From Arthrobacter gallicola (GTDB lineage: Bacteria > Actinomycetota > Actinomycetes > Actinomycetales > Micrococcaceae): a stretch of DNA of 64,000 bases. The number at the start of each line of letters is the position of its first letter. Position 1 is the first letter of the stretch. This document shows, piece after piece, positions 1 to 64,000 of this stretch. The notes beneath the pieces were generated by a model that saw only the letters and a program-made list of their open reading frames with translations, was not told the origin of the DNA and made no database searches. The stretch spans positions 124,001-188,000 of the forward strand of contig NZ_JACSQD010000007.1 in NCBI RefSeq assembly GCF_014836775.1, written 5' to 3'. The position numbers and the translations under genes are program-made.

Positions 1-431
1 GGCTGCTGATTGCCGCTGCAGTGCTGAGCGTCATCAGCATTCCGGTCGGCATGGCCTGGCTGAACTCCAGCGGCTACCAGGAGTCCATGATTGCTGCCGG
101 AATCTCCGCGGACCAGCTGGATGCCCTGATCTCCGCCACCGTGGTGATGACCCTGTTCTTCGCCGTTGTCAGTGTGGCCATCTCAGTGCTTGTGGCACTG
201 TTCATCCGCAAGGGCCACAACTGGGCCCGGATTGTGGCGACCGTCTTCGCTGCCCTGTCCCTGTTCAACCTCACCGGCCTGGCCACCGGTGGACTGATGG
301 CCCTGACGTCGGGACTGGGCGTGCTGCTCCCGGTTGTCGCCGTTGTCCTTCTGTGGATGAAACCGGCCACAGAGTACTTCCAGGCCGCCAAGGCCTACCG
401 CCAGTATAAGAACTTCAACCCGGGCGCTTAG
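1..431 (+). CDS. Membrane protein, 5' end outside the window
   Basis: The reading frame is open from the first complete codon at position 3, so the true start lies upstream. About 142 residues are visible. Hydrophobic segments alternate with short loops: one begins at the window edge, another is around VVMTLFFAVVSVAISVLVAL, and two more follow near the C-terminus, so roughly four membrane helices are seen. The tail (residues after WMKPATEYFQAAKAYRQY) is short and cytoplasmic-looking. I recognise no catalytic motif and cannot assign a function. It ends just before a strong hairpin terminator and is convergent with the FAD dehydrogenase. Confidence 0.75.
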   Translation, partial: LLIAAAVLSVISIPVGMAWLNSSGYQESMIAAGISADQLDALISATVVMTLFFAVVSVAISVLVALFIRKGHNWARIVATVFAALSLFNLTGLATGGLMALTSGLGVLLPVVAVVLLWMKPATEYFQAAKAYRQYKNFNPGA

Positions 432-439
432 CACCTGGG

Positions 440-480
440 AAACGGAGCCGGTACCAGATTTTCTGGTACCGGCTCCGTTT
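440..480. terminator. Bidirectional intrinsic terminator
   Basis: A perfect 19-bp inverted repeat (440-458 and 462-480) with a 3-base loop sits between two convergent genes. The arms begin AAACGG and end CCGTTT, giving an A-tract on one side and a T-tract on the other, so it can serve both strands. Confidence 0.9.
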
Positions 481-493
481 CGTTAACCGTGCC

Positions 494-2161
494 TCAACGT
501 GCCGCGGCCCGTCCCGCGGCCCGTCCGCTGAACAGGCACCCGCCCAGGAATGTGCCTTCCAGCGACCGGTAGCCGTGCATCCCTCCCCCACCGAATCCTG
601 CGGCTTCCCCGGCAGCGTAAAGTCCCGGAACCGGTGAACCGCCGCTGCTGAGCACCCGCGAATCCAGATCGGTTTCCAGTCCGCCCAGGGTCTTGCGGGT
701 CAGGACGGAGAGCCGGACGGCGATCAACGGGCCGTCCTTCGGCTCCAGGATCGGCCGCGGCGTGGCAGTGCGGATCAGCCGGTCCCCCAGATAAGCGCGG
801 GCACCGCGGATGGCGGTAATCTGGGCGTCCTTGCTGAACCGGTTGGCGATCTCCCGGTCCCGGGCCTGCAGCTGCTCGAGCACCGACTCAGCGGAAAGCA
901 CCGGCGCGGTGCCCTCCGTGGAGGACTTGGCAAGCGAGTTCATGGCTGCCACCAGCTCCCCCACAGTGCCCGCGGTGAGGAAATCCTCCCCCTGGTCCAG
1001 GAATTTCTGCACCGGGCCCGGCACCCCGGCAGCCGCCCGGCCGAGCACGTCCCGGACAGATTTCCCGGTCAGGTCTGGGTTCTGTTCGGATCCGGAGAGC
1101 GCGAATTCCTTTCGGATGATTGCCTTATTGAGAATGAACCAGCTGTAGTCATACCCGGTGCCGCGCAGGTACTCCAGTGTGCCGAGCGTATCGAAACCGG
1201 GGAAGAGCGGGCCCGGAAGCCGGTTACCGGCAGCGTCCAGCCACAGGGAGGACGGGCCCGGAAGGATCCGGATGCCGTGGTTGGGCCATACCGGGTCCCA
1301 GTTCCGGATACCCTCGACGTAATGCCACATCCGGTCAGGGTTGATGATCCGGCCGCCGGCGGCCTGCACCGCTTTTAGGCCCCGCCCGTCCACATGCCCG
1401 GGCACTCCGCTGAGCATCCGTTCCGGCGGCGCTCCCAGGCGCTTCGGCCAGGCAGAGCGGACCAGCCCGTGATCACCGCCAATGCCTCCGGTGGTGACGA
1501 CGACGGCGCCGGCTGAAAACTCGAATTCTCCCTCCGTGCCGCGCACCGCCGGGCGGCCGCGCGGCGTCGTCGTCCGTTCCAGGCGGGTCCCGCGCACCCC
1601 GGTGACCGCTCCGCCGCTGGTCACGAGCGCCTCCATCCGGTGGTTGCAGGCCAGATGCACCAGGCCACGCTCCATCCCGTCCCGGACCCTGGCTTCAAAC
1701 GGTGCGGTGATCCCGGGCCCGGTGCCCCAGGTGATATGAAACCGCGGGACGGAATTTCCCGGGCCGGTGGCACCGTAGCCGCCGCGTTCAGCCCACCCGA
1801 CCACGGGGAAGGACCGATGCCCCATTTGGTGCAGCCAGGACCGTTTCTCACCGGCGGCGAAGTTCACATAGGCTTCGGCCCAAAGGCGCGGCCAGTAGTC
1901 CTCCTCGCGGTCGAACCCCGCGGTTCCCAGCCAGTCCTGCCAGGCCAGCTCCACCGAGTCCTTGACCCCGAGGCGGCGCTGTTCGGGCGAGTCCACGAAG
2001 AACAATCCACCAAAGGACCACCAGGCCTGGCCACCCAGGCTCTGTTCGCCTTCCTGTTCGACCAGAATGACGGAGCGCCCGGCGTCGACAAGTTCCGCGG
2101 TGGCCGCCAGGCCGGACAGGCCGGCCCCCACCACAATGACATCTGCCTCGTTTCGCTGCAT
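494..2161 (-). CDS. FAD-binding dehydrogenase (fumarate reductase/KstD-like flavoprotein)
   Basis: The protein has 555 residues from the chosen start. It opens with an FAD dinucleotide-binding motif (VIVVGAGLSGLAATAEL) and has a second flavin contact near the C-terminus (GLYAAGEAAGFGGGGMHGY). This matches the large FAD-binding dehydrogenase family related to fumarate reductase flavoproteins and 3-ketosteroid dehydrogenases. The substrate cannot be told from sequence. I start at the ATG at 2161 rather than the ATG at 2170. A TAGCGT -10-like hexamer (minus strand, 2174-2169) ends exactly 7 bases before it, which fits a leaderless mRNA. No operon partner is seen. Confidence 0.85.
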   Translation of the reverse strand: MQRNEADVIVVGAGLSGLAATAELVDAGRSVILVEQEGEQSLGGQAWWSFGGLFFVDSPEQRRLGVKDSVELAWQDWLGTAGFDREEDYWPRLWAEAYVNFAAGEKRSWLHQMGHRSFPVVGWAERGGYGATGPGNSVPRFHITWGTGPGITAPFEARVRDGMERGLVHLACNHRMEALVTSGGAVTGVRGTRLERTTTPRGRPAVRGTEGEFEFSAGAVVVTTGGIGGDHGLVRSAWPKRLGAPPERMLSGVPGHVDGRGLKAVQAAGGRIINPDRMWHYVEGIRNWDPVWPNHGIRILPGPSSLWLDAAGNRLPGPLFPGFDTLGTLEYLRGTGYDYSWFILNKAIIRKEFALSGSEQNPDLTGKSVRDVLGRAAAGVPGPVQKFLDQGEDFLTAGTVGELVAAMNSLAKSSTEGTAPVLSAESVLEQLQARDREIANRFSKDAQITAIRGARAYLGDRLIRTATPRPILEPKDGPLIAVRLSVLTRKTLGGLETDLDSRVLSSGGSPVPGLYAAGEAAGFGGGGMHGYRSLEGTFLGGCLFSGRAAGRAAAR

Positions 2162-2348
2162 CCGGCACACGCTACCGGCCGCCCCGCGCTCCTGCCTAGA
2201 CCCGCCCGGAGCCCTAGGCTCCTGTCCCGAGCCCCTGTCCAGCGGGACCGCCGCTTCCTAAACTGGGACAACGAGGGCCGTTCCGCGAAACGAGCCGGCA
2301 CCGGCCGGCTGCGACCCAGGCACGGACAAATCCCCACCGGAGGTACGT

Positions 2349-2480
2349 ATGAGCACCACTCCGCATGACGAAGACCGCAGCCACAACGAAAGCCCGGCAG
2401 AAGGAGACCAGACCTCACAGCCGGACTCCAGCCGTGAGCATTCCCAGGACGCCGCCGAAGGCGACGAGGAACAGACATAG
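2349..2480 (+). CDS. Small acidic hypothetical protein (43 aa)
   Basis: This ORF is not a shadow of a larger gene. It starts with ATG preceded by GGAGG at about 6 bases and ends just before a strong terminator. The product is 43 residues, very hydrophilic, rich in Glu, Asp, Ser and Gln, and has no hydrophobic segment, so it is probably disordered. A -10-like TAAACT lies at 2258-2263. It resembles the acidic small protein at 4862 in composition. Function unknown. Confidence 0.55.
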   Translation: MSTTPHDEDRSHNESPAEGDQTSQPDSSREHSQDAAEGDEEQT

Positions 2481-2520
2481 GAGTCCGGACGTAAGTCCAG
2501 ATATAGCAGTCCAGACATAG

Positions 2521-2573
2521 CAAAGGCCTTCTGTTTCCCGGCACTTTTTGGCTCCGGGGACAGAAGGCCTTTG
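2521..2573. terminator. Intrinsic terminator
   Basis: Arms 2521-2534 (CAAAGGCCTTCTGT) and 2560-2573 form a perfect 14-bp stem with a 25-base loop that contains T5. It lies between the small plus-strand ORF and the minus-strand YegP-like gene and can end transcription from either side. Confidence 0.8.
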
Positions 2574-2591
2574 AGGATGCTGCTGTTGCGG

Positions 2592-2828
2592 CTAGGAAGC
2601 CTTGGCCCGGCCGGGATTTCTGCTGGCGTCCGCGATCACGTCGGCATCCTTGCTGTGGTCAACCACGGGACCGGTACCCGCGATTTCGCGCAGCTGCTCG
2701 ATTCCGGCCGCGGCGGCCGCTTTGGTGGGGAACATGGCCGAAACTGCCATGAGCGCCCCGTCACCGGAAATGAGCTTGATCCGGAATGCGCCGTCGTGGG
2801 CGTCAACCAGCTTAAAGTAGCCCGACAT
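2592..2828 (-). CDS. YegP/DUF1508-family small protein
   Basis: The product has 78 residues. The order is a YFKL-type first strand, then FRIKLISGDG, then AMFPTKAAAAAGIEQLRE. This is the layout of a single DUF1508 repeat, in which a beta strand and turn are followed by a helix that ends each unit; E. coli YegP has two such units and this protein one. The ATG at 2828 is chosen over the GTG at 2831 because an AAGGAGG ribosome site (2835-2841) is correctly spaced. The family's role is not established. It is monocistronic. Confidence 0.8.
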   Translation of the reverse strand: MSGYFKLVDAHDGAFRIKLISGDGALMAVSAMFPTKAAAAAGIEQLREIAGTGPVVDHSKDADVIADASRNPGRAKAS

Positions 2829-2949
2829 CACTTACCTCCTTGTAAGGGGTACCTTCAGTGCCATTAATGGTAAGCCGACTGAGCAGCTTTGGGACCCCCT
2901 GTGGAAGAACTGTCAGCGAAGATACCTGATCGATATCTTTGCCCGGGAC

Positions 2950-3930
2950 TTAGCCGCCGCTGCGGGCTGTGCCGGAGGTAAGCGCCTGCAGGATTTCGTC
3001 CTGCGTGGCCGGCAGAGACGTCAGCAGGGCAGCCAGCATCCGTGCCTGTGACGGGCCAAGATCTCCGCTGGGGATCGCTCCGGCGCGGACCAGATCCACG
3101 CCGCCTCCGGCACCGTAAGCAGGAACCACTGGACCGGAGGGAACCCTGGAACACAGGATCACGGGGCAGCCTCCGCGTACCGCGTCCTGGACAGCTTCAG
3201 CGAATCCCGCACCGGCGTTGCCGGTCCCCGTTCCGGCAAGGACAACCGCGTTCGCTCCGGATCTGACCGCGTCCGTGAACAGGTCCGGCGTCGTGCCCAG
3301 GGCACAGTGAATGATTTCCACCCGGGCATTGTCGAAGTCCTCGCCGGGCAGTGGCAGGGCGGCAGGACGGACCGGAACCGCCGTGACGTGGAGCGTCCCG
3401 GCGATGAAGTGCGCCACCGGAACGCCGCCGGAAAAGGGATTGGCGGCAAGAGTGTGGGTTTTGCGGGTGCCGCGGGCCGCGAAGATCTGCCCGGCGAAGG
3501 AAATCAGGACACCCGCTCCGCGCAGCTGGCTGGCTGCCGCCGCAGCTACGGCTTCCTCAAGATTGGCCGGTCCATCTGCCGCGGCGCTGTCCGCGGTCCG
3601 CTGCGCACCGGTGAAAACCACCGGTTTGGGCGATTCATGGACCAGGTCCAGCAGGAATGCGGTCTCTTCCATGGTGTCGGTACCGTGCGTTATAACAACG
3701 CCGTCCACACCTTCATCCGCAACCGCGTCCCGCACTGCTTCCGCAATGCCCCGCACGTCTGCAAACCGAAGCTGGAAGCTGTTGACATTCGTGAGGTCCT
3801 GCATCGAATAACCGTGCCGTCCGGAAAGGCCTGCGGCCACTTTCTCCGCCCGCTCGGCCGATGTTGCCCCGTCCCTGCCGGTCCGGGACGCAATGGTCCC
3901 GCCGGTCGCCATAATCCTGATGTGGGCCAC
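2950..3930 (-). CDS. L-asparaginase family protein
   Basis: The product has 326 residues, the usual size of bacterial asparaginases. The two catalytic threonine motifs are visible: ATGGTIAS near the N-terminus and HGTDTMEETAFLL near residue 90. The family hydrolyses L-asparagine to aspartate and ammonia. There is no signal peptide, so it is probably cytoplasmic. The GTG at 3930 is the longest supported start, with a GAGAGGA element upstream. An ATG seven codons in (3912) is possible but would place the catalytic motif at the extreme N-terminus. It is divergent from the HAD gene. Confidence 0.9.
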   Translation of the reverse strand: MAHIRIMATGGTIASRTGRDGATSAERAEKVAAGLSGRHGYSMQDLTNVNSFQLRFADVRGIAEAVRDAVADEGVDGVVITHGTDTMEETAFLLDLVHESPKPVVFTGAQRTADSAAADGPANLEEAVAAAAASQLRGAGVLISFAGQIFAARGTRKTHTLAANPFSGGVPVAHFIAGTLHVTAVPVRPAALPLPGEDFDNARVEIIHCALGTTPDLFTDAVRSGANAVVLAGTGTGNAGAGFAEAVQDAVRGGCPVILCSRVPSGPVVPAYGAGGGVDLVRAGAIPSGDLGPSQARMLAALLTSLPATQDEILQALTSGTARSGG

Positions 3931-4057
3931 TGAACCGCTGTCCTCTCGCCGGCATCACCACAGCCAACATAAGCCCGCTTCCGGTGCCGTGGCTAGGACT
4001 CCGGGACATTCGCGCGGTCCGCGGCGGGCAACCCGCTCCGGGACCTAGACTGGCGGC

Positions 4058-4162
4058 ATGGCAGATACGGTCACTCCGGAGCTCCGGCCCACCCGGCGCC
4101 GCATCCACAGCCTCGCTAGACTCGGAGAATCCACTGCACCTACACAGAGGGGATCTGCATGA
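4058..4162 (+). CDS. Possible leaderless upstream ORF (34 aa)
   Basis: An ATG at 4058 lies exactly 7 bases after a TAGACT -10-like hexamer (4046-4051), the spacing expected for a leaderless transcript in Actinobacteria. The ORF runs 34 codons and its TGA overlaps the ATG of the HAD gene as ATGA, so translation could be coupled. The peptide is basic (a run TRRR) and resembles nothing I know. It may be a regulatory leader or simply an untranslated stretch. Confidence 0.35.
   Translation: MADTVTPELRPTRRRIHSLARLGESTAPTQRGSA
4117..4122 (+). promoter_or_regulatory. -10-like hexamer upstream of the HAD gene
   Basis: TAGACT here is a repeat of the hexamer at 4046-4051. It would place a transcription start near 4129, about 30 bases before the HAD start codon. 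No clear -35 box is seen. Confidence 0.4.
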
Positions 4163-4836
4163 CTGAGATACGCGGCGTACTTTTCGACGTCGACGGGACG
4201 CTGGTTGATTCCAACTACCTCCACACGGTGGCCTGGTGGCAGGCTTTCCGCCGGCTGGACTATGACATTCCGATGGCCGGTATCCACCGGGCAATCGGCA
4301 TGGGCGGAGACAAACTCATTGGCCACCTGCTCGGTGCTGATCCGGACCCAGAGGTCGAAGAGCAGCTGGATTCCACCCACGCTGCGGTTTTTTCCACCTT
4401 CTGGCCCTCCCTCCGGGCGTTCGACGGCGCCGCGGAGCTGCTGCGGGCCACCGCCGGCCGGGGACTCGCCGTCGTGCTGGCCTCCTCCGCTTCGGCAGCC
4501 GATCTGGGCGCCCTGCGTGAGGCGATCAATGCCGACGATGCAATCACCAAGGCCACCAGCTCCTCCGATGCCTCGGAAAGTAAGCCGGCGCCGGACATTC
4601 TCCAGGCCGCCCTGGACTCGGCAGGACTGGAGGCCGGCGAGACTATCTTCGTGGGCGATTCCGTCTGGGACATCGAGTCGGCCGGAAAACTGGGGATCCC
4701 TACCGTGGCACTGACCTGCGGCGGCACCAGCGAGGCGGAACTGCGCGACGCCGGCGCCAAACAGGTATTCGCCGGACCCCGGGACCTGCTGGAAGGCCTT
4801 GAGGACAGCCTGATTGGCCAGCTAAGCAACCGCTAA
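4159..4836 (+). CDS. HAD-superfamily phosphatase (phosphoglycolate phosphatase-like)
   Basis: The product has 225 residues. Motif I is FDVDGTLVDS near residue 10, carrying the nucleophilic Asp. A lysine motif follows in ESKPAPDI, then motif III/IV in FVGDSVWDIESA. The helical cap between motifs I and II (HTVAWWQAFRRLDYDIPM) is of the kind seen in phosphoglycolate phosphatases and beta-phosphoglucomutases. The substrate is not predictable. The start codon overlaps the stop of a small upstream ORF (ATGA), and an AGAGGGGA element precedes it. Confidence 0.85.
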   Translation: MTEIRGVLFDVDGTLVDSNYLHTVAWWQAFRRLDYDIPMAGIHRAIGMGGDKLIGHLLGADPDPEVEEQLDSTHAAVFSTFWPSLRAFDGAAELLRATAGRGLAVVLASSASAADLGALREAINADDAITKATSSSDASESKPAPDILQAALDSAGLEAGETIFVGDSVWDIESAGKLGIPTVALTCGGTSEAELRDAGAKQVFAGPRDLLEGLEDSLIGQLSNR

Positions 4837-4861
4837 CACGCTTCTTTTCGAAAGGACCCCG

Positions 4862-5056
4862 ATGACCACCGAACCCACCGAATCCGCCCACAACGCCGAG
4901 AACATCCGCGAAGAGCAGGGGACGCATGCAGCCGGCACCGTGCCCGCTGCTTATCTGGGAGGAGCCGGGGAGGCTGGCCGGCGGCCGGAAGACGCCCTGC
5001 AGGAGCCGGACACCGCCGACGCTGAAGACGCCGCAGTGGCCGACGCAGACGACTGA
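4862..5056 (+). CDS. Small acidic hypothetical protein (64 aa)
   Basis: It follows the HAD gene by 25 bases, with GAAAGGA at good spacing before the ATG, so it is likely in the same transcript. The product is 64 residues, acidic, and ends with a run of Ala/Asp/Glu (DTADAEDAAVADADD). There is no membrane segment or recognisable domain, and it is probably disordered. Function unknown. Confidence 0.55.
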   Translation: MTTEPTESAHNAENIREEQGTHAAGTVPAAYLGGAGEAGRRPEDALQEPDTADAEDAAVADADD

Positions 5057-5080
5057 CTGGCGCCGGGAAGCGCAGCTGCG

Positions 5081-7618
5081 CTAGACCAGTCCTGCGCGTC
5101 GCAGTGCCTCCGCCATCGCCCCATCCGGGGCCGCGGAAGCAGTGCCCTTCCGCGCGGCGCCTCTGGGTGCGCTCTCTTTCGGCTGCGCACCTGACCGGCC
5201 CCGGCCGGTCTGGCTGTTTCCCTTGGCCTGGCCGCTTCCCGTGGTTTGCGTGGCCCGCACCGGAGGCTTTGGCCCGCGGCGGTCGGCGTTGCCTCTGCCG
5301 CTGCCGCGGGCAGAGCCGTTGCCGTTGCCGTTGCCGGAAGCAGAACCGGAACCGTTGCCGGAACGCGGGGACGGCGCGTCGTCGTCGAGCCGCAGGCTGA
5401 GGGAAATGCGGTGCCGCTCCGGGTCCGCCTCCATGACCTTGACCTTCACAACCTGCCCGGACTTCACGACGTCGTGCGGGTCGGAAACGAAGGAGGAGGA
5501 CATCGCGGAGACGTGCACCAGTCCGTCCTGGTGCACACCGATGTCTACAAAGGCGCCGAAGGCAGCCACATTGGTGACAACGCCGTCCAGCACCATGCCC
5601 GGGCGCAGGTCGGCGATCTTTTCGATGCCCTCGGAGAACGTGGCCGTTTTGAACGCCGGGCGGGGATCACGGCCGGGCTTGCGCAGCTCGGACATGATGT
5701 CCAGAACGGTCGGCAGGCCGGTGGACTCGTCGACAAAGGCAGAGGGGTCCAGTCCGGTCAGATCCGCACCGGCGGGGCTCATCTCAGCCTTCGCGGCGGC
5801 CAGGATCCGGCGGGCGATCGGATAGGACTCAGGGTGCACGCTGGAGGCATCCAGCGGCTCCGTTCCCCCGGTGATCCGCAGGAAGCCGGCACACTGTTCA
5901 AAGGCCTTGGCCCCCAGACGGGGAACCTTCATCAGATCCGCGCGGCGGGCGAAGGGTCCGTTGGCGTTGCGGTACGCCACGATATTCTCGCTGAGCAGCG
6001 GGCCGACGCCGGCCACCCGGCTCAGCAGCGCAGGGGAGGCAGTGTTCACATCCACCCCCACGGCGTTGACGCAGTCCTCGACCACCGCGTCCAGGGACCG
6101 GTCCAGCTTCGCGGCGGTGACGTCATGCTGGTACTGCCCCACACCGATGGACTTGGGGTCGATTTTCACCAGTTCGGCCAGCGGGTCCTGCAGCCGCCGG
6201 GCGATTGAAACGGCGCCGCGCAGGGAAACGTCCATACCCGGCAGTTCCGCCGAGGCCAGCGCAGACGCGGAATAGACGGAGGCACCAGCCTCGGAAACCA
6301 CCAGTTTCTGCAGGTTCGCCTCCGGTACCAGGCGCATCAGTTCCGCTGCCAGCTTGTCGGTCTCGCGGGACGCGGTGCCGTTGCCCACCGCCACCAGTTC
6401 GATCCCGTGCTTTTTCACCAGGTTCGCCAGCCGCACCAGCGCATCATCCCACTTGCGGGCGGGCGGATGCGGATAGATCGTGTCAGTGGCCACCACCTGG
6501 CCGGTGCCATCCACGACGGCGACCTTGACGCCGGTGCGCAGGCCCGGGTCCAGCCCCAGGGTTGCCCGGTTGCCGGCCGGAGCGGCGAGCAGCACGTCGC
6601 GGAGATTGGCGGCAAAAACCCGGACGGCCTCCGCCTCGGCGTCCTGGAACAACCGCACCCGCAGGTCCACTGAGAGCTTCGCCAGGATCCGGCGCCAGGC
6701 CAGCTGCACGGTTTGGCGCAGCCACGCGTCGGCAGCACCACCGCTGGCTGCCACGCCGAGCCGGGCTGCCACCGAATTCTCGAACCGCTGCCGCGCCGCA
6801 GCTGCAGCTTCAGCATCGGCCGGATCGGCCTCGGCCAGCCCAAGCTCCAGGATGCCTTCCTTCTCCGCGCGCAGCAGGGCCAGCACCCGGTGCGACGGCA
6901 TCCCGGAAGGCGCCTGGGAATAGTCGAAGTAATCCGCGTACTTCTGCCCCTCGGTTTCCTTGCCCGGACGGACAGAGGAACGGAAGCGGCCCTGCTTCCA
7001 CAACTTTTCCCGGGCTGTGGTCAGCAGATCTGCGTCCTGGCCTGCGCGCTCAACCAGAATGGCGCGGGCGCCGGCGAGCGCCTCGGCGGTGTCGGGGACG
7101 GCGTCGCCCAGGTACCGGGCCGCTTCGGTCTCCGGGTCCAGGGCGGGATTCGCCAGCAGCGACTCGGCCAGCGGCTCCAGCCCGGCTTCCCTGGCGATCT
7201 GCGCCTTGGTGCGGCGTTTGGTCTTGTACGGCAGGTAGATGTCCTCAAGCCGGGACTTGGTGTCTGCGGCCTCAATCACCGCACGCAGCTCAGAAGTCAG
7301 TTTGCCCTGCGCCTCGATGGCTTCCAGGATGGCCCGGCGGCGGTCCGCCAGTTCACGCAGATACCTCAGCCGTTCGTCCAGCTCACGGAGCTGAGCGTCG
7401 TCCAGGGTTCCGGTTACTTCCTTGCGGTAGCGGGCAATGAAAGGAACGGTTGATCCGCTGTCCAGGAGTTCGACGGCGGCGCGCACCTGCCACGGCGCGA
7501 CGCCGAGTTCCCGGGCAATCTGCTCATGCAGCTGTGCGGCGGAATCGGTGCGGACGGGCGCAGGAGAGACCGATCCGGGTTGGCGGGACGCTGACTGCGG
7601 GGCGACGGTGAGGCTCAC
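5081..7618 (-). CDS. tex: Tex-family RNA-binding transcriptional accessory protein
   Basis: The product has 845 residues. The order is a Tex N-terminal helical domain (about 30-220), a YqgF/RNase H-like fold (about 340-470, with TLGLDPGLRTG), helix-hairpin-helix repeats around VGVDVNTASPALLSRVAGVG, and an S1 RNA-binding domain (about 672-741). A Gly/Arg/Asn-rich low-complexity tail of about 100 residues follows, longer than in most Tex proteins. Tex binds nucleic acids and influences transcription; its exact role varies. The GTG at 7618 is taken as start. No operon partner is seen. Confidence 0.92.
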   Translation of the reverse strand: MSLTVAPQSASRQPGSVSPAPVRTDSAAQLHEQIARELGVAPWQVRAAVELLDSGSTVPFIARYRKEVTGTLDDAQLRELDERLRYLRELADRRRAILEAIEAQGKLTSELRAVIEAADTKSRLEDIYLPYKTKRRTKAQIAREAGLEPLAESLLANPALDPETEAARYLGDAVPDTAEALAGARAILVERAGQDADLLTTAREKLWKQGRFRSSVRPGKETEGQKYADYFDYSQAPSGMPSHRVLALLRAEKEGILELGLAEADPADAEAAAAARQRFENSVAARLGVAASGGAADAWLRQTVQLAWRRILAKLSVDLRVRLFQDAEAEAVRVFAANLRDVLLAAPAGNRATLGLDPGLRTGVKVAVVDGTGQVVATDTIYPHPPARKWDDALVRLANLVKKHGIELVAVGNGTASRETDKLAAELMRLVPEANLQKLVVSEAGASVYSASALASAELPGMDVSLRGAVSIARRLQDPLAELVKIDPKSIGVGQYQHDVTAAKLDRSLDAVVEDCVNAVGVDVNTASPALLSRVAGVGPLLSENIVAYRNANGPFARRADLMKVPRLGAKAFEQCAGFLRITGGTEPLDASSVHPESYPIARRILAAAKAEMSPAGADLTGLDPSAFVDESTGLPTVLDIMSELRKPGRDPRPAFKTATFSEGIEKIADLRPGMVLDGVVTNVAAFGAFVDIGVHQDGLVHVSAMSSSFVSDPHDVVKSGQVVKVKVMEADPERHRISLSLRLDDDAPSPRSGNGSGSASGNGNGNGSARGSGRGNADRRGPKPPVRATQTTGSGQAKGNSQTGRGRSGAQPKESAPRGAARKGTASAAPDGAMAEALRRAGLV

Positions 7619-7731
7619 CCGCCCAATTGTTCCTTATCAGCGCCGAATGCGGCCAACCCCGGACCAAGACCGATCCGGAAATGCTGAGCGGTCATTGACA
7701 CAATGGCTCATGCTCTGCGGAACCGGGCCTT

Positions 7732-7748
7732 CTATGGGGTAAACATAG
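7732..7748. promoter_or_regulatory. Small inverted repeat upstream of the TPP enzyme
   Basis: CTATG, 7-base spacer, CATAG lies about 70 bases upstream of the start at 7819. A TTGACA hexamer is at 7695-7700. It could be a regulator site, but five-base arms are weak evidence. The rest of the 7619-7818 gap shows only a GC-rich stretch and the GGAGAAAGG ribosome site. Confidence 0.25.
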
Positions 7749-7818
7749 GGATGCGCCGCCCGGCCGCGCCGCGGCGCCGGGACGCGCTGTTCAGCGTTTC
7801 AATGGAGAAAGGTCAAAG

Positions 7819-9495
7819 ATGACTCAGATTGCCCCGGTATCAGCCCCCGCTGCAGCACGGGCGGAGGTGAAGACCGCCGGACATGTCATTGTCGATTCCC
7901 TCATCGCCCACGGCGTGAAACGCACCTATGTAGTTCCCGGCGAGAGCTTCCTCGATGTTCTGGACGGCCTGCATAACAGCGAGGTGGAAACCGTGGTCTG
8001 CCGCCATGAAGGCGGAGCCGCCTACATGGCCGAGGCAGACGGCAAGATGAACCAGCTGCCCGGCATCGCCATGGTCACCCGTGGACCCGGCGCGGCGAAT
8101 GCGCACGTGGGGCTGCACACAGCCTGGCAGGACTCCACACCGATGGTGCTTTTTGTTGGTTTGATCCCTTTCGAGCACCGGGACCGCGAAGCGTTCCAGG
8201 AATTCGACATCAAGGCCTGGTTTGATACCGGTGCCAAGCGCGTGATGGTCCTGGACCACCCCGAACGTGCGTCCGAGATCGTGGCCGAGGCGTTCTTCGC
8301 CGCCATGAGCGGCCGCCCGGGTCCCGTCGTCGTCGGCCTCCCGGAAGATGTGATCCGGAAGGAGATCAATGCCACGCTGCACCCGCCCATCCCGGTGGCA
8401 CCGGGCGGCATGACCGTGACGGACTGGAAGGCACTGCAGGCTGCGCTGAAGGAGGCGGACAAACCGCTGTTTGTCACCGGCGGCAACGACTGGACCCAGG
8501 AGGGCGCAGACACGCTCACCCGCTGGCTGGAAGAACACCACCTCCCGGCCGCAGCCGAATGGCGCTGTGAAGGGACCATCTCCTTCGATTCCCCCTCCTA
8601 CGTGGGCCCGATCGGCTACGGCCGGCCCAAACCCACGTATGACCTGCTGGAGGAAACCGATCTGCTGGTGTTTGTGGGCACCGTGCCCGGTGACGTGATC
8701 ACCGACGGTTTTGTGGTGCGCCAGGACTGGGAGAAGAAGAACTTCCTGGTCACGATCGACCCGTCCATGCGCGGCCGCTCCGGTCCGGTGTCCTACCAGA
8801 TCGTTGCGAAGCCGGATGTGTTCGTCCGGGACCTGGTGCTGATGGACCTGCCGGTCAAGGAAGAGTGGAAGGCCTGGACCTCCCGGATGCGGCAGGAGCA
8901 GGAGAAGTTCGCGGCCCTGCCGCCGGCCGAGCCGTCGTCCGGGCAGGCCCGGATGGACACGCTGATGGCGAACCTCGTGCCGTCGCTGCCGGAGGACGCC
9001 GTGATCACCCTCGGCGCCGGTGAACACACCAACTGGGCGCACCGTTACTTCCCCACCCGGCGTTACGCCTCGATGCTCAGCGCCCGCAACGGGTCCATGG
9101 GCTACTCGGTGCCGTCCGCCATCGCCGCGTCCCTCGCCGCCCCGGGCCGCAGGGTTGTCACCATTGCCGGCGACGGGGAGTTCCTGATGAACGGACAGGA
9201 GCTGGCCACCGCCGCTCAGTACGGCGCCACTCCCCTGGTGATCGTGATGGACAACCAGGAGTACGGCACTATCCGCACGCACCAGGAACGCCACTATCCG
9301 GACCGGATCTCCGGCACGCAGCTGAAGAACCCGGAGTTCGCGCTGATGGCGCAGGCATTCGGCGGCTTCGGTGTGAAGGTGGAGCGCGACTCCGAGGTGC
9401 CGGCAGCGCTCGAGGCGGCACTGCGCGCGATCGATGAGGACAAAACGTTTGCCCTGATCCACCTGGTTGTGGAGCAGCGGGTCAAGGCCTACTAG
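7819..9495 (+). CDS. Thiamine diphosphate-dependent enzyme (acetolactate synthase-like)
   Basis: The product has 558 residues, with the three domains of the ThDP decarboxylase family. The N-terminal pyrimidine-binding domain carries the catalytic Glu in CRHEGGAAYMAEADG. A central domain follows, then a C-terminal diphosphate-binding domain with GDGEFLMNGQELATAAQ ending in VMDNQEYG. The substrate is not clear; the family includes acetolactate synthases, benzoylformate decarboxylases and carboligases. It lacks a neighbouring small regulatory subunit, which argues against the main biosynthetic IlvB. A GGAGAAAGG site precedes the ATG. It is monocistronic, followed by a strong hairpin. Confidence 0.85.
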   Translation: MTQIAPVSAPAAARAEVKTAGHVIVDSLIAHGVKRTYVVPGESFLDVLDGLHNSEVETVVCRHEGGAAYMAEADGKMNQLPGIAMVTRGPGAANAHVGLHTAWQDSTPMVLFVGLIPFEHRDREAFQEFDIKAWFDTGAKRVMVLDHPERASEIVAEAFFAAMSGRPGPVVVGLPEDVIRKEINATLHPPIPVAPGGMTVTDWKALQAALKEADKPLFVTGGNDWTQEGADTLTRWLEEHHLPAAAEWRCEGTISFDSPSYVGPIGYGRPKPTYDLLEETDLLVFVGTVPGDVITDGFVVRQDWEKKNFLVTIDPSMRGRSGPVSYQIVAKPDVFVRDLVLMDLPVKEEWKAWTSRMRQEQEKFAALPPAEPSSGQARMDTLMANLVPSLPEDAVITLGAGEHTNWAHRYFPTRRYASMLSARNGSMGYSVPSAIAASLAAPGRRVVTIAGDGEFLMNGQELATAAQYGATPLVIVMDNQEYGTIRTHQERHYPDRISGTQLKNPEFALMAQAFGGFGVKVERDSEVPAALEAALRAIDEDKTFALIHLVVEQRVKAY

Positions 9496-9504
9496 GCCCG
9501 CTTT

Positions 9505-9529
9505 CCGGCCGGCGGAATCCGCCGGCCGG
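9505..9529. terminator. GC-rich hairpin, likely terminator
   Basis: A perfect 11-bp stem (9505-9515 with 9519-9529, loop AAT) follows the TPP enzyme and precedes the end of the convergent MarR gene. There is no T-tract, so termination efficiency is uncertain. Confidence 0.6.
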
Positions 9530-9532
9530 GAG

Positions 9533-9580
9533 CAGGTCCGGCCTCTGGGTTACGTCCTCGGTCCAGGTCCGGCCTCTGGG
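9533..9580. repeat. 17-bp direct repeat, two copies
   Basis: CAGGTCCGGCCTCTGGG occurs at 9533-9549 and again at 9564-9580, start to start 31 bases, immediately before the marR stop codon. It is probably a local duplication. Confidence 0.8.
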
Positions 9581-9581
9581 G

Positions 9582-10058
9582 CTACCGCTGGTCTGCATCC
9601 CGCAGGGTGCCGGCCACCCGCTGGGTTTCCGCCTCGAACCGGGACAGGAGCCGTACCAGGTCGCTGCGGTCCCGGGCGTCCCAGCCCTCGAGCAGCTGGT
9701 CCACCAGGGAGTTCCCCGAGCGCCGCAGGGCCTTCCCCGCCCGTTCTCCCGCCTCGGTCAGCGCGATCAGCGAGGCCCGCGAATCCAAGGGGTCCGGGGT
9801 CCGGCGGACCAGCCCGGCTGCTTCGAGCCGGGCCGTGATCTTGGAAATGTTGGAAGCTCCCGTGACCATCCGCTCGCTCAGCGCCGAGGGGCGCTGGGCA
9901 CCGGCATTGTTCAGGATGGACAGCAGCGTGAGCGCTGCCGGATCCAGGACCACTCCCTCGCGGGCGGCCACCGCGGTGGTGAACCCGGGAGCTGTCCACT
10001 GCGCCAGCAGGCGGTTCAGGACCTCAATCAGCTCAGTATTCTGATCCGCGTGCGCCAC
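9582..10058 (-). CDS. MarR-family transcriptional regulator
   Basis: The product has 158 residues from the GTG at 10058. The winged-helix core is visible as LTLLSILNNAGAQRPSALSERM, then TGASNISKITARLEAAGLVRRTPDPLDSR (recognition helix and wing), then LTEAGERAG. The start lies two bases after the stop of the SDR gene, so the two form an operon with SDR first. The longer open frame to 10487 runs inside the SDR gene and is not real. A palindrome at 10835-10849 in the shared promoter is the obvious operator candidate. Confidence 0.88.
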   Translation of the reverse strand: MAHADQNTELIEVLNRLLAQWTAPGFTTAVAAREGVVLDPAALTLLSILNNAGAQRPSALSERMVTGASNISKITARLEAAGLVRRTPDPLDSRASLIALTEAGERAGKALRRSGNSLVDQLLEGWDARDRSDLVRLLSRFEAETQRVAGTLRDADQR

Positions 10059-10060
10059 GG

Positions 10061-10804
10061 TTAGGCTTCGGTTCCGCCATCGACGCGCAGCACAACGCCG
10101 GTGATGAAGGATGCCTGCTCCGAAAGGAGGAAGGCGGTGGCATTGGCGATGTCCTCCGGCTGTCCCAGGCGCTTCATGGGGATTTCCGCGGCGTACCCGG
10201 CCTTCGCCTCGGCCGGCAGCGATGCCAGGGCTGCGGTTTCGATGGCACCCGGTGCCACGGCGTTGACGCGGATGCCCTGCTCCGCACATTCCTTGGCGAC
10301 GCTGCGGGTTAGTGAAACCACCCCGTGTTTTGCTGCACCATAGGGTGTGAGCTGCGGGGTGGCGCTGATGCCGGCCAGCGAGGCGATGTTTACGATCGAG
10401 CCGCTGCCCTGCTCCACGAAGTGGGCCATCTGAGACTGCAGGGCCAGGAAGGTTCCGCGCAGTGTCACGTTGATGCTGCGGTCCCACTCTGCGGCGGTGA
10501 TGTCCTGCACGGGCTTGGGCATGGCCCCAACGCCCGCGTTGTTCACGGCCAGATCCAGGCGCCCGAACGTCTCGACGGCAAACGGAACCAGCGCGTTGAC
10601 TTCTTCAACCTCTGCCACGTTGGCGTGCTTGTACGCCGCGCGGCCGCCGGCGGCTTCGATCAGGGCAACAGTTTCCGCGCCGGCCTCGTCATTCACATCC
10701 GAGACGACGACGGCGGCTCCCTCGGCAGCCAGCCGCAGCGCAATAGCCCTGCCGATTCCGGCGCCGGCGGCGGTGACGAGTGCTGCTTGGTTCTCAAAAA
10801 GCAT
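10061..10804 (-). CDS. SDR-family oxidoreductase
   Basis: The product has 247 residues, typical of classical short-chain dehydrogenases. It shows the NAD(P) motif TAAGAGIGRAIALRLA near the N-terminus, the NNAGVG structural motif, a catalytic Ser in NIASLAG, and the YGAAK active-site pair Tyr/Lys. The substrate is unknown. A conserved C-terminal segment (GVVLRVDGG) is typical of the fabG-like group. It is the first gene of an operon with the MarR regulator, probably derepressed by the enzyme's substrate or a related compound. Confidence 0.9.
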   Translation of the reverse strand: MLFENQAALVTAAGAGIGRAIALRLAAEGAAVVVSDVNDEAGAETVALIEAAGGRAAYKHANVAEVEEVNALVPFAVETFGRLDLAVNNAGVGAMPKPVQDITAAEWDRSINVTLRGTFLALQSQMAHFVEQGSGSIVNIASLAGISATPQLTPYGAAKHGVVSLTRSVAKECAEQGIRVNAVAPGAIETAALASLPAEAKAGYAAEIPMKRLGQPEDIANATAFLLSEQASFITGVVLRVDGGTEA

Positions 10805-10834
10805 GGAAAATCTCTCTTCTACGGATCACATTTA

Positions 10835-10849
10835 CTGTCGTTCGGACAG
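10835..10849. promoter_or_regulatory. Candidate MarR operator at the SDR promoter
   Basis: CTGTC, 5-base spacer, GACAG lies 31 bases upstream of the SDR start. On the minus strand it is directly downstream of TATATGCT, a good -10 element, so a bound repressor would cover the start of transcription. Confidence 0.45.
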
Positions 10850-10910
10850 CATATACCCGGAAGATCGGGTGCCTAACCATCGTGTGCGGCGGCCCACTGG
10901 GAGTGGTGAG

Positions 10911-11207
10911 CTATTCGTCCTCCCCCGCCAGAATGCGGCGCCGGGTGCTGAGCAGCTGGACTTCGGGCCGTCCGGCCACCATCCGTTCCGCCGCATCCAG
11001 AGCCTCCACCACGTGCGCCCGGTCAGCCGCCACCACGGCAATGCCCACGGCCGCACGGCGATGAAGGCCGAGGTGCCCGGATTCAGCAGCGGACACAGCG
11101 AACCGGCGGTGCAGCTCGGCGACCAGGGGACGGACCACAGAGCGTTTCTGCTTAAGCGAATGCACATCAGCCAGCAGCAGATCGAATTCCAGGCTCCCCG
11201 TCCACAT
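10911..11207 (-). CDS. DUF503 family protein
   Basis: The product has 98 residues starting at MWTGSLEFDLLL. The conserved features are the first strand LEFDLLLADVHSLKQKRS, a central GHLGLHRRAAVGIAVVAAD and the C-terminal STRRRIL. This is the DUF503/YlxP-type fold, often near ribosome biogenesis genes, with unproven function. I use the inner ATG at 11207 because family members begin with MW[IT]G; the ATG at 11216 is three codons longer. No neighbour informs its role here. Confidence 0.85.
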   Translation of the reverse strand: MWTGSLEFDLLLADVHSLKQKRSVVRPLVAELHRRFAVSAAESGHLGLHRRAAVGIAVVAADRAHVVEALDAAERMVAGRPEVQLLSTRRRILAGEDE

Positions 11208-11316
11208 GCGTTCCATCCTTGCCTGCTGCCGGCAGCTGTCAACCGGTGATTCCGATGCCGCGTTTTACCGGCAGGGGGTGCCTGCCCGGCAGCAGCAGTG
11301 CTAAGTTCGCCCGCAT

Positions 11317-11379
11317 GACGCCGTCGCTCCTCGTGCGTTTCCGGATCTCCCTTCAGCAGTGCCCCGGCCATGCATAACC
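11317..11379 (+). CDS. Possible leaderless upstream ORF (20 aa)
   Basis: An ATG at 11317 lies exactly 7 bases after TAAGTT (11304-11309). The 20-codon ORF (MTPSLLVRFRISLQQCPGHA) ends at a TAA that overlaps the beginning of the CtaG-like gene, whose ATG is at 11370. The arrangement suits translational attenuation or coupling, but translation is unproven. Confidence 0.35.
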
Positions 11380-12122
11380 ACGGCGCCTTTTCCGCGGAAT
11401 CACTGTTCCTGATTCCCGCCGTCGCCGCTGTTGCCGCCTACTGGGCCGGAATGGCTTCGGCGAAATCCGGCCGGTGGGCGGCCTGGCGGCTGGTGAGCTT
11501 TATTGCCGGTGTCCTGGCCGTTCTGGCCACCCTGCTTGAGCCCCTGGCGGGATGGGCTCACCGGGACTTCACGGCACTGGCGTTCTCCCACATCCTGGCT
11601 GGCATGGTGGGCCCGCTGTTGCTGGTGGCGGCCCGTCCCGCTGCCCTGGCCCTGCGGACCCTGGACGATTTTCCCGCCCGTCGGCTGCGCCGGGTCCTGG
11701 AGAGTGCCCCCTGCCGCTTCCTCTCCCATCCCGCAACCGCCACGGTGCTGGTGGTTGCGGGCATGTGGGCGATGTTCCACACCAGCCTGTTTACGGCCAT
11801 GCAGGAGTCCATGCCGGTGCACTGGCTGGTCACCGGATATCTGACGGGAACCGGTTGCCTGTTCACCGCCGCTGTCCTGGGCACCGCTCCGGCGCCGCAC
11901 AGCTTCCGGCAACGCGCAGCCGCCCTGCTGGCCGCAGCCGCAGCGCACGCTGCTCTCGCCGTCGGCCTGCTGGCTGCTCCGCCTCCCGGCGTGGTGTCCG
12001 GAGCTCCCGGGGCGCTCATCCTGCTGGGAACCGGTGCTGCCGTTCAGGCAGTTCTGGGGCTGTTCCTGCTGGATCAGCAGCAGGGTCTGGGCCGGCGGCT
12101 GCCCCAGTCCCGGAAGACGTAA
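11370..12122 (+). CDS. CtaG-like cytochrome c oxidase assembly membrane protein
   Basis: The product has 250 residues with about seven hydrophobic segments. Signature residues of the caa3-type CtaG family are present: an early HRDFTALAFSHILAGMVGPLLLV, then MWAMFHTSLF and a later MPVHWLVTGYLTGTG with paired histidines inside membrane segments. The family is needed for maturation of some caa3-type oxidases, probably through copper. No oxidase genes are nearby. The start overlaps a short upstream ORF. No strong ribosome site precedes the ATG. Confidence 0.8.
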   Translation: MHNHGAFSAESLFLIPAVAAVAAYWAGMASAKSGRWAAWRLVSFIAGVLAVLATLLEPLAGWAHRDFTALAFSHILAGMVGPLLLVAARPAALALRTLDDFPARRLRRVLESAPCRFLSHPATATVLVVAGMWAMFHTSLFTAMQESMPVHWLVTGYLTGTGCLFTAAVLGTAPAPHSFRQRAAALLAAAAAHAALAVGLLAAPPPGVVSGAPGALILLGTGAAVQAVLGLFLLDQQQGLGRRLPQSRKT

Positions 12123-12215
12123 TTCGGGGGCGCCCCTCCACTCTGGGAAACCCACCGTTCGGCGCAGGCGGTGCGGGCACCAGCAGCTTCGGCCAGAACC
12201 GGGCGGACCGGACCA

Positions 12216-12244
12216 TTGTGTCCTGCCACACCTTTCCCTAACAA
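12216..12244 (+). promoter_or_regulatory. Promoter of the type III PKS operon
   Basis: TTGTGT (12216-12221) and TAACAA (12239-12244) are 17 bases apart. The A of the PKS start codon is 7 bases after the -10 box, so the mRNA is probably leaderless. This also explains why GGAGG abuts the ATG with no spacing. Confidence 0.55.
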
Positions 12245-12250
12245 TGGAGG

Positions 12251-13444
12251 ATGCCAGTCACGCTGAGATCCCTCGAAACGGCCGTCCCTCCCACTGTCCT
12301 TGTTCAGGACCAGGTCCGCGACGTGTTCGCTGCGCAGCCGGGTCTAACCCGGCTCGGCACCCGCCTGGTCAACACCTGCTTCAATTCGGCCGCAATCGAT
12401 ACCCGGCGGACCGCTTTGGAAGAGCTCACACTCAACTCCACGGCCGAGGATCCACAGTTCTATGACCCGCAGACCGGGTTGCTCCTCTCCCCCAGCACCA
12501 AGACCCGCAATGACATCTTCGCTGCGGAAGCCACCAAGCTGTTTGTTGAAGCCGGGCACGCCGCAGTGGAAAACTGCCCGGGCATCTCACCCGCGGACGT
12601 GACCCACGTGGTGACCGTGTCCTGCACTGGCTTCTACAATCCGGGGCCGGATTACAAACTGGTCCGCGCCCTGGGGCTGAACCCGTCGGTGCAGCGCTAT
12701 CACCTTGGGTTCATGGGCTGCTATGCCGCTTTCCCGGCGATGCGCGCAGCCAAGTCCTTCTGCGATGCCGATCCGGACGCCGTCGTTCTGGTGGTCAGCG
12801 CTGAGCTGTGCTCGCTGCATGTGCGCTCCTCCAACGATCCGGACAGCATCATGGGCTCCTCACTGTTTGCCGACGGCGCAGCGGCGGCCATCATTACCGG
12901 CCGCGATCTGCCCGGCGAAAGCCCAGCAATAGTCCTGGATCATTTCGAGACCATCCTCACGCCGGTCGGCGAGGAGTCCATGGCCTGGAACATCGGAGAT
13001 CAAGGTTTCGAGATGGTCCTGGGGACCTACGTGCCGCACATTATCGACGACCACATTGTCGGTGCCCTGAAGCCGCTGCTGGCCCGTGATCCTTCCCTCG
13101 CGGGGCTTGCCTACAACGATATTGGCCACTGGGCCATCCACCCGGGCGGGCGCAGCATCCTGGACAAGGTGGAGGCCAAGCTGGAGCTCACCCCGGAGCA
13201 GCTGGTGCCGGCACGGGAGACTCTGCGGAACTTCGGCAATATGAGCTCCGCGACAGTCATGTTCGTGCTCAAATACATCCTGGAACAGCCGTTCACCGGA
13301 GGGAACGAGCGGATTTGCTCCATGGCCTTTGGACCCGGACTGACCGTGGAAACCGGGCTCTTCACCCGTGTCCCGGGAACAGCAGCCGCATCCGCGCAGA
13401 GTGCCGCAGCGGCTGCCGAGCCGGTTCCGGCTGCCGTGGGTTAG
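12251..13444 (+). CDS. Type III polyketide synthase
   Basis: The product has 397 residues, normal for chalcone synthase-like enzymes. The catalytic triad is visible: Cys157 in HLGFMGCYAAF, His297 in HWAIHPGG and Asn330 in FGNMSSAT. Such enzymes extend an acyl-CoA starter with malonyl-CoA and cyclise the product. Bacterial members make pyrones, alkylresorcinols or naphthalene precursors; which one applies here is not predictable. A short Ala-rich tail follows the conserved end. The next two genes, a methyltransferase and a flavin monooxygenase, are 4 bases downstream and overlapping respectively, so the product is likely methylated and hydroxylated. Confidence 0.93.
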   Translation: MPVTLRSLETAVPPTVLVQDQVRDVFAAQPGLTRLGTRLVNTCFNSAAIDTRRTALEELTLNSTAEDPQFYDPQTGLLLSPSTKTRNDIFAAEATKLFVEAGHAAVENCPGISPADVTHVVTVSCTGFYNPGPDYKLVRALGLNPSVQRYHLGFMGCYAAFPAMRAAKSFCDADPDAVVLVVSAELCSLHVRSSNDPDSIMGSSLFADGAAAAIITGRDLPGESPAIVLDHFETILTPVGEESMAWNIGDQGFEMVLGTYVPHIIDDHIVGALKPLLARDPSLAGLAYNDIGHWAIHPGGRSILDKVEAKLELTPEQLVPARETLRNFGNMSSATVMFVLKYILEQPFTGGNERICSMAFGPGLTVETGLFTRVPGTAAASAQSAAAAAEPVPAAVG

Positions 13445-13448
13445 GCCC

Positions 13449-14180
13449 ATGCCCCTCTTGGACACCGGTGCGCCGCCGTTTTTCCCGCCGGACCTCAGCC
13501 GCCGGGCGGTAGACGCAGTGGAGGAAATGGACCGCCCGGACTGCGATCCGGTCCGGCTGGAACGCACCTATGCGCAGTTCCCCGTGATCAACGCGGTTGT
13601 CTCCGGATGGCGCAGGAACTACCGCCGATTTGTGCGGCCGGCGCTCAGCACCCAAGGCGGCGGCACCGTCCTGGACATCGGATCCGGCGGCGGGGACCTG
13701 GCCCGGGCACTGGCCCGCTGGGCACACCGGGACGGCCTCACCGTGGCGGTCACCGGGATCGATCCGGATCCCCGGGCCCATACCTACGCCGAGTCCCAAC
13801 CAGCGGTCCCGGGCCTGACGTTCCGCGCCGCGTTCAGTTCGCAGCTGGTCGCTGAGGGCCAACGGTTCGATGTGGTGCTCTCCAACCACGTGCTGCACCA
13901 CCTCGATACCCAGGCTTTCGACGGGCTGCTCGCCGACTCACAGGCACTGGCCCGGGCCCTGGTGCTGCACAGCGACATCGAACGCAGCCCGTGGGCCTAC
14001 GGCCTGTTCTCCGCAGGGACCCTGCCGTTCTTCCACGGGTCCTTCATCCGGGCCGACGGCCTGACCTCGATCCGCCGCAGCTACACGTCCGCTGAGCTGG
14101 CTGCCGCGGTGCCGGCCGGATGGGAAGTCCGGCGGCAGCGGCCCTGGCAGAACCTGCTCCTACATCGGCCGGGCCGGTGA
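13449..14180 (+). CDS. SAM-dependent methyltransferase of the PKS operon
   Basis: The product has 243 residues from the ATG at 13449, 4 bases after the PKS stop. Class I methyltransferase motif I is VLDIGSGGGDLARALA, and the acidic residue of motif II is in TGIDPDP. The helix before the methyl acceptor loop carries VLSNHVLHHLD. The N-terminal 70 residues are family-specific. The longer open frame from 13368 overlaps the PKS and is rejected. The context implies methylation of a polyketide phenol, though this fold differs from the isoprenylcysteine-type methyltransferase of classic alkylresorcinol operons. Confidence 0.88.
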   Translation: MPLLDTGAPPFFPPDLSRRAVDAVEEMDRPDCDPVRLERTYAQFPVINAVVSGWRRNYRRFVRPALSTQGGGTVLDIGSGGGDLARALARWAHRDGLTVAVTGIDPDPRAHTYAESQPAVPGLTFRAAFSSQLVAEGQRFDVVLSNHVLHHLDTQAFDGLLADSQALARALVLHSDIERSPWAYGLFSAGTLPFFHGSFIRADGLTSIRRSYTSAELAAAVPAGWEVRRQRPWQNLLLHRPGR

Positions 14181-15475
14181 CTGGGGCAGTGCTGGGACCA
14201 GCACCCGGGGCCGGGGCCGGGGCCGGGGAGGTGCTCGAGGTTGACGTTGCCATCGTCGGGGGCGGGCCGGTGGGCCTGGCGCTGGCGATTCTCCTGGTGC
14301 AGGAGGGAGTGCGGGTCACGGTCCTGGAACGGCGGACGGAGCGCAGCAGCCATTCCCGTGCCATTGGAATTCATCCGCCCGGGCTGGTGGCACTGCAAGG
14401 CACCGGAGTAACCGGCCAGCTCACGGCCGAAGGGGTCCAAATCCGCAGAGGCGCCGCCCGGACCCGGGACCGCAGCCTGGTCTCCATCCGTTTCTCCCGG
14501 ACCTCCACGCCCTATCCCTATGTGCTGGCCCTGCCGCAGGAACGCACCGAAACCATCCTCGAGGAACGTCTTCAGTCCCTGGACCCCACTGTGCTGCAGC
14601 GCGGGCGGACGGTAACCGGGCTGGTGGATACCGGGGCATCCGTTCTCCTCGCGGGCAGCAGAAGGGCCAGCGTTCGAGGCGCCGAGCCTGCCTCCAGCCG
14701 GCTCGCCAGCGCTCTCGGTGCCGAAACCGGCAGTCCGGACGATGTCCGCGCCGACGCCGTTGCGGGTGAGGACGCAGGTTTCGCGGTTCATGCGGCCTTC
14801 GCGGTAGCGGCGGACGGCGCCCGGTCCCCCGTGCGCAGCATGCTCGGGGCCGCCGTCACGGAACGCACCCTGCGGGATCACTATCTGATGGGCGATTTCC
14901 CCGACACCACCGGCGACGGCCCAACGGGCGTGCTGTATCTGGAACCGGAGGGCATCGTCGAGTCCTTTCCGCTGCCCGGGGGCAAGCGGCGCTGGGTGGC
15001 CCACACCCGCAGCCTGCGGACGGACGCCGATGCCAAGGCCCTGGCCAGCATGGTTCGGGAACGCACCGGCCAACAGCCCAGCGCGGCCGGGAACTCCATG
15101 CTGAGTGCGTTTTCTGTCCGGACGGCCCTGCCGCGGCAGCTGGTCCATGGCCGGACCATTCTGGCCGGCGATGCCGCCCATGAAGTCAGTCCCATCGGCG
15201 GCCAGGGCCTCACCCTGGGCTGGCTGGACGCCGCGGAACTGGCACCGCTCCTCGCGGCCGGTGTGCGCGGTGAAAACGTCCAGGCGCAGCTGGTGCAGTT
15301 CGACCGACGACGACGGCGGGCCGCCAGGATTGCCTCAGCCCAGGCCCGGCTCAACATGGCGCTGGGCCGTCCACTCCCCGCACGGCTCATGCGGGTCCGC
15401 AACACGGCACTCTCAATCCTCTTCCGGGCGCAGCCGGTCTCTGATCTGGTAGCCCGCCGGTTCACCATGCAATAG
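14177..15475 (+). CDS. FAD-dependent monooxygenase of the PKS operon
   Basis: The product has 432 residues from the GTG at 14177, which overlaps the methyltransferase stop as GTGA and so suggests translational coupling. The FAD motif is VAIVGGGPVGLALAILL. The conserved second FAD motif GDAAHEVSPIGGQG lies in the C-terminal third. This is the aromatic-ring hydroxylase/UbiH-like family. A Gly/Ala/Pro-rich stretch precedes the fold. By context it probably hydroxylates the polyketide to a quinone precursor, which is inference. No terminator is seen before the convergent antiporter. Confidence 0.9.
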   Translation: MTGAVLGPAPGAGAGAGEVLEVDVAIVGGGPVGLALAILLVQEGVRVTVLERRTERSSHSRAIGIHPPGLVALQGTGVTGQLTAEGVQIRRGAARTRDRSLVSIRFSRTSTPYPYVLALPQERTETILEERLQSLDPTVLQRGRTVTGLVDTGASVLLAGSRRASVRGAEPASSRLASALGAETGSPDDVRADAVAGEDAGFAVHAAFAVAADGARSPVRSMLGAAVTERTLRDHYLMGDFPDTTGDGPTGVLYLEPEGIVESFPLPGGKRRWVAHTRSLRTDADAKALASMVRERTGQQPSAAGNSMLSAFSVRTALPRQLVHGRTILAGDAAHEVSPIGGQGLTLGWLDAAELAPLLAAGVRGENVQAQLVQFDRRRRRAARIASAQARLNMALGRPLPARLMRVRNTALSILFRAQPVSDLVARRFTMQ

Positions 15476-15507
15476 CAGGCAACAGCTTGCAGCGGCCGGC
15501 AGCAGCC

Positions 15508-17088
15508 TTACCGCGGGCCGTGGTCCAGGGTGACGGTGCGCAGGTCGAGGCGGCGCAGCACACGGTCCACAGCTTCGGGGTCCACCCCGGACTGCCGGCG
15601 GGCCGCCAGCACTTCCTTCCGGGCTGCGGCCAGTGCTTCGCGCTGAACGGCGTCCATCACTTCCAGCGTCGCTTTGAGCTGCAGCATCTTCTGGGGGTCG
15701 TCCTCGGCATCGGCACCCAGGATGGAGTGCAGCGAGGACATCCGCCGCGCCAGCGCAGCGCGCCGCTCGGGCGGCAGGGCGTCCGCCGCCGTCGAGCGTT
15801 TCATGGTTTCCAGGGCTGTGCGTTCGGCGCGGCGGGCCAGCTCCCGCTCCTGCCGTTCGATCGCCTTGTGGTCGCTGGGCAGATTCAGTTTGCGCATCAG
15901 CCACGGCAGGGTCAGGCCCGGCAGCACCAGGGTGACCAGCAGGACGGATCCGGCCGCGACGATCATGAAGTTGCGGCCCGGCAGCTCCTCCCCGGCGAGG
16001 TTGGTGGCGGGCAGAGCCAGCGCCAGTGCCAGCGTGGCCAGGCCGCGCATGCCGCACCAGGTGAGAACCAGGACTTCCTTCAGGGACCCGGGAACCGCAT
16101 TGCGCTTCTCGGTTCCGCCGAACCGGTAAATCCCGTACATCCAGAGGAAGCGCACCAGCACAACGGCGGCGCAGACGGCCGCAACGCCGGGGATGAAGGT
16201 GAAGATCTCGCTGCCTTCATCCTCGATCACGTACCGCATTTCGATTCCCACCAGCCCAAAGGCCACTCCGGTGGTCAGCAGCTCCACGACTTCCCAGAAG
16301 GCGGTGCGGGTCAGGCGCTCCTGGGAGTCCTGCGGCCGCGCCCGGCGCCCCAGTTCCAGCGCTGTGACGACGACGGCGACAACGCCGGAGAAGTGCACTT
16401 CCTCGGCCAGGATGTACACGGCGTAGGGGGCCACCAGCGTCACAGCCGACCGCGCCACCAGATTGGGCACAAACCGGTTGAGCGCGCCCACAAGCCAGCC
16501 CATGGCAAGGCCCAGAGCCACCGCACCGGCCGCGCCGATCAGGAATTTGGGAACAACATCCCAGCCGACGTCCCCGCCGCTGACGGCCGCTGCCACCGCG
16601 GCCTGGAAGATCACAATGGCGATCGCGTCGTTGAAAAGCCCTTCCGTCTGCAGGACGGTGACCAGGCGGCGCGGCATGTTGACCTTGCCGGCAACGGCTT
16701 CGACGGCAACGGGATCCGGCGGGGCCACAATGGCCCCCAGCGCGATCGCCGCGGGCAGTCCGATGGCCGGAACCAGGGCCCAGGAAATGCCGGCAACCAC
16801 CAGCACGGTAACGGCAACCAGAGCCACGGCCAGCAACACGAGGGAACGCCAGCGGAGCCGGAACACTGACCAGGAGCTGCGCTGGGCAGCTGCGTAAAGC
16901 AGCGGCGGCAGGAACAGCGGCAGGATCAGTTCCGGGTCTATGTGAATCTCCGGCAGCACGGGCAGGAACGCGAAGAGCGCCGAGAAGATGAGCATCAGCA
17001 CCGGATAGGGCAGCCGTATCCGCTCCCCGATGCCCACCACCAGCACGGTTCCGAAGAGCAGGCCGACCAGCAGGATCAGGAATTCCAC
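15508..17088 (-). CDS. CPA1-family sodium/proton antiporter
   Basis: The product has 526 residues. About twelve hydrophobic segments span the first 400, with the conserved ion-binding motif in ALGAIVAPPDPVAVEAV and a following GLFNDAIAIVIF. The C-terminal 130 residues are soluble and charged. This fits Na+/H+ exchangers that extrude cations and control cytoplasmic pH. It starts at a GTG (17088) preceded by AGAAAGGG. No operon partner is seen. The 17089-17207 gap holds a TTTACT-like -10 candidate and short hairpins. Confidence 0.92.
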   Translation of the reverse strand: MEFLILLVGLLFGTVLVVGIGERIRLPYPVLMLIFSALFAFLPVLPEIHIDPELILPLFLPPLLYAAAQRSSWSVFRLRWRSLVLLAVALVAVTVLVVAGISWALVPAIGLPAAIALGAIVAPPDPVAVEAVAGKVNMPRRLVTVLQTEGLFNDAIAIVIFQAAVAAAVSGGDVGWDVVPKFLIGAAGAVALGLAMGWLVGALNRFVPNLVARSAVTLVAPYAVYILAEEVHFSGVVAVVVTALELGRRARPQDSQERLTRTAFWEVVELLTTGVAFGLVGIEMRYVIEDEGSEIFTFIPGVAAVCAAVVLVRFLWMYGIYRFGGTEKRNAVPGSLKEVLVLTWCGMRGLATLALALALPATNLAGEELPGRNFMIVAAGSVLLVTLVLPGLTLPWLMRKLNLPSDHKAIERQERELARRAERTALETMKRSTAADALPPERRAALARRMSSLHSILGADAEDDPQKMLQLKATLEVMDAVQREALAAARKEVLAARRQSGVDPEAVDRVLRRLDLRTVTLDHGPR

Positions 17089-17207
17089 GCCTGGAACCCT
17101 TTCTGGGCGGCTGAACGCCGCCTCGCCGGGTATTGGTTCACCACAGACCTCCCAAGTAGTTGCCTGAGTAAACTTTATCGCAGCTTCCTGAAGGGCTCTC
17201 GGGAAAC

Positions 17208-18863
17208 CTACGCCTCGAGGTGCGTGGGGGCGAAGAGCCGCAGCAGGGTTTCCACCACGACGACGTTCGGGCCTTCCTGTGCGAAGGAGTCCTCCAGCGC
17301 CTGGCCTACGTTCTCCGGTGCCACCCGCCGGGCGGGAATCCCGAAGGACTCGGCCAGCTGGACGAAGTCGGGTCCGGCCAGCTCGGTGGCGGTGGCCTTG
17401 CCAAACGCATCGACCATGTATTCGCGGAGCACGCCGTAACCGCCGTCGTCGACAATGAGCCAGGTGACGGGCGCATTGTGCTGCCGGGCCGTGGCCAGTT
17501 CGGCAATGGAGTACATCGCCGACCCGTCACCGGACACGGCGAGCACGCGCTCGTTGAGGCCTACCGCGGCGCCAATCGCGCCTGGATAACCGAAGCCGAG
17601 GCCGCCGGCGCCCTGGGCGGAATGGAAGCCCCCGGACTTGGCGTCCCAGCAGCTCCAGGCCCAGTAGGCGGCGATGGTCATGTCCCAGAAGGTCTGCATC
17701 CCGGCCGGCACAGCCGCCCGGATGTCCGCCATGAACGTTCGCTCATGGCGCAGATCCTGGGCATCAAGCCGGGCCGTGATACGTGCCAGCGTGTCTGCCG
17801 TGAGTTCTTCGGGTGTCTGGCCGTGCCAGTCCGGGGTCTGGGCCGGATCTTCAAGCGCGGCGTCGAGGGCCGCAAGTGCCTGCCCGGCGTCGGCCCGGAT
17901 GCCCAGGGCCGGACCGTTGGATTCCAGCACCCGCGGCTCGGCATCGATCTGGATGATCCGTCCGCGCGGGGCGAAGGTGAAGTAGTTGGAGGTGACTTCC
18001 CCGAGGGAGGACCCGATGACCAGCAGGACGTCGGCGTCCTCCAGCAGCTCGGTGGCCCACTTGTCCTCCACCCAGGACTGCAGGGAGAGCGGGTGGGTCC
18101 AGGGGAAGGCACCCTTGCCGCCGGGGGTGCAGATCACCGGTGCCCGGAGTTTCTCCGCCAGGGAAAGCAGGTGTGCCTCGCCGCGGCCGCGGCGGGTGCC
18201 GCCGCCGGCAATGATCGCCGGGCGGCGTGCGGCGCTGAGCCACTTCACCGCCTCGGTGACCAGTTCACGGCGCGGCGGATTGTCGAAGGGTTCGGCCAGG
18301 GCGTCCTCCACTGCGGGCACCACGATGGGCGCCAGCAGGACGTTCTGCGGTACCTCGACCCACACGGGGCCCATGGGAGAGGAGATCGCTTCCGTCCAGG
18401 CGTCCTGGATGGCGGAGGGAATACCGGAGGCATGCTGGATCAGGCGCTGGCTCTTGGTGACGTTCGCAGCCGAAGCCTTCTGGTCATCGAGCTGGTGGAG
18501 CATACCGCGGCGGCGGGCGCCGAGTCCCTCGATCGGAATCTGGCTGGCAACCACCACCATGGGCACACCGGTGGCGTAAGCCTCCTGCAGCCCGGCCAGC
18601 GAGGTCAGCGCCCCGGGGCCGGTGGAGAGGAAGAGGACGCCGACTTCGCCGGTGGCGCGGGAAAACCCGTCTGCGGCGAAGGCGGCATTGTTTTCCACCC
18701 GGGAGGAAACGAACTCCAGGGAGGAACGGGACAGGGCATCAAACAGCCCGAGCGCATGCTGGCCCGGGATGCCGAAGACCGTGGTGGCGCCCAGCGCTTC
18801 CAGGGTTTCGACGACGAGGTCTCCACCGTTGCGTACCGCGGCACCGGGCGCCACCTGGCTCAT
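17208..18863 (-). CDS. Acetolactate synthase-like ThDP enzyme, coupled to agmatinase-family gene
   Basis: The product has 551 residues with the ThDP family layout. The catalytic Glu is in [14 protein letters not shown], and the diphosphate motif is [17 protein letters not shown]. In that motif the usual metal-binding Asn is Asp473 (VDDGGYG), an uncommon but plausible ligand. Its ATG overlaps the agmatinase-family stop (ATGA), so the two are translated together. A shared role in guanidino-compound or amine catabolism is inferred. The substrate is unknown. No small subunit is present. Confidence 0.88.
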
Positions 18864-19831
18864 GCGGAAAGCCCCATCAGGGTGATCAGGTCGTACGCGA
18901 CGTGGGAGGCGGCTACGGCAGTGATGTCCGCGTGGTCGTAGGCCGGGGCGACCTCCACCACGTCAGCTCCGACGAGGTTCATGCCGCGCATACCGCGCAG
19001 GATTTCCAGCAGCTCGCGGCTGGTAATGCCGCCGGCCTCGGGGGTTCCGGTGCCGGGAGCGTGCGCGGGGTCCAGCACATCGATATCCACCGAGATGTAG
19101 AGCGGACGGTTGCCGATCCGGTCCCGGAGCTTCGCGACAACTTCATCCACGCCCTGGCGGAACACGTCCGAGGAGGTCACGATGCCGAAGCCGAACCGCT
19201 TGTCATCCTCCAGGTCCTTCTTGCCGTAGAGCGGGCCGCGGGTGCCCACGTGGGAGATCGCTTCGGTGTCCAGGATGCCTTCCTCCACTGCCCGGCGGAA
19301 CGGGGTGCCGTGGGTGTATTCGGCGCCGAAGTAGGTGTCCCAGGTGTCCAGGTGCGCATCGAAGTGCAGCATGGCAACCGGCTCTCCGGCGCGCTCTGCG
19401 GCGGCACGCAGCAGCGGCAGGGCGATGGTGTGGTCCCCGCCGAGGGTCACCAGCTTGGTGCCGCCTTCGGTCAGGTCGAGGGCACCTGCCTGGATCGTTT
19501 CGATGGCTTCGTTGATGTTGAACGGGTTCACTGCGAGGTCACCGGCGTCGGCGACCTGCAGGTTCTCGAACGGGGAGGTGTCCTGCGCCGGGTTGTACGG
19601 GCGCAGCAGGCGGGAGGCTTCGCGGATGTGGTTGCCGCCGAAGCGGGCTCCGGGGCGGTAGGAGACACCGGTATCAAAGGGTACGCCAACCACGGCGACG
19701 TCGGCATGCTCTACCTGGTCCAGCCGCGGAAGACGTGCGTAGGTGGCTGCTCCTGCGTAGCGCGGGATTTGTGCTGCGTCGATCGGGCCGACTTTGCCAT
19801 TGACGTTGATGCGCGGCTGGTTCTTGTCCAC
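18860..19831 (-). CDS. Agmatinase-family ureohydrolase
   Basis: The product has 323 residues. The arginase/agmatinase metal-binding motifs are all present: [22 protein letters not shown], and [22 protein letters not shown], giving the two-manganese site of His and Asp residues. The family hydrolyses guanidino compounds (agmatine, guanidinobutyrate, guanidinopropionate and others) to urea plus an amine. The exact substrate needs experiment. It is the first gene of a two-gene operon. Two hairpins in its upstream region may be operators. Confidence 0.9.
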
Positions 19832-19860
19832 TGAGTATCTCTTCCGGTTTGGTTCTGTAG

Positions 19861-19886
19861 TGCCGTAACGGCATCTGCTTAGATGC
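19861..19886. promoter_or_regulatory. Two adjacent inverted repeats upstream of agmatinase-family gene
   Basis: TGCCG-TAA-CGGCA (19861-19873) abuts GCATCT-GCTT-AGATGC (19871-19886). They lie 30-55 bases upstream of the minus-strand start. They could bind the neighbouring XRE-cupin regulator or fold in the 5' untranslated region. Confidence 0.4.
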
Positions 19887-19982
19887 TATCCGCCCAGACT
19901 GCAAAAGTTATCTAATAGGCATCAAATGTTTATCGACACGCTAAAGTGGAAGACCGGTTGGCGTCAAGACTAGGCTGTGACT

Positions 19983-21686
19983 ATGGCGGACCGGGCGAGC
20001 TTTGCGAACAATGATGGAATGAACTACGACGTCGATGTCCTGATTGTGGGCGCAGGACCGACTGGGCTGGCACTGGCCGCCCAGCTTTCCGGCTTCGGCG
20101 TCAGCTTCCGGATCATCGACCGCAGGCAGACCCCCTCGCTCCAATCCCGGGCCCTGGCAGTCCAGCCGCGCACCCTCGAAGCGCTGCGGCCCTTTGGGAT
20201 CAGTGACGCTATGACGCGCAGCGGCAGTCCCGCGCACCAGCTCCATCTCCATCTGCCCGGCAGCGAAACTGTCCCGGTTGGCCTGTTCGACACCGGGATC
20301 GACGATTCCGCTTACCAGCAGCTGCTGTTCCTACCGCAGGCGGATACCGAACGCATTCTCTCCTCCTACCTGGCCAGCCAGGGGGTGCGCGTTGAACGCG
20401 GCGCGGAGCTCCTGGACCTCGAACGGCTTGATCCCGCAGACCCGTATGCCGGAATGGAGGCCCGCGTACAGCGCCAGGACCGCGGCATCGACCGCATCCG
20501 CGCCCGGTACGTGGTGGGGGCCGACGGCGTGGACAGCACCGTCCGGCGCCGCGCCGGGATGGACTTCCGCGGGTCGGGCTACACGGACACCTTTGTGCTG
20601 GCGGACCTGGAGATCGACGGCGCCGAGCCTGCCGCCGTGCATACCTACCCCACGGATGAGGGGTTTATGGTGCTCTTCCCGCTCGGGCATCCCGCCAGCT
20701 GGCGGATGATCAGCCTCAAAAAACGCGGTGACCGCCGCGAAACCACGCTGGAGACACTTCAGGAAACCGCTGACCGCTTTTCCGGCGGAGCCCTGACCCT
20801 GCGGGATCCGCAGTGGATGAGCAGCTTCAAGCTCTCCCATCAGATGGCCGAGTCCTTCCAGTGGGGATCGGTCTTCCTGGCCGGCGACGCCGCGCACGTC
20901 CACTCCCCCGTGGGCGGCCAGGGCATGAACACCGGTATCCAGGACGCCCTGAACCTGGGCTGGAAACTGGCTCTCGGAGCCCGGGGCCTGGCCTCGGAGG
21001 AACTGATCGACAGTTATGCTGCCGAACGCCGCCCGGTTGCGCGCAGCATCGTGGATTTCACGGATCGGCTGTTCAAGCTCGCCACCAGCCGCAATGCGCT
21101 GAAGAAACTGCCGCGGACCAAGCTCCTTCCGGCGCTGGCACCCGCGGCGGCGGCCAGCGAACGGCTGCGCGGCCGGGCTTTCCGCACCCTGTCCCAGCTG
21201 GGCATCAACTACCGCAGCAGCACCTTGTCAGAGTCCGGGGCCAACCGGCTCCCTGCCCTGCTCTCCGCCGGGCCGCGGCCCGGGGACCGGCTGCCGGACG
21301 CCGTCGTGATGTACGAGGACCGCGAACGCAGGCTGCAGGACCTGGTGGCTGCGCCGGCTTTCCACGTCCTGCTCACGGGTCCCGGCTGGCCGGAGGACAC
21401 TCCGCAGCAGCTGCATTCCGCACTGTCCGCGCTCGGTGGCCTGCTGAGCGTGCAGCGTCTGGTGGTGGGCAGTCCGCTGCTGTTCGGTGGCCCGGGGATT
21501 ATCCAGGACACCAGCGGTTTGGCGTTTGAACGCCTCGGCCTGTCAGTCCGCCGCCCGGAAGTCATCGTCATCCGCCCGGACGGCTACATTGGCTACCGTT
21601 CCTCCGGGACTAACATCAACGGTGCGGTTGGCTACCTGGAGCGGCTCACCGGCGCCGGCGAACGGTCTTCACTACAAACAGTGTGA
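19983..21686 (+). CDS. FAD-dependent aromatic hydroxylase-like monooxygenase
   Basis: The product has 567 residues from the ATG at 19983. The FAD motif is VLIVGAGPTGLALAAQL. A DG motif follows in GADGVDSTVRR, and the second FAD motif is GDAAHVHSPVGGQGMNTGIQDA. The C-terminal 150 residues resemble the thioredoxin-like domain of phenol hydroxylase/TfdB-type enzymes. The substrate is unknown. A TAGGCT hexamer (19971-19976) ends 7 bases before the ATG, fitting a leaderless mRNA; a GTG at 19977 in frame is less likely. It is divergent from the agmatinase-family operon. Confidence 0.88.
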   Translation: MADRASFANNDGMNYDVDVLIVGAGPTGLALAAQLSGFGVSFRIIDRRQTPSLQSRALAVQPRTLEALRPFGISDAMTRSGSPAHQLHLHLPGSETVPVGLFDTGIDDSAYQQLLFLPQADTERILSSYLASQGVRVERGAELLDLERLDPADPYAGMEARVQRQDRGIDRIRARYVVGADGVDSTVRRRAGMDFRGSGYTDTFVLADLEIDGAEPAAVHTYPTDEGFMVLFPLGHPASWRMISLKKRGDRRETTLETLQETADRFSGGALTLRDPQWMSSFKLSHQMAESFQWGSVFLAGDAAHVHSPVGGQGMNTGIQDALNLGWKLALGARGLASEELIDSYAAERRPVARSIVDFTDRLFKLATSRNALKKLPRTKLLPALAPAAAASERLRGRAFRTLSQLGINYRSSTLSESGANRLPALLSAGPRPGDRLPDAVVMYEDRERRLQDLVAAPAFHVLLTGPGWPEDTPQQLHSALSALGGLLSVQRLVVGSPLLFGGPGIIQDTSGLAFERLGLSVRRPEVIVIRPDGYIGYRSSGTNINGAVGYLERLTGAGERSSLQTV

Positions 21687-21689
21687 TGT

Positions 21690-22268
21690 TCAGGGCGTCC
21701 CGGGACTGACCAGTGTCCAGATGACGACGGCGGAGGCCGAGTCATCCGGATTCCGCCAGGAATGTGGTTCCTTACCCGGGAAGGTGACAGTGTCTCCGGC
21801 CGCCAAGGCCATGGTTTCCGAGTTGAAGACCAGGTCCAGGCGCCCCTGCGCCACATGCAGGACTTCGACGTCGCAGTCCACGGAATACAAATCCGATTCC
21901 CCGGAACCGCCGGGGACTATCTCCGAGCGGATGACCTGAACCCGGCGCTCGGTGCGCGGTGTGACCAGACGTTCGTTGATGCCGTCACCGCCCAGGTTGA
22001 TCCCGGGTGCATCGGGCAGGCGGACCAGCGTGGTCTCCGGCGGGACGAAGAGATCGCCGATGGAGATCGAAAGTACCTGGCACAGCGTCACCAGGGAGGC
22101 AACGGACGGGGAGGTGAGGTCACGTTCGACCCGGCTGAGAAAGCCCTTCGTCAGTCCGGTTGAGTCGGCTACCTGCTCAATCGTGAGGTGACGGGCCTGG
22201 CGGGCAGTGCGGATCCGTGATCCGATGGCCAGTGGCGCGTTGCTGGGCTCAATAGTGAGTGCCTTCAT
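21690..22268 (-). CDS. XRE-family regulator with cupin domain (PuuR-like architecture)
   Basis: The product has 192 residues from the ATG at 22268, with an AAAGGAG element upstream. The N-terminal helix-turn-helix is IGSRIRTARQARHLTIEQVADSTGLTKGFLSRVERD. The C-terminal small cupin has LYSVDCDVEVLHVAQGRLDL and PGKEPHSWRN. This HTH-plus-cupin layout is shared with PuuR, which controls putrescine use in E. coli. With the ureohydrolase operon next door a similar role is possible, which is inference. A TATGCT -10 lies at 22306-22301 on the minus strand, flanked by CGGGTCA repeats. Confidence 0.85.
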   Translation of the reverse strand: MKALTIEPSNAPLAIGSRIRTARQARHLTIEQVADSTGLTKGFLSRVERDLTSPSVASLVTLCQVLSISIGDLFVPPETTLVRLPDAPGINLGGDGINERLVTPRTERRVQVIRSEIVPGGSGESDLYSVDCDVEVLHVAQGRLDLVFNSETMALAAGDTVTFPGKEPHSWRNPDDSASAVVIWTLVSPGTP

Positions 22269-22398
22269 TGGCTGGGAGCTCCTTTCCTCACCGTTCCGCG
22301 AGCATACCCGGGTCAACCGGGTCAGAAGAATTTCCGGCGGGCAACATGTCGCCCGAGCCTTGGACAAGTCGGAGGTCTGGGGCTGTATTTCACCCCTT

Positions 22399-22428
22399 TT
22401 GACGAGCGGCCTCACGCGGAACTAGCGT
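22399..22428 (+). promoter_or_regulatory. Orphan promoter-like element in the 22.3-22.6 kb gap
   Basis: TTGACG (22399-22404) and TAGCGT (22423-22428) are 18 bases apart on the plus strand, but no plus-strand gene follows. Confidence 0.45.
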
Positions 22429-22434
22429 ACGGGT

Positions 22435-22535
22435 AAACAAACGTTTCCCTGCAGCAAACGCCGGTTGTCCGGCCCTTAAAGCCGCATCGGGTCCGGACGG
22501 ATTACCCCCTGCCCGTCCGGGCCCGGTGCTTTCCT
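22435..22535 (+). ncRNA. Possible small RNA in the gap between the XRE and AI-2E genes
   Basis: A transcript from the orphan promoter would contain a strong hairpin, 22489-22500 with 22513-22524 (arms GGGTCCGGACGG and its near-complement), around a C-rich loop. There is no ORF with a ribosome site. The remaining gap (22536-22640) holds GC-rich palindromes and a 12-bp direct repeat. This is a proposal from structure only. Confidence 0.3.
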
Positions 22536-22606
22536 CGTGTTCTGCCCGCTTTGCCGCATGTGACGCCCGCCTGCAGCAGGCGTGCCCGCGGCGGGCGCGG
22601 CGGCTA

Positions 22607-22634
22607 TTTCCGCGGTGGGCTCTTTCCGCGGTGG
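22607..22634. repeat. 12-bp direct repeat before the AI-2E gene end
   Basis: TTTCCGCGGTGG occurs at 22607-22618 and 22623-22634, period 16, directly downstream of the minus-strand AI-2E family stop codon. A GCCCGCGGCGGGC palindrome (22584-22596) precedes it. Confidence 0.7.
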
Positions 22635-22640
22635 CTATTT

Positions 22641-23783
22641 CTAGGAGGACTCAGCTGGCGCTTCCGCGTCCGCGGTGTCCGCCACTTCGGCCGGCTCGGC
22701 GGGGTCACCGGTGTCCTCACCGGTCCAGACCTTGATGACTGCCCAGGTAACCGCGGCGATCGGCACGGCGAGGATCGCGCCGATGATGCCGGCCAGGATG
22801 GTGCCGGCGGTCAGTGCCAGCAGAATAACCAGAGCGTGGATGCTGAGGGTCTTGCCCATCACCACCGGCTGAAGGAAATTCCCCTCAAGCTGGTTGACGG
22901 CGATGATCACGGCCACGACGATCAGCGCCACCACCGGACCATTGGCAACCAGCGCAATCAGCGCGGCCAGGATACCGGCCGCCGTGGCACCAACCAGCGG
23001 AATGAAGGAACCCACAAACACAATGACGGACAGCGGCAGGGCCAGCGGCACGCCCAGGATGAACAGGGCGGCACCGATGCAGATGGCGTCTACGGCCGCG
23101 ACAATCGCGGTCCCCCGGACATAGCCGCCAAGCACTTCCATGGTCCGGGCTCCGGACAGCTTGGCCTTCTCCAGGCGCTCACCGCGGAACCAGCGCAGCA
23201 TAAAAGCCCAGATGCGGTCACCGTCCTTGAGGAAGTAGAAGAGCACCACGGCCATCAGCAAAAAGCCGGTGGCAAAGGATCCGGCAGCACTCAACCCGGC
23301 AATGGCTCCGCTGCCCGCGGTGCTGGACGTGGCAAAGTCCAGCACTGCGTCCCGCGCATCCTCGATCGCCTGCGAGTCGATGGTGAAAGGACCGTTCTGG
23401 ACCAGTTCATACAGCTTGTTGAACCCGGCCGTAGCCTGGTCCACCAGCGAGGACCACTCACTGCGGATCGCAAAAACGATTCCCGTGATCAGTCCGCCGA
23501 ACACGCCCAGCAGGAGCAGGAACGACACGCCCGTCGCCAGTGCACCGGGCCATCCCTTGCGCCGCAGCCAATTGACGAAGGGAGCAATGGCTGCCGCGAG
23601 GATAAGGGCCAGGAGCACGGGAATAACCACCAGGCTTACCCGGGTCAGGGCGAAAACGCCCAGGCTGACCAACAGCAGGACCAGCAGCACCTGCGCTGAC
23701 CGGAGCGCGGCATGGCCAAGACCGTCCTCCCAGTAGCGGCGCGGCTGAGTCAGGTTGGGCCCGGAACCAGGCTGGCTGTCCAT
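22641..23783 (-). CDS. AI-2E/PerM-family transporter
   Basis: The product has 380 residues with about eight hydrophobic segments. Typical family features are an early pair of helices, a soluble middle region (TAGFNKLYELVQNGPF and after), and the conserved GSFIPLVGATAAGILAALIAL and NQLEGNFLQPVVMGKTLSIH segments. The family exports small molecules or ions; the AI-2 link applies only to a few members. A Glu/Ala-rich tail ends the protein. It starts at an ATG with GGGGGAAA upstream. Confidence 0.88.
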   Translation of the reverse strand: MDSQPGSGPNLTQPRRYWEDGLGHAALRSAQVLLVLLLVSLGVFALTRVSLVVIPVLLALILAAAIAPFVNWLRRKGWPGALATGVSFLLLLGVFGGLITGIVFAIRSEWSSLVDQATAGFNKLYELVQNGPFTIDSQAIEDARDAVLDFATSSTAGSGAIAGLSAAGSFATGFLLMAVVLFYFLKDGDRIWAFMLRWFRGERLEKAKLSGARTMEVLGGYVRGTAIVAAVDAICIGAALFILGVPLALPLSVIVFVGSFIPLVGATAAGILAALIALVANGPVVALIVVAVIIAVNQLEGNFLQPVVMGKTLSIHALVILLALTAGTILAGIIGAILAVPIAAVTWAVIKVWTGEDTGDPAEPAEVADTADAEAPAESS

Positions 23784-23890
23784 CGTGTGTTTCCCCCATT
23801 GGGTTGAAGTGCCGGCTGGAGTGCCGGTGTCGTGCCGGTTTAGGTTACAGCTCCGGCCTGGTGGCCGATGCCCCAGTCTTTGGCTGTGTC

Positions 23891-25714
23891 TCAGTCTTTG
23901 GCAGTGCCCGGGGCATCGCTCGTGCCTGTGTCGGTGCCTGTGGCTTTATCGCCGTGGTCGCCCAGCAACGATTCGCGCACGTGCCGCCGCAGGACCTTAC
24001 CGATCAGCGAGCGCGGCAGATCCGGAATCTGCACGATCCGGCGCGGAACCTTGTACGCGGCCAGTTCGTTGCGGACGAAGGATCGGAGTTCATCGGGGTC
24101 GAACACGGCGTCGGGCTTGGCCACGACGGCGGCCACCACATCCTCGCCACCGCCTGTGCGGGTCAGGCCGACGACAGCTGCTTCCGCCACCGCGGGGTGG
24201 CGCTTCAGCGCTTCCTCCACCTCGGAGGGAGAAACATTGAACCCGCCCGTAATGATCAGTTCCTTGATCCGGTCGCGGATGGTGACAAAATCGTCGTCGT
24301 CCACTGAGACGATATCTCCGGTCCGGAACCAGCCGCCCTCGAGCAGGGCCGCCCGGGTTTCAACCGGTTTATTCCAGTACCCCTGGAACACCTGGGGACC
24401 GCGGATCAGCAGCTCGCCCGCTTCCCCGCGCTTCCGCTCCTTGGTGGGATCCTCCGGATCAACCACCTTGATGTCAGTGAGCGGGAACGGCACCCCCACG
24501 GTGCCGGGTTTGCGGGTCGGGCCCATGGGATTGCCCAGCGCGACCGGGGAGGTTTCCGTCAGGCCGTAGCCCTCAATCAGATAACCGCCGGTCGCTTTTT
24601 CCCACGCCTCCACGGTTGCCGCCGGGAGGTTCATGGCACCGGAGATGGCGAAGCGGACGCCCTTCAGGGACACCCCGGCTTCATCGGCGCCGGCCACTAT
24701 CCGGTCATAGATCGGAGGGACCGCCGGCAGGAAGGTTGGCGGAGTCTTACGGGCGGCTTTCAGGACCAGCTCGACGTCGAACTTCGGAAACAGGACCAGG
24801 CACGCCCCGATGCTCATGGCGAAGGTCAGGCTGAGGGTCAGCCCGTAGGCATGGAACATCGGCAGGACGCCGTAAACCGTTTCCTTGCCCGGGCGCACCC
24901 CGGGAATCCAGGCGCGCCCCTGGGCGGCGTTGGCCATGAGGTTTCCGTGCGTGAGCATGGCACCCTTGGGATCCGCCGTGGTTCCGGAGGTGTATTGAAT
25001 GGCCGCCAGGTCCCCGGCCGTGGGCTTGGGATGCCGCCGCGGCAGCGGCCTGTTGTCCAGGAGCTTTTTCCAGGTCAGGACCCGGCGTCCGGCGCTGCGG
25101 GGCGGCTTGTCCGCCGCCAGGGCTTTACGGCTTTTCCGAGCTGCCGGCAGCGGAAGCTTCAGCGCCAGCTGGGTCATCCGGGGCATGGCACTGATCAGGT
25201 CCACCGACACGATCGTGCGGACCGGGATATCCGCGGGAAGGGACTGGATCCGGTCTGCGGTTTTGTCCCAGACGATGGCCACGGTGGCACCGTGGTCCTC
25301 GAACTGGTGACGCAGTTCCCGGTCGGTGTACAGCGGATTGTGTTCCACGACGACGGCGCCCAGGCGCAGCACAGCATAAAAGGCGACGACGTGCTGCGGC
25401 GAGTTGGGCAGCACCAGCGCAACCCGGTCCCCGGCACGGACACCGAGGCGTTTCAGTCCGGCCGCCGCGCGGCGGATCTGTTCACCCAGGTCACGGTAGG
25501 ACGTGACGGCACCGAAAAACTGCAGCGCCGGTTTGGACCCGTAGCGGCTGACTGACGCCTCCACCATGTCCACGAGGGAACCTTCGGGCAGCGACAGATC
25601 CGCCGGCACACCCTCGGCATAATGGCGCGTCCAGGGGCGGTGATGGTCGAAGAGTGCTTTGGCAGCTTTACTCACGGCATTGACTCTATCGGTTGCGGCG
25701 CCGGGGTCGGGCAC
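23891..25714 (-). CDS. Long-chain acyl-CoA ligase (AMP-forming)
   Basis: The product has 607 residues. Motifs of the adenylate-forming family are the P-loop-like YTSGTTADPKGAMLTHGN, the YGLTETSPV aromatic/ATP motif, the TGDIV hinge region and the C-terminal GKVLRR lysine segment. It activates a carboxylic acid, probably a fatty acid, as acyl-AMP and then acyl-CoA. The start at 25714 is the longest; a GTG near residue 11 or 14 would give a more usual N-terminus. The gap to the AI-2E gene contains a short direct repeat (CAGTCTTTGGC) in the coding tail. Confidence 0.88.
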   Translation of the reverse strand: MPDPGAATDRVNAVSKAAKALFDHHRPWTRHYAEGVPADLSLPEGSLVDMVEASVSRYGSKPALQFFGAVTSYRDLGEQIRRAAAGLKRLGVRAGDRVALVLPNSPQHVVAFYAVLRLGAVVVEHNPLYTDRELRHQFEDHGATVAIVWDKTADRIQSLPADIPVRTIVSVDLISAMPRMTQLALKLPLPAARKSRKALAADKPPRSAGRRVLTWKKLLDNRPLPRRHPKPTAGDLAAIQYTSGTTADPKGAMLTHGNLMANAAQGRAWIPGVRPGKETVYGVLPMFHAYGLTLSLTFAMSIGACLVLFPKFDVELVLKAARKTPPTFLPAVPPIYDRIVAGADEAGVSLKGVRFAISGAMNLPAATVEAWEKATGGYLIEGYGLTETSPVALGNPMGPTRKPGTVGVPFPLTDIKVVDPEDPTKERKRGEAGELLIRGPQVFQGYWNKPVETRAALLEGGWFRTGDIVSVDDDDFVTIRDRIKELIITGGFNVSPSEVEEALKRHPAVAEAAVVGLTRTGGGEDVVAAVVAKPDAVFDPDELRSFVRNELAAYKVPRRIVQIPDLPRSLIGKVLRRHVRESLLGDHGDKATGTDTGTSDAPGTAKD

Positions 25715-25784
25715 CCGGTGTGAGGTAGATGCAGGCCCGTCATCGTTCGTTCGCCCTCCTAGGGAATCACCGTGGGTTCTCCGC

Positions 25785-25790
25785 TACACT
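25785..25790 (+). promoter_or_regulatory. -10 element for the riboswitch transcript
   Basis: TACACT at 25785-25790 predicts a transcription start near 25797, right at the 5' edge of the yybP-ykoY-like structure. No clear -35 is seen. Confidence 0.5.
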
Positions 25791-25798
25791 GTCAATCT

Positions 25799-25950
25799 GA
25801 AGGGGAGTAGCTCCGGTCTTATTTCCAATTTTAGTGACGGCGCAGGCCACACCGAAACTGGCGGTAATTCCGAGGCCTGTCGACATACTGGCTGCAGCAG
25901 CAGCCCGGCAGTCCACCGCAGGTGCACCGCACCCGGCGAGCGAGACCTTC
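25799..25950 (+). promoter_or_regulatory. yybP-ykoY-type manganese riboswitch
   Basis: The leader begins AAGGGGAGTAGCT, contains CGACATACTGG, and ends GCGAGACCTTC, the conserved blocks of the yybP-ykoY element in the right order. GAAGG (25799-25803) pairs with CCTTC (25946-25950) to close P1. The class binds Mn2+ and switches on Mn2+ exporters. A GGCCAG/CTGGCC hairpin follows (25951-25974), then CCGGAGC/GCTCCGG (25972-25993). With no T-tract, control may be at translation. Confidence 0.82.
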
Positions 25951-26012
25951 GGCCAGTATCCCAACAGCTGGCCGGAGCCCCCTGCCGCTCCGGCCATGAC
26001 CAGGAGCAGTTA

Positions 26013-27140
26013 GTGACTACCCCACCGGTGCCAGGGCCTATGCCCCCTGGCCAACCCCGGCCCACCCCTGCCGACCGCCGCCGCTGGCGGCAATACCTCG
26101 CCGATGAACAGGCGGAAGCTGCAACCTACCGGTATCTCGCCGAGCGCCGGGACGGGGAGGAACGGGACATCCTGCTCGCCCTTGCCGAGGCCGAAGGACG
26201 CCATGAGGAACACTGGCGGAAACTGCTGGGCCCGGAAGCGGATAAGCCGGTCCGTCCGTCCTTCCGCAACCGGGTTTTGGGGCTGCTGGCCCGGCGCTTC
26301 GGCTCAGTCTTTGTGCTGGCTCTCGCGCAGCGGGCGGAAGGGCGTTCGCCCTACAGCACCGAGCCCAGTGCCACCAGCGCCATGGCCGCGGATGAGCAAA
26401 TCCATGAGGAGGTGGTCCGCGGGCTTGCGACACGCGGACGGGTCCGCCTTTCCGGAAACTTCAGGGCCGCCGTCTTCGGCGCGAACGACGGCCTGGTCTC
26501 CAATCTGGCCCTGGTGATGGCAATCGGTGCCACCGGCGTTTCAAGCACCTTTGTGCTTTTCAGCGGTTTTGCCGGCCTGCTGGCCGGTGCATTGTCCATG
26601 GGCGCGGGCGAATATGTCTCGGTGCGTTCGCAGCGGGAACTGCTTGAGGCGTCCCGGCCAACCCAGATCACCCTTGCCGCGGCCAAGTCGCTGGACATAG
26701 ATGCCAACGAACTTGTCCTGGTGTACCGCGCCCGGGGTATGTCCCAGGAGGCAGCCGAACACCGCGCTGCGGAACGCCTGGGACTCTACAGCTGCGACTG
26801 CGATCCGTCGCTGTCGCTGCAGCCGGAAAAGCAGGAGGAGTCCGGCGAAGAGCATGAAACGGTAGGGACCGGCCTTGGCGCCGCGCTCTCAAGCTTCTGC
26901 TTCTTTTCCTCAGGCGCCATCATCCCGGTGCTGCCCTATATCTTCGGGATGGAAGGACTGGCCGCCGTGGCACTGTCCTGTGCCCTTGTTGGCCTGGCAC
27001 TGCTGGTGACCGGCAGCGTGGTTGGTTTGCTCTCCGGTGCGTCTCCGCTTAAACGCGGGCTGCGTCAGCTGGCCATCGGACTGGGCGCTGCGGCCGTGAC
27101 CTATGCACTCGGACTGCTCTTCGGCACCGGAGCCGCCTGA
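26013..27140 (+). CDS. Ferritin-like/VIT1-CCC1 fusion transporter
   Basis: The product has 375 residues from the GTG at 26013, with CAGGAGC upstream. The first 140 residues form a rubrerythrin/ferritin-like helical domain rich in Glu and His (DEQAEAATYRYLAERRDGEE, AEGRHEEHWRKLL, and ADEQIHEEVVRGL). The rest is a VIT1/CCC1 membrane domain (FGANDGLVSNLALVMAIGAT, then MGAGEYVSVRSQRE and C-terminal helices), which moves Fe2+ or Mn2+. The Mn2+ riboswitch in its leader argues for manganese export. The open frame extends upstream to 25659 but has no coding signal there. Confidence 0.88.
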   Translation: MTTPPVPGPMPPGQPRPTPADRRRWRQYLADEQAEAATYRYLAERRDGEERDILLALAEAEGRHEEHWRKLLGPEADKPVRPSFRNRVLGLLARRFGSVFVLALAQRAEGRSPYSTEPSATSAMAADEQIHEEVVRGLATRGRVRLSGNFRAAVFGANDGLVSNLALVMAIGATGVSSTFVLFSGFAGLLAGALSMGAGEYVSVRSQRELLEASRPTQITLAAAKSLDIDANELVLVYRARGMSQEAAEHRAAERLGLYSCDCDPSLSLQPEKQEESGEEHETVGTGLGAALSSFCFFSSGAIIPVLPYIFGMEGLAAVALSCALVGLALLVTGSVVGLLSGASPLKRGLRQLAIGLGAAAVTYALGLLFGTGAA

Positions 27141-27160
27141 CAACAGCGCACACCGGGCCC

Positions 27161-27207
27161 GCAGCGGGGAGCCAGCCTGACACCTGGGTCAGCTGGCTCC
27201 CTGCTGC
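27161..27207. terminator. Bidirectional terminator hairpin
   Basis: A 16-base arm (27161-27176) pairs with 27192-27207 with one mismatch; a short GAC/GTC stem extends it inward. It lies between the convergent VIT-type and MFS genes. Confidence 0.8.
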
Positions 27208-27217
27208 TGACTTGGTT

Positions 27218-28858
27218 CTACCTTTTAGGCCCGGCGTGGCTTGCCTGGCGCAGTTCCGTGGTGCTGGGTCCGTTGCCTTCGTCCTCGGTGCTGATCAGGA
27301 CGTTGCCCTCACCGATTGCCTCCGGCATAACCTCCGGTTCCAGCCTGGTGGCCAGCGCCTTTTCCTTGATAAACAGGCACAGGATCGTGGCCACGACCGC
27401 CAGCGGCACCATAAACAGGAACAACGGGATCAGGGCTTCGTTGTAGGAACGGATGATGATGTCCTGGACTGCTTCCGGTAGTTCATGGACAAGCTTCGGT
27501 GTCAGTGAGTTTCCGCCTCCGGTGGCGGAAGCGGCGTCCGCCGGCAGCCGCTCGCCCAGCAGATCCGTCAGCCGATGGGCGAACAGGCTGCCCACCACGG
27601 CAGAACCGAGGGTGGCGCCAATCTGGCGGAAGTAGTTGTTCGCGGCAGTGGCTGTACCCACTTGGCGCAGCGGGAAGGAGTTCTGCACCACCAGGACCAG
27701 GATCTGCATGTTCAGGCCAAGGCCCAGCCCCAGGATGCCGATGTAGGCGCACAGCTGCCAGACCGGGGAGTCGGCGGTAATGGTGCCCATCAGGAAGAGC
27801 GCCACCACCATCAAGGCGGAGCCGGTAATCGGCATCCATTTGTAGCGTCCGGTCTTGGATACCAGGGAACCGGAGAGCACAGAGGTGAAGAGCAGGGCAC
27901 CCATCATGGGGATCATCAGCATGCCGGCTTCCGTGGCGCTGGCGCCGGTAGCCATCTGCAGGTAGGTCGGCAGGTAGCCGATGGCTCCGAACATGGCGAC
28001 GGAGGTGAGCAGGCCGGAGGCCGTGGCGAGGTTGAAGTTGCGGTCGTGGAAGAGCTCCATCGGAATGATCGGCTCCGCCGTGCGGCGCTCGACCATCACA
28101 AAGATCACGGCGGCAATAACCGTGCCGGCGATCAGGCCCAGAATGACCGGATCGTTCCAGGCATAGGTGCTGCCGCCCCAGCTGCTGACCAGCACCAGGC
28201 CGGTGGTGGCGAAGGCAATGAACACCATGCCCCAGAGGTCAATCCGCGGGCGCGACGTGACAGCGCGCGGCCTCAGGAAGAACAACGCGCCAAGCAGCGC
28301 GAGGACACCCACCGGGATGTTGAACCAGAACGCCCAGCGCCAGCCCGGCCCCTCGGTCAGCCAGCCGCCGATCAGCGGACCCACCACCGAGGAGAAGGCG
28401 AACACGCCGCCCATCCACCCCATGTACTTGCCGCGCTCACGTGCCGGAACGACGTCGGCAATGATCGCCTGGGAGAGGATCATCAGGCCGCCGGCTCCGA
28501 GTCCCTGAATAACCCGGGCGATGATCAGCCAGGTCATGTCCGGAGACAGAGCACCCACCACCGAACCGGCCAGGAAGATGAGGATGGCAGCCACCAGCAG
28601 GTACTTGCGGCCGATCAGGTCGCCCAGTTTCCCGTAGATCGGCATCATCACCGTGGAGGCCAGGATGAACGCCGTAATCACCCAGAGCATCAGGTTTGCC
28701 CCGTTGAGTTCACCAACGATGGTGGGCAGGGCGGTGCCCAGAATGGTCTGGTTAAGCGCCGAAAGGAGCATGGCCAGGACCAGTGCGGTAAACACCAGGA
28801 CCAGGCTGGGTTGCTTCCCGGTGTTCTTGGGGGCTGCATCGGCAGCGGTTCGCGTCAT
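27218..28858 (-). CDS. DHA2-family MFS drug/proton antiporter
   Basis: The product has 546 residues with about fourteen hydrophobic segments. It carries family motif A (GKLGDLIGRKYLL) and motif C (SSVVGPLIGGWL). This fits EmrB/QacA-type multidrug exporters. The C-terminus is soluble and short. Its ATG overlaps the upstream TetR stop as ATGA, and AAGGAAG inside the TetR gene serves as ribosome site. It is regulated by the TetR protein in the same transcript. Confidence 0.9.
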   Translation of the reverse strand: MTRTAADAAPKNTGKQPSLVLVFTALVLAMLLSALNQTILGTALPTIVGELNGANLMLWVITAFILASTVMMPIYGKLGDLIGRKYLLVAAILIFLAGSVVGALSPDMTWLIIARVIQGLGAGGLMILSQAIIADVVPARERGKYMGWMGGVFAFSSVVGPLIGGWLTEGPGWRWAFWFNIPVGVLALLGALFFLRPRAVTSRPRIDLWGMVFIAFATTGLVLVSSWGGSTYAWNDPVILGLIAGTVIAAVIFVMVERRTAEPIIPMELFHDRNFNLATASGLLTSVAMFGAIGYLPTYLQMATGASATEAGMLMIPMMGALLFTSVLSGSLVSKTGRYKWMPITGSALMVVALFLMGTITADSPVWQLCAYIGILGLGLGLNMQILVLVVQNSFPLRQVGTATAANNYFRQIGATLGSAVVGSLFAHRLTDLLGERLPADAASATGGGNSLTPKLVHELPEAVQDIIIRSYNEALIPLFLFMVPLAVVATILCLFIKEKALATRLEPEVMPEAIGEGNVLISTEDEGNGPSTTELRQASHAGPKR

Positions 28859-29493
28859 AGGACTTCCTTGAGAACGTCTCGGAGTAGCTCCAGGCCCTCC
28901 CCGAGAGCCTCGAACTGAAGTGTGTGGGTGGGGTTGGACCAGGTTTTCTGCATGACGTAACGCATGCGCGTGCTGGCGGCGAGCACGACGGTGAAGGCGA
29001 CGTCGTCAACGCTGTGCCCCTGCCACGCGGAATCCGGCGCCTGATCCTTCCAGCGGCGCGACTCCCCCAGCTGGGCGCGGACGGTCTCAAGGACCAGCTG
29101 CTCCACCTTGAGGATGTACTGGTATCGCCGGTGCATCAGATGCGGGTAGGCCTGGTAGATCTGGCTGCGGAGCTCGTTGGAGTCATCTCCGCCCTGCAGG
29201 GTGCGCAGTACCGACAGCATCAGCCGGCTCACTTCGGTGAGCAGGTCCCCTTCAATATCGAAGGCGTCGAGGGCTGTCTGTTCCACGGAGGGCTCCTGCA
29301 GGCCCAGGACGGCGTCTTCTTTGCAGGGGAAGTAGTTAAAGAAGGTGCGGGTTGAAACGCCTGCCTCCTGCGCAACTACGTCGATGTTGACGCAGTCCAG
29401 TCCGTCCTTGATCGCGCGGCGTGCAGCAGCGGCGTGCAGCGCCGCCCAGGTTTCGGCGCGTTTGCGGTCGCGGAGGGAAGGTTGTTGACTCAC
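28855..29493 (-). CDS. TetR-family regulator of the efflux operon
   Basis: The product has 212 residues from a GTG start. The N-terminal helix-turn-helix reads ALHAAAARRAIKDGLDCVNIDVVAQEAGVSTRTFFNYFP. The C-terminal ligand domain has no recognisable motif. It precedes the DHA2 transporter with a 4-base overlap, so it probably represses its own operon. A 14-bp palindrome at 29529-29542 sits just upstream. No strong ribosome site precedes the GTG. Confidence 0.87.
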   Translation of the reverse strand: MSQQPSLRDRKRAETWAALHAAAARRAIKDGLDCVNIDVVAQEAGVSTRTFFNYFPCKEDAVLGLQEPSVEQTALDAFDIEGDLLTEVSRLMLSVLRTLQGGDDSNELRSQIYQAYPHLMHRRYQYILKVEQLVLETVRAQLGESRRWKDQAPDSAWQGHSVDDVAFTVVLAASTRMRYVMQKTWSNPTHTLQFEALGEGLELLRDVLKEVL

Positions 29494-29528
29494 CGAACCA
29501 CTTTGTCATTCGGAGGAATTTTTCACAA

Positions 29529-29542
29529 CTGCAAAATTGCAG
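29529..29542. promoter_or_regulatory. Candidate TetR operator
   Basis: CTGCAA-AA-TTGCAG is a perfect palindrome about 36 bases upstream of the TetR start. A TTGTGA hexamer (minus strand) adjoins it. It is the best operator candidate of the gap 29494-29619. Confidence 0.5.
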
Positions 29543-29619
29543 CCCTGCAAGTAATTTCGGAACTGCGTCTGGGCGGTTGCAACCCGCCACCCTCGACACA
29601 TCGCCTGTTCACCGGCAGA

Positions 29620-30201
29620 ATGCCGCAGATGAGACGGCCGGATCCACGTTCCCTGGGGGTTCTTGCCGCGGTGATCGTGCTGGCAGCAGGCTCTGGTGGG
29701 ACTCCGCCGCCCGCTGCCCCCGCCGCCGGTCCCGGGGTCGGCAGCCCCGAGCTGTCGGCAGCGGAGATCGCTTCCGGACAACAGGAACTCGTGAGGGCCG
29801 TGATGACGGGCTTTGGCAGCCCGGGCTGGACGGATGTGGATGGAACACCGTACACGGATACCCCGGCTGGACCGGCACCCCGCCTCACCCCGTGCTCTGC
29901 GGACGGGCCCGGCCCCCGGCCGCACAAATTGACGACGACGTTCACCGGCCCGCCTCCTGCCGCTGCCGAACGTGCCCGGGACCAGGCCCAGCAGGCACTC
30001 AAATCAGCCGGAACAGAGATGCTCTCGGCGCTGACGCCCGGCCCCGGTGCGCCGCCCGAAACAGACTTCACTTTCTTCGGCACGTACGCCGGAAGCACTG
30101 TGCGCTACTCCGTCAACGAGTACCGCCAGCTGTTGGAAATCAGCAGCCGGTGTTCCCCGGGATTAGGCCTTGCGCAGCTGAAGCTCGACTTCCTCCAGTG
30201 A
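29620..30201 (+). CDS. Secreted hypothetical protein with degenerate lipobox
   Basis: The product has 193 residues. A basic start is followed by a hydrophobic run ending LAAGSGG. In a lipoprotein this would read LAACSGG, but residue 24 is Gly (GGC at 29689-29691). The mature part is Pro/Ala-rich, with a region TTTFTGPPPAAAERARDQAQ and a later FTFFGTYAGSTVRYSVNEYRQ resembling small actinobacterial lipoproteins. Its end overlaps the convergent sugar porter by 39 bases, which may mean the reading frame is altered near the end. Function unknown. Confidence 0.55.
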   Translation: MPQMRRPDPRSLGVLAAVIVLAAGSGGTPPPAAPAAGPGVGSPELSAAEIASGQQELVRAVMTGFGSPGWTDVDGTPYTDTPAGPAPRLTPCSADGPGPRPHKLTTTFTGPPPAAAERARDQAQQALKSAGTEMLSALTPGPGAPPETDFTFFGTYAGSTVRYSVNEYRQLLEISSRCSPGLGLAQLKLDFLQ

Positions 30202-31548
30202 AAGCCCGCGGGTCTCCGGCAGGTAGCGCCGGACAAACAGGGCTGCACAGATGCCCAGCGCAACAAAGATGAAGAATGTGCTGGAGATGCCCAGCGCGGA
30301 CATCAACATGGGGAAGGAGAAGCCGACGGCAAAATTCGCCATCCACTGCACAAACACCGAGAGCCCGATTCCCAGGCCCCGAACCCGCAGCGGGAAGATT
30401 TCAGAGAGCATCAGCCAGGTCACCGGAGAGACGGCACCCTGCTGGAAGGCCAGGAACAGAACGGTCATGGACAGGACGGTGAAACCCCGGGCGGAGCCTT
30501 CCGGCAGCAGAATCGAGGCGACGCCGATGATGGCGAGCGTGCTGGAGGTGCCGATCAGTCCGGTCAGCAGCATGGGCCGGCGCCCCACCTTGCCGAGCAG
30601 CCAGATGCCCAGCAGGGCAGCGCCGACCGAGACGACGCCATTGGCGATGTTGGCGGTCAGTGCCGCTTCGGTGCCGAATCCGGCGTCGGCCAGGATCTGC
30701 GTGCCGTAGTAGATAATCGCGTTGACGCCGGTGATCTGCTGGACGATGGAGAGGCCCATACCGATCAGCAGGACCCGCAGCAGCCAGGGTTCGGCGAAGT
30801 CTTTCAGGCGGCCGGTGCGGGTGGGGACACTGCCGGCCAGTGCCTTGGCCTCCTCGTATTCCGCCTGCGCGTCTTCGGCACTGCGGATCCGCTGCAGTTC
30901 GGTGAGCATCTGCGCGTACCGGCCCTTGGACCCGAGCCAGCGGGGGCTTTCCGGCACAAAGTTCATGCCAATCCACAGCGCGATGGCCGGCAGCGTGGCG
31001 ACCAGCAGCATCCAGCGCCAGACGTTGCCCTCTTCACCCCAGAGATTGCCGATGATGGCGTTGCAGATGAACGCGGCAAGCTGTCCGGTGACGATCATCA
31101 GCTGGTCCCGGGTGACCACCTGTCCGCGGCGGGCTGCCGGTGCCAGTTCAGCCAGGAACATGGGCACGACGGCGGACGCGCCGCCCACCGCCAGGCCCAG
31201 GACCACACGGGCCAGGACCATCAGCCCGACGCCGGGAGCTGCGGCGGTGCCCACCGCACCCAGCAGGAAAACCCCGGCCAGGATGATCAGCAGCCGCCGT
31301 CGGCCCAGCCGGTCGGCGAGCTGCCCTGCACCCAGCGCACCGAAAGCTGCACCGAACAGCAGGCTGGAGGTGATTAATCCTTCGGTGAAGGGGGTCAACC
31401 CGAGATCGTCCTGCATGTATGGCAGGGCGCCGTTGATCACACCTGTGTCATAGCCGAAAAGGAAGCCGCCCAGGGTGGCAATCCAGGTGGCCCTGCGGAG
31501 CGTTTTCCGGTGTCCGGTGTCGAACGGTGCTGTGGGAGTTCGGTGCAT
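30163..31548 (-). CDS. Sugar porter-family MFS transporter
   Basis: The product has 461 residues with about twelve hydrophobic segments. Sugar-porter signatures are FGYDTGVINGALPYM, the loop motif GRRRLLI, the PESPRWL motif after helix 6 and the PETRG motif at the C-terminus. It likely imports a pentose, hexose or inositol by proton symport. The inner ATG at 31548 is preferred over the outer start at 31590 because family members begin near HRKTLRRATWIA; GAAAGAA lies upstream. It is located just after the sucCD terminator. Confidence 0.9.
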   Translation of the reverse strand: MHRTPTAPFDTGHRKTLRRATWIATLGGFLFGYDTGVINGALPYMQDDLGLTPFTEGLITSSLLFGAAFGALGAGQLADRLGRRRLLIILAGVFLLGAVGTAAAPGVGLMVLARVVLGLAVGGASAVVPMFLAELAPAARRGQVVTRDQLMIVTGQLAAFICNAIIGNLWGEEGNVWRWMLLVATLPAIALWIGMNFVPESPRWLGSKGRYAQMLTELQRIRSAEDAQAEYEEAKALAGSVPTRTGRLKDFAEPWLLRVLLIGMGLSIVQQITGVNAIIYYGTQILADAGFGTEAALTANIANGVVSVGAALLGIWLLGKVGRRPMLLTGLIGTSSTLAIIGVASILLPEGSARGFTVLSMTVLFLAFQQGAVSPVTWLMLSEIFPLRVRGLGIGLSVFVQWMANFAVGFSFPMLMSALGISSTFFIFVALGICAALFVRRYLPETRGLSLEEVELQLRKA

Positions 31549-31577
31549 GGTGTTCTTTCGTACAGTGAGACGCACAA

Positions 31578-31614
31578 AACCCCCGTGCACCGGACTAATC
31601 CGGACACGGGGGTT
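31578..31614 (-). terminator. Terminator of sucCD
   Basis: AACCCCCGTG (31578-31587) pairs with CACGGGGGTT (31605-31614), with an inner CCGGA/TCCGG stem. On the minus strand the hairpin is followed by TTTT, a good intrinsic terminator for the sucCD transcript. Confidence 0.85.
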
Positions 31615-31628
31615 GTGCTGGAGGGAGC

Positions 31629-32531
31629 CTACAGGGCTGCGAAAACCTCGCGCAGCAGGTCAGCGGTTTCAGACGGGGTCTTGCCGACCTTCACGCCTGC
31701 AGCCTCGAGTGCTTCCTTCTTGGCCTGGGCGGTTCCAGCGGAACCGGAGACAATGGCGCCGGCGTGGCCCATGGTCTTGCCTTCGGGAGCAGTGAAGCCA
31801 GCCACGTAGCCGACAACCGGCTTGGTGACGTTGGCCTTGATGAACTCTGCGGCACGTTCTTCTGCGTCGCCGCCGATTTCGCCGATCATCACGATCGCCT
31901 TGGTCTCGGGGTCAGCTTCGAAGGCTGCGAGGGCATCGATGTGGGTGGTGCCGATGACCGGGTCTCCGCCAATGCCGATGGCGGTGGAGAAACCGAGGTC
32001 GCGCAGTTCGTACATCATCTGGTAGGTCAGGGTGCCTGACTTGGAGACGAGGCCGATCGGGCCCTTGCCGGTGATGTTGGCGGGGGTGATGCCCACCAGT
32101 GCTTCGCCGGGGGTGATGATGCCGGGGCAGTTCGGGCCGATGATGCGGGTGACCTGGTTGCCGTTCTCGTCCACCTTGGACTGGGCGTGGGCCCAGAATT
32201 CGGCGGAGTCCTGGACGGGAACGCCCTCAGTGATGACCACAACGAGGCCGATGCCGGCGTCGATGGCTTCAATGACGGCGTCCTTGGTGAAAGCCGGCGG
32301 AACGAAGACGATCGAAACATCAGCTTCAGTCTTGTCGATGGCTTCGGCAACAGTGCCGAAAACAGGCAGCTCGACGTCGCCGTGGGTCACCGTGGTGCCG
32401 GCCTTGCGGGCGTTCACGCCACCGACAACCTGGGTTCCGGCCTTGAGCATCAGGGCGGTGTGCTTGGTGCCTTCGCCGCCGGTGATGCCCTGAACGATGA
32501 CCTTGGAGTCCTTGTTCAAGTAGATAGACAT
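31629..32531 (-). CDS. sucD: Succinate-CoA ligase alpha subunit
   Basis: The product has 300 residues. The CoA-binding Rossmann motif is early ([15 protein letters not shown]). [16 protein letters not shown] and [12 protein letters not shown] follow, the latter with the phosphorylated His. It forms the heteromer with SucC that makes succinate and ATP (or GTP) from succinyl-CoA in the TCA cycle. It is the second gene of the pair, 30 bases after sucC, with AAAGAGAA before the ATG. Confidence 0.96.
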
Positions 32532-32561
32532 GTGTGTTTTCTCTTTCTGGGGTCGGCTCGG

Positions 32562-33731
32562 TCAGCGAGCTGCGTTGGCGAGCTCGGCAGCCTTGTCGGC
32601 GCCGTTGTCCATGGTGGTGGCGAGGGTAACCAGCGGGTGGTTGGCCTCGGCCAGGATGCGGCGGCCTTCTTCGACGTTGTTACCGTCCAGGCGGACAACC
32701 AGCGGCTTGTTGGCCTCGTCGCCGAGGATCTCCAGCGCCTTGACAATGCCGTTTGCGACGGCGTCGCAGGCGGTGATGCCGCCGAAGACGTTCACGAAGA
32801 CGGACTTGACCTGCTCATCGTTGAGGATGACGTCCAGGCCGGCAGCCATAACGGATGCCGAGGCTCCGCCGCCGATGTCCAGGAAGTTTGCGGGCTTGAC
32901 GTTGCCGTGCTTTTCACCGGCGTAGGCAACGACGTCGAGCGTGGACATGACCAGGCCGGCACCGTTACCGATGATGCCAACTTCGCCGTCGAGCTTGACG
33001 TAGTTGAGGTCGTTTTCCTTGGCCTTGGCTTCCAGCGGGTCTGCTGCGTCCTTGTCCTCGAGCTCGGCGTGGCCGGGCTGGCGGAAGTCGGCGTTCTCAT
33101 CCAGGGAGACCTTGCCGTCCAGGGCAACGATGTCGCCGGCGCCGGTCTTCACCAGCGGGTTGACCTCCACCAGGGTGGCGTCTTCCTTGACGAAGACATC
33201 CCACAGCTTGATGATCGCGTCGATCACGCCGTTGCGCAGTTCCGGAGCGAAACCGGCGGCGTCTACGATCTCTTCAGCCTTGGCCTGATCGATGCCGACG
33301 GCCGGGTCCACGGCGATGCGGGCCAGGGCGTCGGGACGCTCCACAGCCAGCTGCTCGATCTCCATGCCGCCTTCAACCGAGCACATGGCCAGGTAGTTGC
33401 GGTTCGCACGGTCCAGCAGGACCGAGAAGTAGTATTCCTCGGCGATGTCGGCACCCTGGGCAATCATCACCTTGTTGACGGTGTGGCCCTTGATGTCCAT
33501 CCCGAGGATGTTGCTGGCGTGCTCGAAGGCTTCGTCAGCGGTCTTGGCTACCTTGACGCCGCCGGCCTTGCCGCGGCCTCCGACCTTAACCTGTGCCTTG
33601 ACGACGACAACGCCGCCAATCTTCTCGGCAGCAGCTTTGGCTTCTTCAGGAGTGTGCGCCACGATTCCGGCAAGCACGGGTACACCGTGCGCCTCAAACA
33701 GATCGCGCGCCTGATATTCAAACAGGTCCAC
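32562..33731 (-). CDS. sucC: Succinate-CoA ligase beta subunit
   Basis: The product has 389 residues. The ATP-grasp N-terminal domain carries [19 protein letters not shown] and [20 protein letters not shown], and the C-terminal domain has the conserved [14 protein letters not shown] and [13 protein letters not shown]. It binds nucleotide and pairs with SucD. It starts at a GTG (33731) with AGAAGGAC upstream. Confidence 0.96.
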
Positions 33732-33768
33732 GGGCTAGTGTCCTTCTACGTCGAAGTAGGTTTACAGT

Positions 33769-33782
33769 CGATCAGCTGATCG
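33769..33782. promoter_or_regulatory. 14-bp palindrome upstream of sucC
   Basis: CGATCAGCTGATCG is a perfect palindrome 38-51 bases from the sucC start. The 33732-33941 gap also holds a CCAA-GGA hairpin at 33811-33833 that may end the pcrA transcript. No regulator is known for this site. Confidence 0.35.
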
Positions 33783-33941
33783 GGAAGCAGATGCGTGAAG
33801 CCGGGCTGCTCCAAAGGAACTTTAGTCCCTTGGCACCGGAGGCCCCTCACAGAGTACCGCTTTAGTGATGAAGCGCACAGTTCTATGGTTTGTAGAAAAA
33901 GGCGTCTTTCGGCTAAGGCGGCAGAGGGCTGAAAGGACCCG

Positions 33942-36470
33942 TCAGGCCTCCTTGGTGAGCGGGGCGTAGCGCAGCAGCAGGCGCTTCTCCCCGGCGTCGA
34001 ACTTCACCTTTGCCACTGTTTTGTCCCCGGCACCCTCGACGGCGAGCACCGTGCCGTGCCCGAAGGACGTGTGGTTGACCTTGTCCCCCACCACCACGGA
34101 AATGACTTCCTTCTGCGGCTGGACCCGGCCCATTGCTTTGGCGACCGGCGCGGCGGCGATGCTGCCGCCGGTGGAGGACGGCGCCCCGGCGCCCCAGTGT
34201 GATCCGCTGTAGCGGCTGGAGGTGATGCCGCTTCCGCCGCCCCACGCCGGGCGGTCCATGCCTTCGCGCTTCCACTCGATCAGTTCCGCCGGAACCTCGC
34301 CCAGGAACTGGCTTGCCGGGTTGTACTGGCTCTGCCCCCACATGCTGCGCACTTCCGAGCGCGTCACGTAGAGCCGTTCGCGGGCACGGGTGAGCCCGAC
34401 ATACGCCAGGCGGCGTTCCTCTGCCAGTTCGGCCGGATCGGTGGCTGAGCGCTGGTGCGGGAAGATCCCCTGCTCCATGCCGGTCAGGAACACCACCGGG
34501 AACTCCAGGCCCTTCGCGGTGTGCAGTGTCATCAGGGTGACCACACCCTGCCGGCGGGATTCCTCCACCGCAGCAGCGACTTCCTCGGCGGAGCCTTCCG
34601 GCGCGTCCGGAATCTGGTCTGCATCGGCCACCAGGGAGACCTGTTCCAGGAACTCGGACAGGGTGCCTTCGGGGTTGTCCCGCTCAAATTCCCTGACTAC
34701 GGCCACAAGTTCAGCGAGGTTCTCCACCCGGGACTCGTCCTGCGGATCGCTGCTGGAGCGCAGCTGCGCGAGGTAGCCGGTTTGTTCCAGCACGGCTTCC
34801 AAGGCCGCGGAAGCGCCGGATCCAGATGCTACCTCGGCCAGGTCGTCGATCAGTTTGACGAAGCCGTTGACGGCGTTCAGCGAGCGGGTGGCCAGGCCGG
34901 GCGCGTCCTCGGCCCGGCGCAGCGCTTCCATAAAGCTGATCCGTTCGCGTTCGGCCAGCGCGGCCACGGAATACTCGGCGCGGTCGCCGATCCCCCGCTT
35001 GGGTTCGTTGAGGATGCGGCGCAGGTTTACGACGTCGTCCTGGTTCGCCAGCACCCGCAGGTAGGCCAGCGCGTCCTTGATTTCCTTGCGTTCATAGAAC
35101 CGGGTGCCGCCGACCACCTTGTAGGGCAGGCCGACGCGCACCAGCACGTCTTCCAGGGAACGGGACTGGGCATTGGTGCGGTAGAAGATGGCGACGTCGC
35201 CCGGGCGCAGGTTTTCCTCGTCCTGCAGCCGGTCGATCTCCTCGGCGATAAACCGGGCTTCCTCGTGTTCATTCTCACCGACGTAGCCCACGATCTTGGC
35301 GCCGTCGCCCTCCGCGGTCCACAGTTTTTTCTCCGGCCGGTTCGGGTTGCGGGAGATTACCGCATTGGCGGCGGAGAGGATGGTCTGGGTGGACCGGTAG
35401 TTCTGCTCCAGGAGGATGGTCCGCGCAGAGGGATAATCCTTCTCGAAGTCCACAATGTTGCGTACGTCCGCGCCGCGGAAGGCGTAGATGGACTGGTCGG
35501 AATCGCCCACTACGGTGAGCTCGGCCGGCGGAATATCCAGCTGCCCCTCCCCCGGCACGCCCACGAGTTCGCGCACCAGCGCGTACTGGGCGTGGTTGGT
35601 GTCCTGGTACTCGTCCACCAGAATGTGCCGGAAGCGGCGCCGGTAATACTCGGCCACGCCGGGGAAGGCCCGGAACATGTAGACGGTTTGGGCAATCAGG
35701 TCGTCGAAGTCCATGGCGTTGGCCTGGCGCATGCGCTGGGTATAGCCGGTGTAGACCTGGGCAACTGCCTGTTCGAACGGGTCCGAGTAGTTGGCGCTCG
35801 AGGCGTAGGACTCGTCGTCGATCAGTTCGTTCTTGAGCCCGGAGATCTTGTTGGCGATGGCCTTGGGCGCAAACCGCTTGGGATCGAGGTCCAGGCCCTT
35901 CGCCACCAGGGTGATCAGCCGCAGCGTGTCCGCGGAGTCGTAGATGGAGAAGTTGGAGTTCATCCCCACCGTTTTGGCCTCGCGGCGCAGGATCCGCACG
36001 CAGGAGGAGTGGAAGGTGGAGATCCACATGGTTTTCGCGACGCCGCCCACCAGGGATTCGATGCGTTCGCGCATCTCCGCCGCGGCCTTGTTGGTGAAGG
36101 TGATGGCCAGGATCTGCCCCGGGTTGGACCGGCCGGTCGCCATCAGGTAGGCGATCCGGTGGCTGAGCACCCGGGTTTTGCCGGAGCCGGCGCCGGCCAC
36201 GATCAGCAGGGGCGAACCGCCGTGCTTGACCGCTTCCTCCTGCTGCGGGTTCAGGCCGCGCAGGAGGTCCGCCGCACGGGCTTCGTCGACGCGGGAATTC
36301 CGCCCGCCGCCGGTGCCGGCGGTGCCGGGTGCCGGGGCACCGGGCAGTGCAGCGCCAGGCAGCGCAGCGCCGGGCAGTGCAGCGCCGGGGGCGGTGTCGT
36401 CCTTGGCGGACCCAGGAGCGGTCTTGGACTTGCCGGGCGTGGAGAAGTACGGATCAAAGAGATAGTCCAT
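33942..36470 (-). CDS. pcrA: PcrA/UvrD-family DNA helicase
   Basis: The product has 842 residues from the ATG at 36470. Helicase motifs in order: Walker A AGAGSGKT, motif Ia TFTNKAAAEMRER, motif II DEYQDTN, motif IV QNYRS, motif V LMTLHTAKGLEFPVVF and motif VI AYVGLTRARERLY. The family unwinds DNA in repair and replication. The N-terminal extension before the helicase core is low-complexity and contains a PGAAL tandem repeat. The open frame continues to 37199 but that part overlaps the inositol-phosphatase-family gene in another frame and is rejected. Confidence 0.95.
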   Translation of the reverse strand: MDYLFDPYFSTPGKSKTAPGSAKDDTAPGAALPGAALPGAALPGAPAPGTAGTGGGRNSRVDEARAADLLRGLNPQQEEAVKHGGSPLLIVAGAGSGKTRVLSHRIAYLMATGRSNPGQILAITFTNKAAAEMRERIESLVGGVAKTMWISTFHSSCVRILRREAKTVGMNSNFSIYDSADTLRLITLVAKGLDLDPKRFAPKAIANKISGLKNELIDDESYASSANYSDPFEQAVAQVYTGYTQRMRQANAMDFDDLIAQTVYMFRAFPGVAEYYRRRFRHILVDEYQDTNHAQYALVRELVGVPGEGQLDIPPAELTVVGDSDQSIYAFRGADVRNIVDFEKDYPSARTILLEQNYRSTQTILSAANAVISRNPNRPEKKLWTAEGDGAKIVGYVGENEHEEARFIAEEIDRLQDEENLRPGDVAIFYRTNAQSRSLEDVLVRVGLPYKVVGGTRFYERKEIKDALAYLRVLANQDDVVNLRRILNEPKRGIGDRAEYSVAALAERERISFMEALRRAEDAPGLATRSLNAVNGFVKLIDDLAEVASGSGASAALEAVLEQTGYLAQLRSSSDPQDESRVENLAELVAVVREFERDNPEGTLSEFLEQVSLVADADQIPDAPEGSAEEVAAAVEESRRQGVVTLMTLHTAKGLEFPVVFLTGMEQGIFPHQRSATDPAELAEERRLAYVGLTRARERLYVTRSEVRSMWGQSQYNPASQFLGEVPAELIEWKREGMDRPAWGGGSGITSSRYSGSHWGAGAPSSTGGSIAAAPVAKAMGRVQPQKEVISVVVGDKVNHTSFGHGTVLAVEGAGDKTVAKVKFDAGEKRLLLRYAPLTKEA
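36339..36392. repeat. Tandem repeat inside pcrA (about 18-bp units)
   Basis: Three imperfect copies of GGCAGTGCAGCGCCGG-like units lie in the N-terminal low-complexity segment of pcrA and encode repeated PGAAL. They are likely length-variable between strains. Confidence 0.6.
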
Positions 36471-36549
36471 GGTGCGATTAAGTCTAGGTGCTGCCAGGGA
36501 CATTTTCCCGGAGTGCTTCCGGCGGCCGGGAATGTGCCCGACTGGATGC

Positions 36550-37365
36550 TTAGTTTCCGGCCAGCAGGCGCTGGATTTCCCGGACGGCAGCAGCGGGGCC
36601 GGCGATATGCCAGCGGAAACCGTGCACTTCCGCGATGGCTGTGGTTCCGCCGGCAGCTTCCACAACCGCTTTGCCCGGCAGCCAGTCCCACTCCGGGCAG
36701 CTGTGCTGGAACCAGGCGCCCAGCGCCCCCGTGGCCACCGATCCCAGGTCACAGGAACCGGAGCCGAGCATCCTGATGGTGGCCGCCGCCTGGGCTGCCT
36801 GTTTCCAGGGACCGGCAACTTCCTCCCGCTGCAGCCAGGTCGGGTGGAGGTAGGTGCCGGCACTGAGCCGGTCCAGGCCGGCGTCGGGAAGCGCCGGAAG
36901 TACGGCTCCGTTGAGCGTGGCAGGCCGGCCGGGACCGCCGAGCCAGAGCTTGTCCTCCTGCGGCTGGAAGATGGCGCCGAGCAGCACGTTGTCTGCGGGC
37001 TGCGTGTCGGCGGTATCCGTGGTGTCGGCGGTGTCGGTGCGCAGGGCCAGGGCGGAGCACCAGTAGGTAGACCCGGACAGAAAGTTGTAGGTGCCGTCCA
37101 CCGGATCAATGACCCAGGTCCGGCCGGAGGTGCCCGTGTGGCTGGCACCTTCCTCCCCGACGATCCCGTCTTCGGGGCGCAGCTGGCGCAGGGTGTCAAC
37201 CACGAGTCTTTCGGCAGCGTGGTCCGCCGCCGTCACGACGTCGGACACTGACGTTTTCTGCGTTCCGGTCACGCCCTCCTGCCGCATTTTGAAGGCCAGC
37301 GCCCCCGCCTCGCGGACGAGGCTGGCTGCCAGGACAAAGTCTGATTCGGTGGCGAACGCACTCAT
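36550..37365 (-). CDS. Inositol monophosphatase-family protein
   Basis: The product has 271 residues from the ATG at 37365. Metal-binding motifs are GEEGA (first Glu), IDPVDGTYNF (Asp-Pro-x-Asp-Gly) and WDWLPGKAVVEAAGG (third Asp). The family includes inositol monophosphatases, 3'-phosphoadenosine phosphatases and histidinol phosphatases; which applies here is not clear. The insert TDTADTTDTADTQPADN between motifs is a repetitive acidic loop. The stop is about 80 bases before the pcrA start, so pcrA may be co-transcribed. Confidence 0.88.
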   Translation of the reverse strand: MSAFATESDFVLAASLVREAGALAFKMRQEGVTGTQKTSVSDVVTAADHAAERLVVDTLRQLRPEDGIVGEEGASHTGTSGRTWVIDPVDGTYNFLSGSTYWCSALALRTDTADTTDTADTQPADNVLLGAIFQPQEDKLWLGGPGRPATLNGAVLPALPDAGLDRLSAGTYLHPTWLQREEVAGPWKQAAQAAATIRMLGSGSCDLGSVATGALGAWFQHSCPEWDWLPGKAVVEAAGGTTAIAEVHGFRWHIAGPAAAVREIQRLLAGN

Positions 37366-37433
37366 GATGCCCACCCTATCCGGCTCCGCAAGGGGCCGGG
37401 GAGGCCGAAGCCGGCCTCAGCCATACTGTTGGT

Positions 37434-38078
37434 ATGGGAAAAACTCCGGCACAGCGCGCAGCAAAGCACGGCGGTAACGCCGTTACCCCTGCAGCCACTC
37501 AGCCTTCCGTCAACGAAACCACGCAACGGACTCCGCAGCAGGCCAGGAACAATGCGAATCTCCTCCTGATCGCCGCGGCGGGGACCGCTCTGTTTATGTT
37601 CTGGTACTACCACCTGCTGGTGCTGGATCAGATGACCCAGCTGTCAGGTGGCCTGGCCATGCCTGATTCGCTGATTGGCGGGTATGGCATGGACCATCTG
37701 GCCGCGCTGCGCTCGGCCCTGGACACCGATGCCCTGGGCCAGCTCAGCTACGTGCATAAAACCGCGGGAACGCTGTTTCCGCTGATGTTCGGGTTCGCCT
37801 GGCTCCTGATCATCGGCCTCAACACCCAGCGCAGATCGCTGCGCTGGGTGTTGTGGGCCATGCCGATCCTCTTCGTCATCGTGGATCTGTGGGAAAACGT
37901 CGCCATTGACAACGTTCTGGGCGCCGCCGAATTGTCAGCCGGTGATGCCGGCCTGGCCAGCGTGCTCACGGTCGCCCGCTGGATCCTGCTCGGGCTGAGC
38001 CTCGTGGCGTCCGTGGTTGCGGTTTTTAGCTCCCGGACGTCCCGGCCACCAAAACTTCTCGCCGAGGACAAAGGCTAG
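37434..38078 (+). CDS. Four-helix membrane protein, unknown function
   Basis: The product has 214 residues. The N-terminal 40 residues are polar, and four hydrophobic segments follow (ANLLLIAAAGTALFMFWYYH, TAGTLFPLMFGFAWLLIIGL, RWVLWAMPILFVIVDLWENV, and LTVARWILLGLSLVASVVAV). WENVAIDN inside the third resembles a DUF-type membrane family but I cannot name it. Its last 144 bases overlap the convergent MMPL gene on the opposite strand. It is divergent from the inositol-phosphatase-family gene. Confidence 0.6.
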   Translation: MGKTPAQRAAKHGGNAVTPAATQPSVNETTQRTPQQARNNANLLLIAAAGTALFMFWYYHLLVLDQMTQLSGGLAMPDSLIGGYGMDHLAALRSALDTDALGQLSYVHKTAGTLFPLMFGFAWLLIIGLNTQRRSLRWVLWAMPILFVIVDLWENVAIDNVLGAAELSAGDAGLASVLTVARWILLGLSLVASVVAVFSSRTSRPPKLLAEDKG

Positions 38079-40064
38079 GGCCGGCACCACAACGGTCCGC
38101 ACCACCAGGGTGTCCAGCAGGACGCCGATCGCCACGGTGATGCCCACCTGGGTCAGGGTGACCAGCGGAAGGACACCGAGCACGGCGAACACTGCGGCGA
38201 GCAGGATGCCGGCACTGGTGATCACCCCTCCGGTGGAGCGCAGTGCCGCGAGCATGCCCTTGCGGGTGCCCAGTGCTGCTGCGTTCTCACGGGCACGGGT
38301 GACCAGGAAAATGTTGTAGTCCACGCCGAGGGCGACCAGGAACAGGAAGCTGTAGAGCAGTGTCAGGGTGTCCAGTGCGGGGAACCCGAGCACGTTCACG
38401 AACAGCAGCCAGCTGATCCCGGTGGAGGCGAAGAAGGTCAGCAGCACGGAGGCCACCAGCAGGACCGGGGCAACCAGGGAACGCAGCAGGACCAGCAGCA
38501 CCAGGAAGACGAGCACGATTACCAGCGAAACGACCAGGATCACGTCATGGGTGTTGGCTGCGAGCTGGTCAACGCGCTCGGCCGCTTCGCCGCCCACGAT
38601 TCCTTCGTATTCCGGGTGTGCGCCGAGATCGGTGCGCAGCTCTTCGACGAAGGTGTTGGCCTCCTCGCTTCCTGCCTCGTAGCTGCTCACCAGATCAATC
38701 CGGGTCAGCCCGTTGTGTTCCGAGGAGATTGTGGCCGTTTCCACGCCGTCCAGTCCACCGAGTTCCGCGGCTGCGGCATCAGCGCTGTCGGAATTGACCA
38801 GCACGATCACCGGAGAGGTAGAGCCCGCGGGGAACCCGGTGGCCAGGGTTTCCGCAGCGGTCACGGCCTGGGGCTTCTCGGTGAACTGTTCGTTCTCGCT
38901 GAGGCCAATTTTGGCGCTGAACAGGCCGGTGGCCATTACCAGCAGGACGACGACGGCGATCCCGGCGATCGTCTTAGGCCGGCGGGCGGTTGCTTCGCCG
39001 AGCCGTCCCCAGAACTTGCCCTCGCGCGCTGCGTCGCCCACCTTCGGAACGAAGGGCCAGAACAGCTTGCGGCCCAGCAGCACCAGGGCCACCGGCAGCA
39101 GGAACAGGGCACTGAGGATAGCGAACACGATTCCAACGGCCGCAGAGAAGCCCAGTCCGCGGTAGCTCAGGGTGTCGGTGAAGAGCAGGGTCAGGAGGGC
39201 CAGGATGACGGTTCCGCCGGAAGCAATGATGGCCTCGCGGGTGCGGGTCAGGGCCACGCCCATGGCTTCGAAGACGCTCTCATGGACGCGGAGCTCTTCG
39301 CGGTAGCGGGCAATCAGCAGCAGCGCGTAGTTGGTGGCGGCACCGAAGACCAGCACGCTGGTGATGCCGACGGCGGAGGGGTCCACCTCGATTCCGGACA
39401 CCGGGGCCAGGAAATCCACCATACGCAGCGCGAGCTGCTCGACGGTGGCGACAATCGCCAGCGGCACCATCCAGAGCCACGGCGAGCGGTAGGTGATCAG
39501 GAGCAGCAGGGCCACGACGGCGGCCGTAACTGTCAACAGGGTGAAGTTGGCTCCGGAGAACACTCCGGCGAGGTCAGCGGTGAACGCCGCGCCGCCGGTC
39601 AGCTCCGCGGTGATGCCTTCGGGGGCCGCGCCGGAAATTGCTTCGCGCAGGCTTTCCACTTCGTCGCCCACGGCGTCACCGTCGTCGCTCGCCGCCTGGA
39701 GGGTGACGGGAACCAGGGCAACCAGTCCGTTGTCCGCAACGATCGGCGGAACCTGCGCCGGCGGCGTCGAAACCCCGGCCTCCGCTGCGGCCGCACTGAT
39801 GTCCGCAATGGCCGCGCGGTCGGCGTCGTTCATTGCAGCGCCGTCAGTGCGGGACACCACGATCAGTGCCGTCGACTGCTGGGCGTCGGGGAATTCCTCC
39901 AGCAGTTCCTGCACCTGCGTGGTCTGGTACTTGTCGCTCAGGCCGCCTACGGTGGAAGCCTCGTTCTCCTGTACCGGGAGCGCAAAGAGCCCCACTATCA
40001 CCGCCAGGCCGAGGAGCAGCGTGATCCACGCCGCCTTAGCCGAACGGACAATCCCTGCATGCAT
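37935..40064 (-). CDS. MMPL/RND-family transporter
   Basis: The product has 709 residues from the ATG at 40064. The layout is one N-terminal helix, a periplasmic loop of about 120 residues, five helices, a second loop and five more helices, the MMPL double unit. GATNYALLLIARYREELR in the first half and GVDYNIFLVTRARE in the second are characteristic. It probably exports lipids or drugs. The C-terminus after KFWWPGRP is an unusual polar tail that overlaps the membrane-protein gene. The open frame further upstream overlaps the MarR gene and is rejected. Confidence 0.87.
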   Translation of the reverse strand: MHAGIVRSAKAAWITLLLGLAVIVGLFALPVQENEASTVGGLSDKYQTTQVQELLEEFPDAQQSTALIVVSRTDGAAMNDADRAAIADISAAAAEAGVSTPPAQVPPIVADNGLVALVPVTLQAASDDGDAVGDEVESLREAISGAAPEGITAELTGGAAFTADLAGVFSGANFTLLTVTAAVVALLLLITYRSPWLWMVPLAIVATVEQLALRMVDFLAPVSGIEVDPSAVGITSVLVFGAATNYALLLIARYREELRVHESVFEAMGVALTRTREAIIASGGTVILALLTLLFTDTLSYRGLGFSAAVGIVFAILSALFLLPVALVLLGRKLFWPFVPKVGDAAREGKFWGRLGEATARRPKTIAGIAVVVLLVMATGLFSAKIGLSENEQFTEKPQAVTAAETLATGFPAGSTSPVIVLVNSDSADAAAAELGGLDGVETATISSEHNGLTRIDLVSSYEAGSEEANTFVEELRTDLGAHPEYEGIVGGEAAERVDQLAANTHDVILVVSLVIVLVFLVLLVLLRSLVAPVLLVASVLLTFFASTGISWLLFVNVLGFPALDTLTLLYSFLFLVALGVDYNIFLVTRARENAAALGTRKGMLAALRSTGGVITSAGILLAAVFAVLGVLPLVTLTQVGITVAIGVLLDTLVVRTVVVPALAFVLGEKFWWPGRPGAKNRNHGRHEAQPEQDPAGDREHAGQAGITG

Positions 40065-40105
40065 CTGAGGTCTCCTGGGGGCTTGGAAAAAATAACTAGG
40101 GAACA

Positions 40106-40130
40106 AAGTATCTCTACGAAAGAGATACTT
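40106..40130. promoter_or_regulatory. MarR operator between MMPL and MarR genes
   Basis: AAGTATCTCT, 5-base spacer ACGAA, AGAGATACTT is a perfect 10-bp inverted repeat, 16 bases before the MarR start and 42 before the MMPL start. The spacing and symmetry suit a MarR dimer controlling both genes. Confidence 0.75.
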
Positions 40131-40145
40131 CAAGTTGAAGCTACC

Positions 40146-40700
40146 ATGGGACACGTGCAGAGAAATCAGTTGAGGCGGGAAATCGTCAACGCCGTCCGGG
40201 ATCTCACCCTGGACGGCCAGCAGGTCGCGGATACGTTCGCGCACAGCCATGGCTTGAATTCCACCGACATGCGCGCCCTGACGGCGATCATGGAGGCGGA
40301 AATCGGCGGCGAACCATTGACCGCCGGCCGGCTCAGCGCCCTGCTGGGCACGTCCACGGGAGCCACGACTGCGGTGATTGACAGGCTCGAACGGATCGGC
40401 CACATCCACCGGAGCCGCTCCGAGGAGGACCGGAGGAAAGTCACCCTGCATTTCGAGGCACTTGCGCGCCAGCTGGCCGGCGCCTATTTCGGGCCGCTGG
40501 GTGAGCTGAGCAGCGAAGTCATGGACAGGTACACGGAGGCCGAGCTGCAGACCATCCGGAATTTCCTTGACGGGATGCGGGAGGTCTACACAACGTACCT
40601 TCGGGTGCTGGAGACGGATTCCGGCACCGGCGGCCCGGAGACCCAGCCGGCACCGGCTGCCTCCCGCCCCGCCGACCCGGGCCGCGGCAGCGGTGTGTGA
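40146..40700 (+). CDS. MarR-family regulator of the MMPL transporter
   Basis: The product has 184 residues from the ATG at 40146. Winged-helix features are DMRALTAIMEAEIGGEPLTAGRLSALLGTSTGATTAVIDRLERIG (recognition helix) and RSEEDRRKVTLHF (wing). A Pro/Ala-rich C-terminal tail follows. It is divergent from the MMPL gene across an operator-containing gap of 81 bases. The longer open frame that starts at 38547 is a shadow of the MMPL gene. The likely role is repression of itself and MMPL, relieved by a small aromatic or lipophilic ligand. Confidence 0.87.
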   Translation: MGHVQRNQLRREIVNAVRDLTLDGQQVADTFAHSHGLNSTDMRALTAIMEAEIGGEPLTAGRLSALLGTSTGATTAVIDRLERIGHIHRSRSEEDRRKVTLHFEALARQLAGAYFGPLGELSSEVMDRYTEAELQTIRNFLDGMREVYTTYLRVLETDSGTGGPETQPAPAASRPADPGRGSGV

Positions 40701-40742
40701 AAACAGGTAAGCTGTTTATCGCTGCCCGCCAACGGCAGCCAC

Positions 40743-40816
40743 GCCTCCGTAGCTCAGTAGGATAGAGCGGCCCTCTCCTAAAGGGCAGGTCGTCGGTTCG
40801 ATTCCGGCCGGGGGCA
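40743..40816 (+). tRNA. tRNA-Arg(CCT)
   Basis: A full cloverleaf can be drawn over 74 bases: acceptor 40743-40749 pairs with 40809-40815, a D arm GCTC/GAGC, an anticodon stem GCCCT/AGGGC with loop CTCCTAA (anticodon CCT at 40777-40779, reading AGG), and a T arm CGTCGGTTCGATTCCGG. CCA is not encoded. A T6 tract follows at 40818-40823. Confidence 0.95.
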
Positions 40817-40861
40817 CTTTTTTGTTTCCGGGCTCCCGCTTCTGTCCGGACCTCGTCCGGG

Positions 40862-41776
40862 CTACTTCACCGCGCCGGCGGTCAGGCCGCCGATAAGCCG
40901 CTTCTCAATTACGGCGAAGAGGATGATGACCGGAACGATCGCGACGATCGAGATGCCGAAAACGTACTGCCAGCTGGTGGAGTACTGGCCAATGAACTTT
41001 GTCAGGGCCACGGACAGCGGCTGATTCTCGGCGGTGGACATGATGACCAGGCTGGCCGCGAACTCATTCCAGGCCGAGACGAAGGTAAAAATCACTGCCG
41101 TAACAATGCCGGGCCACACCAGCGGCAGGTTGATCGTGAAGAGCACCCTGAGCCGTCCGGCGCCGTCGATCTGTGCAGCCTCGTCGATTTCCTTGGGGAT
41201 GGCCGCGAAGAAACTGTGCATGATCCAGAGGGCGAAGGACAGGTTGAACGCGGCGTTGATCAGGATCATGGCCAGCCACGTGTTGTTGAGATCCAGCCAG
41301 AGCATCTGCCGGAAGAGCCCGGCAGTCAGAACCGCAGGTTGCAGCATCTGGGTGATGATCACCAGGAAGAGGAAGACCATCCGTCCGGGAAACCGGAAGC
41401 GCGCCGTGTAGTACGCGGCAGGTGTAGCCACGAGCAGCACCAGGAGGGTGGCTGAGACGGCGATGATGATGGTGGACCCCAGGTTGAATGGCAGCGGCGT
41501 TTCCGGCGTGTCCCACATCGTGGCGTAGTTGCCGAACTGCAGCCCGTCCTGCGGGAAATACGCCGGGGGAACGCTAAGAATCTCCGCACGGGTCTTCAGC
41601 GAGCCGACCAGCATGATCAGGTAGGGCGTGAGGAAAGCCAGGCCGATGAGTGCACCGGTGATGGTCCGTCCGGCCATCCGGCGGCGGCTGATTCCGTCAA
41701 CACGGTAGGTCTTGGTCCGCGGCGGCTGCGCTGCGGTTGGCCGGTCCAGGACCGGGGCGGGCGCAGTGGCAGCCAT
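40862..41776 (-). CDS. ABC sugar transporter permease (MalG type)
   Basis: The product has 304 residues with six hydrophobic segments after a cytoplasmic N-terminus. The permease signature is EIDEAAQIDGAGRLRVLFTI. It is the third gene of the importer operon, starting 1 base after the other permease stop (TGA G ATG) with GAAGGAGG inside the upstream gene. It forms the channel with its partner permease. No ATPase gene is present, so a shared MsiK-type ATPase elsewhere is likely. Confidence 0.92.
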   Translation of the reverse strand: MAATAPAPVLDRPTAAQPPRTKTYRVDGISRRRMAGRTITGALIGLAFLTPYLIMLVGSLKTRAEILSVPPAYFPQDGLQFGNYATMWDTPETPLPFNLGSTIIIAVSATLLVLLVATPAAYYTARFRFPGRMVFLFLVIITQMLQPAVLTAGLFRQMLWLDLNNTWLAMILINAAFNLSFALWIMHSFFAAIPKEIDEAAQIDGAGRLRVLFTINLPLVWPGIVTAVIFTFVSAWNEFAASLVIMSTAENQPLSVALTKFIGQYSTSWQYVFGISIVAIVPVIILFAVIEKRLIGGLTAGAVK

Positions 41777-41777
41777 C

Positions 41778-42701
41778 TCAGACCTCCTTCATGGGTTTGA
41801 CGACTTTGACGTAGACCGCAACGATCACCAGCACAACGGCGAAGTTGACCACACTGAGGGCGCTGGCGATATCCAGCCGCCGGTCGAACTGGAGCACTTT
41901 AAAGATGTAGGTCATCAGGGTGTCCGCACTGTATCCGGGGATGGATCCGGTCATGATCCGCAGGATGGGCAGATTATTAAAGACATTGATGATGTTGATG
42001 AGCACGGCCACCGCCAGGGCTCCGCGAAGCTGCGGCAGGACGACGCTGAAGAATGTCCGGGCCGGTCCGGCGCCGTCCATTTTGGCTGCTTCCAGAGCAT
42101 CGGCGGGGATCGCCTGGAAGCCGGCCAGCAGGGTGTAAGTGGTGAAGGGCAGGGAGACGAAAACGCCCACGACAATCGCCGCTGCCAGTGCAGAAACAAC
42201 ATTCTTAGTGAAGCCGTAAGGGCTGTCCATCAGGCCGATGTCCACCATGAACTTGTTGATGATGCCGTAGTCCCGGTCCAACCCGTAATAGAAAACAGTG
42301 GTGGTCATCACCACGCTCGCCGCCCAGGGTACGACGACGGCCATGCGGACCAGCGTTCGTCCCGGAAACGGCTTGTTCAGAAAGTTCGCCAGCGCCAGGG
42401 AAAGCAGCACCGTCAACGTAACAACCACAACCACCCAGACCACAGTGTTCAGAAGGACCCGGGGCAGGTTTGGATCACTGAAGACCGTGCCGAAGTTCTC
42501 CAGCCCGACGCCTTCAACGTTGGTGCCGGCCTGGCTGATGCGCCGGGTAGAGCTGTACACCATGTAACCGGCTGGAAAGATCACTATGCCGAATATCAGA
42601 ACCAGCACGGGACCGATCCATGGAAGGGACGCCAGGAATCCCTGGCTGTTCCGTGGCTTGCGCGTGTGTGCCAAAGGGCGCGTCTGGGGCAGTGTGCTCA
42701 T
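41778..42701 (-). CDS. ABC sugar transporter permease (MalF type)
   Basis: The product has 307 residues from the ATG at 42701. The permease signature EAAKMDGAGPARTFFSVV is in the third quarter, and six hydrophobic segments are visible. It is the second gene of the importer operon and pairs with the MalG-type permease. The longer open frame to 42818 overlaps the hairpin and binding-protein end and is rejected. Confidence 0.92.
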   Translation of the reverse strand: MSTLPQTRPLAHTRKPRNSQGFLASLPWIGPVLVLIFGIVIFPAGYMVYSSTRRISQAGTNVEGVGLENFGTVFSDPNLPRVLLNTVVWVVVVVTLTVLLSLALANFLNKPFPGRTLVRMAVVVPWAASVVMTTTVFYYGLDRDYGIINKFMVDIGLMDSPYGFTKNVVSALAAAIVVGVFVSLPFTTYTLLAGFQAIPADALEAAKMDGAGPARTFFSVVLPQLRGALAVAVLINIINVFNNLPILRIMTGSIPGYSADTLMTYIFKVLQFDRRLDIASALSVVNFAVVLVIVAVYVKVVKPMKEV

Positions 42702-42722
42702 GTATGGATACCGTTCTTGGAG

Positions 42723-42755
42723 GCAGGGGCTGGTCCCGGCGGGACCAGCCCCTGC
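42723..42755 (-). terminator. Intergenic hairpin between binding-protein and permease genes
   Basis: A 15-bp perfect stem (42723-42737 with 42741-42755, loop GGC) lies directly after the solute-binding-protein stop. It probably protects that mRNA segment and lowers read-through to the permeases, giving more binding protein. Confidence 0.75.
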
Positions 42756-42768
42756 TGGCGGCTGCGGT

Positions 42769-44001
42769 TTAGGCTGCGTCTGCCTTGGCCTGGATCTGGT
42801 CCAGGACGGCGGCTGCATCCTGGTCTTCGAGCTGGCCCATCAGCGACTTGAAGGCACCGTCAGCTGCGTTCCACGCCGGGTTGGTGGTCGGGTAGAAATT
42901 GGCGCTGGGGAGCATATCCAAGAACGGCTTCAGGGTCTCATCCGAGGCCATGGCCTCGGAGCCGCTCTTGGTGGTGGGCAGGAAACCCTCGGTCTGCACC
43001 CAGTTCAGGTACTGGTCCTCTGCGAAGAAGAAGTCCATGAACTTAGTGACAGCCTCGCTCTTGTCTCCGTCGTTCTTGAAGGCCATGAGCCGGTCGGCCA
43101 CACCCAGGGTGGAGGGCTCACCGGTGTTCGTCGGAACGCTGGCAATTGCGTAATTGAGGCCGGGGTTCGATTCCTCGATCTGCCCCACCGTCTGCGGAAG
43201 GGCATAGACCATGCCGATCTGCCCCTGGGCGAAAACGTTAATCATGGGGGTGCGCTGTGTGGCACCAGGATCGGGCTGGGTAACTCCGTCTGCGATCATC
43301 TTCTTCATGAACTCGGCCGCCTCGACATTTTCGGGGCTGTTGATGGTGAGCGTCGTTTCGTCTCCGTAGCCTCCCCCGTTGCCGGCAAACCAAATCAGGC
43401 TCTCGCCCTGGGCTTCCTCCGAACCAAGGGGCATGCCGTAGCCCGGTGTACCCGTAGCGGAAATTTTCTTGGCAGCATCGTACAGCTCGTCCCAGGTGGT
43501 GGGCGGAGCCGTCACACCAGCTTGGTCGAACAGGTCCTGGTTGTAGAACAGTGCGCGCGCGGAAGCGATCAGCGGCAGTCCATACTGAGTGCCCTCGAAC
43601 TCTTCGTTCTCGGCGAAGGATTCCTGGAAGTCAGCAAGGGTGGCCTCCGAGGCCACTTCCTCCGCTGAGTAGAGCAAACCTTCGTCCGCGAACGCGGAGA
43701 ACGCACCCCCGTTGTAGATGTCCGGGGCTTCACCCGCCTGGATCTTGGTCTGCAGCACCGATTCGATGTTTTCCCAGGACTCCACCTGCAGGACGACGTC
43801 AATTCCGTCGTTAGCAGCTTCGAAATCTTCAATGACGCCTTCCCAGAGCGCTTTGGTCCCGTCGGAGTAGGTCGGAACCAGCAGGTTCACGGTTGTGGCG
43901 CCGTCTTCGCCGCCGCTGCCTCCTCCGAAGCCGCAGGAGGAGACTGCCAGGGTGCCCGCAGCAACCACGGCAAATAGGCCCAGGGGGAGTTTTCTCTTCA
44001 T
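42769..44001 (-). CDS. Sugar-binding lipoprotein of ABC importer
   Basis: The product has 410 residues. The lipoprotein signal ends LAVSSCGFGGG, so Cys is the lipidated residue. The mature part is a family 1-type solute-binding protein (ESWENIESVLQTKIQAGEAPDIYNGGAF, PTTWDELYDAAKKI). It probably binds a sugar or amino sugar and delivers it to the permeases downstream. Its ATG has GAAAGAGGA upstream. It is divergent from the catabolic genes, suggesting a common regulator. Confidence 0.92.
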   Translation of the reverse strand: MKRKLPLGLFAVVAAGTLAVSSCGFGGGSGGEDGATTVNLLVPTYSDGTKALWEGVIEDFEAANDGIDVVLQVESWENIESVLQTKIQAGEAPDIYNGGAFSAFADEGLLYSAEEVASEATLADFQESFAENEEFEGTQYGLPLIASARALFYNQDLFDQAGVTAPPTTWDELYDAAKKISATGTPGYGMPLGSEEAQGESLIWFAGNGGGYGDETTLTINSPENVEAAEFMKKMIADGVTQPDPGATQRTPMINVFAQGQIGMVYALPQTVGQIEESNPGLNYAIASVPTNTGEPSTLGVADRLMAFKNDGDKSEAVTKFMDFFFAEDQYLNWVQTEGFLPTTKSGSEAMASDETLKPFLDMLPSANFYPTTNPAWNAADGAFKSLMGQLEDQDAAAVLDQIQAKADAA

Positions 44002-44116
44002 TGAATCCTCTTTCAGTGGTGGTGCGGAGCTGGTGGAGCTGGCGGAGTCGAACGGTCACCCGGTTTCGGGTGCCCCGGCAAGCAAATGATGGAACTTGAT
44101 GTTTTTTGCCGTCTCA

Positions 44117-44127
44117 CAATCATTGAT
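44117..44127. promoter_or_regulatory. CAATCATTGAT element near the importer promoter
   Basis: This 11-base element is 116 bases from the binding-protein start. CAATCA also occurs at 44315-44320, and its complement TGATTG at 44295-44300, so it may be a regulator site shared by both divergent transcripts. Confidence 0.35.
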
Positions 44128-44294
44128 AAGCAGGCAGTGTCCACATAATTTCCTGCACATGGCACGGAGTCAAGGGTTTGGGAAAAGTTACTTTGGATCG
44201 AGACCTTGAGAAATTCCGTGGATCGACAGGTCGGAGCCGGTTTTGCCCGCCGGAGTCGGGCCAAGAAACCAACGTGAAATCAAATGAGTTTTAT

Positions 44295-44320
44295 TGATTG
44301 CTAGACAGAAGAACCAATCA
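44295..44320. promoter_or_regulatory. Inverted repeat at the catabolic operon promoter
   Basis: TGATTG, 14-base spacer, CAATCA flanks a TAGACA -10 hexamer (44302-44307). It is a plausible DeoR-family operator. The rest of the 44002-44385 gap (384 bases) contains divergent promoters but no ORF I can support; the likely start of the next gene is 44386. Confidence 0.45.
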
Positions 44321-44385
44321 TCATTCATCATGGAGGCATGTGCCCCAGTGAGCGAGGCGCATCCCGAAGAAGGAGCAGATCCCCT

Positions 44386-45318
44386 ATGCCCGAGCCGCAG
44401 ACCCCGTCCTCCCCTTCCCGCGCCCTGCCCGGACAATGGATGCGCGACGAGCTTTACTCCCAGCCGCAAATCTGGGAGCAGGCAATCGCGCAGGCAATGG
44501 CCGAACGCCTCCTGCCGCCCCGAGGTGCCAGGGTGGCGGTGGTCGGCTGCGGCACGTCGTGGTTCATGGCCCAAGCGTTCGCAGCTGCGCGGGAGGCTTC
44601 GGGGCATGGTGTGAGCGATGCATTTGCTGCTTCCGAAGCAGGTGGCCTGCCCGGACGCGGCTACGATGCCGTCATTGCCATCACGCGGTCCGGAACCACC
44701 AGTGAGATCGTGGATCTGCTGTCGGTTCTGCGAGCCAATGGAACCCCCACCGTGCTGGTTCTCGGCGCTTCGAACACTCCCGCGGCCGAGCTGGCTGACG
44801 CCGTCGTGGCACTGCCCTACGCCGATGAAACCTCCGTTGTGCAGACCCGCTTCGCTACCGCTGCGCTGAGCTACCTGCTGGCGTCCCTCGGCTGGGATCT
44901 TGCGCCCGCCGTCGCTGATGCCCGGGAAGTCCTGGCTGAAGAGACGCCCGCCGCGTTGCAGGAGGCGGATCAGTTCACCTTCCTGGGCCGGGGCTGGACA
45001 GTCGGCCTGGCTCACGAGGCCGCGCTGAAGATGCGTGAGGCCGCTCAGGAATGGACCGAATCCTACCCCGCGATGGAGTACCGCCACGGACCAATCGCCA
45101 TTGCAGCTCCCGGGCGCGTGACCTGGATCCTTGCCCCTGAGCCGGCCGGCCTCGGCGACGATGTCCGTGCTGCCGGTGCCCGGTTCGAGGCAGTGCCGCG
45201 CCATCCCCTGGCCGAGCTTGTCCGGGTCCACAGGATTGCCCTGGAACGCGCACTGGCTGCCGGGCTGGACCCGGACAGCCCGCGCAACCTGGCCCGCTCC
45301 GTAATTCTGGCGAACTAG
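44386..45318 (+). CDS. SIS-domain sugar-phosphate isomerase/deaminase (AgaS/NagB-II-like)
   Basis: The product has 310 residues with two SIS domains. The first has VAVVGCGTSWFMAQAF and ITRSGTTSEIVDLL. The second has FLGRGWTVGLAHEAALKMREAAQEW and MEYRHGPIAIAAPG, like the isomerase domain of GlmS and AgaS. AgaS-type enzymes convert galactosamine-6-phosphate to tagatose-6-phosphate with loss of ammonia. The ATG at 44386 with AAGGAGC upstream is preferred over the frame start at 44338. It heads an operon with kinase and aldolase genes, which supports an amino-sugar role. Confidence 0.85.
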   Translation: MPEPQTPSSPSRALPGQWMRDELYSQPQIWEQAIAQAMAERLLPPRGARVAVVGCGTSWFMAQAFAAAREASGHGVSDAFAASEAGGLPGRGYDAVIAITRSGTTSEIVDLLSVLRANGTPTVLVLGASNTPAAELADAVVALPYADETSVVQTRFATAALSYLLASLGWDLAPAVADAREVLAEETPAALQEADQFTFLGRGWTVGLAHEAALKMREAAQEWTESYPAMEYRHGPIAIAAPGRVTWILAPEPAGLGDDVRAAGARFEAVPRHPLAELVRVHRIALERALAAGLDPDSPRNLARSVILAN

Positions 45319-45325
45319 CACTTCG

Positions 45326-46267
45326 ATGCACAGCACGATGCCGCAGGAGGGCCAAGGCCTCGTCCTTGCCCTGGACGTCGGCGGCACCGATATTAAGGTC
45401 GCCCTGCAGGATGCCGCGGGCGGCTTCCACGGACTGCGGCGCCTGCCCACGCCGCTTGATCCGTACCGGCCCGGCGACGTCATTGTCGAGCGGGTGGCCG
45501 GACTGGTGCGGGAATACAGGGACCAGGCAGGAGGTTCCCCGATCCGCTCTATCGGGCTGGTCGTCCCCGGCCTGGTCGACGAAGATGCCGGCGTGGGAAT
45601 CCTCTCGGCAAATTTGGGCTGGCGGAGCTATCCCTTCTCCCGGATGGTGCAGGAAGCCACCGGGCTGCCGGTGGCGTTCGGACACGACGTCGGCATGGCC
45701 GGCGACGCCGAGATGCGGCTGGGAGCGGGGCGCGGGCTGCGGGATGTGGTGGTGATCATCATCGGCACCGGAATTGCCGGGGCTCTCTTCTGCGACGGAC
45801 GGCGGGTCCTCGGCGGCGGATTCGCCGGCGAGATAGGACACGCACCGGTTCCCGGGGGACTTCAGTGCGCCTGCGGCGCAACCGGGTGCCTTGAAACTCT
45901 CGCCTCAGCGGGAGCGATTGCCCGCCGCTACACCGAGGCCAGCGGCAGACCGGTTGCCGGCGCGGCTGAAGTCCTGGCCGCAGCCGGGGCAGGGGACAAG
46001 GACGCACGCAGCGTCTGGAACGAAGGGGTCGAAGCGCTTGCGGTAGCCCTGAGTCAAATGGTCGCCGTGCTGGGCAGCGAGGCGGTGATCCTGGGCGGCG
46101 GCTTGTCTCAGGCGGGGTCCGCACTGCTGGAACCGCTGGGCCAGCGGGTGGATTCTCTGCTGTCCTTCCACCGCCGCCCGCGCCTGCTGCGCTCGGTTCT
46201 CGGGCAGGACGCCGGACTTATGGGTGCGGGCCTGCGTGCCCGCGATCTCCTGGCGGAGCCCAGATGA
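45326..46267 (+). CDS. ROK-family sugar kinase
   Basis: The product has 313 residues. The N-terminal phosphate motif is LALDVGGTDIKVAL, and the ROK zinc motif is GLQCACGATGCLETLAS. The family phosphorylates sugars such as glucose, mannose or N-acetylhexosamines. In this operon it probably phosphorylates the imported sugar. It lacks an N-terminal helix-turn-helix, so it is a kinase rather than a repressor. It begins 7 bases after the SIS gene. Confidence 0.88.
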   Translation: MHSTMPQEGQGLVLALDVGGTDIKVALQDAAGGFHGLRRLPTPLDPYRPGDVIVERVAGLVREYRDQAGGSPIRSIGLVVPGLVDEDAGVGILSANLGWRSYPFSRMVQEATGLPVAFGHDVGMAGDAEMRLGAGRGLRDVVVIIIGTGIAGALFCDGRRVLGGGFAGEIGHAPVPGGLQCACGATGCLETLASAGAIARRYTEASGRPVAGAAEVLAAAGAGDKDARSVWNEGVEALAVALSQMVAVLGSEAVILGGGLSQAGSALLEPLGQRVDSLLSFHRRPRLLRSVLGQDAGLMGAGLRARDLLAEPR

Positions 46268-47241
46268 CCGGCGGGCGCGGGATGGTCCTGACGGTTACGC
46301 CCAACCCTGCACTGGATGAGACCTATGCCTTGCGCGCCTTGGTACAGGGAAGCACGCACCGGGTCCAGCCTCCGCTCGCCCGGGCTGGCGGCAAGGGTAT
46401 CAACACCGCCAGGGTAGTGCACCAGCTGGGCCATCGGACGCTGGCGGTCGCGCCGATGGGGGGACCGGCGGGAGCGGCGTGCCGTTCCGAACTGGCCTCC
46501 TCCGGCGTCCCCCACCTTCTGCTGGACGCATCAGCTGCCACCCGGCGCAGCATGGCCTTCGTCGAGGAAGGAACCGGGCTCACCAGTATTTTCAACGAGA
46601 CCGGCTTCGCGCTGCGTCCCGACGAATGGGATAACCTGCTTGCCGTCGTCGGGCAGACCCTGCCGGAGGCCGCCTGCGTGGTGGGTGCCGGCAGCCTGCC
46701 CCCGCAGGCACCCCAGGATTTTTTTGCCCGGCTCGTCCGCAGCAGCGCAGACGCTGGCCTCCCCTGCATCATCGACACGTCTGGCCCGGCCCTGCTGGAA
46801 GCAGCCGCGGCGGGGGCTTACCTGCTGAAGCCCAATCGGGAGGAACTTGAGGAAGCAACGGGATGTGCCGACGTCGTTAGCGGCGCCGCCCTCCTGCTGA
46901 GCACCGGGGCTGAGCACGTCCTGGTGAGCGCGGGTGCGGAAGGCATGTGGCTGTTCAGCGCGGAGTCACCGCAGACCTTCCTCGCTGCCTCTCTGGGACG
47001 GGAGCTCAGCGGCAACCCGACCGGAGCCGGCGACGCCGCCGTCGCCGCCGCCGCGGTTCTGCTGGCATCAGGCGACAGGAATCCGCACCGGCTGATCCGG
47101 GCGGCCACGGCATGGTCTGCCGCCGCAGTTCTTATGCCGGCGGCTGGTGAAATCTCACCCCGCCACACCACGTTCGCCGATGAGGTGCAGGTTCAGCAGA
47201 TTCATCGGGACCTGTTCCCCCTCCGGAAGGAAACCGTATGA
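46264..47241 (+). CDS. PfkB-family phosphofructokinase/tagatose-6-phosphate kinase
   Basis: The product has 325 residues. Features of the LacC/FruK subgroup are TVTPNPALDETYALRAL at the N-terminus, RAGGKGINTARVVHQLG, and the catalytic NPTGAGDAAVAAAAVLL. It would phosphorylate tagatose-6-phosphate or fructose-phosphate at C1. The ATG overlaps the ROK gene stop (ATGA) and its stop overlaps the aldolase ATG, so the three genes are translationally coupled. Confidence 0.9.
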   Translation: MTGGRGMVLTVTPNPALDETYALRALVQGSTHRVQPPLARAGGKGINTARVVHQLGHRTLAVAPMGGPAGAACRSELASSGVPHLLLDASAATRRSMAFVEEGTGLTSIFNETGFALRPDEWDNLLAVVGQTLPEAACVVGAGSLPPQAPQDFFARLVRSSADAGLPCIIDTSGPALLEAAAAGAYLLKPNREELEEATGCADVVSGAALLLSTGAEHVLVSAGAEGMWLFSAESPQTFLAASLGRELSGNPTGAGDAAVAAAAVLLASGDRNPHRLIRAATAWSAAAVLMPAAGEISPRHTTFADEVQVQQIHRDLFPLRKETV

Positions 47242-48098
47242 GCCTCACCCCCACCCGCACACTGATCGAAGACGCCGCCGCAGCCGGCACCGGAATCGGC
47301 GCATTCAACGTCCTGCATCTGGAAACTGCGGAGGCCGTTGTCCGCGGTGCCGAGGAGGCCGGCCTTCCGGTCATCCTGCAGATTTCCGAGAACTGTGCCC
47401 TCTACCATGGCGCGTTGGAGCCGCTGGCCGTCGCCTGCCGGGCGGTTGCCGCCGGAGCCTCGGTCCCTGTGGCCCTTCACCTGGACCATGCAGAGGATGA
47501 GGCGCTGGTGCACCAGGCGGTGGAGCTGGGCTTCGGGTCTGTTATGTATGACGGCTCGCGGCTGCCGTACAGCGAGAATGTGGCAGCCACGGCCCGCGTG
47601 GTCAAGCACGCGGATCCCCACGGGGTCTTCGTGGAAGCTGAACTGGGCGAGGTCGGCGGGAAGGACGGCGCCCATGCCCCGGGCGTCAGAACAGATCCTT
47701 TCGAAGCGGTGGACTTCGTCCTGTCCACCGGGGTCCATGCCCTCGCGGTCGCCGTGGGATCCTCCCACGCAATGACCCGCCGCAGCGCCGAACTGGACCT
47801 GGACCTCATCGCGGAGCTGCGCCGGTCACTGGACGTTCCCCTGGTCCTGCACGGATCCTCGGGCGTCAGCGATGACATGCTGGTGTCCGCCATCAAAGCC
47901 GGAATGACTAAAATCAATGTTTCCACGCATTTGAACGGTTTCTTCACCCGAGCCGTCCGCAGGGTCCTCGAAAGCAACCCGGACCTGGTGGATTCACGAA
48001 AGTACGTCCACGCCGGCCGGCAGGCCCTCGCCCCGGAAGCGGGAAGGCTGCTGGCCCTCTTCTCGCTTTGCGGGGGCCTGGCGACTAGCCAAGATTAG
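47238..48098 (+). CDS. Class II fructose/tagatose-bisphosphate aldolase
   Basis: The product has 286 residues. Zinc-binding His and acidic residues are visible: ALHLDHAEDEALV, AELGEVGGKDG, GSSHAMT and VLHGSSGVSDDM. The GatY/KbaY/FbaA family splits hexose 1,6-bisphosphates into dihydroxyacetone phosphate and glyceraldehyde-3-phosphate. After the PfkB kinase it completes a tagatose-type route. The start overlaps the kinase stop. Confidence 0.92.
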   Translation: MSLTPTRTLIEDAAAAGTGIGAFNVLHLETAEAVVRGAEEAGLPVILQISENCALYHGALEPLAVACRAVAAGASVPVALHLDHAEDEALVHQAVELGFGSVMYDGSRLPYSENVAATARVVKHADPHGVFVEAELGEVGGKDGAHAPGVRTDPFEAVDFVLSTGVHALAVAVGSSHAMTRRSAELDLDLIAELRRSLDVPLVLHGSSGVSDDMLVSAIKAGMTKINVSTHLNGFFTRAVRRVLESNPDLVDSRKYVHAGRQALAPEAGRLLALFSLCGGLATSQD

Positions 48099-48104
48099 GA
48101 ACCA

Positions 48105-48914
48105 ATGGAAAAGACAGAGCGGCTGAACGCAATCCTCGACCTGCTCGCGGCGCAGGGTCAGGTGCAGGTGGAGGACATTGTGTCGGGCCTGCAGGTCTCC
48201 CCCGCCACCGCACGGAGGGACCTGGATGCCCTCGCCGCACAGCGCCTGCTGACCCGCACCCGGGGCGGTGCCACGATGGAAGCCGTTGCCTATGACCTGC
48301 CCGCCCGCTATACCCGGGACGACCAAGCGGCTCAGAAACAGGCCATCGCCCAGGCCGCGAGCGCACTTGTACCGCGGGGTGCGGTGATCGGGTTGTGCGG
48401 GGGCACCACCAGCACCGCTATTGCCCACGCCCTGGGCATGCGCCGGGACCTGATGGAGCCATCCAACAAACCCACCCTTACCGTGGTAACCAATGCCATC
48501 AATATTGCAGCCCAGCTGGTCGTCCGGCCCAACATCCGCGTGATGGTCACTGGCGGGGTGGTGAATCCCCGCTCCTACGAACTGGTCGGCCCGTACACCG
48601 ACACCATCCTCCAGCGGGTGGCCCTGGACTTCGCGTTCGTCGGCGTCAACGGGCTGGATCCGGAGGTCGGACCCACGATTAATGACGAGGCCGAAGCCGC
48701 CGTGAACTCACTGATGTCCCGGCGCGCGTCGGAAACTTTCATCGTGGCTGATTCCTCCAAGATCGGCACCCGCAGCTTCGCTACCCTGGGCGGATTCGTC
48801 TTCAGCAACCTCATCACGGACAACGGCATCACCGCCGAGGAAAAAGCCGCCTTCGAGGCCGGCGGGACCAAGGTCATTGTCGCGGGCCCCAAAAAGGCAG
48901 CGCCGGAGCGGTGA
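48105..48914 (+). CDS. DeoR-family regulator of the sugar locus
   Basis: The product has 269 residues. The helix-turn-helix is near the N-terminus (LDLLAAQGQVQVEDIVSGLQVSPATARRDLDALA), and the DeoR C-terminal sugar-phosphate domain has GLCGGTTSTAIAHAL and the later TVVTNAINIA. It is the last gene of the operon, 6 bases after the aldolase stop, and probably senses a pathway sugar phosphate. A candidate operator lies at 44295-44320. Confidence 0.9.
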   Translation: MEKTERLNAILDLLAAQGQVQVEDIVSGLQVSPATARRDLDALAAQRLLTRTRGGATMEAVAYDLPARYTRDDQAAQKQAIAQAASALVPRGAVIGLCGGTTSTAIAHALGMRRDLMEPSNKPTLTVVTNAINIAAQLVVRPNIRVMVTGGVVNPRSYELVGPYTDTILQRVALDFAFVGVNGLDPEVGPTINDEAEAAVNSLMSRRASETFIVADSSKIGTRSFATLGGFVFSNLITDNGITAEEKAAFEAGGTKVIVAGPKKAAPER

Positions 48915-48915
48915 A

Positions 48916-48942
48916 GGGTGCGGGGTGTCAGACCCCGCACCC
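48916..48942. terminator. Bidirectional terminator
   Basis: GGGTGCGGGGT (48916-48926) pairs perfectly with 48932-48942 around a 5-base loop. It follows the DeoR gene and lies next to the convergent secreted-protein stop at 48946. No T-tract. Confidence 0.7.
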
Positions 48943-48945
48943 TCG

Positions 48946-49770
48946 TCAGGAGCAGTTGAACAGGCTTCCCCCGCTGGTGGGGCTGGATGCTGCCTTACCC
49001 TGCACCCACACCGTTACGGTCTTGCCGCCGCCGACGTATTTGGTGCTCACGCTCTCCTGCCCGCGCAGCTTCACCAGCGGCATCTCTGAGCAGGACCAGC
49101 CCGGGGCCAGGGTCACGCCGTTGTTGCTGTCCGCCACGTTGGCGTTCAGCTTGTATCCGGGATCCGCCAGATTGAGCGTGAGTTCCCATTCAACGTCTTC
49201 TGCCTCGGAGGGAGAGGTGACGGTTGCGTAGAAGTTGAAGTTGTCCGGTTCCGGATAGCCCCAGGCATCCACCCGCACATCGGTGACGTCGCAGGTTTTG
49301 GTGCCCGTCGGGTCATTGAGCACAGTGCAGCTGACCATGGGGGCATCGACCGACGGCTCGTACGTCCAGATTCCGGGTACCCCCCAGGTACCGATGGTAA
49401 GCGCCACGCCCGCGACGTCGGCCGGGGCATAACCGGGCACCGCTACGGTTGCCGAACCACCGCCCGCCAGATCCGTGGAGCCGGCCGCCAACGCGGCACC
49501 GGCATCATCAAACAGCGTCAAGGCAAGTTCCTTGCCTGCGCAGGCAGTACCCAGGCCGGACACCGTCACCGTGGATGCCTGGCCTGCGGTGGTGGTCCCG
49601 TTGGTCGCCTTGACTGCTGGCGTACACCGCTCGGCGACAGAGGCGCTCGGGACGCTTCCAGGCAGAAGCGGGAGCTGCGCGGCCGCGCCCGGATGCACGG
49701 CGAAAACCAAAAGCAGCACCAGCGCTGCGAGGAGGGCAGCCGCGGACAGCGGTCGACGCCGTGACGGCAC
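48946..49770 (-). CDS. Secreted protein of the SipW cassette (two-domain)
   Basis: The product has 274 residues. The signal peptide ends GAAAQLPLLPGS. The first domain (about 45-135) carries RCTPAV and GTACAGKELALTLFDDAG, with the same cysteine spacing and core pattern as the 144-residue protein at 50500. The second domain (about 150-274) has more cysteines (VSCTVLND, TKTCDVTD, WSCSEMP, LFNCS) and aromatic-rich strands. It reads as extracellular beta-sandwich domains held by disulfides. It is the third gene of the cassette, after the signal peptidase. Function unknown. Confidence 0.75.
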   Translation of the reverse strand: MPSRRRPLSAAALLAALVLLLVFAVHPGAAAQLPLLPGSVPSASVAERCTPAVKATNGTTTAGQASTVTVSGLGTACAGKELALTLFDDAGAALAAGSTDLAGGGSATVAVPGYAPADVAGVALTIGTWGVPGIWTYEPSVDAPMVSCTVLNDPTGTKTCDVTDVRVDAWGYPEPDNFNFYATVTSPSEAEDVEWELTLNLADPGYKLNANVADSNNGVTLAPGWSCSEMPLVKLRGQESVSTKYVGGGKTVTVWVQGKAASSPTSGGSLFNCS

Positions 49771-49823
49771 GTTACGGTACCCCTGACGGTTCAGTGCAGG
49801 ACTCCTTCCTTTGCGCGGGCTGA

Positions 49824-50489
49824 CTAAGAGGTATGCAAGTTTGAGGTAGGCAGGTTAAGGGCGGGCAGCTTCTCCGTCCCCGGGGCCGCATCGGGATCCG
49901 GGGCCGCATCCGGATCAGGCATCGGCTCGGGATCCTGGCTGGCTGCGGAATCCGGACCGTCGGAGGCTTCGTCGGCCTCTTCCTCGCCGGGCTGGGGCCA
50001 CAGGAAGAACGCCGCGGCGAGAATAAACAGTGATACCCAGACGAAGGGGCTGCCCAGACTGTAAAGAATGCTCCCCAGCTGGGGGATGTGCACCGTGGCG
50101 ATACCGACGATTTGTGAATTATCCGGCTTCCACGGATCAAGAAAGTCGTTGTTATCACCCTGCAGAATCCATCCTGACTCGGCGTCTCCACCGACAATCC
50201 GGTGAATCACCTGCGCGCCGTTGGTGTCCGCCGGGCTGTACACAACGATGTCGCCGACGGAAGGCTCCCCACAGCGGGACCACACGAGGTCACCTGTGGC
50301 GTAAGTGGGGTCCATGGAGTGTCCTGAGACGATCGTCAGGGTGCTGCATCCTCCGAGGGAGGACGGCCACAGGAAGTACAACAGGCCGGCAACGAGGGCT
50401 GCCAGGACGGCGCCCGTCAACAATGACCGAAGCCGGCGTGCGCGGGGCACGCCGGCGGCCGTCCCATGATCTGAGGACGGTTCGGCCAT
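49824..50489 (-). CDS. SipW-type signal peptidase I
   Basis: The product has 221 residues from the ATG at 50489. An N-terminal membrane segment (about 21-41) precedes the catalytic Ser58 in VSGHSMDPTYATGDLV. The general base position holds His96 (VIHRIVGGD), as in SipW/ER-type enzymes, instead of the usual Lys. A conserved GDNND follows at about 111-115. A second membrane segment and an acidic Asp/Pro-rich tail end the protein. It lies between two secreted-protein genes and starts 10 bases after the first. It probably processes both. Confidence 0.9.
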   Translation of the reverse strand: MAEPSSDHGTAAGVPRARRLRSLLTGAVLAALVAGLLYFLWPSSLGGCSTLTIVSGHSMDPTYATGDLVWSRCGEPSVGDIVVYSPADTNGAQVIHRIVGGDAESGWILQGDNNDFLDPWKPDNSQIVGIATVHIPQLGSILYSLGSPFVWVSLFILAAAFFLWPQPGEEEADEASDGPDSAASQDPEPMPDPDAAPDPDAAPGTEKLPALNLPTSNLHTS

Positions 50490-50499
50490 CACACTGCGG

Positions 50500-50934
50500 T
50501 TAGGAGTGGATGACAACCGCAACGTTGGAGACCTCCGAGGCCGGGACATCGGTCAGCGGAACGGTAACAGAGGTACCGGACACGGTCCCGGTTGCCTCTG
50601 CACCGAGCGCGGTGCCGTCAGCATCAGAGAGCGTCACCTTGTACTTCAGGCCCTGGCAGGCTGAGGAGATCGACGTGAGGTTGAGGCTGGACGCCTTGTA
50701 TCCCGCGTCGGGTCCCGGTGCGAAGCTGGTCTCGAAGTTGACGCCGATCGGCGTCCCCTCGTCCTGGCAGCTGGCGACGACGGTGGTGCCCGCGCCCAGG
50801 CTGCCGGTGCCGAGGTTCAGCTGAGCAGCCGCAGCGAGAGACAGGCCTGCCGCACCTGCCGCAGCGAGGGCGATGGCAGCGGTCTTGCGGACGTTGCGGT
50901 TCTTACGGGTATTGCGGGTATCGGTAGAAGGCAT
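50500..50934 (-). CDS. Small secreted protein with SipW-dependent-type signal peptide
   Basis: The product has 144 residues from the ATG at 50934, with ACGGAG upstream. The signal peptide has a basic start (RKNRNVRKTAAIALAAAG) and ends AAAAQLNLGTGS, close to the GAAAQLPLLPGS of the third gene. The mature domain has one cysteine pair (VASCQDEG and SSACQGLKYKVTLSDADG) and a C-terminal strand TDVPASEVSNVAVVIHS. The fold looks like a single beta-sandwich. It is the first gene of the cassette and so the most abundant product. Function unknown. Confidence 0.8.
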   Translation of the reverse strand: MPSTDTRNTRKNRNVRKTAAIALAAAGAAGLSLAAAAQLNLGTGSLGAGTTVVASCQDEGTPIGVNFETSFAPGPDAGYKASSLNLTSISSACQGLKYKVTLSDADGTALGAEATGTVSGTSVTVPLTDVPASEVSNVAVVIHS

Positions 50935-51088
50935 GTAGTCACTCCGTGTTCGAAAGGGCGCTCTCTTGCGAAGCGCGCAGACAAACTCCGACCACGCCAG
51001 CACCGCCGACAGGGCCTCCTGGTCTCAGGACCGGGAAGGAGGACCACCGCGGCAGGGGGAATCACCCACCGGTGCGGCGCTACAAATA

Positions 51089-51117
51089 TTAATAAAAAAT
51101 TTGTGTGGATCATGCAA
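51089..51117 (-). promoter_or_regulatory. Promoter of the SipW cassette
   Basis: On the minus strand TTGCAT (51117-51112) and TATTAA (51094-51089) are separated by 17 bases in an unusually AT-rich island. This would give a 5' leader of about 150 bases before the first secreted protein. Confidence 0.55.
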
Positions 51118-51124
51118 ATCAACC

Positions 51125-51162
51125 GTCACCGGTGGGCAGGCCTGTGCCTGCCTACCGGTGAC
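51125..51162. terminator. Hairpin after the ABC exporter gene
   Basis: GTCACCGGT and GGCAGGC pair with GCCTGCC and ACCGGTGAC (51125-51162, one bulge on each side, 4-base loop). It probably ends the minus-strand exporter transcript, although the T-tract is some 20 bases farther on. Confidence 0.65.
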
Positions 51163-51175
51163 CGCCCACAGCCGC

Positions 51176-53101
51176 CTAGCTGTAGCCGGCAGCCCCTGAG
51201 GAGGTGCCGCCCTCCGGAGCGGTGCCGGCAGCGGCAGTGTCCCCGTCCGCAAACTGGGTGCGGTACAGCTCGGCGTACCGGCCTTCCTGCGCCAGCAGCT
51301 GCGTGTGCGTGCCCTGTTCGGCGATCCGCCCGTCCTCGATCACCAGAATCCGGTCCGCATTGCGGATCGTGGAAAGCCGGTGGGCAATAACGACGGCGGT
51401 CCGGCCCTGGAGTGCCTCGGTCAGTGCCGCCTGGACAGCGGCCTCCGAGGTGGAATCCAGCGCAGCCGTGGCTTCATCAAGAACCACAATGCGAGGCTGG
51501 GCCAGCAGCAGGCGCGCGATGGTCATGCGCTGGCGTTCACCGCCGGAGAGCCGGTAGCCGCGCTCCCCCACCATGGTTTCCAGTCCGTCCGGCAGCGACC
51601 GGATGAGTGGTTCAAGCCGGGCCCGGCGCAGGGCATCCCAGATCTCCTGCTCGCTGGCCTCCGGATTCGCGAGCAGCAGGTTGGACCGGATGCTCTCGTG
51701 GAAGAGGTGCCCATCCTGCGTGACCATACCCAGGGCAGAACGCATTCCGGCGAAACTAAGGTCCCGGACGTCCGTGCCGGAGAACCGGACGGACCCGGAG
51801 TCGACGTCGTACAGCCGGGAGAGCAGCTGGGCAATGGTCGACTTCCCGGCTCCGGAGCTGCCCACCAGGGCAACGGTCTGTCCCGGTTCCACCCGGAAGG
51901 AGATGCCATGCAGCACTTCCTCGCCGCCGCGGCTGTCCAGGACCGCCACGTCCTCCAGGGAGGCCAGGGAGACCTTGTCCGCCGTCGGGTAGGCAAACCT
52001 CACGTCGCTGAACTCCACGCCCAGCGGACCATCCGGCACCGGAGCCGGCTGTTCCTTTTCCGAGATCAGCGGTTTCAGGTCCAGGATCTCGAAGACCCGT
52101 TCAAAGCTGACGACGGCGCTCATGATCTCCACCCGGGCGTTGGCCAGCGAGGTCAGCGGGGCGTAAAGGCGCGTCAGCAGCAGGGCCAGGGTCACGACGT
52201 CGCCGGCGTTGAGGGTCCCGGTCATGGCAAGGTAGCCGCCCAGTCCATACACCAGCGCCAGCGCGAGGGCAGAGACCAGGGTGAGGGCGGTGACAAAAAT
52301 GGACTGCATCATCGCCGTCTTCACGCCAATATCCCGCACCCGGGCGGCGCGGACCGCAAACTCGGTGGATTCCTGGTCAGGCCGGCCGAAGAGCTTCACC
52401 AGCGTGGCCCCCGGAGCGGAGAACCGCTCTGTCATCTGGGAGCCCATCGAAGCGTTGTGGTTCGCCGCTTCCCGGCGAAGCGCCGCCAGCTTCCCGCCCA
52501 TCCGGCGTGCCGGAATGAGGAACACCGGTAAGAGGAGCATTGCCAGCACCGTGACCTGCCACGAGGTCGTGAGCATCACGACCAGGGTCAGGACCAGCGC
52601 CACAATATTGCTGACCACACCGGACAGGGTTCCGCTGAACGCCTGCTGCGCGCCGATCACATCATTGTTCAGGCGGCTCACCAGGGCACCTGTGCGGGTG
52701 CGGGTAAAGAACGCAACCGGCATCCGCTGCACATGATCGAACACCGCTGTCCGCAGGTCCAGGATCACCTGCTCGCCAATCCGGGAGGAGAACCACCGGG
52801 TGGCCAGCGATACGCCGGCGTCGGCAATGGCGACCACGGCGATCAGCCCGGCCAGCCACAAAACCCGGTCCACGGCGGTGCCGGCGACAATCGCGTTAAC
52901 GACTTCACCGGCCAGGACCGGCGTCGCAACGGCCAGAAACGCGCCGCCGATGGAGAGCAGCAGGAATCCAATCAGCTGCCGCCGGTACGGCGAGGCGAAG
53001 GCCACAATCCGTTTCAGCGTTGCCCGGGAAATTTTGTTGTCTGTTCCTTTGGCGGTGGAGATCTTGTACAGGGAACTCCAGGCCGCGCCTTCCATGCTCA
53101 T
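51176..53101 (-). CDS. ABC exporter, fused membrane and ATPase domains
   Basis: The product has 641 residues. An N-terminal six-helix membrane domain (about 30-330) is followed by an ATPase with Walker A GSSGAGKSTIAQLL, signature LSGGERQRMTIARLLL, Walker B VVLDEATAALD and a switch His in VIAHRLSTIRNADRI. This is a half-transporter of the MsbA/lipid or drug exporter group, functioning as a homodimer. The substrate is unknown. It begins with ATG AGC ATG; the first ATG is used. It may be unrelated to the nearby SipW cassette, being separated by a terminator. Confidence 0.92.
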   Translation of the reverse strand: MSMEGAAWSSLYKISTAKGTDNKISRATLKRIVAFASPYRRQLIGFLLLSIGGAFLAVATPVLAGEVVNAIVAGTAVDRVLWLAGLIAVVAIADAGVSLATRWFSSRIGEQVILDLRTAVFDHVQRMPVAFFTRTRTGALVSRLNNDVIGAQQAFSGTLSGVVSNIVALVLTLVVMLTTSWQVTVLAMLLLPVFLIPARRMGGKLAALRREAANHNASMGSQMTERFSAPGATLVKLFGRPDQESTEFAVRAARVRDIGVKTAMMQSIFVTALTLVSALALALVYGLGGYLAMTGTLNAGDVVTLALLLTRLYAPLTSLANARVEIMSAVVSFERVFEILDLKPLISEKEQPAPVPDGPLGVEFSDVRFAYPTADKVSLASLEDVAVLDSRGGEEVLHGISFRVEPGQTVALVGSSGAGKSTIAQLLSRLYDVDSGSVRFSGTDVRDLSFAGMRSALGMVTQDGHLFHESIRSNLLLANPEASEQEIWDALRRARLEPLIRSLPDGLETMVGERGYRLSGGERQRMTIARLLLAQPRIVVLDEATAALDSTSEAAVQAALTEALQGRTAVVIAHRLSTIRNADRILVIEDGRIAEQGTHTQLLAQEGRYAELYRTQFADGDTAAAGTAPEGGTSSGAAGYS

Positions 53102-53257
53102 ATGACGGCTTCCTTACGTAATGGCACTCTCCAGCTTAGGTGCTGGCACTGACCATCCGACGCGGGGCATAACAGCGTTGCCTGGCGCCGAATTCCCGGC
53201 TGCGGACACACCTGTCATCTGTGGGCTGCACCACGGGTAACCCGGCCGCCGCTGGGA

Positions 53258-53263
53258 TACACT
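53258..53263 (+). promoter_or_regulatory. -10 element for the sensor kinase gene
   Basis: TACACT at 53258-53263 gives a transcription start about 40 bases before the ATG at 53309, which is preceded by GAAAGG. A TAAGCT -10 on the other strand (53138-53133) can serve the divergent exporter. Nothing else is seen in the gap. Confidence 0.45.
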
Positions 53264-53308
53264 GCAAACGGTCCGCACCCGGCCGGGCACACAGAACGAA
53301 AGGCCGCT

Positions 53309-54982
53309 ATGACTACGGCGCCGACCCATCAGGGCTCATTCACGGACAGCCCCAACGATGACTTCCCGGCGCTGGTTGCTGTCAGTGACCCCGGCCTTCG
53401 GACGGCTGTTGAGCAGGCGCTGATGCAGGCGCAACTGCGGCCGCTGCCCGCCGGCACCGCCGCCGATTCCGCCGCGCTCCCGGTCCTCGCCGTCGTCGAT
53501 ACCGCAGCCGTGGACGCTGCCGGACCCGAGCTGCGGCGCTGGCTGCTCCCCGCCGCGGAAGGTTCCGGCCCCCCGGTCATCCTGGTCACGCCGGGTGAAC
53601 TGCTCGACGTCGAGGACATGGTCAGGCGCGGGATCACCGACTTTGTGCTGACTCCGCTCACCGGCAACGAACTCTCCTACCGGGCTGCGCTCATCCGGGC
53701 GGAGTCGCTGGCCCTGCGCCGCCGCCGGGAATCCAACAACCTCCTGCGGGGAAAAGCGCGCGTCATCTCGGCGGCAGTGCGGGCCACGAACGATCCGCAC
53801 ATTATGGCTGAGGCCGTGGTTTCCGGCCTGGGCGATGCCTTCGCTGCGGACCACGTGCTGCTGACCATTTTTCCGGATGAACGGGTCCCGGAGCTGGGGA
53901 ACTCCTGGAGCAGGCCCGGTGCGGCAGCGTCCATCCCGGTGCCGGACCCCGCACAGGCGGCCGCGGTGGCCGAGATGCTGTGGGACAACAACACGATGCT
54001 GGCGGCCCGGGACCATCTGGACCCGGAGTGCGACACCCACCCGATTCTCCATCCGGAACCGCGGAACGCGGGACTGCGCACCTCGGTGATCGTTCCGCTG
54101 GGCCACGGTGACCGGCCTTTCGGCATCATCTGGCTTGCCGGGGAGAACGCTGCCCGGGTCTGGACTCCCACCGAACTTTCGCTGATCCAGCATGTCAGCG
54201 GCAACCTGGCGCACGGCCTGGTGCAGGGGCACCTGATCACCGCCCAGCGGGCGGTCCTGGCCCGGCAGCGCCAGCTGGACCGGGAGAAAACTGACTTCGT
54301 CGCCACCATCAACCATGAGCTCCGAACCCCGCTGACATCGATCACCGGCTACCTGGACCTGATCCTGGACGGCTCCGGCGGCGGGATCTCTCCCGAAACC
54401 GCCCAGATGCTGGAGATCGTCGGACGGAACGCGAACCGGTTGAACCACCTCATCGGCGACCTGCTCACCATCTCGCGCAGCGACGCCGAAGAAGTCCGCA
54501 TGGACATCGAGCACATCAACCTGCAGGATTTGCTGCAGCAGGTCATCGCATCCCTGACCCCCGCTGCGGCGAGCCGGAACATCGAACTCTCGCTGACCTG
54601 TGCAGACGCCGGGCTTCGACTGGACGGGGACAGGGAACAGCTGGAGAGGGTCTTCACCAACCTGGCTTCCAACGCGGTGAAGTTCACTCCCGCCGACGGC
54701 GCCGTCCGCCTCTTTGCCGATCTCCTTCCGGGGACGGACGGCACTCCGGCGATGGCGCGCGTCCGGGTCCAGGACACTGGCATCGGCATCCCGGCGGAGG
54801 ATCAGCCTAAGCTCTTCAGCCGCTTCTTCCGGGCTTCCAATGCGACATCCGCTGCCATTCCCGGCACGGGACTGGGCCTGGCAATCGTCCAGGACATGGT
54901 CCACCAGCACGGCGGACAGATCAGCCTGACATCCGTTGTCAACGAGGGCACCTGCGTGGAAGTGCTGCTGCCCAGCAGCTAG
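53309..54982 (+). CDS. Orphan sensor histidine kinase with degenerate receiver and GAF domains
   Basis: The product has 557 residues with no membrane segment. Residues 20-130 look like a receiver domain, but the conserved Lys is Thr115 (FVLTPLTG); Asp64 remains (VVDTAA). A GAF-like region spans about 150-305. The HisKA dimer domain carries His336 in ATINHELRTPLTSITGYLDL. The HATPase domain shows NAVKFTPADGAV, VQDTGIGIPAED and GTGLGLAIVQDM. There is no adjacent response regulator. It is a soluble kinase likely to sense an intracellular signal. Confidence 0.9.
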   Translation: MTTAPTHQGSFTDSPNDDFPALVAVSDPGLRTAVEQALMQAQLRPLPAGTAADSAALPVLAVVDTAAVDAAGPELRRWLLPAAEGSGPPVILVTPGELLDVEDMVRRGITDFVLTPLTGNELSYRAALIRAESLALRRRRESNNLLRGKARVISAAVRATNDPHIMAEAVVSGLGDAFAADHVLLTIFPDERVPELGNSWSRPGAAASIPVPDPAQAAAVAEMLWDNNTMLAARDHLDPECDTHPILHPEPRNAGLRTSVIVPLGHGDRPFGIIWLAGENAARVWTPTELSLIQHVSGNLAHGLVQGHLITAQRAVLARQRQLDREKTDFVATINHELRTPLTSITGYLDLILDGSGGGISPETAQMLEIVGRNANRLNHLIGDLLTISRSDAEEVRMDIEHINLQDLLQQVIASLTPAAASRNIELSLTCADAGLRLDGDREQLERVFTNLASNAVKFTPADGAVRLFADLLPGTDGTPAMARVRVQDTGIGIPAEDQPKLFSRFFRASNATSAAIPGTGLGLAIVQDMVHQHGGQISLTSVVNEGTCVEVLLPSS

Positions 54983-55842
54983 GCACCGGTCCCGGCGCCA
55001 GCCACAACGGAGGATTTTGCCTCGATGCGCTCCGGGAAGCAGTAACAGTTCAGGGATGTCCCCCGGCTGAAGCCCACCAGCGTCATGCCCGCGTCCCGGG
55101 CCAGGTCCACGGACAGTGCGGAGGGCGCGGAGACCGCAGCGAGGACCGGGATACCCGCCAGCTGTGCTTTCTGAACAAGTTCAAAGGACGCTCGTCCGGA
55201 GACCTGCAGCACGGTCCCGCGCAGTGGCAGAAGCCCTGCCCGCAGCGCCCAGCCCACCACTTTGTCCACCGCGTTGTGCCGGCCTACATCCTCCCGCAGG
55301 CACAGCAGTTCACCATCTGCAGTGAAAAGTCCTGCCGCATGCACACCGCCGGTCTTTTCGAACAGTGCCTGGTGGCTGCGGAGCCTGTCCGGCAGCGAGG
55401 CCAGGACATCAAGCGGCACCCGGACGCCGTCGGAAGCGACGTCGAAATGCGATGACTTGCGCACCGCTTCAATGGATGCCGTTCCGCAGATGCCGCAGGA
55501 GCTGGAGGTGTAGACGTGCCGCTCCATACCGGTGTCCGGCAGCGGGGTTCCCGGACGCAGCTGGACGTCCACCACATTGAATGTCTGCTGCCCTTGCTCG
55601 TCCACCCCGGCGCAGTAGCGCAGGCTGATGAGCTGCCCCGCTTCCCAGATGACCCCCTCAGACACCAGGAACCCTGCCACCAGGTCAAAGTCATCTCCGG
55701 GGGTGCGCATGGTCACCGTAAAGGAACGCCCCTGGAAACGGATTTCCAACGGCTCTTCCCCCGCCAGCACGTCATCCCGCCGGCTGACCGTGCCATCCGT
55801 GCGGAACCGCGTGACCCGGCCACGCCGTGAAACCCGTCCCAT
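54979..55842 (-). CDS. fdhD: Formate dehydrogenase accessory sulfurtransferase FdhD
   Basis: The product has 287 residues. The active cysteine motif is SSSCGICGTASIEAV. Further family features are RPPGDDFDLVAGFLVSEGV-like (here TPGDDFDLVAGFLVSEG) and DVGRHNAVDKVVGWAL. FdhD transfers sulfur to the molybdenum cofactor of formate dehydrogenases. It is divergent from the oxidoreductase it probably serves, with AAGGAG before the ATG. Its end overlaps the convergent kinase by 4 bases. Confidence 0.94.
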   Translation of the reverse strand: MGRVSRRGRVTRFRTDGTVSRRDDVLAGEEPLEIRFQGRSFTVTMRTPGDDFDLVAGFLVSEGVIWEAGQLISLRYCAGVDEQGQQTFNVVDVQLRPGTPLPDTGMERHVYTSSSCGICGTASIEAVRKSSHFDVASDGVRVPLDVLASLPDRLRSHQALFEKTGGVHAAGLFTADGELLCLREDVGRHNAVDKVVGWALRAGLLPLRGTVLQVSGRASFELVQKAQLAGIPVLAAVSAPSALSVDLARDAGMTLVGFSRGTSLNCYCFPERIEAKSSVVAGAGTGA

Positions 55843-55843
55843 G

Positions 55844-55903
55844 CCTACACTCCTTGATACGTCCTACACTGGCCCTAGCAACAGACTAGGTGATTTCCTA
55901 CAC
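55844..55903. repeat. Three CCTACAC repeats between fdhD and the FdhF-type gene
   Basis: CCTACAC occurs at 55844, 55863 and 55897 in the same orientation, the first two extended to CCTACACT. They flank the divergent promoters and may be regulator sites. Confidence 0.5.
55854..55881 (+). promoter_or_regulatory. Promoter of the FdhF-type gene
   Basis: TTGATA (55854-55859) and TAGCAA (55876-55881) are 16 bases apart. The start of transcription near 55888 makes the upstream ATG at 55841 unlikely as a start and supports a GTG at 55913-55919. Confidence 0.5.
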
Positions 55904-55918
55904 AAGGACGTGGTGGCT

Positions 55919-58270
55919 GTGCCAAGCAAGGCTCCGAAAGATGGAATCGACGAATCCCGGCTGCGGATCGGTGAACCGGCCAAGCACGCCGTGGGCCTGC
56001 CGGCAGTCATCAACTCCCTGCGTCTGTCCTTCGATCAGATGGGGCCCCTGCGCAGTGCCCAGACACTCCTGCAGGTCAATCAGAAGAAGGGCTTCGACTG
56101 CCCCGGCTGTGCCTGGCCGGAAGGGGATAAGCGCCACGCCGCGGAATTCTGTGAGAACGGGGCCAAAGCCGTTGCCGAGGAGGCCACTAAACGCCGGGTC
56201 CCACCGGAGTTCTTCGCCGGGCATTCGGTGGCGGACATGCTGGAAATGGACGACTACTGGCTGGGGCAGCAGGGCCGCCTCACCCATCCGATGGTGCTCG
56301 ACGCGGGCGGCACCCACTACCGCCCTATCAGCTGGGACCAGGCCTACGACATCATCGTCGAGGAACTCGCGGCCATGGACTCCCCGGATGAGGCGGTGTT
56401 TTATACGTCCGGCCGGACCTCCAATGAGGCTGCCTTCCTCTATCAGCTGATGGTGCGCGGAATCGGAACAAACAACCTGCCGGACTGCTCAAACATGTGC
56501 CACGAGTCCTCCGGCTCGGCACTCACCGAAACGCTCGGCATCGGAAAGGGCACCGTCAGTCTGGAGGACGTCCAGGGCTCGGACCTGATCATTGTGGCGG
56601 GGCAGAATCCCGGCACCAACCATCCCCGCATGCTGACGGCCTTGGAACGGGCCAAAAAGAACGGGGCCACCATCATCGCGGTCAACCCGCTGCCGGAAGC
56701 CGGCCTGCTCCGGTTCGACAACCCGCAAACGGCGTCGGGCCTCCTGGGCAGCAGGTTCGGCGGGGGCACCCAGCTCGCCGACGACTTCCTGCAGATCCGG
56801 CTCGGCGGGGACCAGGCACTCTTCCAAGGCCTGGGAAAATACCTGCTGGAACAGGAGGAGGAACACGGCAACGTCTTCGACCACCAGTTCATCACTTCCT
56901 ACACCGATGGGCTGGACGGGTATCTGAGCGCTGTCCGCGGGGTTTCCTGGGAGGAAATCTGCACGGCCAGCGGCCTGACCCGGGCGCAGATCGAGTCGCT
57001 CGGAGCCCGCATGACCGCAGCGAAGTCCACGGTGGTCTGCTGGGCCATGGGCCTGACCCAGCACAAGCACTCCGTACCCATGCTGCGCGACGTCGTGAAT
57101 GTGCTGCTGCTCCAGGGCAATGTTGGCCGTCCCGGTGCCGGCGTGTGCCCGGTGCGCGGGCACTCCAATGTTCAGGGTGACCGCACCATGGGCATCTTTG
57201 AGCGGATGCCGGAGGCCTTCCATGACAGGCTAGACGGCGAATTCGGCTTTGCGTCTCCGCGGAGGCACGGGTACGACACCGTCAACGCGATCCGGGCCAT
57301 GCGCGATTCCAAGGTGCGCGTTTTTATGGCCATGGGCGGTAACTTCATCCGGGCCACCCCGGACTCAGACGTCACGGAAGAGGCCCTCCGCAACACCGCG
57401 CTTACCGTGCAGGTATCGACGAAGTTGAACAAGTCCCACCTGGTGCACGGCCGCCGGGCCCTGATCCTGCCGGCCCTGGGCCGCACCGACAGGGACACCC
57501 AGGCCGGCGGGGACCAGCGGGTCACGGTGGAGGATTCCATGAGCGCCGTCCATGCGTCCCAGGGCCGTCTGGATCCGCCCGGCCCGCAGGTCCGCTCGGA
57601 AGTGGCCATCGTATGTGAGCTCGCTGAACGGCTGTTCACCGGCGCCAAGGCCCCGTTCCGCGCGAACGCCCCGACACTGGACTGGATAGCCGCCCGGGCA
57701 GACTACTCGGTGATCCGCAGCCACATCGAAAACGTGATCCCGGGCTTTGAGGGTTTCGAGGCGAAGATTCGGCACGGCGGCGGCGGATTCGTGCTTCCCA
57801 ACGGTCCACGGGACGGGCGGAAGTTCGCCACGGCCACCGGCAAGGCACGGTTCACCGCAAATGAGCTGCAGTACCCGCGGGTCCCCGAAGGCCGGCTTAT
57901 CCTGCAGACCCTGCGGGCGCACGACCAGTACAACACCACTATCTATGCCAAGGACGACAGATACCGCGGCATCTACGGCGGACGCCGCGTGGTCTTCGTC
58001 AATGCCGCTGACCTGGCGGCTGCCGGGCTGCAGGACGGAGACATGGTGGACATGGTCTCCGAGTACCGCGATGGCGTGGAACGGCGGGCGCCGGGGTTCC
58101 GGGCGGTTGCCTACAGCACCCCGGCCGGCTGCGCTGCGGCGTACTACCCGGAGGCGAACGTGCTCGTGCCGCTGGACTCCGTGGCCGATGTCAGCGGCAC
58201 CCCCACCTCCAAATCCGTAATTATCCGGCTGGAGCCTGCTTCACCTGCCATGGCAGGGGAAGCGCGGTAA
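55919..58270 (+). CDS. Molybdopterin oxidoreductase, FdhF/YdeP type
   Basis: The product has 783 residues from the GTG at 55919; GTGs at 55910 and 55913 are alternatives, with AAGGA at 55904-55908. The early cysteines are in FDCPGCAWPEGDKRH, followed by PDCSNMCHESSGSALTETLG, which is characteristic of the YdeP-like family, and a molydopterin-dinucleotide domain in the C-terminal part. The family is related to formate dehydrogenase; in E. coli YdeP helps acid resistance. FdhD and cofactor genes next door fit a molybdenum enzyme. The exact substrate is unknown. The end overlaps moeA by 50 bases. Confidence 0.88.
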   Translation: MPSKAPKDGIDESRLRIGEPAKHAVGLPAVINSLRLSFDQMGPLRSAQTLLQVNQKKGFDCPGCAWPEGDKRHAAEFCENGAKAVAEEATKRRVPPEFFAGHSVADMLEMDDYWLGQQGRLTHPMVLDAGGTHYRPISWDQAYDIIVEELAAMDSPDEAVFYTSGRTSNEAAFLYQLMVRGIGTNNLPDCSNMCHESSGSALTETLGIGKGTVSLEDVQGSDLIIVAGQNPGTNHPRMLTALERAKKNGATIIAVNPLPEAGLLRFDNPQTASGLLGSRFGGGTQLADDFLQIRLGGDQALFQGLGKYLLEQEEEHGNVFDHQFITSYTDGLDGYLSAVRGVSWEEICTASGLTRAQIESLGARMTAAKSTVVCWAMGLTQHKHSVPMLRDVVNVLLLQGNVGRPGAGVCPVRGHSNVQGDRTMGIFERMPEAFHDRLDGEFGFASPRRHGYDTVNAIRAMRDSKVRVFMAMGGNFIRATPDSDVTEEALRNTALTVQVSTKLNKSHLVHGRRALILPALGRTDRDTQAGGDQRVTVEDSMSAVHASQGRLDPPGPQVRSEVAIVCELAERLFTGAKAPFRANAPTLDWIAARADYSVIRSHIENVIPGFEGFEAKIRHGGGGFVLPNGPRDGRKFATATGKARFTANELQYPRVPEGRLILQTLRAHDQYNTTIYAKDDRYRGIYGGRRVVFVNAADLAAAGLQDGDMVDMVSEYRDGVERRAPGFRAVAYSTPAGCAAAYYPEANVLVPLDSVADVSGTPTSKSVIIRLEPASPAMAGEAR

Positions 58271-59513
58271 CCGACTCATCCGCAGTGCAGCCGGATTCGG
58301 GGATCACCATCACGGCATCAGCGTCCGCCAGCCCGCGGAGCATCCCCGAACGGTAGTACTGCGAGGGTACGGAGCGTCCGTCCTGGATCCGGCTCGGCAC
58401 CAGCCGGGTCCGGCCAGGCAGCGGATCGATGTCGACGCCGGCCAGGACGTGGCGCTCCCGCGGGAACTCGGCGCCCCGCAGTCCGGCCAGCAGCGGCTGC
58501 AGCACGGTGAAGACAGCCATCATCGCCGCCAGGGGGTTCCCGGGAAGCGCGACGACGAAACGTCCGTCCGGCAAGCGTGCCAGCAGGGTGGGATGACCGG
58601 GGCGCATGGCAATGCCGTCGATCAGCAGTTCCGCGTCCACAGCATGCAGGGCCCGGCGCAGATGATCCGCGGCGGAAGTCCCAGTGCCGCCGGTGGTTAC
58701 GAGCACGTCCCCGGATGACATGGCCAGTGACGTTTCGTCGACCGCGTCCGTGCTCAGGGCGGCAATAACGTCCTCCAACCGGTCCGCCAGGCGCCGAACG
58801 GCATCGACCCGGCCTCCCAGCATGCCGATCAGCTGCGGGAGCTGCGGGCCGAAGGTGTCCCTGACCTGACCCGAATCGGGCAGACCGGCTTCGATAACTT
58901 CGTCACCGGTCAGCAGCAGGGAAACACGCGGAGCACGGAGCACGGGCAGGGTGTCGTGACCGCAGACGGCGGCAAGGGCAATATGCGCCGGGTTAAGGAC
59001 TGTCCCGGCGGCAATGGCGGTCTCCCCCGCCGCGGCTTCTTCACCTGCCGGCCGGATGTGCTCACCGGGACGGGGTTCATCGCTCCGGGCTGTGGGCCCC
59101 GGCACCAGGATTGCCGGGTCCCCCTCGCTCAGCTGGCCGTTTTCCGACCGAAGGATCGCTTCTCCGCCCACGGGCACCAGCCCGCCGGTGAGGATGGGCA
59201 CAGCTTCTCCGGGCTGCAGTGGCCGGCGGCCGGATTCCTTATGGATCTGCCAGCGCTCATGCTCGGGCTCTTCCGCTGTGACGATTTTCCACGGCGGCGC
59301 TCCGGCTACGGCCCAGCCGTCCATGGCCGAGGACGCATAGTGCGGAACCGGCTGGAGTGCGAGGGCATCCGATGCCAAAGTCAGCCCCAGCGCTTCGGCG
59401 AGGGGGACCGTCTCAAACGGCAGCGGACGCGCGGCCGCATAGGCTGCCTTGCGGGCCTGGTCCCAGGAGGTGTTGGGCTGCAGCGGGAGAATCACCGGAA
59501 CCGGAGCGTTCAC
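58221..59513 (-). CDS. moeA: Molybdopterin molybdotransferase MoeA
   Basis: The product has 430 residues from a GTG. Family features are the N-terminal PVPHYASSAMDGWAV, the GDEVIEAGLPDSGQVRDTFG segment, VTTGGTGTSAADH and VALPGNPLAAMMAVF. MoeA inserts molybdate into adenylylated molybdopterin. The GTG overlaps the stop of the DUF6457 gene (GTGA). The C-terminal end overlaps the convergent oxidoreductase gene. Confidence 0.94.
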   Translation of the reverse strand: MNAPVPVILPLQPNTSWDQARKAAYAAARPLPFETVPLAEALGLTLASDALALQPVPHYASSAMDGWAVAGAPPWKIVTAEEPEHERWQIHKESGRRPLQPGEAVPILTGGLVPVGGEAILRSENGQLSEGDPAILVPGPTARSDEPRPGEHIRPAGEEAAAGETAIAAGTVLNPAHIALAAVCGHDTLPVLRAPRVSLLLTGDEVIEAGLPDSGQVRDTFGPQLPQLIGMLGGRVDAVRRLADRLEDVIAALSTDAVDETSLAMSSGDVLVTTGGTGTSAADHLRRALHAVDAELLIDGIAMRPGHPTLLARLPDGRFVVALPGNPLAAMMAVFTVLQPLLAGLRGAEFPRERHVLAGVDIDPLPGRTRLVPSRIQDGRSVPSQYYRSGMLRGLADADAVMVIPESGCTADESVTALPLPWQVKQAPAG

Positions 59514-59791
59514 TTGCCTGCCTCCGAAGCTGCGGCTTCACATTCGCGCTGGGCGGCACGGATAGCCGCCCGCATGGCGAGGTTCTCGTCCGCCTGCCCG
59601 CTTCCCGCGGCCAGTCCGGCGGCGAGGCCGGCGATGAACGTCGTCAACGGAGCCGCCGGGCGGACAACGTTGTGCGCTGCAGCTGCCGCCAGGTCCAGGA
59701 CGGCGTCAATGTCGACTGCTGTTCCCTCAAGTTCGAGGGACCGCAGCAGCTGCTGCGCCCAGGTCTCGAGTGTTTCCTGCTGGCTTCCCAT
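59510..59791 (-). CDS. DUF6457-like small protein in Mo-cofactor operon
   Basis: The product has 93 residues from the ATG at 59791. It is helical, with LETWAQQLLRSLELEG at the start and VLDLAAAAAHNVVRPAAPLTTFIAGLAAG in the middle. Small proteins of this kind are commonly found beside mobA or moeA in Actinobacteria; the role is unknown. It overlaps moeA by 4 bases and lies 46 bases after mobA. The open frame up to 59950 overlaps mobA and is rejected. Confidence 0.75.
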   Translation of the reverse strand: MGSQQETLETWAQQLLRSLELEGTAVDIDAVLDLAAAAAHNVVRPAAPLTTFIAGLAAGLAAGSGQADENLAMRAAIRAAQRECEAAASEAGK

Positions 59792-59837
59792 CTTGGCTCC
59801 TTTTGTTCCTGGGGCGTCGGCGCGGAACCGGCAGGGC

Positions 59838-60503
59838 TCAAACAGCGCGGCTGCCCGGGCTGATCCCCCACTTTCCGGCATCGGCCCAGGTGTCCACGTC
59901 AGCGGTGCTTCCCTCCGGCACGGCAACCTCTCTCCACTGCACCCTAGCAAGGAGCCGGAACATTGAGAGATTCTCCAGTCCCCCGGGATGTCCGTTCACC
60001 GAACTGCGCGATTGCACTGCACCGCGCAGCTCATCCGTCCGGTACAGAGCTGCCAGCGGCTGCAGCGCCCCGCTGCTGTCCCTGGCCATGAGCGACGTGC
60101 CTGGCTCACTGCTGGCCTCGGCCAGCAGTGCCTGGACGGCTCCGGCAGCCCCGGGCATGTCGCAGGCCAGCACCAGAGTCCAGGGGGGCACAGAGTCCTC
60201 AGCGGCGCCGGCACGGCAAAGCGCATCCACCGCCGCCCCGACGGCCGCCGCAGGGCCGGAGAAGGCAGGCTCTTCCCGGACAAAGAAACACTGCGCGGGT
60301 ACAGCGGGCAGGACGTCCTCCAGCTCGGCGGGCCCGGCAACAGCGACACGGCCGGCCTGCCGAACAGTGTCAAGAGTACGTTCGAGGAGGGTTTTCCCCT
60401 CAAGAATGAGTCCTGCCTTGGGGACTCCGCCCAGCCGGGAGGACCTCCCGCCAGCGAGGACCACCGCGTTGAAGACCGGCAGCGTCCCGGTTTGAGGTTT
60501 CAT
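59838..60503 (-). CDS. mobA: Molybdenum cofactor guanylyltransferase MobA
   Basis: The product has 221 residues from the ATG at 60503. The nucleotidyltransferase motif is VVLAGGRSSRLGGVPKAGL, and ACDMPGAAGAVQALL carries the metal-binding Asp. It attaches GMP to molybdopterin. The ATG overlaps the last base of the HNH gene stop (TGATG), so it is in one transcript with that gene. An outer ATG at 60536 inside the HNH gene is less likely. Confidence 0.9.
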   Translation of the reverse strand: MKPQTGTLPVFNAVVLAGGRSSRLGGVPKAGLILEGKTLLERTLDTVRQAGRVAVAGPAELEDVLPAVPAQCFFVREEPAFSGPAAAVGAAVDALCRAGAAEDSVPPWTLVLACDMPGAAGAVQALLAEASSEPGTSLMARDSSGALQPLAALYRTDELRGAVQSRSSVNGHPGGLENLSMFRLLARVQWREVAVPEGSTADVDTWADAGKWGISPGSRAV

Positions 60504-61000
60504 CAGGCGGCCGTGTCGCCAAGGAAAGGGCTCCACTGAGCCGCAGGCTGGTCAAGTTCACGGATCTGCCAGCGGGCGCCGCGGGGCGGCCTTGGAGTAA
60601 ACCGCAGCTTCCAGCCGAGCTGGTTCAGCGTTTTGTCCCCTTTGTTGTTGTTGCAGCGCAGACAGCACGCCACCAGGTTCTCCCAGCTGTCCTCACCGCC
60701 CCGGGACTTCGGGACCACATGATCCACGGTGGAGGCTTGTTTGCCGCAGTACGCGCAGGAGTGGGCGTCGCGCCGCAGGACTCCCCTGCGGGTGGCAACG
60801 GAGTCCTCACGGTAGGGAATACTGACGTACCGGTTCAGCAGGATCACCGAGGGGCGCCCAAAAACATCGGCCGGACTCACCACAGGCACACCGCTCTCTG
60901 CCAGCACACTCGCCTTTCCGGTCAGCACCAGAACCAGTGCGCGCCGGAAGGTGACAACGGCCAGCGGCTCGTAGCCCGCATTCAGCACCAGGGTTCGCAT
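60503..61000 (-). CDS. HNH endonuclease-family protein
   Basis: The product has 165 residues. The HNH core has CAYCGKQASTVDHVVPKSRGGEDSWENLVACCLRCNNNKGDKT, with two CxxC zinc pairs and the catalytic His. The N-terminus (MRTLVLNAGYEPLAVVTFRRA) is conserved in a widespread actinobacterial group. It is the first gene of the transcript with mobA, DUF6457 and moeA, which may be an accident of arrangement. Function unknown. Confidence 0.88.
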   Translation of the reverse strand: MRTLVLNAGYEPLAVVTFRRALVLVLTGKASVLAESGVPVVSPADVFGRPSVILLNRYVSIPYREDSVATRRGVLRRDAHSCAYCGKQASTVDHVVPKSRGGEDSWENLVACCLRCNNNKGDKTLNQLGWKLRFTPRPPRGARWQIRELDQPAAQWSPFLGDTAA

Positions 61001-61162
61001 GCACGTTCCTCTACGCCTTCCCGCGGGTCCGGCAAGAAAAAAGGTCCACCGGCACTGCGGTTCTTTGAATCTTCATTGCAAGGGTAAGCCGGGATTTCGA
61101 TTCCCGCTATTTAATCGGCTCGAAATACCGGCGGAGGCTGAGCGTGATTCGCGTCCGGAAAC

Positions 61163-61198
61163 ACCAAAGGACCCTCCCGGAGGGGAGAGTCCTTTGGT
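61163..61198 (-). terminator. Terminator of the NlpC/P60 operon
   Basis: ACCAAAGGAC (61163-61172) pairs with GTCCTTTGGT (61189-61198), with a further CCTCC/GGAGG stem inside. It follows the last NlpC/P60 gene on the minus strand. Nothing else is supported in 61001-61223 except a short hairpin at about 61090-61106. Confidence 0.8.
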
Positions 61199-61223
61199 GA
61201 ACTGTGTCAGGTTCTGGCTGCTG

Positions 61224-61988
61224 CTAGCCGCCGACGCGGATGTACACGCCGCCGGAGCCAAGCTCAGCCGGCGCAACAACGGTCTGGTTGCCGAAGAAAC
61301 CGCCGTGGACGGCCTGACCATTGCCAACGTAAACAGCAATGTGGGCCATGCCCATGCCGCCGTCGGCGTAGTAGATCAGATCGCCGGGAATTGCTTCGCC
61401 CGCGCTTACGGTACGGCCCAGGGAGAGGTAACCCGCCGGCCATCCGTGGAAGTTGATGCCTGCCGCTGCCAGGGCGTTGGTAGCGAGCATGGTGCAGTCC
61501 TGCATCACACCCAGCTGGGCGTAGGCAGCTGCGGCAATTGTGGCGGCAATCCCGGAGGAGGCAGCCGGTGCCGCGGAAGCCGCCGGAGCAGCTGCGGTCT
61601 GGGCGGTTGCCGCCTGGGCGGGAGCCTCAGCTGCCGGAGTGGTGATTTCCTGCGACTGAACCGTCACGGCCTCAACTACCGGCTCTTCGGCCACGATGAC
61701 GCCCGGAACCGGAGCGAACGTGAGCTCAGGGCCAACGGCATCCGCGGGAACCTGCAGCGGGATAGAAGACAGATCCAGCTTGCTGGTCTGCACATCGCGG
61801 GAAAGTTCCGGTCCTGCTGCATTTGCGGCGACGCCGGTGCTGAGCACCAGGCCGGAGGCAGCGGCGATGACGGCAGCCTGGCGGCCGACCGTTCCCGCGT
61901 TGGAGGTGACGGCGTCGGCCAGCGCGGTCAGTGAGCTGGTGCGCTGGACAGGCGCCCGGTGGCGGGCGCGCTCAGTTGTCGAGGTCAT
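61224..61988 (-). CDS. NlpC/P60-family secreted peptidase, paralogue 2
   Basis: The product has 254 residues. A Sec-type signal segment (RQAAVIAAASGLVLSTGVAANA) is followed by a Pro/Ala/Gln-rich linker (about 60-150) and an NlpC/P60 domain. The catalytic Cys165 is in MQDCTML, His216 in AHIAVYVG and the third residue His228 in AVHGG. Such enzymes cut peptidoglycan stem peptides. It lies 28 bases after its paralogue and so is in the c-di-AMP riboswitch-controlled operon. It lacks a binding domain such as LysM. Confidence 0.9.
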   Translation of the reverse strand: MTSTTERARHRAPVQRTSSLTALADAVTSNAGTVGRQAAVIAAASGLVLSTGVAANAAGPELSRDVQTSKLDLSSIPLQVPADAVGPELTFAPVPGVIVAEEPVVEAVTVQSQEITTPAAEAPAQAATAQTAAAPAASAAPAASSGIAATIAAAAYAQLGVMQDCTMLATNALAAAGINFHGWPAGYLSLGRTVSAGEAIPGDLIYYADGGMGMAHIAVYVGNGQAVHGGFFGNQTVVAPAELGSGGVYIRVGG

Positions 61989-62016
61989 GGCGGTGTGCTC
62001 CGTTTATCTGACCGTG

Positions 62017-62817
62017 TCAGCTGACGCGGACGAAGCTTGCGCCGGGAAGATCGGACAGGGAGTGGAGGCCGGTGTTCATGCCGTTGAGACCGCCGCTGAT
62101 GACCTGGCCGTTGCCGACGTAGATCGCAACGTGCCCGCCGGTGATAACCAGATCGCCGGCCTGCGGGGATCCCACTACGGTGCCGTAGGCGAAGAACTGG
62201 GCCGGGGCGAGGTCGCCGACGGACTTGCCAACCGAACGCAGAGCCTTCTCGACCATGGCGGTGCAGTCCTGTGCGACGCCGATCTGAGCGTAGGCGGACG
62301 CAACCAGGCCCGCAGCAACGCCGCTGGCGCTGACCGCAGGTGCAGCAGCTGCCGGTGCGGAGGAGGCGGTGGTGACGCCTGAGGCGGCCGGGGCCGGCGC
62401 CGGTGCGGCGGCGGCCTGCTGTGCAGCGTATGCCTCCTGCTGGGCGGCGACGGCGGCAGCGGCTTCTTCCGCTGCAGCCAGCTCAGCGGCAGCGATCTGG
62501 GCGCGGGCTTCAGCACCGGAAAGCGAGCCCGCAAGCGGGGCAACCGGAAGATCGAAGGGTGCCTGCTCGGAGACCGTTACGGTCCCGTTGGAGGTCACAA
62601 CGTTAAGGGGGGTTGCTTCAAGTGCCTGGCGGTCGGTCGAAACCGGAGCGGCCTGGGCCGGCATACCAGCGGCCAGAACAAGGCCGGAAGCTGCGACGAC
62701 GACGGCGGCCTGGCGGCCGACGGTTCCTGCGTTGGCGGTTACAGCCTTGGAAAGGGCCGTAAGCGTGCTGGTCGGAGCGGTGGCAGCGCGACGGCGGCCA
62801 GATTTGATTGATGACAC
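62017..62817 (-). CDS. NlpC/P60-family secreted protein, paralogue 1
   Basis: The product has 266 residues from the GTG at 62817, placed 8 bases after GGGAGAGG. The signal segment is RQAAVVVAASGLVLAAGMPAQA, almost identical to that of the next gene. A coiled Ala/Glu-rich region (about 105-160) links to the NlpC/P60 domain with Cys185 (AQDCTAM) and His229 (GGHVAIYVG). The third catalytic position is Ser241 instead of His/Asn/Gln. It is the first gene after the riboswitch. Confidence 0.9.
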   Translation of the reverse strand: MSSIKSGRRRAATAPTSTLTALSKAVTANAGTVGRQAAVVVAASGLVLAAGMPAQAAPVSTDRQALEATPLNVVTSNGTVTVSEQAPFDLPVAPLAGSLSGAEARAQIAAAELAAAEEAAAAVAAQQEAYAAQQAAAAPAPAPAASGVTTASSAPAAAAPAVSASGVAAGLVASAYAQIGVAQDCTAMVEKALRSVGKSVGDLAPAQFFAYGTVVGSPQAGDLVITGGHVAIYVGNGQVISGGLNGMNTGLHSLSDLPGASFVRVS

Positions 62818-62836
62818 AGTTTTTGCCTCTCCCAAT

Positions 62837-63003
62837 GCCTACGAGGTGAGCTGTCGGATTCGGATGGGAGTCACCCGGCCGCCGGACTGCGAAGTCCGGC
62901 AACTTAACCCCTAGGGCTTCTTTCGAAACCCGAAATTGGTTCCCCCGCCTCTGCCATGCGATTTTGCGAACGGATCTCAAACGGTGGCAGAGCTCGGCGA
63001 TCC
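62837..63003 (-). promoter_or_regulatory. ydaO-type c-di-AMP riboswitch
   Basis: On the minus strand the leader carries ATCGCCGAGCTCTGCC, then GGCAGAGGCGGGGGAACCAA, then TAGGGGTTAAGTTGCC, and finally CCGACAGCTCACCTCGTAGGC, which are the conserved blocks of the ydaO-yuaA element in order. The class senses c-di-AMP and usually turns its genes off. The ribosome site GGGAGAGG follows immediately. Confidence 0.9.
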
Positions 63004-63046
63004 GCTTGAGAGTGCTTGACCTTTAGGCCGATCAGGCACGGTGACG

Positions 63047-63075
63047 AGAATATAACAACATCAAGGAAATGTCAC
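63047..63075 (-). promoter_or_regulatory. Promoter of the NlpC/P60 operon
   Basis: On the minus strand GTGACA (63075-63070) and TATTCT (63052-63047) are 17 bases apart. The start of transcription falls about 40 bases before the riboswitch. Confidence 0.5.
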
Positions 63076-63104
63076 GCTCAGGTCACGAAAAGATATTGGA
63101 GCGG

Positions 63105-63872
63105 TCACAGCCAGCCGAGAGGGTCGACAGGAGTGCCGTTTACGAGTACCTCAAAATGCAGGTGGCAGCCCGTCGAGGCGCCCGTGGTGCCGCTGGCTCC
63201 CACCAGGTCACCGCGCTGGACTTCATCCCCCACAGAGACACTGATCGCTGAGAGGTGGTTGTACGTGGTTTCCACCCCGTTGCCGTGGTCCACGACTACC
63301 CGGTTTCCACCGCCGTAGGCGTGCCATCCGGCGGACTTAACCTTGCCTGCCGCGGCGGCGGACACCTCAGTGCCGCAGGCTGCCGCAAAGTCCTGGCCGG
63401 TATGCAGCTCTCCCGCCGCGCCGGTGATGGGGCTGACCCGGTAACCGAAGGCTGAGGTCTGCACCAGCTCGGAGTCCAGCGGAGTCGCGAGCGTGCCTTT
63501 GGCAGCTGCCGGGATGACATCCGAGCCGGCCACGCTGAGTCCCTGCAGCTTCGCATCCGGATCAAACTTGCTGGTCAGCGCCGCCCGGTCGAACTCCAGT
63601 GTGGCGTTGGGATCGGCGGAAACCGGGGCGGGAGCCGCAGTGGCTTCCGGCGCCGGCAGCGGATCGACGGCTGCTGCCGTCGTCGGCAGGGCAACGGTCA
63701 GCACCAGCCCGGAGGCGGCGGCCGTGATGGCAAATTTCTGGGCAGATCCCCCCAGCGGGCGGCGGACAGGTTCCGCGCGTCGCCGGCCGGTGGTCCCGGC
63801 GGCGGCACGTGGGCGCACTGGAGCGGCCGTGGTTTCGGCCCTGCGCCTGCCCGAAGCAACGTGCTTCGACAA
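63105..63872 (-). CDS. M23-family secreted endopeptidase
   Basis: The product has 255 residues from a TTG start at 63872, 7 bases after GAGAGGGAA. A signal segment (SAQKFAITAAASGLVLTVAL) leads to a linker and a C-terminal LytM/M23 domain with ELHTGQDFA and the zinc motif HLHFE near the end. It cuts peptidoglycan cross-links. The domain is at the C-terminus, usual for this group. The start of the gene is directly preceded by a second c-di-AMP riboswitch. Confidence 0.9.
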   Translation of the reverse strand: MSKHVASGRRRAETTAAPVRPRAAAGTTGRRRAEPVRRPLGGSAQKFAITAAASGLVLTVALPTTAAAVDPLPAPEATAAPAPVSADPNATLEFDRAALTSKFDPDAKLQGLSVAGSDVIPAAAKGTLATPLDSELVQTSAFGYRVSPITGAAGELHTGQDFAAACGTEVSAAAAGKVKSAGWHAYGGGNRVVVDHGNGVETTYNHLSAISVSVGDEVQRGDLVGASGTTGASTGCHLHFEVLVNGTPVDPLGWL

Positions 63873-63891
63873 GTGGTTCCCTCTCTACAAA

Positions 63892-64000
63892 GCCTGCGAA
63901 GTTAGCTGTCGGATTCGAGTAGAGAACTCGGCCCACGACGCGCGGGAGTACCGCTGTGCGGAATTCCTGTGCTGCTCGGAGGCTTCACCCCAAGACAGTG
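63892..64000 (-). promoter_or_regulatory. Second ydaO-type c-di-AMP riboswitch, 3' part
   Basis: Reading leftwards from the window end, TTGGGGTGAAGCC is followed by CCGACAGCTAACTTCGCAGGC, the 3' half of the ydaO element. The 5' half is outside the window. It controls the M23 gene. Confidence 0.85.

Follow-up and report, generated by a model that had tools for sequence, protein, structure and literature searches.

Comparative evidence for a yybP-ykoY (Mn2+) riboswitch upstream of an MbfA-like ferritin-like/VIT1 fusion gene in Arthrobacter

Introduction

Why would the gene for a protein of a type studied as an iron exporter stand behind what looks like a manganese riboswitch? The question is raised by a locus of Arthrobacter gallicola, contained in the stretch of 64,000 nucleotides that was analysed here (the window), in which a leader of yybP-ykoY appearance precedes a gene joining a ferritin-like domain to a VIT1/CCC1 transporter domain. 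Both partners are of recognised kinds, the RNA being a true representative of an established riboswitch class and the protein a fusion of a known type. Among the matches listed for the open-access literature no account of the two together was found; subscription papers lie mostly outside that literature and an earlier notice is possible.

The host genome has 3.65 Mb, and the nearest named homologue of the fusion protein among the loci returned is that of A. luteolus (98% identity). The fusion gene is a single gene, both flanking ORFs being on the opposite strand; the upstream neighbour is acyl-CoA-ligase-like and the downstream one MFS-transporter-like (names given by eye, from the translations). 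Elsewhere in the window the c-di-AMP riboswitch (RF00379) is matched twice above its gathering score, at 62822-62978 (-) and at 63876-64000 (-). They are separated by about 0.9 kb and share a strand, and the second is truncated at the end of the window. The features of the locus are collected in Table 1.

Table 1. Features of the riboswitch leader and of the fusion gene, in window coordinates
Feature	Position	Strand	Basis
-10 box TACACT	25785..25790	+	TANNNT fixed upstream of GAAGG
Predicted yybP-ykoY (Mn2+) riboswitch aptamer	25799..25950	+	RF00080 16.9 bits, sub-threshold; covariation; model R1
Outer switch helix, 5' strand GAAGG	25799..25803	+	pairs with CCUUC 25946-25950; 38/38 leaders, both strands selected on
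L1 block GGGGAGUAG	25802..25810	+	38/38 leaders, selected on; one-mismatch search gives the same loci
Inner helix GCUC	25810..25813	+	pairs with GAGC 25938-25941; paired in 38/38; C-G to U-A in 4 leaders
L3 loop ACAUACU	25883..25889	+	letters as in X. oryzae L3; 6/7 columns invariant in 38 leaders, not selected on
P3 distal hairpin GGCUGC / GCAGCC	25890..25905	+	4/6 pairs changed on both sides; 96.0% of cells paired
Segment A CUUCGGCCAG	25947..25956	+	overlaps outer helix 3' strand; A:B paired in 93.7% of cells, 38 leaders
Segment B CUGGCCGGAGC	25968..25978	+	predicted to pair with A (OFF) or C (ON)
Segment C GCUCCGGCC	25987..25995	+	predicted to pair with B (ON)
Shine-Dalgarno AGGAG	26002..26006	+	read in the sequence; retained 5' of the start codon in aligned leaders
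MbfA-like fusion gene	26013..27140	+	GTG start at 26013, 375 aa
N-terminal ferritin-like domain	26067..26432	+	about residues 19-140; invariant E32, E61, H64, E109, E128, H131
VIT1/CCC1 transporter domain	26460..27113	+	residues 150-367; PF01988 E 9.4e-56

Results

The aptamer in the leader

A sequence-only reading of this leader had described three yybP-ykoY blocks, a GAAGG/CCTTC closing stem and a -10 box at its edge, and all of these were found at their places. The check that it had proposed, a covariance-model match of the leader to the Rfam yybP-ykoY family, fails at the gathering score: RF00080 covers 25785-25928 (+) at 16.9 bits, where gathering requires 45 (E 0.011 for 421 nt and 4227 families). 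In the whole genome this family gives a single match at E <= 10 (E 0.022), and it is the sole reasonable Rfam family at the leader, where matches to mir-602 and RRE were dismissed as chance. To read the failed threshold as the absence of a riboswitch was rejected, since the proven mntP and alx switches of Escherichia coli fail it as well; RF00080 scores mntP with 41.6 bits and gives no match to alx at E <= 1. Failing the gathering score is therefore no argument against membership of the class, and in practice the score is no criterion of membership.

Related leaders were obtained from two sets of loci that share genomes. The blocks are present within 400 bases upstream of the fusion gene in 30 of the 30 loci with the best protein matches (59 genomes, including the host's own). 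Of the 80 named loci, 29 have them in the same interval and the other 51 lack the riboswitch. As loci were chosen by GAAGGGGAGTAG[CT] and GAGACCTTCGG, selection in part explains why these blocks, like the outer helix, are invariant, and this invariance does not count as independent evidence. A search allowing one mismatch returned the same 29 of the 80 loci, an isolated match at -759 in L092 being set aside. This gave 46 distinct leaders, of which 38 were aligned and eight near-identical ones were omitted by choice.

Across the 38 aligned leaders the L3 loop and the P3 stem show little or no change, and P2, the tip of P3 and P4 vary in length and letters. Within L3, A25885 is invariant in all 38, a position that was no criterion of selection; judged by sequence comparison, it corresponds to the Mn2+-sensing adenosine, which is A48 in Xanthomonas oryzae and A41 in Lactococcus lactis. 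The crystal structure from X. oryzae has the same L3 loop, with A48 contacting Mn2+ through N7, according to the available text of PMC6754395.

A structure of 37 pairs is kept in 95.4% of the 1404 cells of the alignment, with changes on both sides in 14 pairs. Shuffled alignments reached the observed value in none of 500 rounds for paired cells, covarying pairs, covarying cells and covariation score, and in one of 500 for pair types; sliding the partner strands out of register lowered the pairing to 34-48%. The inner helix is retained even in the four leaders that deviate to GTAGT, the deviation being compensated by GAACGAG. The outer helix has no support from covariation because it never varies and was selected on. 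Upstream of it, a TANNNT motif that was not selected on lies 14 to 16 bases before GAAGG in 46 of 46 distinct leaders (scanned from -18 to -11), against a background of 0.0008 per position further upstream. A -10 box at this distance should place the transcript start at about the 5' end of the outer helix.

Recognition of proven switches and of other transporter leaders

The 38 aptamers were used to train a covariance model, R1, whose E-values are rough because its calibration was short. The window copy, itself a member of the training set, scores 114.4 bits. R1 also finds the proven E. coli switches of mntP (37.8 bits, rough E 1.5e-8) and alx (22.9 bits, rough E 7.8e-5). At E <= 0.001 it matches 20 of 396 genomes of the phylum, namely the host's own and 19 others. 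Every one of the 19 matches in those other genomes is followed by a cation-transporter gene: GDT1 in 12 cases, Na_Ca_ex in five, MntP in one and a P-type ATPase, its gene cut by the end of the locus, in one. In nine of these 19 loci ORFs overlapped, and the more hydrophobic or the longer one was scanned, the Pfam E-values deciding.

Recognition of proven switches by R1, together with the genes next to its matches, is the ground for the identity of the sensor. The comparative evidence thus strongly supports the Mn2+ riboswitch named in the sequence-only reading, and the aptamer of Table 1 is very probably a complete member of the yybP-ykoY class. For 18 of the 19 phylum loci (L119 left out) the RF00080 gathering score was reached by none, and when these 18 and the locus L171 were searched at E <= 5, two of the 19 gave a match. 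Given that this threshold misses the examined actinobacterial switches and two proven ones of E. coli, the manganese regulons of Actinomycetota are probably under-annotated.

A proposed switching platform

Three segments, A, B and C, run from the 3' end of the aptamer, which A overlaps, towards the start codon. The potential of A to pair with B (25968-25977) extends over ten bases, and GCUCC of segment C (25987-25991) is complementary to GGAGC (26003-26007) in the ribosome site, a pairing that would give the OFF state. In the 38 leaders A:B has 22 double-changed cells against 7.9 in shuffles (0/500 as high); its three covarying pairs and its pair types are not above the shuffles, which were as high in 273 and 295 of 500 rounds, respectively. 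Pairing of B with C is found in 96.5% of cells, with double changes in three of six pairs. No intrinsic-terminator-like site occurs in 25600-26200, and a platform of the intrinsic-terminator kind was rejected.

The part behind the aptamer was folded with CCUUC available (aptamer open) or unavailable (aptamer formed). Mean modelled accessibility of the ribosome site over the 38 leaders rises from 0.150 with the aptamer open to 0.278 with it formed, increasing by more than 0.05 in 22 leaders and decreasing by as much in none. The mean gain of 0.127 compares with 0.030 for shuffled platforms (sd 0.023, maximum 0.105, 60 rounds). The leader in the window itself gains little in this model (0.00 to 0.10), since B:C remains in competition with a truncated A:B hairpin; in its minimum-energy fold this short hairpin remains and the ribosome site is covered. 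Folding whole leaders with the helices enforced discriminated poorly (0.28 vs 0.20, the expected direction in 26 of 38), as a residual A:B hairpin is still possible there. These folds are consistent with a Mn2+-ON switch acting on translation, and a manganese-dependent translational riboswitch is described for E. coli mntP in the accessible part of PMC11647493.

Distribution in the family and link to the fusion gene

Applied with stricter filters to 197 genomes of the family, R1 gave 73 matches, which fall in 72 genomes and 14 of 32 genera, and none in the other 125 genomes. A hand tally from match positions and a reading of the DNA placed 66 of the 73 directly before the fusion gene, six before a gene of the Na/Ca-exchanger type and one at a contig end. 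The fusion protein was matched at E <= 1e-80 in 195 of the 197 genomes. The survey of manganese exporters covered two families, GDT1 and MntP. GDT1 exceeded the cut-off in none of the 197 genomes and gave one weak match; MntP exceeded it in three, two of which reach it only once adjacent pieces are included, and had five matches at E <= 0.001. The host genome has neither of them at E <= 0.001. Taken with the tally of R1 matches, these counts indicate that the riboswitch-controlled cation transporter of this family is, in most of the cases found, the fusion.

The 51 named loci lacking the riboswitch blocks gave no R1 match below E 0.4; another 18 loci from relatives, part of which encode VIT1 alone, likewise yielded none (best E 0.21). 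Since the riboswitch is absent from 51 of 80 named loci and undetected by R1 in 125 of 197 family genomes, control of the fusion by manganese is not universal.

The same type of riboswitch precedes a gene of the Na/Ca-exchanger family in L171 (G005:C5), L161, L168, L170, L202 and L203, an assignment resting on a PF01699 scan for L171 and on similarity to L171 for the other five. The genome G005, which belongs to Arthrobacter like the window, has both a riboswitch-exchanger and a riboswitch-fusion locus. At L201 (G568:C4:52600-54700), counted among the 66 loci with the riboswitch directly before the fusion, an istAB-like insertion splits that gene, as judged by eye from the ORFs; this genome also has a strong match to the fusion protein, its place lying outside the matches listed.

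Leaders without the riboswitch

In 40 of the 51 riboswitch-less loci (among L032-L111) two direct AGG-N4-CC boxes were observed about 23 bases apart. Some 80-250 bases separate them from the start of the matched coding sequence that follows, and inspection by eye shows a TANNNT-like -10 box on the downstream side of the boxes. Such paired boxes occur in none of the 29 riboswitch loci, in none of 80 control stretches and not at all in 20 shuffles of the 51, the pattern having been tuned on these same 51 loci; an earlier form of it matched 14 of the 51 riboswitch-less loci and one of the 29 with the riboswitch. The boxes resemble an operator of the DtxR/IdeR/MntR kind, and an RNA regulator may have been exchanged for a protein regulator between leaders.

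The fusion protein

The fusion of a ferritin-like and a VIT1 domain, also claimed from the sequence, is borne out by Pfam, by conservation of the di-metal ligands and by fold matches. All of 25 homologues carry the VIT1 domain PF01988. Rubrerythrin (PF02915) matches the window protein at residues 32-72 below cut-off (E 0.0017), and nine of the 25 homologues at E <= 0.01 (best 1.7e-6). The six ligands listed in Table 1 are invariant in 25 of 25 homologues, in the E / ExxH / E / ExxH arrangement of ferritin-like di-metal sites.

The transporter domain is matched by PDB 6iu3 in sequence (E 8.6e-11) and in fold (Z 20.8, rmsd 2.0, 151 residues). The AlphaFold2 model of the whole protein is of moderate confidence (mean pLDDT 67.7, pTM 0.58). 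In the fold search, 42 of the 48 matches listed besides two VIT1 rows belong by their titles to the ferritin-like di-metal superfamily, with Z of at most 9.4, which taken alone is middling or weak for helical bundles, and many rows span both domains. Foldseek gave VIT1 alone below E 0.001, the ferritin-like matches coming mainly from the second fold comparison.

A CDCDP motif lies in a loop of the transporter domain (residues 261-265). Its C261, C263 and P265 are invariant or nearly so in 39 alignment rows, and homologues from other families lack it. The motif is a possible metal-binding site.

Discussion

The reading that we favour, at a probability of roughly 0.7, is that a Mn2+-sensing aptamer switches on the translation of an MbfA-like fusion which exports Mn2+ and possibly Fe2+ too. 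The identity of the aptamer, the conserved potential for A:B and B:C pairing, the gene architecture and the conservation of the ligands come directly from the computation. The ligand Mn2+, the ON direction, the translational level, the ion transported and the role of the ferritin-like domain are what we infer, and the system would work as follows. Cytoplasmic Mn2+ would be sensed by the yybP-ykoY aptamer at the extreme 5' end of the mRNA. When Mn2+ is lacking, CCUUC would belong to segment A, A would pair with B, and the free segment C would cover the ribosome-binding site. Binding of Mn2+ would dock the aptamer and form the outer helix, removing CCUUC from A, upon which B would pair with C and the ribosome site would be released. 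The transporter domain would then move the metal out of the cell, and the cytoplasmic ferritin-like domain, which has a complete set of di-metal ligands, may first capture the metal or oxidise iron.

Export of Mn2+, and perhaps also of iron, by the fusion is plausible in view of its linkage to the riboswitch, the scarcity of MntP and GDT1 and the precedent of MbfA. The alternative that the fusion is mainly an Fe2+ exporter like MbfA, its Mn2+ riboswitch being a form of cross-talk by which an excess of manganese is read as metal overload or as an Fe/Mn imbalance, seems unlikely to us. It would agree with the export of iron by MbfA of Bradyrhizobium and Agrobacterium and the ferroxidase activity of its ferritin-like domain, as given in the accessible portions of PMC4902296 and PMC7762939, with the invariance of the six di-metal ligands and with the boxes like DtxR/IdeR operators before riboswitch-less genes. 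However, boxes of the DtxR family could equally suit an MntR, R1 elsewhere in the phylum precedes cation transporters that include the known manganese exporter families MntP and GDT1/UPF0016, and both of these families are nearly absent from the family genomes sampled. In Arthrobacter and related soil bacteria, the place of an RNA of this kind immediately before the gene suggests that this iron-exporter type of protein is used to remove excess manganese.

The two other alternatives concern the RNA. That the aptamer has kept its fold and yet senses another ion, or is a decayed regulator that no longer switches, is very improbable: the low Rfam score, a ligand assigned by comparison and the small modelled release of the own leader would fit it, whereas L3 has the letters of the X. 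oryzae manganese sensor and is near-invariant while neighbouring loops vary freely, the stems and the pairings of the platform covary, and a -10 box keeps its place beside the aptamer in every distinct leader. We also regard it as improbable that the switch works on transcription, for instance through Rho, instead of translation. Rho does act at E. coli mntP alongside the riboswitch, going by the available text of PMC11647493, and a Rho site would stay invisible to the terminator search described above. Nevertheless that search found no intrinsic-terminator-like site, and segment C or its neighbourhood can reach the ribosome site in various ways among the leaders, as seen by eye and in the folds, which favours control of translation.

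A wider proposal, to which we give an even chance, is that in Micrococcaceae the MbfA-type fusion is the principal Mn2+ exporter in place of MntP/MneA, that its control has been exchanged in evolution between the riboswitch and a protein of the DtxR/MntR type which acts on the paired AGG-N4-CC boxes, and that the ferritin-like domain handles Mn2+ and not only iron. A type of protein studied as an iron exporter becomes linked to manganese by the present locus, in bacteria whose sampled genomes are nearly devoid of two well-known manganese exporter families. Moreover, the metal specificity of ferritin-like/VIT1 fusions is made directly testable.

Comparison with known systems

The window leader shares with members of the yybP-ykoY class (RF00080; E. 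coli mntP and alx, X. oryzae, L. lactis) the outer switch helix, the L1 block, the L3 loop with its Mn-sensing A, four stems and a 3' GAGACC. It differs by its place before a ferritin-like/VIT1 fusion, by a score below Rfam gathering, by the long, variable P2 of Arthrobacter leaders and by an A/B/C platform whose segments would vie for the ribosome site. The manganese exporters GDT1/UPF0016 (MneA) and MntP have the same riboswitch class upstream in other Actinomycetota, but they belong to protein families different from that of the window fusion.

The VIT1 of PDB 6iu3/6iu4, presumably of plant source, is a vacuolar iron transporter that resembles the transporter domain of the window protein; its solved chain of 234 residues has no ferritin-like domain. 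In Rhodococcus, VIT-family proteins are said to export iron and/or manganese, and the riboswitch named in the accessible part of that study is of the c-di-AMP type (PMC10986025). In architecture the window fusion resembles MbfA of Bradyrhizobium and Agrobacterium, which has the same order of domains, N-terminal ferritin-like followed by VIT1/CCC1. From the portions available of PMC7762939 and PMC4902296, MbfA is an Irr-regulated iron exporter whose cytoplasmic ferritin-like domain shows ferroxidase activity and is itself required for transport, whereas the window fusion has a Mn2+ riboswitch upstream.
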